Made by a program: the position numbers and the translations under genes. The notes below the pieces were generated by a model that worked only from the letters and a program-made list of their open reading frames with translations, was not told where the DNA came from and made no database searches. This document shows positions 1-38,950 of a stretch of DNA of 38,950 nt, in pieces. This DNA is from Campylobacteraceae bacterium (lineage in GTDB: Bacteria; Campylobacterota; Campylobacteria; Campylobacterales; Campylobacteraceae): NCBI GenBank assembly GCA_031274495.1, contig JAISQB010000014.1:1-38950 (forward strand). Direction: 5' to 3'. The number at the start of each line of letters is the position of its first letter. Positions within the stretch are counted from its first letter, which is position 1.

Positions 1-13
1 TTTTTACGGGAGT

Positions 14-391
14 ATGAAAAAGATTGCTTTGGTGGCGGTGTTTTGCATCGGTTTGATTTACGGCTCGCCCATTTGCACGGAAACAGTGAATGATCCCGAA
101 GATGGCTCATATAGGTATGATTGCTTTTACGAGGGCAAAAAACTTTTAGAGGCGTACACCGATTATAAAAAGGCAAATAAAGGCATAAACGGCTACGATG
201 AGCTCATCCCGACTCCCGCAGTCGGCAAAAACCGCACGGACACTTTCAAAAACGGTATCCTCTCCATAGAGTACAAATGGGACGGCGATAAAAAGCTCTC
301 CGTCACAATGATATACGAGGGCGGCGATGTGTATCTGATTTTTGAAGAGAGCGCAAACGGCACGAAACAGAGCGTTGTGTATAGCGGTTAG
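14..391 (+). CDS. Small secreted protein of unknown function
   Basis: The 125-residue product starts with a basic tip and a hydrophobic stretch (MKKIALVAVFCIGLIYG), a good Sec signal peptide with likely cleavage near residue 17. Two cysteines (C21 and C37) could form a disulfide outside the cytoplasm. The rest is charged and rich in Tyr, Asp and Lys, suggesting a small beta-rich periplasmic protein. GGGAG lies just before the ATG, which supports this start. I do not recognise the family. The gene converges on metF and may be the end of an operon entering from the left edge. Confidence 0.7.
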   Translation: MKKIALVAVFCIGLIYGSPICTETVNDPEDGSYRYDCFYEGKKLLEAYTDYKKANKGINGYDELIPTPAVGKNRTDTFKNGILSIEYKWDGDKKLSVTMIYEGGDVYLIFEESANGTKQSVVYSG

Positions 392-423
392 GCTTATTAC
401 GCACCGCACAAATATGCGATAAG

Positions 424-455
424 AAGCGTGGAATTTCCTTTAATACGGCACGCTT
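424..455. terminator. Weak hairpin between convergent genes
   Basis: AAGCGTG (424-430) can pair with CACGCTT (449-455) across an 18-base loop, between the convergent ends of the small secreted protein gene and metF. The stem is only 7 bp and no clear T-run follows on either strand, so a terminator role is a guess from position. Confidence 0.25.
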
Positions 456-501
456 TAATTATAAACATCTTTTCTATGAGCGACCTTTAAAGCCAAAACA
501 A

Positions 502-1404
502 CTACTCCGTTATCTCATCCAAAAGTTTGAAATTATTTGCCCCCATAAGGTGGATTTTGGGGTGGAGGGTTTTTAGCTCTTTGAACAGCTCTTTTGAGAG
601 TGCGATGCCCACTTTTAGCTCTTCGTCTTCGCCGATTTTTTTGGCGGTTGAGAGTTGCTGCATATAGTTTTGGGGTATATGCACACCGCTTACGTGGGAG
701 TTTAAAAATTGGGCGGTTTTTAGTCTTGTCACGGGGAAAAATCCTAAGATGAGCTCTGTGTCGGATTTAGTTTGCGCCTTTGTCTCCTCGAAAAGCTCTT
801 TTAAATCCTTGGCGTTTTGGAGAGTGTAGATGGGCTGCGTTATGATAGCGGCGGGGTTAAATCTAAGTTTGGTTGCTATCTTTTTTTGCAAAGTTTTGGG
901 ATGTTTGGAGCTGGAGTTGCAAACAGCAAACGATAGCGTTGGTTTTAAAGGTGTGCTAAATTCGCCTCCGGCGTAGTCGATACCGGCGTTAAAGCATTTG
1001 ATGATTTCCAAAAGCAGTGTGGAGTTTCCCTCAAAAACACCCTTTACATTTGGCTGATTGCTACTTGTCGCGGGGTCTCCTGTTAGCGCTAAGATAGCCC
1101 TCACGCCAAGCTCGTTAGCGCCTAAAAGCGTTGATTGGAGGGCGATTTTGTTTTTGTCGCGCATAGTTATAGTGGCGATGGCGGGTTTGGAAAAGTACTC
1201 TTGCAGCTTAAAGGCACTAACTACAGAGTCCGCCTTAAGTCTTGCCAAAGGGCTATCCGTCACGACAAAAGCGTCTATTTTGTTTGCCAATTTTGTCGCC
1301 TTAAGCTTCTCAAAAATAGCCTCATTACCCGCACCGTGCGGGGGTGTGACCTCCAAAGAGATGAAGCTTTTGGAGTGAAGTTTATTTTTCAATTGCAGAT
1401 ACAT
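502..1404 (-). CDS. metF: Methylenetetrahydrofolate reductase family protein
   Basis: This 300-residue protein has the layout of the MTHFR TIM barrel, which reduces 5,10-methylene-THF to 5-methyl-THF with an FAD cofactor to supply methionine synthesis. Visible features are the N-terminal strand with an acidic residue (SLEVTPPHGAG), the central LALTGDP motif, the AAIITQPIY motif and the late GVHIP segment. Its length matches the bacterial family (about 280-310). It is somewhat diverged, so a specialised MTHFR-like role cannot be excluded. It is transcribed away from serB across a 70-base divergent intergenic region. Confidence 0.85.
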   Translation of the reverse strand: MYLQLKNKLHSKSFISLEVTPPHGAGNEAIFEKLKATKLANKIDAFVVTDSPLARLKADSVVSAFKLQEYFSKPAIATITMRDKNKIALQSTLLGANELGVRAILALTGDPATSSNQPNVKGVFEGNSTLLLEIIKCFNAGIDYAGGEFSTPLKPTLSFAVCNSSSKHPKTLQKKIATKLRFNPAAIITQPIYTLQNAKDLKELFEETKAQTKSDTELILGFFPVTRLKTAQFLNSHVSGVHIPQNYMQQLSTAKKIGEDEELKVGIALSKELFKELKTLHPKIHLMGANNFKLLDEITE

Positions 1405-1434
1405 ATTTTATTCACTTTTTAATATAGATTTGAG

Positions 1435-1440
1435 TATTAT
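1435..1440 (+). promoter_or_regulatory. Possible -10 box for serB
   Basis: TATTAT after a T-rich stretch, 34 bases before the serB ATG, in the divergent metF/serB spacer. Campylobacterota housekeeping promoters depend mainly on the -10 element; this is a modest match. Confidence 0.35.
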
Positions 1441-1474
1441 ATCAAAAAACTAAGATAAAAATTAGGAAAGTTAT

Positions 1475-2098
1475 ATGAAACTTGCGGCTTTTGATTTTGA
1501 CTCTACGCTTATGGATGGAGAGACAATCAATTTTTTGGCAGATGCTTACGGAGTTGGTGACGAAGTGGCAAAACTTACCGCTGAAGCGATGAGGGGTGAG
1601 ATTGATTTTTTTGAGGCACTAAACAGAAGAGTTGCTCTTTTAAAAGGTATGAGTGAGAAAAAAGTTATAAATATATGCGAGAATTTGCCCTATATGCAAG
1701 GCGCCAAAGAGTTGATACAAGAGCTTAAAGATAGGGGTGTCAAAGTGGTGGTATTTAGCGGCGGATTTAGATATGCGACCGATTTTGCGAAAAAAGTCTT
1801 AGGATTTGACGCGGATTTTTCGAATGTTTTGCACGTGAAAAACGGCTCTCTCACCGGACTTGTCGGCGGGGATATGATGTTTGGCTTCTCAAAAGGCGAT
1901 ATGCTTTCGAGGATTCAAACGATACTTGGGGTAGGTATAGAGGAGACCATGTCGGTAGGCGACGGGGCGAATGACGCCTCTATGTTCGAGTTTTCCGGGC
2001 TAAAGATAGCATTTTGCGCGAAAGAGTTTTTGAAAAGCAAGGCAAATGTGATCGTAGACGAAAAAGACTTGAGGGCAATTTTAAATTATGTTTCATAA
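1475..2098 (+). CDS. serB: Phosphoserine phosphatase
   Basis: This 207-residue HAD-family hydrolase performs the last step of serine synthesis, removing phosphate from phosphoserine. Motif I is DFDSTL at residues 6-11 (nucleophile Asp and acid Asp), followed by MDGETINFLA, where Glu typically contacts substrate. Motif II is VVFSGGF near residue 91, and motif III/IV is SVGDGANDASMF near residue 161. It lacks the N-terminal ACT-like extension of larger SerB forms. GGAAAG precedes the ATG. The next gene starts 12 bases downstream; serB-tal adjacency is also seen in C. jejuni. Confidence 0.93.
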   Translation: MKLAAFDFDSTLMDGETINFLADAYGVGDEVAKLTAEAMRGEIDFFEALNRRVALLKGMSEKKVINICENLPYMQGAKELIQELKDRGVKVVVFSGGFRYATDFAKKVLGFDADFSNVLHVKNGSLTGLVGGDMMFGFSKGDMLSRIQTILGVGIEETMSVGDGANDASMFEFSGLKIAFCAKEFLKSKANVIVDEKDLRAILNYVS

Positions 2099-2110
2099 AA
2101 GGAAAATACG

Positions 2111-4618
2111 ATGGCAGTCGGTTCAAGCAATTTTTCTATTTGGTGTGATTTTATTGAGAGAGAATTTTTATCAAAAGAGCTCCCCGCACTTATTGACTCC
2201 GGCATAGTAAGCGGCGTCACAAGCAATCCGGTTATATTCAAAAACGCTATCTTAAGCTCCAAAGCGTACGCGGAAGATAAGAGAAACAGTATAGATTTGC
2301 TCCCAAAAGAGAGGTATGAGTTTTTGGCGGTGAGCGACATCAAAAATACCGCCAAACTCTTAGCCTCCACGCACAGAGCCGATGATCAGGACGGATTTGT
2401 GAGCATAGAGGTAAATCCCCTCTTTTCAGACGACGCCGAAAAGATGGTGGAAGAGGCAAAGCGGCTCTATAAAAAGATAGATATGCCCAACCTTATGATA
2501 AAAGTTCCCGCAACGGACGCGGGGTATGAGACGATAAAAGAGTTAATTATCGAGGGCATCAATGTAAACGCTACGCTTATCTTTTCGCCGCTACAGGCGA
2601 GCAGGTGTTTGCAGGCTATTGAGAATGGATTTTATATATTTCAGCGCAGAAATCCCAAAAAGCCGTTCCCGCAGGCGGTCATCAGCGTATTTGTGAGCCG
2701 ATTTGACAGAAAATTAGACTCCAGACTTGAAGCCGCGGGGCTTGAGAAGATGAAGTTTGGCATTATGAACGCCTCATATATCTATCAACTTGTAAGGGAT
2801 CAGAAGATATCCAATGTAAGGTGTCTTTTCGCAAGCACGGGGGTGAGCGATCCTGCCGTCAACAAGTCGTACTATATCACGAAGTTACTATACAAAAACG
2901 CTATCAATACCGCGCCGTTATCAGCTATAGAGAGCTTTATGGAGGTGCTTGACACCGAAGAGAAGAGCTGTCCTAATAAAGAGAGTATCCAGAGATATTT
3001 TGAAGAGGTGGAGCGAAAAGGGATCGTACTAAAAGAGGTATACGCTTCGCTCCTTGAAGAGGGGCTTGAGCAGTTTAATAAAGCCTACAAAGAGATGATG
3101 GAGAGCTTAAGGGTGACAAACGAGGAGATAGCGAGTATCAAGGCGCAGGAGCGCGCCGAGAGGGAGCGTAAAGAGTTGGAAGCCAGACGAAAAGAGGAAG
3201 AGATGAAAAGAGCGGAAGAGGAGAAGATAGCCGCCCAAAAACTTGAGCGAGAGAGGTTGGAGTGGGAGGCGCACGAAAGGGCGATGGAGGATTTGAAAAG
3301 ACGGGGCGCCGAAGCAAAAAAGGATGTTGATGTGAGCGTAGATGTCAAAGTAAACAGACCCGCCTCAAAAGCAGACGCGAAACAAGTTCCATCACAAGAC
3401 CGCTATAAAAGTCCTATAATGAGGGTTTTGGAGGGGTATCTAAAAGAGCTTATCTCGTACAACGGCAGCGATCTGCACATCAAATCCGACGCGACTGTCA
3501 AAGGGCGCGTGAACGGTGAGATCGTCACAGTCAGCAACAATGTCCTCAAAAAAGAGGAGCTTGACATACTGGCAAGAGAGCTCTTGCAGGATAGATACGA
3601 AGAGTTTACGAAGAAGAAGAATGTGGATTTCACCTATAAACTCGACGACGATTATAGATTTCGCGTCAATATATTTTACCAGACAGACGGCATTTCGTCG
3701 GTATTTCGCGTGATTCCTGTGCATATTCCCACCGTTGAAGACCTTGATCTGCCGCTCATCGTAAAAGAGTTCGCAGGCAAAAGAAGGGGTCTTATATTGG
3801 TCACAGGACCCACGGGAAGCGGCAAAAGCACTACTCTTGCTGCCATCATAAATCTCATAAACCAGACAAGTCAAAAGCATATCATCACCATCGAAGACCC
3901 GATAGAGTTTATCTACAAAGATGATCAAAGTATCGTCAATCAGCGCTCCATCGGTCAAGACGCCGTGAGCTTTTCAGACGCTCTCATAGCCTCTTTGAGG
4001 GAGGATCCTGATGTGATTATGGTGGGCGAGATGAGAGACGCGGAGACTATCCGAACGGCGATCCGCGCCGCGGAAACAGGGCACCTTGTCCTATCCACGC
4101 TGCATACGCTTGACGCCAAAGAGACGGTGGCGCGTATTATCAGTATGTTTGACGGCAATGAACAAAACCAAATCCGCCACTCCTTGGCCTCCGTGCTCCA
4201 AGCGATTATCTCGCAAAGACTCGTCAGACGCAAAAGCGGCAGCGGCGGCAGAGGCAGGGTCGCGGCGATTGAGATTTTAGTCAAAAACGAGCGCATAGAG
4301 GCGATGATAAAGCAAGGCAGGGACGGCGAGATAAAAGACGCTATCGAAGATGACGGCGATGTGTACGGTTCACAAAGCTTCAACCAAGCGCTGCTTGACC
4401 TTTATGTCGGCGACCTTATCAGCTATAGCGAAGCTCTTTACGCGGCGACATCGCCTGCGGATTTGAAGATTTTATTGGACAATCACGACATAGAAAAACA
4501 TACCGGCATCAAAAGAGGCGGCACGAAAAAACATTCGGATTATGAAGATGAAGCGGAGGGGAGCGAGAATGTGACCGTGGACTTGGACGATGATGATATC
4601 TTGTCCTTGAAGCGGTGA
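2111..4618 (+). CDS. Transaldolase-PilT ATPase fusion protein
   Basis: One uninterrupted 835-residue frame holds two proteins that are normally separate. Residues 1-330 are a complete transaldolase close to the Campylobacter form: SGVTSNPVIFKNAI near 34-47, the Schiff-base Lys131 in LMIKVPAT, NVNATLIFS at 151-159, and SVFVSRFDR at 192-200. This enzyme moves dihydroxyacetone units in the pentose phosphate pathway. Residues about 335-405 are a highly charged Glu/Lys/Arg segment likely to form a coiled coil. Residues about 430-790 are a complete PilT/GspE-type retraction ATPase: SDLHIK at 453-458, Walker A GPTGSGKST at 566-574, the Asp box IEDPIEF at 594-600, Walker B VIMVGEMRD at 635-643 and the His box HLVLSTLHT at 658-666. 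The tail is acidic. All key residues look intact in both halves. An internal ATG at 3203 follows GAGGAAGAG and could also yield a free coiled-coil-PilT product. A base-calling error is unlikely, because the linker stays open and is not intergenic-like. Confidence 0.88.
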   Translation: MAVGSSNFSIWCDFIEREFLSKELPALIDSGIVSGVTSNPVIFKNAILSSKAYAEDKRNSIDLLPKERYEFLAVSDIKNTAKLLASTHRADDQDGFVSIEVNPLFSDDAEKMVEEAKRLYKKIDMPNLMIKVPATDAGYETIKELIIEGINVNATLIFSPLQASRCLQAIENGFYIFQRRNPKKPFPQAVISVFVSRFDRKLDSRLEAAGLEKMKFGIMNASYIYQLVRDQKISNVRCLFASTGVSDPAVNKSYYITKLLYKNAINTAPLSAIESFMEVLDTEEKSCPNKESIQRYFEEVERKGIVLKEVYASLLEEGLEQFNKAYKEMMESLRVTNEEIASIKAQERAERERKELEARRKEEEMKRAEEEKIAAQKLERERLEWEAHERAMEDLKRRGAEAKKDVDVSVDVKVNRPASKADAKQVPSQDRYKSPIMRVLEGYLKELISYNGSDLHIKSDATVKGRVNGEIVTVSNNVLKKEELDILARELLQDRYEEFTKKKNVDFTYKLDDDYRFRVNIFYQTDGISSVFRVIPVHIPTVEDLDLPLIVKEFAGKRRGLILVTGPTGSGKSTTLAAIINLINQTSQKHIITIEDPIEFIYKDDQSIVNQRSIGQDAVSFSDALIASLREDPDVIMVGEMRDAETIRTAIRAAETGHLVLSTLHTLDAKETVARIISMFDGNEQNQIRHSLASVLQAIISQRLVRRKSGSGGRGRVAAIEILVKNERIEAMIKQGRDGEIKDAIEDDGDVYGSQSFNQALLDLYVGDLISYSEALYAATSPADLKILLDNHDIEKHTGIKRGGTKKHSDYEDEAEGSENVTVDLDDDDILSLKR

Positions 4619-4641
4619 CTTAGCTGTTTTTTATATAAAAC

Positions 4642-4651
4642 TGGCTACAAT
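4642..4651 (+). promoter_or_regulatory. Extended -10 promoter before rplY
   Basis: TGGCTACAAT lies in the 62-base spacer between the fusion gene and rplY, preceded by a T/A-rich stretch. TG plus a TACAAT hexamer 29 bases before the ATG is a good housekeeping promoter for this phylum. It would let rplY-pth-lptG be expressed independently of the upstream genes. Confidence 0.5.
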
Positions 4652-4680
4652 TGCGCTCTTAATTTTTTAAAAGGACGATA

Positions 4681-5217
4681 ATGTTAGAAGGCATCCTAAG
4701 AGAGAGTATCGATAGAAAGTCGTTGAGAACGCTTAGACGAGATGGTTATCTGATTGCCAATATTTACGCAAAAGGCTTCGAGAATATCCACGCAGCGTTC
4801 AAAGAGAACGAATTTATCAAGGCTGTACGCAAGAAAGAGGGACTCATTTTCCCCGTGAAAGTCGGCGAAAAAGTACACAATGTAATCATCCAAGAGTACC
4901 AAAAAGAGCCTGTTACCAACAGACTTTTACACGTAGACTTGAAAGTGGCGCTTCCGGGCGTAGTTACAAAGTATATGGTTCCTGTTGTCACAAAAGGCAT
5001 AGCAAAAGGCGTTAAAGATAAGGGCGTTTTGGTTATATCCAAAAGAAGACTCGGCGTAAAATGCGCGGCTGAAAATCTTCCAAACGCGTTCGAGCTTGAT
5101 GTAAGCGAGCTTGGCGTTGGGGATTCGCTTCTTGTAAGAGATATCAAAGTAAGCGGCAATGTAAAAATCGTAGAGGCAGACAGAGTTGCCGTCGCAGGCG
5201 TTATCAAAGCGCAATAA
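4681..5217 (+). CDS. rplY: 50S ribosomal protein L25 (CTC/TL5 form)
   Basis: The 178-residue length indicates the long two-domain L25 (TL5/CTC type): an N-terminal 5S-rRNA-binding domain of about 95 residues and a C-terminal beta domain. The start reads [10 protein letters not shown]; the [10 protein letters not shown] segment near residue 85 marks the end of the first domain, and the second ends with [19 protein letters not shown] precedes the ATG. pth begins 3 bases after the stop, so the pair is probably co-transcribed, as in many bacteria. Confidence 0.93.
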
Positions 5218-5220
5218 CAT

Positions 5221-5790
5221 ATGTTTCTGTTTGTAGGTCTTGGAAATCCTACCCGAAACTATATAAACACAAGACACAATATAGGCTTTAAAGTGATAGA
5301 CGCGCTAAGCGCTCACTTTAAAGCTTCCCACATCTCAAAACCCCAATTTCAAGGCGACCTTTTCAAAGCCTCAAATAACCTTTTCTTAAAACCGCTCACA
5401 TATATGAACAACTCCGGTCAAAGCGTCAGCGCCGTCGCCAATTTTTACAAACCCGATGAAATCATAGTCATCCACGACGACATAGCCATACCGCTTGGAA
5501 GCGTGCGCATAAAACGCGGAGGCTCCAGCGGCGGGCATAACGGACTAAAGTCTATAGATGCGCATATCGGGGCGGATTATATAAGGGTGCGTTTGGGTGT
5601 TGGCACGCCAAGATTTGAACAAGACGCGGTCAATTTTGTACTATCCGACTTTTCAAAAGAGGAGAGCCCTTGCGTCCAAAAGCTCATAGACTACGCCGCG
5701 CTTATCTGTGAAGAGCTGCTCACCAAAAGCTTTGATGAGGTAAACCAAAAGTATGTCTCCAAAAAAGGAATCTGCGCCGAAAATGGTTAA
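5221..5790 (+). CDS. pth: Peptidyl-tRNA hydrolase
   Basis: This 189-residue Pth recycles peptidyl-tRNA released from stalled ribosomes. It shows GLGNPTRNYINTRHNIGF near residues 6-23, with the catalytic His in TRHNIGF; PLTYMNNSG near residue 59 with the substrate-binding Asn; IHDDIAIPLG near 80-89 with the catalytic Asp; and GGSSGGHNGLKSI near 97-109. Its length is standard. No strong Shine-Dalgarno is visible, so translation is likely coupled to rplY, which ends 3 bases upstream. Its last codons overlap the start of lptG. Confidence 0.95.
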   Translation: MFLFVGLGNPTRNYINTRHNIGFKVIDALSAHFKASHISKPQFQGDLFKASNNLFLKPLTYMNNSGQSVSAVANFYKPDEIIVIHDDIAIPLGSVRIKRGGSSGGHNGLKSIDAHIGADYIRVRLGVGTPRFEQDAVNFVLSDFSKEESPCVQKLIDYAALICEELLTKSFDEVNQKYVSKKGICAENG

Positions 5791-6847
5791 AATATATCAG
5801 CGTTATATCGTATTTTTATACCTTAAAAACTTTTTTATCATATTTTGTTCGCTGGAGCTTTTTTACGCGGGCGTTGATTTTATCACCAACTTAAACAAAC
5901 TCCCCGACTCCGCGAACCTACAGCTTTTATATCTCTTGTTTAACTTAATGAGCGCGGTAAACTATACGCTGCCCTTATCCATCATCTTTGCGATGATAGT
6001 CTCCAAATTTTCGATGATCCGCTCAAACGAACTTATCGGTATGTACGCCGCGAGCGTCACGAAAAACGCGCTCATCTTGCCCATCTTTATAACTTCGATG
6101 GTTTTGACATTCATCTACATAGCGCTCAATTTCACCCAATTTGCCTACGCCTACACCTACAAAAGCAACCTCTTAAAATACAACCAAATCCTCTCCACAT
6201 CATCCGATCTATTCTTAAAATATGACGGTAAATATATCTACTTTGGCGAACTAAACCCCATCAAACAAGAGGTGACAAAGGTAAAGATTTTTGACATAGC
6301 AGACAACGAACTTCAAGAGGTGATAAGCGCAAAACGCGGGGTTTTTAACAATGACGCGTGGGTCTTGGAAGATGTCGAGATAACCAAAAAACCAAAAATC
6401 GAAGAGAACCTAAGCGCCAAAATTGAAACCATCAAGCTGCCCTACATAACGGTCTTGGAGAGATTCCGCCCCAAAATCATCGAAAACGCCCACCTCGGAC
6501 AATCCGCCCTATCGATCCCCGACGCCATCGACGCGATAATATTTTTCGGCAGACAAGGGATAAATATCTCTCCTGTTAAAACCAACCTCTATCTCATCAT
6601 CTTTTTCCCCTTTTTCGCGCCGTTTATCGTTGTGATTTTCTACTACTATCTGCCGCTCTCAGGGCGCTTTTTTAACCTCGCGTTGATGAGCTTTATATTT
6701 GTTTTCATCGCACTTGCGGGCTGGGGAGTGCTCTTTGTTTTGGGTAGATTTGCCTCAAGCGGCGTCATCATAGCGGAGATTTCCATACTCTTGCCGATAG
6801 TAGTTTTAGGACTTTTCGCGCTCATCTTGTACCGTAAAAACAGCTAA
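5783..6847 (+). CDS. lptG: LPS export permease, LptF/LptG family
   Basis: A 354-residue YjgP/YjgQ-type inner-membrane permease. With its partner and LptB it pulls lipopolysaccharide out of the inner membrane. There are three hydrophobic segments near the N-terminus (about residues 10-30, 45-75 and 90-115), a large soluble periplasmic region (about 125-255), and three more helices to the end, the standard LptF/G layout. I chose ATG 5783 (MVKIYQRYIV) because family members begin this way. It overlaps the pth stop by 8 bases, with AAAGGA about 13 bases upstream; the in-frame ATG at 5753 would add ten unlikely polar residues. Whether it is LptF or LptG cannot be settled here; the position after pth matches the C. 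jejuni gene. Confidence 0.82.
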   Translation: MVKIYQRYIVFLYLKNFFIIFCSLELFYAGVDFITNLNKLPDSANLQLLYLLFNLMSAVNYTLPLSIIFAMIVSKFSMIRSNELIGMYAASVTKNALILPIFITSMVLTFIYIALNFTQFAYAYTYKSNLLKYNQILSTSSDLFLKYDGKYIYFGELNPIKQEVTKVKIFDIADNELQEVISAKRGVFNNDAWVLEDVEITKKPKIEENLSAKIETIKLPYITVLERFRPKIIENAHLGQSALSIPDAIDAIIFFGRQGINISPVKTNLYLIIFFPFFAPFIVVIFYYYLPLSGRFFNLALMSFIFVFIALAGWGVLFVLGRFASSGVIIAEISILLPIVVLGLFALILYRKNS

Positions 6848-6895
6848 AATTTTCTTGCAATCTCTTTTGCGATATACTTCCCAAAAAGGATAGTT

Positions 6896-8074
6896 ATGAA
6901 AGAGAGCTTCAAAAAATCCATCGAAAACGCCCGCATAGTGGCTCTTGGCGAAAATTCGCACTTCATAAAAGAGTTTTTTGTCTTGCGCAAAGAGATAGTG
7001 GAATTCTTGGTCGAAGAGTGCGGATTTGGCGTTTTGGCGTTTGAATTTGGCTTTTCGGAAGGGTTAGAGATCGACAAATGGATAAAAGGGCAAGGGGATG
7101 AGGGCGACATCAAAAAACATCTTTTGCACTTTTACTACCCCAAAGAGTGGGAAGATACCCTTTTGTGGCTTAGAAAATACAATAAAGCTTCGCGCAAAAA
7201 GGTGGATTTTTTAGGCGTTGATCTGCCAAGAAACGGCGGCTCGTACTTCCCTTCACTAAAAATCGTACATAAATTTATAAAAAAATATGACGAAAGCGCC
7301 GCCTTTTTGTCGGAGCGCGCTTTTGCATTGGCATCAAAACTTGACGGCTACTCCACCGCGCAAGCCGCATTGGCGTTGCAAAATATCAGGGTAGAAGTTA
7401 GAAACGAGCTAACCACACTCTTGACGCGCCTACTCATCCGTCTTGAGATTATGCAGCCTCAGATAACGCAAAAAACATCCGAAGAGCGCTTCAATATAGC
7501 CCTTTTACACCTTAAGAGTATTTTTTATACAGACTATAATATCCAAGCTATGGCGGGTTTTATCGGCGGTTTTGGGCTAAGCGGGGATATGGGGGCTAAG
7601 GATAAATTTATGGCGGATGTGGTGAAGGCGCGGATTAAAGAGGCGCAAAAAATGATATTGATAGCCCACAATGCACATATACAAAAAGAGCCGGCATTCT
7701 ACAAAAGCTTTTTAAGCTGCGTTACTATGGGGCAGCGATTGGCGCAGAGTTTTGGGGATGGTTACCGTGCCTATGCTATCAGTTGCGAGAGCGGTTTTAC
7801 AGCGGCGTTGTATCCTGATGAGAGCCAAAAATTTGGCTTTCGCGTGGACAACTATAAACTACGCCCCTCCGTCAAAGGCACTATAGAGTTTTGGCTAAAA
7901 GAGGCGGGCATAAAGCAGGGCTTTGTCGATTTTGCAGATATAGAAGCCAAAATTTTGCCAAACAAAATCCGCTTTGACTCTATGCATCTGAAGACCGATA
8001 TGAAAAAGGCGTTTGACGGTATATTTATCCTGCCCAAAAGTACCGTGTCGGAAGTTGTGACAAAAAACGGCTAA
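6896..8074 (+). CDS. Erythromycin esterase-like hydrolase
   Basis: This 392-residue protein matches the EreA/ChaN-like erythromycin esterase superfamily. It has an early ALGENSHFIKEF motif (residues 15-26; Glu and His are metal/catalytic residues in the family), FEFGFSEGLEIDKW near 48-61, VDFLGVDLPR near 101-110, the DKFMADVV segment near 238-245, and IAHNAHIQKEP near 258-268 with paired His. AAAAGGA precedes the ATG. Homologues include macrolide esterases, but many members have unknown substrates, and nothing nearby indicates an antibiotic resistance island. It sits as a single gene between lptG and lysA, where C. jejuni has lptG directly before lysA, so it is probably a lineage-specific acquisition. 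Confidence 0.78.
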   Translation: MKESFKKSIENARIVALGENSHFIKEFFVLRKEIVEFLVEECGFGVLAFEFGFSEGLEIDKWIKGQGDEGDIKKHLLHFYYPKEWEDTLLWLRKYNKASRKKVDFLGVDLPRNGGSYFPSLKIVHKFIKKYDESAAFLSERAFALASKLDGYSTAQAALALQNIRVEVRNELTTLLTRLLIRLEIMQPQITQKTSEERFNIALLHLKSIFYTDYNIQAMAGFIGGFGLSGDMGAKDKFMADVVKARIKEAQKMILIAHNAHIQKEPAFYKSFLSCVTMGQRLAQSFGDGYRAYAISCESGFTAALYPDESQKFGFRVDNYKLRPSVKGTIEFWLKEAGIKQGFVDFADIEAKILPNKIRFDSMHLKTDMKKAFDGIFILPKSTVSEVVTKNG

Positions 8075-8149
8075 AACCGAACCGGACGCGCGTATTTACC
8101 AATTTTTATCCATTGAGAGTTGACTTTTAACAACCTTTATAGAGCTTTT

Positions 8150-8158
8150 TGCTAAAAT
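8150..8158 (+). promoter_or_regulatory. Extended -10 promoter of the lysA operon
   Basis: TGCTAAAAT preceded by TTTTT, 31 bases before the lysA ATG, is the typical extended -10 with upstream T-run of Campylobacterota. A TTGACT at 8120-8125 is too far away (27-base gap) to be its -35. Confidence 0.6.
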
Positions 8159-8188
8159 AACCTCTTTTATCTTCGACAAGGGTACGCA

Positions 8189-9406
8189 ATGGATTTTAAA
8201 GCTTTGGCGTCGCGGTATAAGACGCCGCTTTTTATTTACGATTTTGACCATATAAGCGCGCAATTTAATAGCGTAAAAGAGGCTTTTAACGCCAGAAAAT
8301 CGCTCGTTTGTTATGCTGTGAAGGCAAATTCCAATTTAAGTATACTAAAGCACTTGGCAAATCTTGGCGCGGGATGCGACTGTGTATCCGTAGGTGAGGT
8401 AAAAAGGGCGCTGTATGCCGGTATCACCAGATATAAAATCATCTTTAGCGGCGTGGGCAAAGACGATAGCGAGATAGAGTTTGCTTTGAAAGAAAACATC
8501 TTGATGTTAAATGTCGAGAGCGAGGCGGAGTTAAAAAGGGTCGAAGCGATAGCCAAAAACCTAAATACTACAGCCAGAATCAGCGTGCGCGTGAACCCGA
8601 ATGTGGACGCCAAAACGCACCCTTACATCTCCACGGGGCTTCGGAAAAATAAGTTCGGCGTGGATACCGATACGGCGAAAAAACTCTATATATATTGCAA
8701 AAATTCACCTTTTTTGGACCCAGTGGGCATCCACTGTCACATCGGCAGCCAGATAACCGACATCGCCCCTTACCGTGACGCGACCGCGATAACGGCGGAG
8801 CTTTTGAGGAGTTTGAAGGCGCTTGAGATTGATATCAAATTTTTTGATGTGGGCGGCGGGCTTGGTATCCGTTATAAAGATGAGACCCCGATAAAGCCTT
8901 ATGATTTTGCTCAAAGCGTGCTGGCAAATTTGAGCGGTACGGATGTGACGATAGTGTGCGAGCTTGGGCGGTTTTTGGTGGGCAATAGCGGATATCTGCT
9001 GACAAAAGTTTTATACGAAAAACAAAACGGCACGAAGAGATTTGTCGTCGTCGACGCGGCTATGAATGACCTCATAAGACCAAGCCTTTACAGCGCCTAT
9101 CACGAGATAGAGACGGTAGATAAAAATGGCGGCGGCTCTTTGGCGGATGTGGTGGGACCTATCTGTGAGAGCGGCGATTTTTTAGGTAAAGATGTGGAGC
9201 TGCCGCCTTTGGAGCACAGCGATCTGTTAGTCGTAAAGAGTGCGGGGGCTTATGGGTTTAGTATGAGCAGTAATTACAACTCACGCCCGCGCGCCGCCGA
9301 AGTTGCCGTGAAAGATGGAAAAGATAGATTGATAAGGGCCAGAGAGAGTTTTGAGGATTTGATAGAACTCGAAAAAGAGTATCTTAAAAAGGATTGGGAT
9401 GAATAA
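8189..9406 (+). CDS. lysA: Diaminopimelate decarboxylase
   Basis: This 405-residue PLP enzyme converts meso-diaminopimelate to lysine. CYAVKANSN near residues 41-49 contains the PLP Lys. HCHIGSQI near 181-188 and FFDVGGGLGIRY near 216-227 are cofactor-binding segments. GPICESGDFLGKD near 320-332 carries the catalytic Cys supplied across the dimer. GAYGFSMSSNYNSRPR is the C-terminal substrate/PLP motif. Its length is typical. AAGGGT lies before the ATG. It overlaps pheA by 8 bases, starting a tightly packed lysA-pheA-hisC-dxs operon. Confidence 0.95.
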   Translation: MDFKALASRYKTPLFIYDFDHISAQFNSVKEAFNARKSLVCYAVKANSNLSILKHLANLGAGCDCVSVGEVKRALYAGITRYKIIFSGVGKDDSEIEFALKENILMLNVESEAELKRVEAIAKNLNTTARISVRVNPNVDAKTHPYISTGLRKNKFGVDTDTAKKLYIYCKNSPFLDPVGIHCHIGSQITDIAPYRDATAITAELLRSLKALEIDIKFFDVGGGLGIRYKDETPIKPYDFAQSVLANLSGTDVTIVCELGRFLVGNSGYLLTKVLYEKQNGTKRFVVVDAAMNDLIRPSLYSAYHEIETVDKNGGGSLADVVGPICESGDFLGKDVELPPLEHSDLLVVKSAGAYGFSMSSNYNSRPRAAEVAVKDGKDRLIRARESFEDLIELEKEYLKKDWDE

Positions 9407-10469
9407 AATCAACGAGTTTAGACGCGAGATAGATAGGGTAGACGATAAAATTTTAGAGCTTTTGAATGAGCGTATGAATTTTGTCAAAGCCATAGGTGCG
9501 CTCAAACATTCAAGCGGGCAGTCTATCTACCGTCCTGAGCGCGAAAGGGAGATACTCGACCGCTTGAAGCGCCAAAGTGACGGACATCTGAAAGGCGGCG
9601 CGATAGAGGCTATATATTCGGAGATATTTGCCGTCAGCCGCAATATAGAATTTCCCGAAAAGATAGCATTTTTAGGACCTGAGGGGACATACTCACATCA
9701 AGCCGCGCAGAGTAGATTTGGCGCGCAGGGTATCTATCTGGCTTTGAACTCCATCGAAGCGGTATTTGAGGTACTCTCCAACAAAGAGGCAAAATACGGC
9801 GTCGTGCCGATAGAAAATAACACCGAAGGCGCCGTGGGCGCTACGCTTGACTGCTTGGGCAGACATCAGGATATCAAGATAGTGGCTGAACTTTATATAG
9901 ATATCCACCACTCTTTTGCGACTTTTACGGAGGATGTGAAAGCCATCAAGCGTATCTATTCGCACCCGCAAGGGTACAACCAGTGCAGGCAGTTTTTAGA
10001 GACGCATATGCTAAGCGGCGTAGAGTTCGTGCCAGCCAAATCAACCTCCCAAGCGGCGCGTATGGCAAGCTTGGAAGAGGGCGCGGCTGCTATCTGCTCG
10101 CATATAGCAGCCAAACTCTATAATATCCCGATACTTTTTGAAAAGATAGAGGATAACCTCGCAAACAGAACGCGCTTTATCGTGCTGAGCGACTTTAAAA
10201 ACGCCAAAGGGGTGAAAAATAAAACCTCCATCTTAGCTAAAACGCAAGATAAGCCCGGAGGTCTTTTGTCGCTGTTGGAGATATTTAAAAACGCCAATAT
10301 AAACCTCACAAAATTAGAGTCGCGCCCCACTAAAGGGAGGGATTTTAAGAGGGTATTTTATCTTGATTTTGAGGGGCATATCGACGATGAGAATATACAA
10401 AGCGTGCTCGAGGGAAACGGTAAGATATATGATATCATTTGGCTTGGAAGTTATATTTCGGAAGGATAA
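9399..10469 (+). CDS. pheA: Bifunctional chorismate mutase/prephenate dehydratase
   Basis: The 356-residue P-protein makes phenylpyruvate from chorismate. Residues 1-85 are an AroQ-type helical chorismate mutase (EFRREIDRVDDKILELLNER). Residues about 88-270 are prephenate dehydratase (IAFLGPEGTYSHQAA; NRTRFIVLS carries the catalytic Thr-Arg-Phe). Residues about 275-350 are an ACT domain with LESRPTKGR, the phenylalanine-sensing motif, so feedback inhibition by Phe is expected. ATG 9399 lies inside the lysA end with AAGGA 7 bases upstream. hisC follows after 3 bases. Confidence 0.95.
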   Translation: MNKINEFRREIDRVDDKILELLNERMNFVKAIGALKHSSGQSIYRPEREREILDRLKRQSDGHLKGGAIEAIYSEIFAVSRNIEFPEKIAFLGPEGTYSHQAAQSRFGAQGIYLALNSIEAVFEVLSNKEAKYGVVPIENNTEGAVGATLDCLGRHQDIKIVAELYIDIHHSFATFTEDVKAIKRIYSHPQGYNQCRQFLETHMLSGVEFVPAKSTSQAARMASLEEGAAAICSHIAAKLYNIPILFEKIEDNLANRTRFIVLSDFKNAKGVKNKTSILAKTQDKPGGLLSLLEIFKNANINLTKLESRPTKGRDFKRVFYLDFEGHIDDENIQSVLEGNGKIYDIIWLGSYISEG

Positions 10470-10472
10470 AAG

Positions 10473-11570
10473 ATGACATTTAACAAAGTGTTGGATAGTT
10501 TGAGTAATTACGAAGCGGGAAAACCCATCGAGTTGGTGGTAAGAGAGTACGGCGTTAGCCCCGAAGATGTGATAAAGATAGCGAGCAACGAAAATCCGTA
10601 CGGATGCAGCAAAAAGGTAGTAGAGGCGGTGAGGGCGGAGGCTGTTAAAATGTCTTTGTACCCTGATGATAGTATGTTTGAGCTAAAAGAGGCTTTGGCG
10701 AAAAAATATAGCCTTCTTAGTGAAAATGTCATCATAGGCTCAGGAAGCGACCAGATCATAGAGTTTTGCCTATTTGCCAAAGCTAACCCGTCCAATAAAA
10801 TATTAATGGCAAAGACAACTTTTGCGATGTATGAAATTTACGGCAAGAGAACGGGAACGACCATCCTTAAAACGCCATCGCACGAGCACAATTTAAAAGA
10901 GTTTTTGGATATCTATAAACAGAACAAAGATGTAGCCGTTATCTTTTTATGCTTGCCAAATAACCCTCTTGGCGAATGTATTGACAAGACGGAAGTGTTT
11001 GATTTTTTAAGGCAAATCTCTCCCGATACCCTCGCGGTCATAGACGGCGCTTATCAAGAGTTCGCCTCTTACAAGGACGCGGCTAAAAAGATCGACCCCA
11101 AAGAGCTTGTGGAGACTTTCCCCAACGCCATCTATCTTGGCACATTTTCAAAAGCTTACGGGCTTGGCGGAATGCGCACGGGGTACGGTTTGGGCGACGC
11201 TAAAGTGATAAAAGCGCTCTCAAAATTACGCTCGCCGTTTAATATCACCACTTTGAGCCTCAAAGCCGCTATCGAAGCTTTAAAAGATGAAGAGTTTGTC
11301 AACACAAGCGTGCGCAGTAACTTTAAAGAGATGGTCCGTTACGAAGAGTTCGCAAAATCTTTAGGGATAGAGTATATACAAAGTTACACAAATTTTATAA
11401 CATACAAGTTGAAAGACGATAAAGACTCATCGGAAATTTGCGAAAAGTTGATGAAAAAGGGTATCATCATCAGAAATTTGCGAAGTTACAATATGAACGC
11501 GGTTAGAACGACAATCGGCACGAGTGCCCAGAATGAGAGGTTTTTTGATACATTTAAGTCTATATATTAG
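10473..11570 (+). CDS. hisC: Histidinol-phosphate aminotransferase
   Basis: This 365-residue class I/II PLP aminotransferase transfers an amino group from glutamate to imidazole acetol phosphate in histidine synthesis. It shows [11 protein letters not shown] near residues 30-40, [12 protein letters not shown] near 157-168, the Asp in VIDGAYQEF near 188-196, and the PLP Lys in [18 protein letters not shown] near 221-238. AAGGAT precedes the ATG. Placement beside pheA is consistent with HisC also serving aromatic transamination in some bacteria, which is inference here. In C. jejuni the next genes are fliF, fliG and fliH; here dxs follows after 9 bases. Confidence 0.93.
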
Positions 11571-11579
11571 GGTAAAATT

Positions 11580-13400
11580 TTGGATATAAAACAGTTTGGC
11601 TTTGAAGAGCTGGAAAATCTTTGCGGCGATATGCGCGGCAAAATTATCGATGTTGTCAGCAAGAACGGCGGGCATTTGAGCTCCAATATGGGCGCTGTGG
11701 AGCTCATAGTGGCTATGCATTATGTGTTTGATATCCAAAAAGACCCGTTTATATTTGATGTCAGCCACCAATCCTACGCGCACAAACTTTTGACCGACAG
11801 ATGGGAGCAGTTTGGCTCGCTTCGCCAAAAGGACGGCATCAGCGGCTACACAAAGCCCTCCGAATCACCCTGTGACTATTTTGTCGCAGGACACAGCTCC
11901 ACCTCTATCTCTTTAGCTTTGGGGGCGGCGAAAGCTATCCGTCTAAAAGGCGAAGAGGGGGAGCGCATACCCGTAGTCTTGATAGGGGACGGGGCTATGA
12001 GTGCGGGTATGGCGTATGAGGCGCTAAATGAGCTGGGCGATAGAAAATACCCCGTAGTCATCATACTAAACGACAATGAGATGAGTATCTCAAAACCCAT
12101 AGGCGCTATCAGCAAATACCTATCCCAAGCGATGGCGGGACGGTTTTATCAAAAATTTAAACGCAAAGTGGAGCAGCTTCTTGACTATCTTCCCGAATCT
12201 GCCACTTATATGGCAAAACGATTTGAGGATGGCTTCAAGCTCATAACGCCGGGTATGCTTTTTGAAGAGCTTGGGTTGGAGTATATAGGACCTGTGGACG
12301 GGCACAATCTGCGAGCACTTGCGGCTACATTTCAGACAGCAAAGAAGCTTGGCAAGCCTGTCATCGTACACGCCCAAACCGTAAAAGGCAAAGGTTATAT
12401 GAAAGCTGAGGGGCAGTTTGAAAAATGGCACGGCGTAGCCCCTTTTGATATCAAAAGCGGCGAGCCTGTTCAAGCTGCGAAGTCCAAAAAGAGTGCCACC
12501 GCGCTTTTTGGCGACGCGCTTTTAGAGCTTGCCCAAAAAGATAAAAATGTCGTCGGCGTAACGGCGGCAATGCCAAGCGGCACGGGGTTGGATAGACTTA
12601 TAGCCGAATTTCCGGAGCGTTTTTGGGATGTGGCGATAGCAGAACAGCACGCCGTGACATCTATGTGCGCGATGGCAAAAGAGGGATTTCGACCGTTTGT
12701 GGCGATATACTCTACATTTTTACAGCGCGCCTACGACCAAGTGATACACGACGCGGCGATTATGAATCTAAACATAGCCTTCGCGATAGACAGAGCCGGC
12801 ATCGTCGGTGAAGACGGCGAAACGCATCAGGGCGCTTTTGACATTTCGTATCTAAACGCTATCCCAAATATCACTATCTTCGCCCCACGCGACGATGAGG
12901 GTATGAGGGAGGCGGTGGAGTTTGCATATAAGCACGAGGGGGTATGCGCGTTTAGATATCCAAGGGGCAATTTTTTCCCCTGTGAGGGCTGTAAAACGAC
13001 CCCGTTTATACACGGCACGGGCGAAATAGTCAAAGACGGAGCGTCGCAAAAACTCTTCATAGGATTTGGAAACGGCGTCGGGCGCGCGCTTTTGTGTGAA
13101 AAGCTTGTAGATGAAGATATAAGTGTGGTGGATTTGCGATTTGTAAAGCCATTGGATAAGGAGCTTTTAAGAAAATTAGCCAAAAAGCACAGCGAGTGGT
13201 ACATTTTCAGCGACAGCGCGAAAAGGGGCGGGGTCGGCGAGATAGTATCGGGCTTTTTAGCCGAAGAGAAGATAAAAGGGGTAGAAGTCACCAGTTTTGA
13301 GTATCCTGACATCTTTATACAGCACGGCAGCACTGCGGAGGTAGAAGAGGCTTTAGGGCTCCTCCCGCACCAGTTAGCTGAAAAAATTATAAAGAAATAA
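11580..13400 (+). CDS. dxs: 1-deoxy-D-xylulose-5-phosphate synthase
   Basis: The 606-residue thiamine-diphosphate enzyme makes DXP from pyruvate and glyceraldehyde-3-phosphate, the entry step of the MEP isoprenoid pathway. GHLSSNMGAVELIVAMHYVF near residue 36, VLIGDGAMSAGMAYEALNE near 137 (ThDP/Mg binding, with Asn following), VDGHNLRAL near 240, and AEQHAVTSM near 356 with the ThDP Glu are all present. The start is TTG at 11580 (then GATATAAAA), preceded by TAGGG from the hisC stop; no ATG is nearby. It is slightly shorter than the E. coli enzyme (about 620), which is normal for this phylum. Confidence 0.95.
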   Translation: MDIKQFGFEELENLCGDMRGKIIDVVSKNGGHLSSNMGAVELIVAMHYVFDIQKDPFIFDVSHQSYAHKLLTDRWEQFGSLRQKDGISGYTKPSESPCDYFVAGHSSTSISLALGAAKAIRLKGEEGERIPVVLIGDGAMSAGMAYEALNELGDRKYPVVIILNDNEMSISKPIGAISKYLSQAMAGRFYQKFKRKVEQLLDYLPESATYMAKRFEDGFKLITPGMLFEELGLEYIGPVDGHNLRALAATFQTAKKLGKPVIVHAQTVKGKGYMKAEGQFEKWHGVAPFDIKSGEPVQAAKSKKSATALFGDALLELAQKDKNVVGVTAAMPSGTGLDRLIAEFPERFWDVAIAEQHAVTSMCAMAKEGFRPFVAIYSTFLQRAYDQVIHDAAIMNLNIAFAIDRAGIVGEDGETHQGAFDISYLNAIPNITIFAPRDDEGMREAVEFAYKHEGVCAFRYPRGNFFPCEGCKTTPFIHGTGEIVKDGASQKLFIGFGNGVGRALLCEKLVDEDISVVDLRFVKPLDKELLRKLAKKHSEWYIFSDSAKRGGVGEIVSGFLAEEKIKGVEVTSFEYPDIFIQHGSTAEVEEALGLLPHQLAEKIIKK

Positions 13401-13436
13401 ATTATAAAAAATATTAGTTGAAAAAGAATATTATTG

Positions 13437-13442
13437 TATAAT
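13437..13442 (+). promoter_or_regulatory. -10 box of perR
   Basis: A perfect TATAAT after an AT-rich stretch, 57 bases before the perR GTG and 36 bases after the dxs stop. This gives perR its own promoter with a leader of roughly 50 bases. Confidence 0.55.
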
Positions 13443-13468
13443 GCTATTTGATATAGAATTGCAATAAA

Positions 13469-13482
13469 ATTTTTGCAAAAAT
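13469..13482. promoter_or_regulatory. 14-bp palindrome in the perR leader
   Basis: ATTTTTGCAAAAAT is a perfect 14-bp palindrome between the perR -10 box and its GTG start, with another TTGCAA 11 bases upstream. Its position downstream of the promoter would suit an operator for autoregulation. It does not closely match the Fur/PerR-like repeat at rbr, so the factor is uncertain. Confidence 0.35.
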
Positions 13483-13499
13483 ATTTATAAGGATACATC

Positions 13500-13916
13500 G
13501 TGACCGATTTGATTCCATATTTGAAAGAGAGGCGTCTGAAGGTAACGCCGCAGAGAATGTCCATATTAAAGATTTTAAACCGTTGCACGCACCCCAGTGT
13601 GGACGAACTATACGAGGAGATTCAAAAGGATTTTCCATCCATCTCACTCGCTACCGTCTATAAAAACTTAAATATTTTAAAAGAGACGGGGATGGTTTTT
13701 GAGATAAGCACAAATGCGGGCAAGCCAAGACTTGATATCAATATCTACCCCCACGCGCACATCATCTGCAAACATTGCGGTTCGGTGGAAGACGCGGAAT
13801 TTATGAAGAGCGCGTACCTGTACCAAAAAGAGCTTGAAAAGAAGAGTATGCGCAAAATAACCAAACTCGATATAACTGCTACAGTGGACTCTTGCGGGCG
13901 TTGTCAAAATCTTTAA
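13500..13916 (+). CDS. perR: Peroxide-sensing Fur-family repressor PerR
   Basis: This 138-residue Fur-family regulator starts at GTG 13500 with AAGGAT upstream. The winged helix spans residues 1-80, with recognition helix SLATVYKNLNIL at 49-60. Residues line up with Bacillus subtilis PerR at a constant offset of 6: H31, D79, H85, H87 and D98 correspond to H37, D85, H91, H93 and D104, the regulatory Fe/Mn site. C90/C93 and C132/C135 are the structural zinc cysteines. Asp rather than Glu at the D104 position favours a peroxide sensor over an iron-sensing Fur. The gene follows dxs as in C. jejuni, where it is perR. A likely target, rbr, lies 4.4 kb downstream. Confidence 0.87.
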   Translation: MTDLIPYLKERRLKVTPQRMSILKILNRCTHPSVDELYEEIQKDFPSISLATVYKNLNILKETGMVFEISTNAGKPRLDINIYPHAHIICKHCGSVEDAEFMKSAYLYQKELEKKSMRKITKLDITATVDSCGRCQNL

Positions 13917-13984
13917 GAAATTGATACCAAACTTAAGAATTATTAAACACCCTCAGCCTTTTCATAGATATTTAAAATAGTTTA

Positions 13985-13993
13985 TGAGATAAT
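13985..13993 (+). promoter_or_regulatory. Extended -10 promoter of the VWA/PP2C/kinase operon
   Basis: TGAGATAAT (TG, one base, GATAAT) lies 30 bases before the chosen ATG of the VWA gene, after the T/A-rich TTTAAAATAGTT. The 107-base spacer after perR contains no other clear signal. Confidence 0.5.
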
Positions 13994-14023
13994 GCCATAT
14001 TTAAGTCTTCAAAGGATATGGCA

Positions 14024-14869
14024 ATGAAAGAGCAAGCTCAGATCAATAGGAAAAATCCTACTGCGTTTTTATTTGTTGTGGATCAGTCGCTCTCTATGGG
14101 GTACGTGATGCCATCTGTAAATAAACCAAAAGCCAAGCACGTGGCAGATGTCATCAACCGGACGATTTTGAACCTGATAGACCTTTGCAACAAAGCAGAC
14201 GGCATACGAGACTATTTTCATATAGGTATCATAGGCTATAACGGCAAAGGCGCTAAAAATGCCCTTTTTGATGAAATTGATAAGCCTATCTTAAGCTATA
14301 TATCCGAAGTTGCCGCCAATGTAAAAAAGGTGGAACATATAACAGAAAAGGTAGACAACGGTCTTGGCGAGATAGTAGATAAGGTCGTGGAATTTCCCGT
14401 ATGGATGGAGGCTGACGCTGACGGTGAGACTCCTATGTGCGAAGCTTTCGGATTGGCGAGGGAGACGCTTGAAGAGTGGTGCAAAGATAATCCGGACTCT
14501 TATCCCCCGACACTCATCCACATTACGGACGGCGACTCCACGGACGGCAATCCGCAAGAGTTGGCGGAGAGCATCAAAAGGCTTGGCACGATATACGGCA
14601 CCGCGCTTATCTTCAATCTTCACGTAAGTTCGTTTGACACAAATACGATAGAGTATCCATCAAACGACAACAGCATAAAAGACGAATACGCCAAAATGCT
14701 CTTTAAAATGTCCAGCATTTTTCCCGAACATCTCATAGGCAAGGCGAGCGATAGAGGTTACAGAGTTGTCAATAACTCAAGAGGTTTTATATTTAACGCG
14801 GATGCCGTTGATATCGTAAATTTCCTTGAGATAGGCACGCTGCCCACAAATCCCTACAAAAGACGATAG
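14024..14869 (+). CDS. VWA-domain protein, TerY-like (triad gene 1)
   Basis: A 281-residue single von Willebrand factor A domain with an intact metal-ion-dependent adhesion site: DxSxS as D20-Q-S22-L-S24, Thr136 in DGETPMCEAF, and Asp169 in HITDGDSTDG. The DGETPM and ITDGDSTDG forms are typical of TerY-like proteins. There is no signal peptide or membrane helix, so it is cytoplasmic. ATG 14024 is preferred over 14018 because AAAGGA sits 7 bases before it. The PP2C-like gene starts 8 bases after the stop and the kinase gene follows, giving the VWA-PP2C-kinase set described as the TerY-P triad linked to tellurite/stress systems. Its binding partner is unknown. Confidence 0.85.
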   Translation: MKEQAQINRKNPTAFLFVVDQSLSMGYVMPSVNKPKAKHVADVINRTILNLIDLCNKADGIRDYFHIGIIGYNGKGAKNALFDEIDKPILSYISEVAANVKKVEHITEKVDNGLGEIVDKVVEFPVWMEADADGETPMCEAFGLARETLEEWCKDNPDSYPPTLIHITDGDSTDGNPQELAESIKRLGTIYGTALIFNLHVSSFDTNTIEYPSNDNSIKDEYAKMLFKMSSIFPEHLIGKASDRGYRVVNNSRGFIFNADAVDIVNFLEIGTLPTNPYKRR

Positions 14870-14877
14870 GGCGTCTG

Positions 14878-15615
14878 ATGGAGCTACTGTTTTGCGGCTC
14901 GATACCAAAAAGCGACGATAAGCCGCACGAGAACGAAGACTATTACAATATCGGCATAGCCGACGAAAATGTACGCATAGCCCTAAGCGACGGCGCTACC
15001 GTTTCGTATGACTCCAAAAGATGGGCGAAGGCTGTGGCGGACTATTTTGTCAAAAGAGGGCTTATCTCCAACAAAGATATAGACAAACTCATCAAAACCT
15101 ACTACTCCCACCGTTTCGACTTCAAAAATCTCACGCTCTTCCAAAGAAGGGGGCTTAGATTTGGCTCGTATGCTACGATACTTGGCATAGAGTATGACTT
15201 TGATACGAACTTTTTGCAGATCGTAAGCGTCGGGGACAGCGTTGCGGTTTTGTTGGACGGGGATAGATTTGTAGACTCTTTTCCGTATAGCTTAGCAAGC
15301 GAGTTTAGAAAAGACCCAAAACTTTTGAGCACGAAAAAGAGGCACAACTGCTTCTTCTCCCGCTCCAAAAAGTACGGTAAATTTTATAAAGTCTGGAATC
15401 TTAACTCCACCTCCGCTCCCATACTCCTTTGTATGACGGACGCGCTCTCAGAGTTTGCGTTCAAGTCGTACGAGAGGGGCAACAAGGATGTGTGGCAAGA
15501 GATCGCCGGTATAAAAACTATGCAAGAATTTAAAAGTTTTATCGAAGAAAAGCGCAGGGATAAAACTATGAAGATAGACGATACTACACTTATTTGCGCA
15601 AATTTTAAAGGATAA
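14878..15615 (+). CDS. PP2C-like protein phosphatase (triad gene 2)
   Basis: A 245-residue PP2C/PPM-type Ser/Thr phosphatase without membrane segments. Metal- and phosphate-site motifs appear in order: HENEDYY at 18-24, ALSDGAT at 35-41, GSYATILG at 96-103, VSVGDSVAVLL at 117-126, CMTDALSEF at 185-193 and DDTTLICA at 234-241. The usual TDG is TDA here, with Asp188 kept, so activity is plausible. It probably reverses phosphorylation by the kinase two bases downstream. AGGG lies before the ATG. The kinase Shine-Dalgarno AAAGGA overlaps the end of this gene, so the two are likely translated together. Confidence 0.83.
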   Translation: MELLFCGSIPKSDDKPHENEDYYNIGIADENVRIALSDGATVSYDSKRWAKAVADYFVKRGLISNKDIDKLIKTYYSHRFDFKNLTLFQRRGLRFGSYATILGIEYDFDTNFLQIVSVGDSVAVLLDGDRFVDSFPYSLASEFRKDPKLLSTKKRHNCFFSRSKKYGKFYKVWNLNSTSAPILLCMTDALSEFAFKSYERGNKDVWQEIAGIKTMQEFKSFIEEKRRDKTMKIDDTTLICANFKG

Positions 15616-15617
15616 AA

Positions 15618-17696
15618 ATGCCGCTAAACTACCCAAATTCACACGACTACAGAGCGGCTTTTCAATATATACGGGAGAGTTTGACAGACCCTGTCTTGAA
15701 AGAGGGCTTTGTCAAGACTAATGTGTTAGGGCCGCAAGTCTTTAGCGGCAATTTCGCATACGCGTATGAGATCACCTCTTTGTATAGGATAAAGTACGCC
15801 GTGCGCTGCTTCCGTTACTATTCAAAAGACCGCGAGGAGCGCTATGTCGCTATATCGAGATTTTTAAAGCAGCTCAAATCTTACTACTTTGTAGATTTTG
15901 AATACCAAACCAAAGGCATCACCATACGGGGTATCAAATACCCTATCGTCAAAATGGCGTGGGTGGACGGCGATTTGCTGGGGCAATTCATAGCCGACAA
16001 CCACTCCCACCGCCGCCGCCTGAAAAATCTCATCAGCTCACTCATCGAGCTTGCAAGGTTCATCGAACACCACAACTTCGCGCACGGAGATATACAGCCA
16101 GGAAACATCATAGTCAACAACGACGGTAAAGATTTGAAACTCATCGACTACGACGGCATATATGTCAAAGAGCTTCAAAGCTTCGGCAACTGCGAGTGCG
16201 GCACACCCAATTTTCAGCACCCAAAAAGAGAGAACGCGTGGAACGCGAAGCTGGATAGATTTGCCTTTATAGCTCTTTATGTCGCGCTAAACGCGCTTGT
16301 GGAGCGCTACTCTTTGTGGGAAGAGCTCTCTTGCGATGCTGAATCTATCATCTTTGTGGCGGCGGACTATGAGGATACGAAAAATTCAAAAGCTTTTCAC
16401 AAACTCTTGCAAATTGAAAATATAAAAAAAGATGTGCAAAAGTTCCAAAGAATTTGCGAATCCTCTTTCCGTAAAATCCCCTCGCTTGATGATTTTATCG
16501 CGGGTAAAAATATCCCACACTATTACAAAACAAGCAAACTGGTCTACGCCGCCAGCGCCATCATCGCACTTGGAGCACTCACGATATACTTTTTGGAGCA
16601 CAACTATACGGTAGATGAGATGGGCGAAAAAGCCTCAAAGATAAAAGAGTTTTTTGTAAGCCAAGATGATGAGTTAAAAATTCCAAAAGTTGTAGCCGAA
16701 CTCCCGCGCAAAACGGAGCCGATCTTGCGTACAGCGAAGGATTACGCCTCTACGATTAAACAGCTCGACGACCTGCACTCGCAACTGCCAAACGACAACG
16801 ATATCACGCTGCTCACCGCCGTGACATACGCCATAAGCGGTTACGATGACGATAGACTCGCCGCTCTCATAGGTCCGCTGAATGAGAAAAAGATGGAGGA
16901 CTCGAGGCTCTACTTTGTGTTATCAGCGCTTAATTGGCGCAAAAACGATATCGAAAAGGCGAGCTTCTTTTTGGATTTGGCAATAGGCGACCAGCATATG
17001 GATGATAAACTTAAAAAGATAGCCCTGCCGCTTAGCAACATTATAAAAGCAGAGTTAAACTCGCATAACCGTTACAAAAATACCCAAGGGTTTGATGAGC
17101 GGGGCGGCAAGGCGTTTGCATTGGCGATGTTGAAGTGGGAAAATAGCCACGCACAGCAGTTTAATGAACTCTACCTAAACGGCTTTATCGGTTTTTCCAA
17201 CGAGTATCCGTTTGATATCACGAACCAATCGTTCACGGAGTGGTTTGATGCGTATATGGGTTACAATATGGGCAAGAGCCTGAAAATGCTCATCAATCTG
17301 TACGAAAAGTACCCCAAAAACGCGAATCTTTTGTATCGGATAGTGGTCAATGTCGCAAGTTTGTATGTGGAGGGCAGCGAGGGCAAATGCTATTTTCGCC
17401 GCGACAAATATCTGAAAGTCGCCAAAGAGCTCAAGCAAGAGTCGGTGATGCCGAGTGCAAAAAGCGCCGTCGGTTTTGCCAAACAGCTGGTCGATCTACA
17501 CTTTTCGCAGGGGCAAAGCTACTACGCGCTCGCCCTTGCCTACTACGCGAATGATGAATTTGACATCGCGGAGGGCATCGCAAATATCGCCAAGATAAAA
17601 TTGACGCAAAACGACACGGACGAGACAAAAAAGCAGATCGAAGCGCTTTTGAAAAACATCAGCGACAGCAAATCGTGCAGACAAAACAGCTCGTAA
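15618..17696 (+). CDS. Membrane-anchored protein kinase with helical repeat tail (triad gene 3)
   Basis: A 692-residue protein. Residues about 35-300 are a protein-kinase-like domain: loop GPQVFSGNFAYAYEI at 38-52, strand YAVRCF at 60-65, catalytic loop HGDIQPGNII at 156-165 (D158, N163), and metal loop DYDG at 177-180 followed by GTPNFQHP at 195-202. The usual beta-3 Lys position is Arg63. Residues about 308-326 form one transmembrane helix, so the kinase faces the cytoplasm and the roughly 365-residue tail faces the periplasm. The tail is alpha-helical with TPR/Sel1-like character, suggesting a sensor or docking surface. Kinases with HGD and DYDG followed by a (N/P)xxQHP segment are known partners of PP2C and VWA genes. 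The gene ends at the edge of a repeat cluster. Confidence 0.84.
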   Translation: MPLNYPNSHDYRAAFQYIRESLTDPVLKEGFVKTNVLGPQVFSGNFAYAYEITSLYRIKYAVRCFRYYSKDREERYVAISRFLKQLKSYYFVDFEYQTKGITIRGIKYPIVKMAWVDGDLLGQFIADNHSHRRRLKNLISSLIELARFIEHHNFAHGDIQPGNIIVNNDGKDLKLIDYDGIYVKELQSFGNCECGTPNFQHPKRENAWNAKLDRFAFIALYVALNALVERYSLWEELSCDAESIIFVAADYEDTKNSKAFHKLLQIENIKKDVQKFQRICESSFRKIPSLDDFIAGKNIPHYYKTSKLVYAASAIIALGALTIYFLEHNYTVDEMGEKASKIKEFFVSQDDELKIPKVVAELPRKTEPILRTAKDYASTIKQLDDLHSQLPNDNDITLLTAVTYAISGYDDDRLAALIGPLNEKKMEDSRLYFVLSALNWRKNDIEKASFFLDLAIGDQHMDDKLKKIALPLSNIIKAELNSHNRYKNTQGFDERGGKAFALAMLKWENSHAQQFNELYLNGFIGFSNEYPFDITNQSFTEWFDAYMGYNMGKSLKMLINLYEKYPKNANLLYRIVVNVASLYVEGSEGKCYFRRDKYLKVAKELKQESVMPSAKSAVGFAKQLVDLHFSQGQSYYALALAYYANDEFDIAEGIANIAKIKLTQNDTDETKKQIEALLKNISDSKSCRQNSS

Positions 17697-18202
17697 TATC
17701 GCCAGATTTGCGCGAGGGCGTGTTGAAATGTTAAGGGTCATTTTTGAATTTTTCACCGCCGCGATACAAATCTATAGCCGGCAACTATTTGTAATGTCAC
17801 TAAATCTGTGCGGGAGCGGCGAGAGTGTTTATAAAGATGTGGTTGAAATGTCGCGAGGGTTTTGCGCCTTTCACCGCCGCGATAGAAGAAGTAATGGGTA
17901 TAGCCGAAGCCATTGTAGTGTTGCTGCGCATATATGGCAATTATGGTAAAACTGTCACACACCCCATATATCGCCCGATTTGTGCGAGGGCGGGAAGAGT
18001 GTGCCAAAATGTCGCGAGGGTCACTTTTGGATTTTTCGCCGCCGCGATAAAATAGGTAACGAGTATAGTCGGTAGCCATTGCAAGGTTACAATTATGATA
18101 AAAACTATCACACACCCTATATATCACCCAATTTGTGCGAGGGCGGGAAGAGTGTGCCAAAATGTCGCAAGGGTCACTTTTGAATTTTTCACCGCCGCGA
18201 TA
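17696..18202. repeat. Cluster of four diverged ~85-100-bp repeats (unit ~155 bp)
   Basis: Four related copies lie between the kinase gene and rbr: A 17696-17766, B 17802-17884, C 17951-18049 and D 18104-18202. Each ends in CGCCGCGATA; the others share GCGAGGGCGGGAAGAGTGTG and GTCGCGAGGGTCAC in varying degree. Spacing between the shared ends is 118, 165 and 153 bases. The intervening sequence is also related (CCATTGCAAGGTT, CAATTATGG), so the true unit is about 155 bases and this is a decaying tandem array. C and D differ at 7 of 99 positions. Every difference is a transition, and in every case C has G/C where D has A/T. Copy A begins on the last base of the kinase stop. No transposase gene or terminal inverted repeat is visible. 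Confidence 0.8.
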
Positions 18203-18364
18203 CAAATCTACCATTGCAAGGTTGCCGCGCATATGTAGCAATTATGGCGAAAGCCCATCGCGTCGTTATTTAAGCGATAAAAGGTAGATGTAAAACGGAT
18301 AAGTTTGGTTTTTTGAAGATAAGATGTTTTGCTTTGAGCCGCAAAGCCCAAAGCAAAACCGGGT
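18203..18364. other. Remainder of the non-coding spacer before rbr
   Basis: Together with the repeat cluster this completes a 668-base stretch without a convincing gene. The first 55 bases carry the tail of repeat unit D (CCATTGCAAGGTT, GCGCATATGTAGCAATTATGG). The rest holds GCGATAAAAGGTAGATG, a possible remnant of another unit, and then the rbr hairpin. I see no ORF with a ribosome binding site. Confidence 0.5.
18326..18359 (-). terminator. Strong hairpin downstream of rbr
   Basis: GTTTTGCTTTG (18326-18336) and CAAAGCAAAAC (18349-18359) form a perfect 11-bp inverted repeat with a 12-base loop, starting 6 bases beyond the rbr stop on the minus strand. The following minus-strand bases are only moderately T-rich (ATCTTATCTTC), so termination may be partial. 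An internal GCTTTG/CAAAGC pairing offers an alternative fold. Confidence 0.55.
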
Positions 18365-19012
18365 TTAGCCTAAAAACTCGCGTTTAAAGTACTCTTTCGG
18401 AGCGCCGCAAAGTGGGCAGGCGCTTGGGGCTTTTTTGCCTTTGTGGACGTGTCCGCATATCTCGCAGACCCAAGACTCCTCCTCTTCGTCCTCAAAAAAG
18501 CCGTTTTTCTCGAGCTTCTCTTTTTGGGCAAGATACTCTCTCTCGTGTTCGGTCTCTACTTTCGCGATAGCTCTAAATAGCCTTGCGAGCGCGCTATGAC
18601 CCTCATCTTTGGCGATAGCTTCAAACTCCGGATACATTGTGGTGTATTCGTAGTTTTCGCCCTCCGCGCCGTAGATCAGGTTTTTAGCCGTAGTGTCCAA
18701 CTCGAAGCCGTGGATTAGCTTGTTGTACTCTTTGTACTCGGCTCTGGCGTGCCACATTTCGTTGAGTGCCGCTTCACGGAAGTGAGCCGCGATTTGATGT
18801 AAGCCCTCTTTTTGGGCGACTTCGGCGAATAGGTCGTATTTGTTTCGCGCCATCGATTCGCCCGCAAACGCCTTCATCAGATTGACCGCAGTCAAATTTG
18901 TGGTGATACACTCCATCTCCTTACCACAGCAAACAAGCGTTCCGCCTCCCACGCTTTGCACCTCTACCTCATTGCCGCAGATGTTACAGCGGTATGTTTC
19001 GTATTTTCTCAT
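18365..19012 (-). CDS. rbr: Desulforubrerythrin (peroxide reductase)
   Basis: This 215-residue, three-domain non-haem iron protein reduces hydrogen peroxide in the cytoplasm. Residues 1-38 are a desulforedoxin-like iron site (C9, C12, C28, C29). Residues about 45-175 are the four-helix diiron domain with ExxH-type ligands (AALNEMWHARAEY, AIAKVETEHEREY). Residues about 180-213 are a rubredoxin domain (CEICGHVHKG ... CPLCGAPKEYF). This order is the desulforubrerythrin (Rrc) type known from C. jejuni. AAGGAG lies 6-7 bases before the ATG. A perfect 9-bp inverted repeat in the promoter suggests PerR/Fur control. Confidence 0.93.
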   Translation of the reverse strand: MRKYETYRCNICGNEVEVQSVGGGTLVCCGKEMECITTNLTAVNLMKAFAGESMARNKYDLFAEVAQKEGLHQIAAHFREAALNEMWHARAEYKEYNKLIHGFELDTTAKNLIYGAEGENYEYTTMYPEFEAIAKDEGHSALARLFRAIAKVETEHEREYLAQKEKLEKNGFFEDEEEESWVCEICGHVHKGKKAPSACPLCGAPKEYFKREFLG

Positions 19013-19030
19013 CTTTTTCTCCTTGTAATG

Positions 19031-19054
19031 GATAATTATTATTACATAATTATC
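19031..19054 (-). promoter_or_regulatory. Perfect inverted repeat (putative PerR/Fur box) at the rbr promoter
   Basis: GATAATTAT (19031-19039) and ATAATTATC (19046-19054) are exact inverted copies separated by TATTAC, 19 bases upstream of the rbr ATG. The AT-rich ATAATTAT arms resemble Fur-family operators. On the minus strand the element covers the only plausible -10 (TGTAATAAT), so binding would block transcription. PerR is encoded about 5 kb away and is the obvious candidate regulator. Confidence 0.65.
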
Positions 19055-19055
19055 T

Positions 19056-19778
19056 TTATTTCTTGATTAAAAAAGTAAAAATATAGTGCGTTAAATATAT
19101 GGCAAAAAATAGCTGTAAAAATAGCCCCACTAACGGTATCAGCGCTAAAAGATAAAATACGAAAGTTATAAACAGCAAGCTCACGCCCCCGCGTCTCAAA
19201 AGCTCTTTTATCCCCACATCATCGGTGATATTTGAGGTGACATCAAAAATCAAAAGTTTATAAAAGAGGTAAAAAAACGGCGCGTTGATGGCAAGGATAT
19301 TTAAAACCGGCACAAACATCAGCGGGATGACCAAAATCAGCAGCAGTAGAAATTTTAGCAGTATAAATATAGTAGTTGAAATCGTCTTTGCAACACTTAC
19401 GGAGCGCAGTTCATACTCGCCGTAGTATCTTTTATGCAGCGTTTTAACGACTACGGGCGTCAAAAATCCAAGGCAGAGCACGCCTATAATGACGCTAAAG
19501 ATTACCGCCAAAAACGCCCCGAAAAAGTAGATGATGATAGAGATAAGGTAGTGGACTATCGCAAAACTTAAGATTTTTGAAATGATGGGGTAGCTATTCT
19601 CAAGCGCTGTGCCATCATCTAAAGAGGCTTTCAAAATATCCAACAGCTCTCCCGCTCCCAGCAGGGCAAGAGATAGAAGTACCCCAAGCGCGATGAAAAG
19701 CGGAAGCAGAGTGAGCGTCAAAAACTTTTTGGAGAAAAAGTCGTTGATGCTCTTGGATAAAACGCTTATATGTTTCAT
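19056..19778 (-). CDS. EI24-domain membrane protein (CysZ-like)
   Basis: A 240-residue integral membrane protein with about five or six hydrophobic segments, including LTLLPLFIALGVLLSLALL near residue 21, a long helix pair near 75-110, FILLKFLLLLILVIPLMFV near 140-158, and a C-terminal pair. The pattern and a basic hinge (KTLHKRYYGEYELRSVSVAKT) match the EI24/CysZ family, which includes sulfate permease CysZ, but the substrate here is unknown. I start at ATG 19778 because it overlaps the dUTPase stop as ATGA; in-frame sequence further upstream is only the shadow of that gene. rbr begins 43 bases after its stop. Confidence 0.75.
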   Translation of the reverse strand: MKHISVLSKSINDFFSKKFLTLTLLPLFIALGVLLSLALLGAGELLDILKASLDDGTALENSYPIISKILSFAIVHYLISIIIYFFGAFLAVIFSVIIGVLCLGFLTPVVVKTLHKRYYGEYELRSVSVAKTISTTIFILLKFLLLLILVIPLMFVPVLNILAINAPFFYLFYKLLIFDVTSNITDDVGIKELLRRGGVSLLFITFVFYLLALIPLVGLFLQLFFAIYLTHYIFTFLIKK

Positions 19779-20473
19779 ATCGTTTTTTTGTAAGCCTCCT
19801 GTAGCTTTGCATATATCGCGTCTATATTTTGCGTGCCGCTTTTTAGAATGTCGAGCATAACGGTATTGTCCTCTTTGCCGCCCCACACTTTTTTGTAGGT
19901 GCCCTCTTTGTAGCCGTTGTCTTGGCGGAAGCGGTTTAGGACATTTTTCGCGATATAGTACTGATATAGCAACGAAAGGTTGATGCCGCACTTCAGAGAT
20001 AGCGTGAAATACTCCACAAGCATCGGATCAAACTGCGCGTAACCTCTGGCGGTGGCTTTGTGGATGATGACCTCCGTGTCGTTGATAATCTCAAACGGAT
20101 TTGCCGCGTCTATGTTAAATGGGTCGGAGCAGAACTCTTTGAAGCCTTGCATATTTTCTATGTTGTCCACTATCGCGTCTATATCGCCCAAATTATTATG
20201 TTTGTAGTGCTCTAAAATAAGGCTCATTATAAAGTGCCACACATCGACTATCTCCACCCTGACATTTTCCCAATCTATCGGTTTTTTCAAATCTTTCCAG
20301 TGCTTCCACTGAAAGCTGTCCACGAGCTCAGCGCACTCCATATAGATACATCTGCGCCAATTTATAATATTGTTTGTTTTTGTGTAGCCGTTCTCCCAGC
20401 CTTGCCCGTTCGTGTCGTCATTTAACGAGCGCTGAAGTTCAAACATAGCCTTAAGTTTTTCTTGATTTGTCAT
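19775..20473 (-). CDS. dut: Dimeric (all-alpha) dUTPase
   Basis: The 232-residue product belongs to the all-alpha NTP pyrophosphatase superfamily, the dimeric dUTPase used by Campylobacter. It hydrolyses dUTP to dUMP, keeping uracil out of DNA. Metal-binding motifs appear as MECAELVDSF (ExxxE/D) near residue 45 and VEIVDVWHFI (ExxD) near residue 72, with the WKHWK segment between them. ATG 20473 is preferred over an in-frame GTG at 20482 because GAGGGAG lies about 9 bases before the ATG and abuts the GTG. The stop overlaps the EI24 gene start by four bases, so the two are probably coupled. Confidence 0.9.
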   Translation of the reverse strand: MTNQEKLKAMFELQRSLNDDTNGQGWENGYTKTNNIINWRRCIYMECAELVDSFQWKHWKDLKKPIDWENVRVEIVDVWHFIMSLILEHYKHNNLGDIDAIVDNIENMQGFKEFCSDPFNIDAANPFEIINDTEVIIHKATARGYAQFDPMLVEYFTLSLKCGINLSLLYQYYIAKNVLNRFRQDNGYKEGTYKKVWGGKEDNTVMLDILKSGTQNIDAIYAKLQEAYKKTI

Positions 20474-20503
20474 TTTTTCCACTCCCTCAAATTTTAGTCT
20501 CGG

Positions 20504-20509
20504 ATTATA
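20504..20509 (-). promoter_or_regulatory. Extended -10 promoter of dut
   Basis: On the minus strand the sequence reads CTGATATAATCC: TG, one base and a perfect TATAAT, with TTTTT-like A/T sequence upstream, 30 bases before the dut ATG. Confidence 0.6.
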
Positions 20510-20528
20510 TCAGTTTTTGGTGATGAAT

Positions 20529-22100
20529 TCACAACTCTTTTTTATCGGCAAAAAGATTAAACGCGGTTTTTACAAACGGATGTTCCAATAACTCCTGTTC
20601 GGTTTTTGCGGCAAGCTCTCTCTCTCTTTCCAACTGCGCCCTTTGTTCGGCTAATTTGGCTTGCCTTGCAGCCTCTTTTGCCTCCTCTTCGGCTTTTTCG
20701 AGCTGCTCTTTTTCTTTGCCTATGTGATTTACGACAAGCTTGGTTTTGATACCGAAAATATCCCAAGTAAACTGCCGTATTATGCCGTACCCCTCGCGGA
20801 TGGTCTTTCGCTCGCCGTTCATCGCGTGGGAGTTAAGATGAAGTTCGTCTTCTCTGAACTCCACAAACTCCACATTTTTCTCAAAGCATTCGCCAAGTTC
20901 GATATCTCTGTCGGCTAATTTTGCTATGAGCTCTTTAAATTTACCGCTGCCTTCAAACTCTTTTTTTGCCGGACTTTGCATCTGCATTGTCGCCTGCACG
21001 AGGGGGGCGGGCTCTTTTTTGGGCTCTGTAAAATCTATCTTTTGGCTCTCAATGGAGGCTATGAGGTCATCTATCTTGTCGATATTTAGCACTTCCATCA
21101 TTTTAAAAAATATAAGAGCTAACACAAAGCCGTTTTCGGGATTTAGGTACAGAAGACTTTTAGCTTCGCTCAAAACTCTAAAAAACCACTCGCAGCGGCG
21201 CGGCGTGAATTTTGAGTCGTCTTGGTTGAAATATCTATCTTTCAGGTACGATATCATCTCATCTATAATGACGCCGCACTCGTAATGCTCGAGCTCTTTT
21301 AAAAACTCAAGAGCCTTTTTCCTGTCGCCCTCCATAATGCATTTGAATATCTCTTTTAATTTATCGGGGTCCAATAGTCCCAACATCAAAGCCGCCGATG
21401 AAGGCGTGAGGTCGCTTTTTGAAAATATGATAGCTTGATCAAGCAGCGTCAAAGTGTCACGAAGCGAACCGTTTCCCGCCCGCGCGATAATTTCCAGCGC
21501 CTCCCTTTCGTACTTTATCCCCTCAAGGTTTAGGATATGCTCCAGATGTTTTACCGTATCTTCGCGCGAGATTTGTTTAAACCGAAAGTGTTGCGTGCGC
21601 GAAAGTATCGTTGCGGGGAGCTTCATAGGGTCGGTTGTGGCGAGGATAAATTTGATATATTCGGGCGGCTCTTCAAGTGTTTTAAGAAGCGCGTTAAAGG
21701 CTTCGCGCGTGAGCATATGAACCTCGTCGATGATAAATATCTTAAATCTTGCAGTCGTGGGCTTATATCTTGTCTTTTCTATCAACTCCCTGATATCGTC
21801 TATTTTGCGCGAACTTGCCGCGTCCATCTCGATGATATCGATGTGCCTGCTTTCGTTTGCCATAATGCAGTTGGGACAAGTTTCGCAAGGGTTTTTTGTG
21901 GGTCCTTGGTCGCATACTAAAGCTTTTGCAAATATTCTTGCCGTGGATGTTTTGCCGCTTCCTCTAAGCCCTGAAAATAGATAAGCGTGAGAGAGTCTGT
22001 TTTGCGAAAGAGCCGATGAGAGCGTCGTTATAATCGCGTCTTGTCCTATCAGTTTGTCAAAATTGGATGGTCTGTATTTTAAAGCCAAAACCTGCGACAC
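20529..22100 (-). CDS. dnaX: DNA polymerase III gamma/tau subunit
   Basis: This 523-residue clamp-loader ATPase shows ALKYRPSNFDKLIGQ at the N-terminus, Walker A GLRGSGKTSTARIFAKAL near residues 44-61, a zinc module C69 ... CETCPNCIMA, Walker B IFIIDEVHML near 121-130, sensor-1 LATTDPMKLP near 153-162, and GNGSLRDTLTLLDQAI near 211-226 as sensor 2. The region after about residue 360 is a variable tau-like tail ending in a Glu/Ala-rich helix. The start is GTG 22100 with AGGAG 7 bases upstream. No correctly phased slippery heptamer for a -1 gamma product was seen. Confidence 0.93.
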   Translation of the reverse strand: MSQVLALKYRPSNFDKLIGQDAIITTLSSALSQNRLSHAYLFSGLRGSGKTSTARIFAKALVCDQGPTKNPCETCPNCIMANESRHIDIIEMDAASSRKIDDIRELIEKTRYKPTTARFKIFIIDEVHMLTREAFNALLKTLEEPPEYIKFILATTDPMKLPATILSRTQHFRFKQISREDTVKHLEHILNLEGIKYEREALEIIARAGNGSLRDTLTLLDQAIIFSKSDLTPSSAALMLGLLDPDKLKEIFKCIMEGDRKKALEFLKELEHYECGVIIDEMISYLKDRYFNQDDSKFTPRRCEWFFRVLSEAKSLLYLNPENGFVLALIFFKMMEVLNIDKIDDLIASIESQKIDFTEPKKEPAPLVQATMQMQSPAKKEFEGSGKFKELIAKLADRDIELGECFEKNVEFVEFREDELHLNSHAMNGERKTIREGYGIIRQFTWDIFGIKTKLVVNHIGKEKEQLEKAEEEAKEAARQAKLAEQRAQLERERELAAKTEQELLEHPFVKTAFNLFADKKEL

Positions 22101-22129
22101 AAAAAACTCCTAATCAAGAATAAAAGATG

Positions 22130-22135
22130 ATTTTA
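22130..22135 (-). promoter_or_regulatory. Possible -10 box of dnaX
   Basis: TAAAAT on the minus strand (AGTAGTAAAATCATC), 29 bases before the dnaX GTG, in the 76-base spacer after murI. Confidence 0.4.
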
Positions 22136-22149
22136 CTACTTATTTGATT

Positions 22150-22179
22150 AAAAAAACGAATAGCCCTCGGGCGCGGCTA
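22150..22179 (-). terminator. Rho-independent terminator of murI
   Basis: On the minus strand TAGCC, which includes the murI stop TAG, pairs with GGCTA after a GC-rich loop (22161-22179). It is followed by TTCGTTTTTTT. The stem is short but the T-run is good, and it separates murI from dnaX. Confidence 0.5.
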
Positions 22180-22920
22180 ATTTTTAAGCCACAAATCAGC
22201 CGTGTATTCGAGGGTTTTCACATTGTCGGAAGCTAAAAGCTTTAGCGTGGTTTGGTTTTTGCTTTTGGTAAGAGAACATTTTGACTCCAGATACTCAACT
22301 ATCGCCTCTCCTGAGTGGATTAGGACGCTTTTTGGGAAGTGGGCTTGCAGGGCTTTTGAGATGAGCGGGAAGTGCGTGCAGCCCAGTATCACGGCGTCGG
22401 GGTCTTGTTTGATATCTTTTAGATAGTACTCTATCGCGCTTTGTAAAACCTCCCCTTCAAAAAGCCCCTCTTCGACGATGGGGACAAACAAGGACGGACT
22501 TAGAGAGATGAGGTTGGAGTAGCCTTTTTGGCGCAAAAGTTTTTCGTATTGACCGCTGTTTATCGTAGCTTTTGTGCCGAGTATCAAGATGGAGGCGTCT
22601 TTGTTTTTTAGTCTGTTGGCGACGGCTAAGACACCGGGTTCTATAACGCCGAATACTTCAAACGGGGCGTTTTTTTGAAGCTCGCCAAGGGCGTGCGCGC
22701 TTACTGTGTTGCACGCTACTATCATTATATCTATATCAAAAGTCTTTAGATATTCAAGCGCTTCAAGGGAGTATTTGATGATGGTTTGGGGCTCTTTTGT
22801 ACCGTAAGGCACCCTCGCCGTATCGCCAAAATATACTATCTCGTCAAAAAGTCTATGCCCAATCAGGCTTTTCGCGACCGTAAGTCCCCCTACGCCGCTA
22901 TCATACACGCCCGCTCTCAA
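22177..22920 (-). CDS. murI: Glutamate racemase
   Basis: This 247-residue, cofactor-independent racemase makes D-glutamate for peptidoglycan. VYDSGVGGLTV at residues 5-15 carries the early Asp-Ser, VYFGDTARVPYG near 29-40 follows, VACNTVSAHAL near 68-78 contains the first catalytic Cys, and ILGCTHFPLI near 178-187 contains the second Cys and His. The start is TTG 22920, two bases after the rho stop, with AAGGAT overlapping the rho end. The first residues MRAGVYDSG match the family start, and no ATG is available. It is probably co-transcribed with rho. Confidence 0.92.
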   Translation of the reverse strand: MRAGVYDSGVGGLTVAKSLIGHRLFDEIVYFGDTARVPYGTKEPQTIIKYSLEALEYLKTFDIDIMIVACNTVSAHALGELQKNAPFEVFGVIEPGVLAVANRLKNKDASILILGTKATINSGQYEKLLRQKGYSNLISLSPSLFVPIVEEGLFEGEVLQSAIEYYLKDIKQDPDAVILGCTHFPLISKALQAHFPKSVLIHSGEAIVEYLESKCSLTKSKNQTTLKLLASDNVKTLEYTADLWLKN

Positions 22921-22922
22921 CC

Positions 22923-24269
22923 TTATCCTTCATTCATTATGGCTAAAAGCTCGTCGTTGTTTTTTGTCTTCAACATCTTTGAGTATAAAAATTTCAACGC
23001 TTCGATATCTTCCATCTGGCTTATCGCCCCTCTTATCGCCCAAACTTTTTGCAATATATCAGGAGTGACCAAAAGCTCCTCTTTTCTTGTGCCCGATTTG
23101 ATGACATTGATAGCGGGGTAGATACGCCTGTCGGAGATATTTCTATCAAGCACTATCTCGCTGTTGCCCGTACCTTTGAACTCTTCAAATATCACCTCGT
23201 CCATTCTGCTGCCCGTGTCTATAAGCGCGGTGGCGATGATGGTGAGGCTGCCGCCGTGTTCGATGTTTCTCGCGGCTCCGAAAAATCTTTTTGGTTTGTG
23301 CAGCGCGTTTGCGTCCACACCGCCGCTTAGCACCTTACCGCTTGATGGTGTCACGGTGTTGTACGCGCGCGCCAGACGGGTGATGGAGTCCAATAAAATA
23401 ATCACATCTTTACCCATCTCCACGCTTCGTTTCGCCTTTTCGATGACAAGTTCGGCTACGCGTACGTGGTTTGAGGCCGGAAGGTCAAATGTGGAGCTGA
23501 AAACTTCGCCCCTGACGCACCTTTGCATATCCGTAACCTCTTCGGGTCGCTCATCTACTAAAAGCACTATCAGTTGTGATTCGGGATGATTTTGCGCGAT
23601 ACCGTGCGCCAGTTCTTTCATAAGTTCGGTTTTACCGCTTCTTGGGGGTGCTACGATAAGTCCCCTTTGTCCTTTGCCGATAGGCGTGAAAAGGTCTAAA
23701 ACACGTCCTGTTAATTTGATGGAGTTGTATTCGAGTTTGATTTTTTCAGTCGGGAAAAGAGGTGTTAAGTTGTCAAAAAGTGGGCGGTTCCTGGAGTCTT
23801 GCATAGGAAGATAGTTGATAGCCTCTATCTTCAAAAGCGCGTAATATCGTTCTTGGTCTTTTGGCGGGCGCACTTGCCCCGTCACTATATCGCCCGTGCG
23901 AAGGGCAAATTTTCTTATCTGCGTACTGCTCACATACGCGTCGTTCGCGCTGTCGCTTAAGTTCGAGTCGGTCGCGCGCAAAAAGCCGTAACCCTCGTTT
24001 GATATCTCCAAAATCCCCGTCAAAAGTATAAATCCGCCTTTGCTTGTCTGGGATTTTAGTATTTCAAACATCAAATCTTGTCTTTTAAGTTCGCTGGGGT
24101 TTTCAACGCCGATAGTTTCGGCGATGTCAAGTAGTTTATCAAGCGGCAAAACTCTCAAATCTTCTATCTTGTAGCCGTCCACAGGGACGTGCGTGCGGGT
24201 TTTTCCGTTTCCATTGGAATATTTCAATTCCTTGGCGGAGTTTTGTTGTTGTGGTAGGTTTTCGTCCAT
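22923..24269 (-). CDS. rho: Transcription termination factor Rho
   Basis: The 448-residue hexameric RNA helicase has all standard parts. An N-terminal Rho domain covers roughly residues 32-75, and a cold-shock-like RNA-binding fold covers about 78-150 ([14 protein letters not shown]). The Walker A-like site is [15 protein letters not shown] near 205-219, followed by [15 protein letters not shown] near 235-249. The Q/R-loop region is [25 protein letters not shown] near 314-338. AAAGAGGA lies 5 bases before the ATG. Rho next to the cbb3 assembly block and near dnaX matches C. jejuni, although murI intervenes here. Confidence 0.96.
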
Positions 24270-24354
24270 AAATCCTCTTTAGTGAAATATATATTGAAGG
24301 TTTGCATAAATACAAACATTAAATTCGTGAAGTAATTCAAATTGAAAATCCAAT

Positions 24355-24360
24355 TTTATA
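24355..24360 (-). promoter_or_regulatory. Possible -10 box of rho with long leader
   Basis: The minus strand reads AGTATAAAATTGG about 86 bases before the rho ATG. A long AT-rich leader would suit autoregulation of rho by premature termination, as known in other bacteria; that link is inference. Confidence 0.35.
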
Positions 24361-24383
24361 CTAATTTACGCCCTCTTGTCAAG

Positions 24384-24776
24384 TTATAAAAAGCTCACAT
24401 AAAAAATCACCGCATAAAGCAGTGTGAGCGCCGCTTTCAAAGCAAAATTCAACGGCATATCGCGCTCTAATATCTGCTCAAACAGCCCAAGCGACTTGGC
24501 TTTTACTATCTTATCAAGCAGTACAAGCTTTAAAATGAGATCAAACGCTTTTAGGATGATTAGCCCCACCGCTAAAGGTGAAAATCTATCAAGATATATA
24601 GCCGTGAAGATGACGGCGTAAAAGGATGGGTGCATACACAAAAAGCGCACGATGCCTTGCTGGTAGAGCCCCAATAGATTTACTATATAAGCATTTAAAC
24701 TCTCGCCTTTTTGTATATAAAACAGCTCAAATAGTTCGCAGACGATGTAGATGATGAAAATTGATTGAAAATCCAT
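24384..24776 (-). CDS. Small multi-pass membrane protein of unknown function
   Basis: A 130-residue hydrophobic protein with about four membrane segments: near residues 4-22, 48-64 (FYAVIFTAIYLDRF), 66-88 (PLAVGLIILKAFDLILKLVLL), and the C-terminal 110-130. A short basic cytoplasmic stretch (DKIVKAKSLG) lies between the last two. I do not recognise a named family, and the ribosome binding site is weak. It lies between rho and ccoI and reads in the rho direction, 114 bases upstream of rho. Confidence 0.65.
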   Translation of the reverse strand: MDFQSIFIIYIVCELFELFYIQKGESLNAYIVNLLGLYQQGIVRFLCMHPSFYAVIFTAIYLDRFSPLAVGLIILKAFDLILKLVLLDKIVKAKSLGLFEQILERDMPLNFALKAALTLLYAVIFYVSFL

Positions 24777-24832
24777 AGGTGTATGATAGCAGTTCGAGGC
24801 TTAAACTTTAAGAGTTTTAATAATCTATACGC

Positions 24833-24838
24833 TATAAT
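24833..24838 (+). promoter_or_regulatory. -10 promoter of ccoI-ccoS
   Basis: TATAAT within ACGCTATAATGCC, about 92 bases before the ccoI start. The same GCTATAATGCC sequence occurs on the opposite strand in front of the cytochrome gene at 27930, so both cbb3-linked units have near-identical -10 regions. Confidence 0.55.
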
Positions 24839-24929
24839 GCCGCACCTAAAAACGCAAGGAATGTGCGCGGATGAAGAGCCAAATTAAGCCAAACACTGAG
24901 TATGCGTCTTCCAAACGAAAGAGCCATTA

Positions 24930-27320
24930 ATGTCCAAAAATTGCGACCACTGCGGACTCTCCTATAACGATGATATTTTAATCAAAGATGACAGTTTCAA
25001 AGATGTCAGATACTTTTGCTGTAAGGGTTGTCAAGGCGTCTACCACCTCTTAAAAAGCGAGGGGCTGGAGGGGTTTTACGATAAGCGCGGCAAAACTTCG
25101 ATAGAACCGCCTAAAGTTACCCTTGATGACGCTAAAAAGTTTGACCTTGATGGGTTTAAAGAGAGATATATAAGCCAAAAAGATGGGTTTTACGAGGTAT
25201 CTTTGATCATCTCAGGCATACACTGCGCGGCTTGCGTGTGGCTGAATGAGAAGATTTTATACAAGTTAGAGGGGGTCATCGAGGCGCATATTTCGCAGGC
25301 TAACAATAAAGCCAAAATCGTCTGGGACCCCGAACTCATCTCCCTTTCAGCCATCATAGAAGCCATCAGAAGCATAGGCTACAACGCCTACCCCTACGAC
25401 GCAAGAGTACAAGAGGCACACGCGAACGCCCAGCGCCGCGACTACTACGCGAGGTTGGCGTTTGGCATATTTGCCGTTATGAATATAATGTGGATAGCCA
25501 TAGCCCAATACTACGGCTACTTTTTCGGCATAGAAAAAAATGTCAAAAGCGTGCTCACCTTCGCCGAATTTTTACTGGCGACCCCAACACTTTTTTATAC
25601 TGGTTCGATATTTTTCAAAGGCGCGTATTACGGCGTAAAAAACGGATTTGTTACGATGGACTTACTCATAGCGTCGGGGTCGAGTTTGACATATATATAC
25701 TCGCTCTACGCGATGTTCAGCGGTATCGGGGAGCCGTACTTTGACTCTGTGACGATGATCATAACATTTGTATTCGCGGGGAAATTTTTTGAAGTTTTGA
25801 TGAGAAAAAAAGCGGTCGATACGCTGGATTCGATATCGGGTATGCTGCCCACGGAAGTGCTTTTGGTGGATGGGGAAGAGAAGCGGTTTGTAAGTGTGCA
25901 GAGCATTAAAAAAGGCGATTTGATAGAGGTAAAATCGGGTGAAAAGGTGGTTATAGACGGCGTTTGCGTAAGTGGCGAGGGGTCGTTTGATGAGGCAAGT
26001 TTGAGCGGCGAGAGTATACCGGTGCTGAAAAATGCGGGCAGTAAAATCATAAGTGGCTCTATCTGTCTGGATAGCGTTATACTCTACAAAGCAGGGGCTT
26101 TGGCGAAGGATTCGACCGTGAGCAAAATCGCCGCTTTGCTGGAAGATGCGATGAATAAAAAGCCCCATATCGAACAGCTCGCCAACCAAATATCGCGCAG
26201 ATTTTCATCGGTGGTGTTGGGTATCGCCTTTATCACGCTCTTTGCGTGGTGGTATTTTGCGGGCTTCAACGAAGCGCTAATTGTGGCTATCTCGGTGGTT
26301 GTCATAGCATGTCCATGCGCGCTGGGTCTTGCGACTCCCGTATCTACTCTCGTGGGACTTGGCGTGGGGGCAAAAAAAGGGGTGCTCTTTAAAGAGGCGA
26401 AATTTTTGGAGAGTTTGGCTAAATGCGATGTATTGGCGCTTGATAAGACGGGTACCATCACGCTTGGGAAGCCGGAAGTTATCAAAGTCGAAGAGTTTGA
26501 AGAGTTTGATAAAAGCGTTCTTTACGCGCTCGTGCAAAGTTCATCGCACCCCGTGAGTAAGGGCGTGGCAAAATATCTAAAGAGCATCGAGAGCGATCTG
26601 AAAGAGGCGCAGCTTACAAATATAAAGACGCTTGAGGCAAAAGGGGTGGAGGCGGATTTTGAGGGTAGGCGCGTCATTGGTGGGAACGCGAGGCTTTTAA
26701 GGGAGTTTGGATTTGAGTGCGAAGATAGGGACGCGACAAATTACTGGTTTGCCGTTGATGATAAAATCTGCGCGCGATTTATTTTGAAAGACATCCCGCG
26801 AAGCGACGCGAAAGAGGCGATAGAAAAGATAGCACAGATGGGGCTTAGCGTGGTGATGCTAACCGGCGACAATGAAAACGCCGCGTGCGAAGTTGCCGAA
26901 TCTGTCGGCATAAAAGAGTTCCACGCTTCGCTTTTACCGCAGCAAAAGGCGGAGTTTATAGAGGCTTTGAGAAAAGAGGGTAAAAGGGTCGTTATGGCGG
27001 GAGATGGCATAAACGACGCTCTGGCTTTAGCAAAAAGCGACATCGCCATATCGCTTGGAAGCGGTACGGATATAGCTGTGGGGGTGAGCGATATCATTTT
27101 GATGAGCGACTCTTTGAGCGCTTTGGCAAAAGCCTTTTTCATCTCCAAAAAGACTTACAAAACCGTCAAGCAAAATATCGCCTTTTCCATTTTGTACAAC
27201 GCGACTACGATCCCGCTGGCGGTCTCGGGGTTTGTGATGCCGCTTGTGGCTGCTTTGTCTATGTCGCTTAGTTCGCTCGTGGTGGTGGCAAACGCCCTTA
27301 GGATAAAAAATAAGGAGTAA
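24930..27320 (+). CDS. ccoI: Copper-transporting P1B ATPase for cbb3 oxidase (CcoI/FixI)
   Basis: This 796-residue heavy-metal P-type ATPase exports copper toward the assembly pathway of cbb3 cytochrome oxidase. An N-terminal Cys cluster (C5, C8, C30, C31, C34) is typical of CcoI/FixI. A heavy-metal-associated domain with SGIHCAACVW (C99, C102) follows, then membrane helices, the CPC metal site in VIACPCALGLATP near residue 460, the phosphorylation site DKTGTIT near 505, the nucleotide-binding HP motif in SSSHPVSKG, and GDGINDALAL. The start overlaps the stop of a 19-codon leader frame as TAATG. ccoS follows 3 bases after its stop, the diagnostic ccoIS pair. Confidence 0.93.
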   Translation: MSKNCDHCGLSYNDDILIKDDSFKDVRYFCCKGCQGVYHLLKSEGLEGFYDKRGKTSIEPPKVTLDDAKKFDLDGFKERYISQKDGFYEVSLIISGIHCAACVWLNEKILYKLEGVIEAHISQANNKAKIVWDPELISLSAIIEAIRSIGYNAYPYDARVQEAHANAQRRDYYARLAFGIFAVMNIMWIAIAQYYGYFFGIEKNVKSVLTFAEFLLATPTLFYTGSIFFKGAYYGVKNGFVTMDLLIASGSSLTYIYSLYAMFSGIGEPYFDSVTMIITFVFAGKFFEVLMRKKAVDTLDSISGMLPTEVLLVDGEEKRFVSVQSIKKGDLIEVKSGEKVVIDGVCVSGEGSFDEASLSGESIPVLKNAGSKIISGSICLDSVILYKAGALAKDSTVSKIAALLEDAMNKKPHIEQLANQISRRFSSVVLGIAFITLFAWWYFAGFNEALIVAISVVVIACPCALGLATPVSTLVGLGVGAKKGVLFKEAKFLESLAKCDVLALDKTGTITLGKPEVIKVEEFEEFDKSVLYALVQSSSHPVSKGVAKYLKSIESDLKEAQLTNIKTLEAKGVEADFEGRRVIGGNARLLREFGFECEDRDATNYWFAVDDKICARFILKDIPRSDAKEAIEKIAQMGLSVVMLTGDNENAACEVAESVGIKEFHASLLPQQKAEFIEALRKEGKRVVMAGDGINDALALAKSDIAISLGSGTDIAVGVSDIILMSDSLSALAKAFFISKKTYKTVKQNIAFSILYNATTIPLAVSGFVMPLVAALSMSLSSLVVVANALRIKNKE

Positions 27321-27323
27321 GAT

Positions 27324-27560
27324 ATGAGTCCCGTGATATTGGCTATTATGATAGGAGTGTCGCTTTTTTTGGGAGCTTTTGGCGTTTTTGCGTTTCTTTG
27401 GGGGTTGAGGACGGGTCAATTTGACGATAGAAGCAAATTTTTGGACGCTGTGCACACGGACGGCGAAGATGAACTAAACGAAGCTGTGATGCTTGAAAAT
27501 AGAAAAAAAGAGGCGATAAAAAGAAAAGAGGAGAAAAAGGGATACCGACCACCCGATTGA
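27324..27560 (+). CDS. ccoS: cbb3 oxidase assembly protein CcoS
   Basis: A 78-residue protein with one N-terminal transmembrane helix (ILAIMIGVSLFLGAFGVFAFLWGL), immediately followed by the CcoS signature GLRTGQFDD, then a charged cytoplasmic tail. CcoS is needed for haem/copper insertion into cbb3 oxidase and is almost always encoded next to ccoI. AAGGAG precedes the ATG. The tail (about residues 45-78) is longer and more Lys/Glu-rich than in many CcoS proteins. Its last codons form one arm of a terminator hairpin. Confidence 0.9.
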   Translation: MSPVILAIMIGVSLFLGAFGVFAFLWGLRTGQFDDRSKFLDAVHTDGEDELNEAVMLENRKKEAIKRKEEKKGYRPPD

Positions 27561-27567
27561 TGGTCGG
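27545..27567. terminator. Bidirectional terminator between ccoS and cytochrome c gene
   Basis: CCGACCA (27545-27551) and TGGTCGG (27561-27567) form a perfect 7-bp stem with a 9-base loop spanning the ccoS stop. On the minus strand, serving the convergent cytochrome gene, it is followed by TATCCCTTTTTCTCC, a usable T-run; on the plus strand by AAGATTTATTT. Confidence 0.6.
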
Positions 27568-27572
27568 AAGAT

Positions 27573-27896
27573 TTATTTGGCTATGTGGAAATTTGTAAAG
27601 ATATAGTCGGCTAATGCGTCCAAATCCTCTTCGCTGAAAGGTTTTACTTGAATTTGCATTGTGGCTTTCATTTTGCCGCCGTAAGTTTTATCTGTTTTGT
27701 AGGATCTGAGAGTCTTTTTGATCTCAGCAGCAGTTAGGGTCGCAGACGCGATTGTACCGCCCGGTGGGACTTTCTCGGCTTTTGTGCCGTGGCACGCTAT
27801 ACAGCGTTTGAAATTCACATCAGCCGTAGCGGCGGAAGCGAAAGAGACCGCGCCGGTAACTAATAGCGTTGCGGCTATGATTTTGACCATTTTCAC
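27573..27896 (-). CDS. Periplasmic monohaem cytochrome c (c553-like)
   Basis: A 107-residue small class I cytochrome. A Sec signal peptide (MKMVKIIAATLLVTGAVSFASA) precedes a mature domain with one haem site CIACH, a Lys/Pro-rich middle, a Met (KATMQIQVKPF) that can be the sixth haem ligand, and the C-terminal helix DLDALADYIFTNF. I start at GTG 27896 because AAGGAGA lies 6 bases upstream; ATG 27890 is a close alternative. In C. jejuni the equivalent cytochrome beside ccoIS donates electrons to cbb3 oxidase, and the same role is likely here. Confidence 0.88.
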   Translation of the reverse strand: MKMVKIIAATLLVTGAVSFASAATADVNFKRCIACHGTKAEKVPPGGTIASATLTAAEIKKTLRSYKTDKTYGGKMKATMQIQVKPFSEEDLDALADYIFTNFHIAK

Positions 27897-27929
27897 TTGT
27901 ATTCTCCTTGTCAAGATTAATTTTGCGGC

Positions 27930-27935
27930 ATTATA
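27930..27935 (-). promoter_or_regulatory. -10 promoter of the cytochrome c gene
   Basis: On the minus strand GGCTATAATGCC contains a perfect TATAAT, 34 bases before the proposed GTG start. Confidence 0.6.
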
Positions 27936-27967
27936 GCCTTTTGGAGTTTAATCTTTAATATATTTAG

Positions 27968-27973
27968 TATAAT
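27968..27973 (+). promoter_or_regulatory. -10 promoter of gmhB
   Basis: TATAAT in TTTAGTATAATACCG, 31 bases before the gmhB ATG. It lies back-to-back with the cytochrome promoter; the two -10 boxes are about 33 bases apart. Confidence 0.6.
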
Positions 27974-28003
27974 ACCGATTTATTGATTAATAAAAGGATA
28001 CAG

Positions 28004-28510
28004 ATGACCTTTAAGGCGATTTTTTTAGATAGGGACGGCGTGATAAATATAGACAAGGGGTATGTCTATAGAGAAGAGGACTTTGTCTTTATGCCCCATA
28101 TCTTCAAAGCTTTGAGCTACTTTCAAAGTAAAAATTACCTCCTTTTCATCGTAACAAACCAATCCGGAATCGCAAGGGGCTACTACACGGAAGATGATTT
28201 TTTGACACTCACCGACTATATGCTAAAAGAGTTCGAAAAAAGAGATATAAAGATAACCAAACTCTACTATTGCCCCCACGCGCCTGAATCAGGCTGCGCT
28301 TGCAGGAAGCCAAATCCCAAAATGCTGCTTGACGCCAAAGATGAATTTCACATAGATATGAGCGCCTCTTGGCTCATCGGCGACAAACAAAGCGATATCG
28401 AAGCGGGGATAAATGCGGGAGTTGCAAATACTATCTACATTGGCGATGGGACAAGCAAGGCGAAGTACAAGATAAAATCTTTGGACGAAGCGGTAAAGCT
28501 TATATCATAG
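28004..28510 (+). CDS. gmhB: D-glycero-beta-D-manno-heptose-1,7-bisphosphate 7-phosphatase
   Basis: A 168-residue HAD phosphatase removing the 7-phosphate from heptose bisphosphate on the way to ADP-heptose for the LPS core. FLDRDGVIN at residues 7-15 carries the nucleophile Asp and acid Asp, [11 protein letters not shown] near 49-59 is motif II, and [16 protein letters not shown] near 87-102 is the zinc loop specific to Gmh[12 protein letters not shown] near 124-134 is motif IV. ATG 28004 has AAAGGA upstream; the in-frame ATG at 27983 has none and lies too near the promoter. Unlike in C. jejuni, hldD is not next but 2.9 kb downstream. Confidence 0.93.
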
Positions 28511-28525
28511 AGATAGGAGTTCACA

Positions 28526-28855
28526 GTGATAATCATCTCACAAGGCAGAGGCAAATTCGCGCCTCTTATTTTGGTCACTACCACATTGTTTGTCTTTGGA
28601 ATAGCGCACGAAATATTGGGCAAAGAGTATGACGGCTACGGACTTAGTATCGGAATGCTAATAGGCAGCGCCACCCTTTGGATGCTTGACAGAGGACGAA
28701 AAAGCAAACCCATCAAACGCCTCACCGACACTGAACCCGTTGAAATAAAAGAGCTGTCAAAAGATACTCTGTTTTGGATACCTATCAGATATTGGACTGT
28801 TCCTATTGTTCTATTTGCGATTTACGGATTTTTGAGCGAGATGGGAGTTTCTTAA
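28526..28855 (+). CDS. Small membrane protein of unknown function
   Basis: A 109-residue protein with about three hydrophobic segments (residues 11-30, 39-55 and 87-104) separated by a charged loop (DRGRKSKPIKRLTDTEPVEIKE). It starts at GTG 28526 with AGGAG 6 bases upstream and 15 bases after gmhB, so it is probably co-transcribed. I do not recognise the family. It is the first of the genes interrupting the usual gmhB-hldD adjacency. Confidence 0.65.
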   Translation: MIIISQGRGKFAPLILVTTTLFVFGIAHEILGKEYDGYGLSIGMLIGSATLWMLDRGRKSKPIKRLTDTEPVEIKELSKDTLFWIPIRYWTVPIVLFAIYGFLSEMGVS

Positions 28856-28897
28856 AAGGTGGCGCGATGAGATGGATTTTAGCAAGAGGAGATATTT

Positions 28898-29074
28898 GTG
28901 GACTTCATCAAAAGAGTTTATGTTCCAAAAGAAGAGAGATTTTATGCCGATATGGATAATAAGCGTCCGTTTGATAAAGATATTGTCAGCTTAACGCAAA
29001 CGGATGAGGGCAGCATTATGGCATTTGAAAGAGATGGCAACCAAAACAGAGGATATAGATATGAGCGCAAATGA
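28898..29074 (+). CDS. Tiny ORF of unknown function
   Basis: A 58-residue highly charged frame (MDFIKRVYVPKEERFYADMD...) starting at GTG 28898, with AAGAGGAGA 5-6 bases before it, the best ribosome site in this interval. It overlaps the next small frame by 14 bases. It has no signal peptide or membrane segment. It could be a real small protein, one half of a two-gene module, or the remnant of a larger broken gene; three frames are used in succession over 28867-29291. Confidence 0.45.
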   Translation: MDFIKRVYVPKEERFYADMDNKRPFDKDIVSLTQTDEGSIMAFERDGNQNRGYRYERK

Positions 29075-29291
29075 TTTTAGCATAGTTTATCCGGAATGGT
29101 TCGACAAGTTAGCTGAATTTGAGCATAAAGGAAAAGAATATTTTGAGGAGAAAGAGATCCCTTTCACATTCTATGATATAACAAGGTTTGATCAAGATTT
29201 CGAACACGAATGTGCGTCGGAGGGTTTCGCATATTTTAAAAATCTCGTCGTATTGCCCGCCATAACAAAGCCAATATTAATCGCGCCGTAG
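29061..29291 (+). CDS. Small ORF, possibly frameshifted at an A-tract
   Basis: A 76-residue acidic, aromatic-rich frame (MSANDFSIVYPEWFDKLAEF...) from ATG 29061, with AGAGGATA upstream. At the AAAAA run 29238-29242 one extra A would divert reading into a basic, protein-like tail (SRRIARHNKANINRAVDKI...) ending at TGA 29339-29341. That would overlap the next gene's GTG as GTGA. As it stands the frame instead ends LPAITKPILIAP. So this may be a pseudogene, a sequencing error, or a phase-variable switch. No family is recognised. Confidence 0.45.
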   Translation: MSANDFSIVYPEWFDKLAEFEHKGKEYFEEKEIPFTFYDITRFDQDFEHECASEGFAYFKNLVVLPAITKPILIAP

Positions 29292-29337
29292 ATAAAATCT
29301 TCAACATGGCGCATAGCATCACAATAAAGGAGAGTTT

Positions 29338-31344
29338 GTGAAAAAGTTAGCATTAGTGTTGATGACATTTGTCACCGTTTTGTCGGGGGCGGGTGGGGTG
29401 CAGGAGTTTGAGTTTGAACTGAGCGATGTTTTTTATCCGCTTTTGAGTAAGGGGGAGACGGCAAAGCTCACTGCTGAGATGATAGAGGGTATTGAGATAG
29501 AGGCGTATTACAGGGGTGATATACTCAAAACTATGGGTTATAGGACGACTGGTGAGCGCATAGTGGAGGTTATTGGCGGTCGGCGTTCATCCCCGCCTCG
29601 TAGCTATACGATATGGGATGATGAGTATGTAGATGTTAAAATCAGACAGACAAAAGATGGCAAAGTCCGTTTTAGCGTGCCTAAAACTTTTAAGATGGAT
29701 GTCTTAAATGGGCGTGAAAAAAAAGAGGGCGCGATCGGCTTGCGCGGATTTTGGATAAAAATGCCGATAGATTTTTTACATGAGAGCGTTAAAGATAAAC
29801 CGGGCACGGATATTTACGGTACAAAAGGCATTTATCGCATATATATAGCGATAGTTTCAGCCGATACACGCGATAGCAAGCCGTCCAATTACGCCTACAG
29901 GGCACACACGCCTATCGGTAACGGCGTAAACAAAGATGTCAGTATATTTTACGACGATTATATGGGTGCGTATTTTCAGACGGTCAGCAAACTCTCTTTG
30001 GTCGAAAACGGCAAAGTTTTACCTACGCCCATCATCACAAAAGATACAGAAAACTCCCCCTCGTGCTTTTGCGAAACCTCCAAATACCAAGAGCCCCGTT
30101 TGAGCCTTTCCGAAAAACTCTACAATATCAGCTCTTATAGCAGGCGAGACCAAAAAGGGTACGACGACAGCTTCAAGCTGCCAAAACTAAAAACCCTGCC
30201 GTTGGAAATTCACAGAGGTGAATATGTGTCGCGTGAGAGGATAGAGAGTTTTAAACTCTACGCACTATCTAAACAAAAAGCCACAACACTATATGATTTG
30301 GCGATGAAGGGGATGAAAACCGATAACGGTATTATTGTGATGGATACGAGTGTAAATTACGAATATGACGATTACGGCGACAACAATGAGTGCGCGTTTC
30401 ATTATGAAGTTGGTTTTTATGGGGATGAGGAGGAGCGGTATTTCACTGTACCCAAAACTGATGGCAGCTACAGTCGAAACAAGATAGAAGAGGGCAATAT
30501 CTCCTCTGTGTTGGCGTATGAAAAACAGTTGGAAATCAAGCTCGGTATGATAGGGGGCAAAAAGCTCGCCGTTTGCAAAGAGCTTTTATCTCACGCCAAA
30601 TATATATTAAGCGCGGACAAAAAGGATGTGATAAAAGAGTTTGAAAGTTACCGCCAAACGCTGAAAAGTGCTTACGAGGCGACCCTCAAATCCGACCGCT
30701 ATATGTTTAGTGAAACAAAAAACGGCAAGCCTGAGGGTCACGGGATGATATTTTATAAAGATAAGGAGGCTTTTGCTTTTAAGGGGCAGCTGAAAGAGGG
30801 CTTAAAAGATGGTGAGGGGATAACTGTCTATTTTAACGGTAATGCCTTCAAAGCTTACTACGAAAACGGCACTCTCAAGGATGATCATGAGCCCACTCTT
30901 ACATACTTTTCGGGCGTAAAATGTGATGGAAAATTTGACGAGAAAATAAGAGGCGAAGGACGCGCGCGTATGGAGCTCGCCGCTTACTGGTTAGACAATA
31001 TGTCTTATAACAAGTTCAACTATTTTTATGGTAATTTTACGGATGGCGTAGCAGTCGGGCAGGGCGAGTTTGGCTTAGAGCATAAAAAGGATGAAGACCT
31101 ATATAGCGAAAGTTCAACCGTAAAAGGTGAGATAAGGAACGGTTTCTTTGACGGGAAGGCGACGATTTTTTATGATTATCACGACGACAAAGAGTATGAC
31201 ATCCTGTTTCAAAACGGCAAAATGATAAGAATGGATGGTTTTGATAGGGTGCTGGCAAAAGAGCTGCAAGAGTATTTAGACCGTTTGCAGCCGTTTGTAT
31301 GCGATGTTGGTTATGAGAGTATAAAGCGAAATTTGATACAATAA
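29338..31344 (+). CDS. Secreted MORN-repeat protein of unknown function
   Basis: A 668-residue protein with an N-terminal signal peptide (MKKLALVLMTFVTVLSGAGG, no lipobox Cys) and so probably periplasmic or exported. Residues about 20-430 are unrecognised and rich in charged and aromatic residues. From about residue 460 there are MORN-like repeats with the Gly-x-Gly spacing: KPEGHGMIFYKD, LKDGEGITVYFNG, IRGEGRARM, AVGQGEFGLEH and FFDGKATIFYDYHDD. MORN repeats form extended beta hairpins used in binding or scaffolding. The start is GTG 29338 with AAAGGAGA 5 bases upstream. hldD begins 26 bases after the stop, so the gene probably shares transcription with the heptose genes. Confidence 0.75.
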   Translation: MKKLALVLMTFVTVLSGAGGVQEFEFELSDVFYPLLSKGETAKLTAEMIEGIEIEAYYRGDILKTMGYRTTGERIVEVIGGRRSSPPRSYTIWDDEYVDVKIRQTKDGKVRFSVPKTFKMDVLNGREKKEGAIGLRGFWIKMPIDFLHESVKDKPGTDIYGTKGIYRIYIAIVSADTRDSKPSNYAYRAHTPIGNGVNKDVSIFYDDYMGAYFQTVSKLSLVENGKVLPTPIITKDTENSPSCFCETSKYQEPRLSLSEKLYNISSYSRRDQKGYDDSFKLPKLKTLPLEIHRGEYVSRERIESFKLYALSKQKATTLYDLAMKGMKTDNGIIVMDTSVNYEYDDYGDNNECAFHYEVGFYGDEEERYFTVPKTDGSYSRNKIEEGNISSVLAYEKQLEIKLGMIGGKKLAVCKELLSHAKYILSADKKDVIKEFESYRQTLKSAYEATLKSDRYMFSETKNGKPEGHGMIFYKDKEAFAFKGQLKEGLKDGEGITVYFNGNAFKAYYENGTLKDDHEPTLTYFSGVKCDGKFDEKIRGEGRARMELAAYWLDNMSYNKFNYFYGNFTDGVAVGQGEFGLEHKKDEDLYSESSTVKGEIRNGFFDGKATIFYDYHDDKEYDILFQNGKMIRMDGFDRVLAKELQEYLDRLQPFVCDVGYESIKRNLIQ

Positions 31345-31370
31345 GGGTTATTTTTTAAAGAGGTATTTTT

Positions 31371-32399
31371 GTGAGATATATAAAAGATGAGCTGAAAGGC
31401 AAAAGCGTTTTGATTACGGGCGCGGCGGGCTTTATCGGGAGTAATTTGGCGTTCTATTTTCAAGAAAATCATCCCGATACGCGCGTGATCGCATTTGATA
31501 TATTTAGAAACAATGAGCGGTTTAGTAACGGCAATCTGAAAAGCTTCGGACATTTCAAAAACTTGATAGGCTTCAAAGGCGAGATAATCTGCGGCGACAT
31601 CACCAAAAAAGAGGATCTTGCGCGCCTTGAGGATTACGATATAGACTATATATTTCACGAAGCCGCCATCTCCGATACGACTGTTTTGGACCAAGAGATT
31701 ATGGTGAGGACCAATGTGAACGCTTTCGTCGACCTGCTGGAGCTTGCGCGCAAAAAGAGGGCGAGGATGATTTACGCCTCATCGGGAGCGACATACGGCG
31801 ACGCGCCAAGCCCGCAGACTGTTGGCTTTGAAAGGGCGCAAAATGTGTATGGATTTAGCAAGCTCACGATGGATAATATCGCAAGAAATTACGCTTACGA
31901 TATCCCCATAATCGGACTTAGATATTTTAATGTCTACGGTGATAGGGAGTATTTCAAAGAGAAAACCGCTTCGATGATTTTGCAGCTTGGGCTTCAGATA
32001 CTAAGCGGCGAGGCTCCGAGACTCTTTTTTAACTCCGATAAGATTTTGAGGGATTTTATATATATAGAAGATGTTATTCAGGCAAATATTTTAAGCCTAA
32101 ACGCCAAAAAAAGCGGCGTCTATAATGTCGGCACGGCGACCCCACGGTCTTTTCAGGATATCGCCGACATCTTGCAACAAGAGCTTGGCACGAAGTATAA
32201 GACGCAGTATTTTGCAAATCCGCACAGAGCTTATCAGACACATACGCAGGCAGATATAGCCTCCACGCGCGAAGAGCTGGGATATAGCCCGAAGTTTTCG
32301 CTGGAAGATGGTATAAAGGCTTATGTGCCTGAGATAAAGAGAATTTATGAGGTCGAGATAGAGCCATACCTGCTAAGCAAATCCCCTCTTAAGAGTTAA
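31371..32399 (+). CDS. hldD: ADP-glyceromanno-heptose 6-epimerase
   Basis: The 342-residue short-chain dehydrogenase/reductase-type epimerase produces ADP-L-glycero-D-manno-heptose, the LPS core donor. It has an NAD(P)-binding GAAGFIGSN near residues 18-26, ASSGATYGD near 137-145, the catalytic YGFSKLTMDN (Tyr-x3-Lys) near 160-169, and GLRYFNVYGDREYFKEKTASM near 183-203, characteristic of HldD. It starts at GTG 31371 with AGAGG upstream. hldE begins one base after the stop. Confidence 0.93.
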   Translation: MRYIKDELKGKSVLITGAAGFIGSNLAFYFQENHPDTRVIAFDIFRNNERFSNGNLKSFGHFKNLIGFKGEIICGDITKKEDLARLEDYDIDYIFHEAAISDTTVLDQEIMVRTNVNAFVDLLELARKKRARMIYASSGATYGDAPSPQTVGFERAQNVYGFSKLTMDNIARNYAYDIPIIGLRYFNVYGDREYFKEKTASMILQLGLQILSGEAPRLFFNSDKILRDFIYIEDVIQANILSLNAKKSGVYNVGTATPRSFQDIADILQQELGTKYKTQYFANPHRAYQTHTQADIASTREELGYSPKFSLEDGIKAYVPEIKRIYEVEIEPYLLSKSPLKS

Positions 32400-32400
32400 T

Positions 32401-33810
32401 ATGTACAAAATCACCAAAAATCCTAAAATCTTAGTAGTCGGCGACTTGATGATAGACCACTATCTGTGGGGAAATTGCGATAGAATTTCGCCCGAAGCGC
32501 CCGTGCAAGTCGTGGATATCAAAAACGAAACATCCGTTTTGGGCGGGGCGGGCAATGTGATATCAAACCTCGTAAGCCTTGGCGCGAAAGTGGATGTAGC
32601 GGGCGTCATAGGCGATGATGAAAACAGGAGCGAGCTCGTCTTGATGCTAAAAAATATCGGCGTGGATGATGGGATGCTTATCTACGAAAAGGGGCGCAAA
32701 ACAAGCAAAAAAAGCAGAATCATAGCCGCCCATCAGCAAGTCATCAGATATGATATGGAGTCCAAAGAGCTTATAAGTAAAGAGAGCGAAAAGGCGCTGG
32801 AGGGGCGTATCCAAGCGGCGATTGAAAAGTATGACGGGGTTTTGATTTCGGATTACGGTAAGGGGGTTTTGACGCCGAGCCTAACGGCTTTTATCATCAA
32901 AACCGCCAAAAGTAAAGGCAAATTTACGCTCATCGACCCAAAAGGTGATGACTACTCAAAATACAAAGGCGCCACCCTCATTACGCCCAATAAAAAAGAG
33001 GCGTCTATCGCCAGCAGGATAAAAATCACCGATGAAAGTTCGCTGAAGAGAGCGGGGGAGAAGCTAAAGTCAGAACTGGAGTTGGACTTTGCCATCATAA
33101 CGCTTTCTGAAGATGGGATGGCTATTTTTGGCGATACGATGCAAGTAATTCCAACGATAGCGAGGGAAGTTTACGATGTAACCGGTGCAGGAGATACCGT
33201 GCTGGCGGCTTTGGGGGTTGGACTTGGAGTTGGATACGACCTGCATAAGGCGGCACTCTTTGCCACTTCGGCGGCGGCGGTTGTCGTGGCAAAATTGGGA
33301 AGTGCGACCGCGTCGATAGATGAAATTAATAAATACGAAAACCAAAAGCTCCATTTTGAACACGACGGTAAAATCCTCACGGTTAAAGAGTTAAAAAAAG
33401 CGCTTAGCGATAAAGCCAAAATCGTCTTTACAAACGGCTGCTTTGACATTTTGCACGCAGGGCACGTGCAGTACTTACAAAAAGCCAGAGCTCTGGGCTC
33501 ACTGCTCGTCGTGGGGTTAAATTCGGATAGAAGTGTTGGGGCGCTCAAAGGTGAAAACAGACCGATAAATAGCGAGCAAGATAGAGCCGTCGTACTTTCG
33601 GCTTTGGGGTTTGTGGATTATGTGGTGATTTTTGATGAGGATACGCCATACGACTTGATAAAAGAGTTGAAGCCTGATATCTTGGTAAAAGGGGCGGATT
33701 ATAAGGGCAAGGAGGTCGTTGGGAGCGATTTGGTGGATGAGGTCGTTTTGATAGATTTTGTAGAGGGCAAAAGTACGACAAATATCATAAAAAGGATACA
33801 AGAGAGATGA
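32401..33810 (+). CDS. hldE: Bifunctional heptose 7-phosphate kinase/heptose 1-phosphate adenylyltransferase
   Basis: This 469-residue two-domain enzyme has a PfkB-type kinase at residues about 1-310 ([11 protein letters not shown] near 14-24; SVLGGAGNV near 45-53; [14 protein letters not shown] near 258-271 with the catalytic Asp). An adenylyltransferase occupies about 335-465 ([17 protein letters not shown] with the HxGH nucleotide site, and [15 protein letters not shown]). Together they phosphorylate heptose-7-phosphate at C1 and, after GmhB acts, attach AMP. The full-length fused form is standard. Its stop overlaps the gmhA start (ATGA). Confidence 0.95.
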
Positions 33811-34373
33811 AGGAGACGATACGAAGCGAGATAAATTCACACATAGAGACCGCCAAAAAGACATTTGATAGTCTGCAAAACTACATCTACACTGCGTGCG
33901 TTATCGCGACCGATACGATAGCTCGGGGCAATAAGATTTTGATATTCGGCAACGGCGGCAGCGCGGCTGATGCGCAGCATATAGCGGCTGAGCTTGTGGG
34001 GCGCTATAAGACAAATCGCAAAGGACTTGGCGCGATAGCCCTTACGACGGACACTTCGGCGCTTACGGCGATAGGTAATGATTTCGGATATGAGAGCATT
34101 TTTGAAAGACAGGTCGAAGCTTTGGCGAGGGAGGGCGATCTGCTGATAGGCATCTCCACGAGCGGAACGAGCCCAAATGTAGTACGCGCATTAAAATTAG
34201 GACGCGAACTTGGCTGCAGATGTGTAGGACTTAGCGGCAAAGGCGGCGGCACAATGGGCGAAGTGTGCGACATAAATATCGTCATCCCCTCAAGCGACAC
34301 CCCACGCATCCAAGAGATGCACATCATGATAGGACACATCATCTGCCAAGCGATAGACAGCGCGAACACTTAG
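33807..34373 (+). CDS. gmhA: Sedoheptulose-7-phosphate isomerase
   Basis: A 188-residue SIS-domain isomerase for the first step of ADP-heptose synthesis. [24 protein letters not shown] near residues 47-70 is the sugar-phosphate site, [19 protein letters not shown] near 82-100 follows, [14 protein letters not shown] near 119-132 is the SIS motif, and [16 protein letters not shown] near 168-183 carries the catalytic Glu/His residues of GmhA. The start overlaps hldE by four bases. Its 3' end overlaps the convergent WecA-like gene by four bases, with no room for a terminator. Confidence 0.95.
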
Positions 34374-35371
34374 TGCTTGCGCGGGTTTGCCAGCCTAAAA
34401 TATATGAGATTGTAGAGCGCGATGAATAGCAAAATGGTCAGCGCCTGCATCTTTGTATGCCACATATACAGCAGTGGGATAAATATAAACGGCGCGGCTA
34501 TCGCCCATATCAGCACGGAAGTTTTGTAGTTGTTTTTGGTTATCTCTCTAAAAATAATCATATGAAAATGCATTTTGTCGGGGTAGAGCGGTGAGAGTCC
34601 CTTTTTTTTCTTGCGATACGCGGAAAAAAGCACTTCGTAAACGGGATATATCATAATGCAAAGCGCGAACCACGGCGAAACTTGCTCATATTTTTGGCTA
34701 AGTAGTATGGCTATCTCGACGATGCAAAAACCAAGAAAATATGCCCCTCCGTCCCCAAGGAAAATCTTGCCTTTTGGAAAGTTTAGGACAAAAAACCCAA
34801 GAGTCGCGCAAAGTACGATGAGGCTCACTTGTAAAATCTGTGCGTCCCCCACTATGTAAGCGCACAAAGAGAGTGACGCTAAAACCATGATGGATATTCC
34901 CGATGCCAGCCCGTTGAAGCCGTCTATGATATTTACGGCGTTGATTGAGCCCACGACGGCAAATATCGTAAACAGCGCGCCGATTACAAAAGGAAATTGC
35001 CAAGATATGCCCACATCCAATATCAAAGCGTTAAACAAAACCATCCCCAAAATCGCCGAAAGCGCTTGGATGATAAGCCTTGACTTTGGGGACAAAGAGC
35101 CTCCGAAGTCCTCGATAACACCCCCTATAAACGCGACAAATCCCGCGAGGATGAAAAGATACCCAAACGGCGAGTAAAAGCACATAATAATACTCGCGCA
35201 AAAAATACCGATACCCCCCGCGCGCGGTGTCGCGATATGGTGGAATTTTTGCGGCTTTGACGAATCGCTTAAATCCAAAAAAAGATTGTACTTTTTCGCA
35301 AAAAAGATTACGCCAAGACATACGGCAAACGATACGACAAAGGCAACCAACGGCAAAATAGCGCTATACAT
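34370..35371 (-). CDS. WecA/MraY-family undecaprenyl-phosphate sugar-1-phosphate transferase
   Basis: A 333-residue polytopic membrane enzyme with about ten helices. It attaches a sugar-1-phosphate, usually GlcNAc or a related HexNAc, to undecaprenyl phosphate to start a surface glycan. [19 protein letters not shown] near residues 40-58, [17 protein letters not shown] near 83-99 (Asp-rich site), [13 protein letters not shown] near 146-158 (catalytic Asp), [11 protein letters not shown] near 205-215, and PDKMHFHM near 266-273 (His motif) are all family landmarks. The HIATPRAGG and HFHM motifs suggest WecA-like rather than MraY. AAAGAGAG precedes the ATG. Confidence 0.85.
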
Positions 35372-35398
35372 GACTCTCTTTCATTGTTTTGATGGGAT

Positions 35399-35404
35399 AT
35401 TTTA
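35399..35404 (-). promoter_or_regulatory. -10 box before the WecA-like gene
   Basis: The minus strand reads TTTTTATTGTAAAATATC. TAAAAT lies 28 bases before the ATG with a T-run upstream, so this gene may have its own promoter apart from the galE operon. Confidence 0.45.
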
Positions 35405-35423
35405 CAATAAAAATACTACATAT

Positions 35424-36404
35424 TCACTTTTGATGCTTTTTTCTAAACTCCAGATCGCTTAAAATGATCTCCGCCAAGCCCCTTTTAGGCGTCCAGCCAA
35501 GGATCTCTTTAGCCCTTTTATTGGAGGCTATAAGCTTCGCGGGGTCGCCCTCTCGCCTTGCGCCGTATTCGTGATTTACGGGATAGTGTTTTTCAACTTC
35601 ACTGATGATATCTTTTACCGAAAATCCCTGATTTGAGCCAAGATTGATAGTTTGTGACACATTTTTTCTTACGATATGCTCCATGCCGAGCACATGGGCA
35701 TACGCGATGTCGCTCACATGTATATAATCCCTCACGCAAGTGCCATCAGGCGTATCATAATCCGTACCAAAAACCGTCATCTTTTCCCTTATACCAAGCG
35801 CCGTTTGTATGGTAACCGGTATGATGTGCGTCAAATAGTCCCGCAACAAGCCTATCTCAAGCGTCTTATGCGCACCGGCTACATTGAAATATCTAAAAAT
35901 GCAGTAGTTCATACCATACGCGCGCGCGAACCAGCCTATCATCTTTTCGCTCGCAAGTTTTGTCTCGCCGTAAGGATTTATCGGGGAAGTTTCACTCTCT
36001 TCGGTACAAACGCCATCTCTTGCTTCGCCGTAAACCGCCGCTGTGGAGGAGAATATGATATTTTTTATACTGTTTTTCACCATAACATCCAATAGAGTCC
36101 TCACCCCTTCGACATTGTTGTAGTAATAAAGGCTTGGATTTTTCACACTCTCAGGCACAACTATCTTCGCGGCAAAATGCATCGCCACATCAAACGGTTT
36201 TTTCTTGCTCTCTTCCGCTATAATCCTATCAAGCGAGGCAAAATCAGTGATATCCCCCTCATAAAAAAGAGCCTTTTTATGCACAGCCTCCCTAAGCCCC
36301 GTCGAGAGATTGTCCACAACGACCACTTCGTGCCCCGCGTCGATAAGCTCATAAACCGTGTGCGACCCGATATACCCCGCCCCGCCTACTACGCATACTT
36401 TCAT
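35424..36404 (-). CDS. galE: UDP-hexose 4-epimerase (GalE/Gne)
   Basis: A 326-residue SDR epimerase interconverting UDP-glucose/UDP-galactose or their N-acetyl forms. The NAD site is VVGGAGYIGSH near residues 4-14, followed by VVVDNLSTG near 28-36, FSSTAAVYG near 117-125, and the catalytic NPYGETKLASEKM (Tyr-x3-Lys) near 142-154. RYFNVAGAH near 170-178 and DGTCVRDYIHVSD near 217-229 are substrate-side motifs. In C. jejuni the equivalent gene beside the glycan loci (gne) acts on GlcNAc as well; specificity cannot be read here. The start overlaps the upstream glycosyltransferase stop (ATGA). Confidence 0.9.
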   Translation of the reverse strand: MKVCVVGGAGYIGSHTVYELIDAGHEVVVVDNLSTGLREAVHKKALFYEGDITDFASLDRIIAEESKKKPFDVAMHFAAKIVVPESVKNPSLYYYNNVEGVRTLLDVMVKNSIKNIIFSSTAAVYGEARDGVCTEESETSPINPYGETKLASEKMIGWFARAYGMNYCIFRYFNVAGAHKTLEIGLLRDYLTHIIPVTIQTALGIREKMTVFGTDYDTPDGTCVRDYIHVSDIAYAHVLGMEHIVRKNVSQTINLGSNQGFSVKDIISEVEKHYPVNHEYGARREGDPAKLIASNKRAKEILGWTPKRGLAEIILSDLEFRKKHQK

Positions 36405-37558
36405 TTTTTATCCTTTGGCAACATCTTTTCGTAAAGTTCAAGATACTGCTTGACTACTTTTTTCAGTTCAAACTCTTTCAAAGCTTTTTTTCTGCTTTTT
36501 TGCCCCATTTTATCCATTAATTCTTTATCGTTGACTAAAATTTCTATCTTATCCGCCAAAGACCTGGCATCCTTGATAGGCACCAAAAAGCCGTTTTCAC
36601 CATCATCCACCACCTCTTTGCAGCCGACAGTATCAGTAGTAACGATAGGCTTTGACATACTGGCAGCCTCCAAAAGCGTCCTTGGAATACCCTCTTTATA
36701 GAAGCTCGGCAACACATAAATATCGCTTATAGCTGTTAATTCCAACATATCATCTCTGTGCCCCAGCCATTTGACGCTACCCCCTTGCAAAAACTCTCTA
36801 TTTGCGCATGTATGGTTTCCGCTGTCTATATCGCCCACAAAAACAAACTCCACGTGCGGATATTTTGCCCTTACTATTTCGCACGCTTCATAAAACTCCC
36901 TAATACCCTTATCCCAAATCGCCCTCGCCGCCATAAATACGACCACTTTGTTTTTTAAACCGTTCTTCTCTTTTATCTCTTCCAAGCGCTCTTTTGTGAA
37001 GTTTTCCATATTAAAAAGTTCCGTATCTATCCCGACACTTTTTATCACGCTCGCTCTACTTTGCGGTATGATTTTTTTATCTATCAAATATTGCGGGTCG
37101 TCACTATTTACAAAAATGCAACCGTTTGAGAGTTTAAAGACTATTTTATATAACTTTTCGATGGCTATCCTAACGACCATATTTTTGATACTATTTGATG
37201 CGTAAAATGAACCAAGTCCTTCTATCAAGTTTAAAATCACCGGAATTTTCGCATACTTAGCCGCAAATGTCCCGTAGATATTCGGCTTAACGGTAAAAGT
37301 ATGCAACAAATCAAGCTTCAAATCCTTTATCGCCCCATAGATACTCTTGATCGTTTTCAACTCTCTAAAAGGATTCAAGCTTTTTCTACTCATCTCGTAA
37401 TTGACAACGATAAAACCCCCATCCCTTAACGCTTGATTTTTATCCCCCTTCGGGCATATCGCATAGATAGTATGCCCCTTTTCCAAAAGCGCTTGCATAA
37501 CAGGCAATCTAAAAAGATAGAGGCTTGAATCGGTATTTGATAAGAAAGCTATATTCAT
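36401..37558 (-). CDS. GT4 glycosyltransferase, PglA-like
   Basis: A 385-residue GT-B fold retaining glycosyltransferase. It resembles Campylobacter PglA along its length: opening SNTDSSLYLFRLPVMQAL, RKSLNPFRELK near residue 59, LIEGLGSFYAS near 111, VIKSVGIDTELF near 170, ARAIWDKGIREFYEAC near 211, and the donor-site EGIPRTLLEAASMSKPIV (Glu-x7-Glu) near 287. PglA adds GalNAc to lipid-linked bacillosamine; the acceptor here is unknown. It overlaps both neighbours by four bases (ATGA), so it is a tightly coupled operon member. It acts on the cytoplasmic face of the inner membrane. Confidence 0.85.
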   Translation of the reverse strand: MNIAFLSNTDSSLYLFRLPVMQALLEKGHTIYAICPKGDKNQALRDGGFIVVNYEMSRKSLNPFRELKTIKSIYGAIKDLKLDLLHTFTVKPNIYGTFAAKYAKIPVILNLIEGLGSFYASNSIKNMVVRIAIEKLYKIVFKLSNGCIFVNSDDPQYLIDKKIIPQSRASVIKSVGIDTELFNMENFTKERLEEIKEKNGLKNKVVVFMAARAIWDKGIREFYEACEIVRAKYPHVEFVFVGDIDSGNHTCANREFLQGGSVKWLGHRDDMLELTAISDIYVLPSFYKEGIPRTLLEAASMSKPIVTTDTVGCKEVVDDGENGFLVPIKDARSLADKIEILVNDKELMDKMGQKSRKKALKEFELKKVVKQYLELYEKMLPKDKK

Positions 37559-38667
37559 AGTATCGGCTCATACAATAACTTTGAATAGAGTTCTGACCAC
37601 TGTTTGGCGATATATTTTAAATCAAAATTCTTTAGAACTCTCTCTCTTGCTTTTTTGCCTAAAATTTCCGCCTCTTTTTTTGTCAAGCTTAAAGCCTCTT
37701 TTATATTTTTAGATAAAATTTCAGGTTGTTTTATGGGAACAAGAAAGCCGCAATCTCCCAACACCTCTTTCACCCCTCCACTATCGGTAGCTACAACTAC
37801 CCTTTCGCATGACATAGCTTCCGCAACGACCAAACCAAAACCTTCCCATTCTGAAGACAAAATAAAAATATCGGCAGCAGATAACAAGGCAGATATATCA
37901 TTGCGAAGACCCAAGAAAAAAACTCTATCTCTAATACCCAATTCATCTACCATTTTTTCTAAAAAATACTTATAATTTTTATCCCCATCCCCAACGATCC
38001 ACAGTACCGTATCAATCTCTTTTAGCTTTGAGTAGGCTTGCAAAAGGTTGGGGTAGTCCTTCGCTTCTGTTATGCGACCAACGGCGATTAATACTTTAGT
38101 ATGCTTTAATATCTGTTGTTCTACTCGCAACTTCTCACGCTCATTTTTATCAAAGAGAAACTTATCGGTATCAATGCCGTTGTGCATAGCTATCATTCTT
38201 CCTCTTTTGGTCGCCTTTTTAGCAATAAAAGCATCCACCGCTTCCTCGCTGACGTTGGTGGAAATATTTGCCAGAAAATCTGTCAAACGATAGGCAAGCA
38301 TTCTTAGTTTGCCACCCTCATTTTTGTTGTGCGCTGTACAGATTAAAACCGTTTTGATTCCCAGTAAAGGACGAACAATGCGAGCCATTAAATTGGCGTG
38401 CACCATATGGCTATGGATGATATCGGGTTTAATTTTTCTTATAATTTTTCTTAAGCTAAATAGCGCCTTCAATAAAGACCAAGGATTTTTTTTTGCATTG
38501 AGTGGAATAATTTGTATTTTTTTGTTTGAAGGCAATATCTTTGCCTCCCCTGTAATGTAGCATATATATATTTTGCGCCCCGATGCCGCCAATTGTTCGG
38601 ACAGATCAACTACTTGCCGTTCAGCCCCGCCCGCACCAAGTCCTGTAATCAGAAAAAATATATTCAT
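37555..38667 (-). CDS. GT4 glycosyltransferase
   Basis: A 370-residue GT-B glycosyltransferase. The N-terminus FLITGLGAGGAERQVVDL is the acceptor-side Gly-rich loop typical of group 1 enzymes. IIHSHMVHANLMAR near residue 87, MHNGIDTDKF near 166, VGRITEAKDYPNLLQAY near 199, LSSEWEGFGLVVAEAMSCERVVVATDSGG (Glu-x7-Glu) near 276, and a C-terminal helix follow. I chose ATG 38667 over an upstream in-frame TTG because it lies 4 bases after the previous stop and GAGG precedes it. The sugar and acceptor are not predictable from sequence. Confidence 0.86.
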   Translation of the reverse strand: MNIFFLITGLGAGGAERQVVDLSEQLAASGRKIYICYITGEAKILPSNKKIQIIPLNAKKNPWSLLKALFSLRKIIRKIKPDIIHSHMVHANLMARIVRPLLGIKTVLICTAHNKNEGGKLRMLAYRLTDFLANISTNVSEEAVDAFIAKKATKRGRMIAMHNGIDTDKFLFDKNEREKLRVEQQILKHTKVLIAVGRITEAKDYPNLLQAYSKLKEIDTVLWIVGDGDKNYKYFLEKMVDELGIRDRVFFLGLRNDISALLSAADIFILSSEWEGFGLVVAEAMSCERVVVATDSGGVKEVLGDCGFLVPIKQPEILSKNIKEALSLTKKEAEILGKKARERVLKNFDLKYIAKQWSELYSKLLYEPIL

Positions 38668-38671
38668 CGTC

Positions 38672-38950
38672 TTATGCCTCAACTTGAGAAGTTTTTTTTC
38701 TGTATAATTTTAAGAGTTTATTGATAACAGATGCCGGCAAATATGAAAGTAAAAAAAAGGCTAACTTGCCGGTAAAACTGCCTTTGAACATCTCTTTCAA
38801 TACTTGCCTTGCTTTTGCTTTTTGACCATCAAGCAATAGATAGATATACAACCCTTTCGTTTTAAAATCGTAATGATTTGGGTATTTTTTGTCAAAGCCT
38901 CTACTTCTCATGTACTCCATTTCAAGTTCTTGCAATTTTGCAAATTGCTT
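38672..38950 (-). CDS. C-terminal part of a gene running off the right edge, probably a glycosyltransferase
   Basis: The minus-strand frame is open to the last base of the window, so the start lies outside. The visible 92 residues are basic and helical (KARQVLKEMF, FFLLSYLPASVINKLLKLYRKK), much like the tail of bacterial family 2 glycosyltransferases, but the catalytic region is not in view. The stop lies 4 bases before the next glycosyltransferase gene, so it belongs to the same operon. Confidence 0.55.
   Translation of the reverse strand, partial: KQFAKLQELEMEYMRSRGFDKKYPNHYDFKTKGLYIYLLLDGQKAKARQVLKEMFKGSFTGKLAFFLLSYLPASVINKLLKLYRKKTSQVEA

Follow-up and report, generated by a model that had tools for sequence, protein, structure and literature searches.

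A transaldolase joined in frame to a PilT2-type ATPase in a lineage of Campylobacteraceae

The window, by which we mean the whole 38,950-nucleotide stretch of Campylobacteraceae DNA analysed here, is one contig of a 1.8 Mb genome that is 99% complete and assembled in 97 contigs. Positions 2111..4618 of its forward strand, on which all the window features described below also lie, form one uninterrupted frame of 835 amino acids closed by a TGA stop, with no internal stops on reading of the ORF. The product comprises a transaldolase, a linker and a PilT2-type ATPase, and a Shine-Dalgarno-like AAGGA, read from the sequence, is found at 2099..2103, 7 bases 5′ of the start codon. The transaldolase domain occupies residues 10-332 (2138..3106) and the PilT-family ATPase domain residues 439-795 (3425..4495). 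Both exceed curated cut-offs within this single frame, which bears out the in-frame fusion that had been proposed from the letters of the sequence. The ATPase domain is followed by an acidic C-terminal tail, identified by alignment (residues 796-835, 4496..4615), which ends in DDDDILSLKR; similar tails (..DIxxLK) are present in many separate tal-linked PilTs. Upstream, at 1475..2098, lies a serB-like gene encoding a 207-residue HAD phosphatase (Pfam Hydrolase/HAD). Downstream are the Pfam-assigned genes rplY (ribosomal protein L25/TL5, 4681..5217), whose position is shared by fused and most separate loci checked, and pth (peptidyl-tRNA hydrolase, 5221..5790). The serB gene precedes the fusion in every fused locus that extends far enough, as well as in many separate-gene relatives, and the position of tal after serB noted earlier is thus a conserved one.

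The N-terminal half matches the Pfam family TAL_FSA (PF00923) at 244.5 bits against a cut-off of 27, over profile positions 1-284 of 285, and the NCBIfam transaldolase model PRK03903 / NF003026 at 403 against a cut-off of 344, over practically the full profile. The Schiff-base Lys131 (2501..2503), placed by aligning the MIKVPAT motif to solved transaldolases, sits in an LMIKVPAT motif that starts at residue 128. It is invariant in all 14 fusions described below, as are D13, N39, E100, T155, S192, R197 and S242, which we take to correspond to the active-site positions of E. coli TalB. In common with the stand-alone transaldolases of Campylobacterota (NF003026 / PRK03903), the fused enzyme possesses the whole domain, Lys131 and the other motif residues and the serB-tal position; it differs in forming the N-terminal half of a larger polypeptide instead of a free protein. 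The transaldolase is likewise the N-terminal half of the bifunctional transaldolase/phosphoglucose isomerase (NF007080, PRK09533), although the partner there is a metabolic enzyme, unlike the PilT-family motor found here. The window protein falls outside that family, scoring 227.6 against a cut-off of 712 and matching only positions 11-406 of a profile of 949. A search of the window's genome for a second transaldolase-family gene returned none, and a transketolase gene is present.

The C-terminal half contains a T2SSE domain at residues 433-711 (Pfam, 181.8 bits against a cut-off of 24.9) and matches the PilT/PilU family model TIGR01420 at residues 440-784 (NCBIfam, 421 against a cut-off of 319.1; E-value 3.7e-126; profile 2-343 of 343). 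All of the ATPase motifs are present, namely Walker A GPTGSGKST (residues 566-574, 3806..3832), an Asp box ITIEDPIEF and, by motif alignment, Walker B IMVGEMRD (residues 636-643, 4016..4039) and a His box HLVLSTLHT (residues 658-666, 4082..4108). These boxes and Lys131 are as the sequence-only reading had listed them. The motifs are kept across the fused clade except for minor hydrophobic changes and for position 570 of Walker A, which is Ser or Cys among homologues, the rest of Walker A being invariant.

The same reading had taken this half for the PilT of pilus retraction. Its assignment to the PilT family holds, but the domain is not the canonical orthologue, since the best match to canonical PilT in the genome is a free gene on another contig (G000:C65, 8873-9946; L107) that encodes a PilT of 358 amino acids. 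This free protein matches Geobacter PilT4 with an E-value of 1.4e-109 and Pseudomonas PilT with 9.4e-106, compared with 2e-77 and 2.7e-76 for the fused domain. The closest match of the fused domain is instead Thermus PilT2 (E-value 3.4e-87), with which it is 46% identical in the fold comparison. Both paralogues occur together in 17 of the 18 genomes searched, the exception being G011, which is 66% complete. This co-occurrence, together with the greater closeness of the free C65 gene to canonical PilT, identifies the fused motor as a PilT2-type paralogue and the old second PilT of Campylobacterales, with canonical PilT remaining free. Thermus thermophilus PilT2 (5fl3) is also the nearest solved structure, and the fused domain shares with it the fold and the Walker A, Asp, Walker B and His boxes. 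Fold and family are common to canonical PilT (Geobacter PilT4, Pseudomonas PilT) too, although the canonical copy is a separate gene here, and the fused protein departs from the TIGR01420 PilT/PilU ATPases in that a transaldolase and a linker replace the usual PilT start region. PilU and Neisseria PilT-2 are, like the fused motor, second PilT-family ATPases that accompany PilT in one genome, and PilU functions only when PilT is present (PMC6762196). By analogy with PilU, the tal-linked paralogue may also act together with PilT, though the sequence of the fused domain is not specifically PilU-like. Elsewhere in the window's genome, contig C75 carries a PilB-PilC-secretin cluster and contig C95 a cluster for type II secretion. 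A PilT-family protein of 538 amino acids that is not linked to tal and carries an N-terminal extension of ~170 residues was also observed in another family of the order (L145, G359:C1:718500-722000, minus strand).

The two halves are joined by residues 335-438 (3113..3424), of which 51% are D, E, K or R. The linker is therefore charged, as the sequence-only reading described it, and at ~104 residues it is somewhat longer than the roughly 75-100 given there. A structure was predicted with AlphaFold2 from 70 aligned sequences, an alignment of 14 having given a poor pLDDT of 61.5, and the resulting model has a mean pLDDT of 89 and a pTM of 0.55; with a pTM this low, the relative placement of the two halves is not predicted. 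In the model, a transaldolase barrel leads into a helix of ~60 residues (337-398), which is followed by disorder at 398-427 and then by a PilT fold (428-798); the acidic tail is loose and is of low confidence at residues 804-822. Foldseek matched the model to PilT structures, with TM-scores on the target of up to 0.93 (0.88 for Thermus PilT2 5fl3), and to the Neisseria transaldolase (3clm/7oey), with TM-scores of 0.85-0.86. The linker of the window protein contains many opposite charges paired at i,i+4, a pattern that holds in the window's subgroup and is less evident in L008-L010, L017 and L047. A helical spacer is thus likely for the window protein, on the strength of the model and the charge pattern, and uncertain for the others.

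The fused set comprises 14 proteins, 13 from the genus of the window (g1) and one from G011, a genome of a related genus, on the same contig as L047. Intact fusions are carried by 13 of the 14 genomes of the genus, the gene in the remaining one (G042) being interrupted by contig ends, and the G011 protein has 770 amino acids counted from Met and a shorter linker. Identity to the window protein falls in successive groups from 80-82% to 68-69% and 59%. Conservation within the fusion is lowest in the linker, which ranges from 49 to 141 residues among homologues, always changing in frame. In pairwise comparisons the transaldolase and PilT halves have median dN/dS values of 0.07 and 0.06, the linker 0.16 and the tail 0.13; these are rough figures, since many pairs approach saturation at synonymous sites. 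Both halves, with their motifs intact, are under strong purifying selection. The sequence-only reading had named, as evidence that would refute a fusion, a stop codon and a start of its own for the second gene within residues 330-430 of related genomes. Such a break is absent throughout the fused clade and present in all more distant relatives inspected, a distribution that shows where the fusion arose. The transaldolase, PilT and combined trees each place the 14 proteins in one clade (SH-aLRT 99, 100 and 100), and a single change of state suffices on all three, so that several independent fusion events need not be invoked. A junction query of 399 genomes from 88 genera, a sample that lists neither the other g1 genomes nor G011, gave a junction-spanning match only in the window's own genome. 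Candidate fusions elsewhere in Campylobacterales fell away, as every long open frame fetched proved to be two genes split by a stop. All carriers of the fusion are metagenome-assembled genomes (MAGs), and to judge from the sample-style names of the nearest relatives (Gx485_bin81, Nc350_bin201, Cd354_bin15) they are probably uncultured Campylobacteraceae from termite guts. They probably stem from a termite survey that reports Campylobacterales MAGs (PMC9137090), the text of which lacks these bin names.

The other Campylobacterales inspected have tal and pilT side by side as separate genes, for the most part arranged as metF(-) serB tal pilT rplY pth. In 12 of 24 separate loci, which were selected on score irrespective of frame, tal and pilT share a frame and are parted only by the tal stop, which lies 3-15 bases 5′ of the pilT start. 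Loss of a single stop codon would therefore explain the origin of the fusion, and we hold with very high confidence that it was made once, by stop loss between operon neighbours, and then kept. Campylobacterales have long had a second PilT paralogue adjoining tal (L020-L034, L067-L075). In several separate loci the tal stop overlaps the Shine-Dalgarno site of pilT (TAAGGAG), an arrangement that suggests translational coupling of tal and pilT predating any fusion.

The account that we favour, at a probability of about 0.6, is that of a bifunctional chain that merely tethers the transaldolase to an accessory pilus motor, with no new chemistry required. In the ancestor of the Campylobacteraceae lineages g1 and g11, tal and the second, PilT2-type pilT were neighbours in a serB-tal-pilT-rplY-pth array. 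Loss of the tal stop turned two frames into one gene, the junction becoming a charged linker, now of 49-141 residues and helical in the model. One polypeptide of ~95 kDa would be made, in which the N-terminal barrel would serve as the cell's only transaldolase, while the C-terminal half would assemble as a PilT-family hexamer and work as an accessory motor alongside the free canonical PilT. With the linker acting as a spacer, six transaldolases could be carried outside the ring, neither activity being blocked, and the main consequence would be that the two activities are supplied in a fixed 1:1 ratio and physically tethered. That both halves are active in one chain is put forward with moderate confidence, and any regulatory link between them with low confidence.

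An alternative to this bifunctional chain, unlikely although not negligible, is that the gene yields two products, the full-length fusion and a free PilT2 started within the linker, which would give mixed hexamers bearing fewer than six transaldolases. The sequence-only reading had proposed such a start at Met365 (3203..3205). This in-frame ATG does exist and is preceded by a GAGGAAGAG site, and in L008, L009 and L011 the Shine-Dalgarno-like sites before an in-frame linker ATG (dG -14.2, -12.4 and -12.0) are stronger than the one at the window's actual tal start (-5.6), making species-specific shorter products possible. However, the position of the start is not conserved: besides the window protein, only those of L006 and L007 have a Met aligned with Met365, the linkers of L010 and L047 are devoid of ATG, and the linker ATGs of L016 all lack a Shine-Dalgarno-like site. 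Such matches occur at 38% of the positions of the window's linker, and shuffling of synonymous codons gives an equally strong site in 47% of trials for the window and in 12-100% across the genes tested. The abundant GAG and GAA codons of a Glu-rich segment thus account for these sites as a by-product of coding. Synonymous divergence of the linker is, moreover, not clearly lowered in close pairs, and a conserved internal start is not supported by the sequences. Equally dependent on the linker, and still less probable, is a post-translational cut that would release two ordinary proteins. The exposed, charged linker with its disordered stretch at 398-427 could offer a site for such a cut, yet the alignment contains no conserved cleavage motif and the linker differs strongly between subclades.

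It is doubtful, at a likelihood between those of dual products and of cleavage, that the fusion reflects selection for a functional coupling, in which the motor is modulated by carbon flux or by the substrate state of the transaldolase, or itself positions the transaldolase at the pole or membrane. In its strongest form, which we regard as equally doubtful, the transaldolase would be an obligate subunit of the pilus motor, six copies standing on helical arms round a PilT2 hexamer, with carbon metabolism coupled to, or positioned by, the retraction machine. The sequence-only reading had likewise suggested that retraction might be tied to carbon status or transaldolase assembled on a ring; neither idea gained support from the analysis or was contradicted by it. 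None of the intact members has reverted, even though the synonymous divergence of the clade is nearly saturated, and the linker is long and helical in the model. Against this, the protein has no sensory domain, the linker is its least constant part and spans 49-141 residues, and a free canonical PilT remains; furthermore, the neighbourhood is older than the fusion, so that an accident within an operon is enough to explain it. Persistence through a deep clade nevertheless leaves room for some benefit of joining, weakly conserved as the linker is. An artefact of assembly or binning, or a stop codon lost through sequencing error, might be suspected where all sequences come from MAGs, but has a negligible probability. 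It is refuted by independent genomes, with 13 full-length fusions in the genus and one in another, their linkers differing and their flanks conserved. The 1580 linker codons of the 14 sequences contain no in-frame stop, compared with 2-17 stops per linker in each of the two remaining forward frames, which excludes error of this kind.

A literature search on transaldolase with PilT and fusion returned only unrelated papers, with no earlier report of this combination in the library searched. The locus is a clear-cut example of two unrelated genes, neighbours in an operon, that were joined once and stayed joined through a whole lineage, and it adds a domain architecture in which a PilT-type motor apparently tolerates a 330-residue enzyme on its N-terminus. 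It also offers a natural system for asking whether the tal-linked second PilT of Campylobacterota relates to sugar metabolism.

Two further features of the window fall outside this locus. An erythromycin-esterase family protein (PF05139, 1.3e-37), with a putative role in resistance, is encoded at 6896-8074 between an lptG-like gene and lysA. At 14018-17693, adjacent genes for TerY (3.9e-105), a PP2C phosphatase (1.2e-67) and an STK_OB kinase (5e-111) match the TerY-P triad of PADLOC and constitute a candidate anti-phage defence system.
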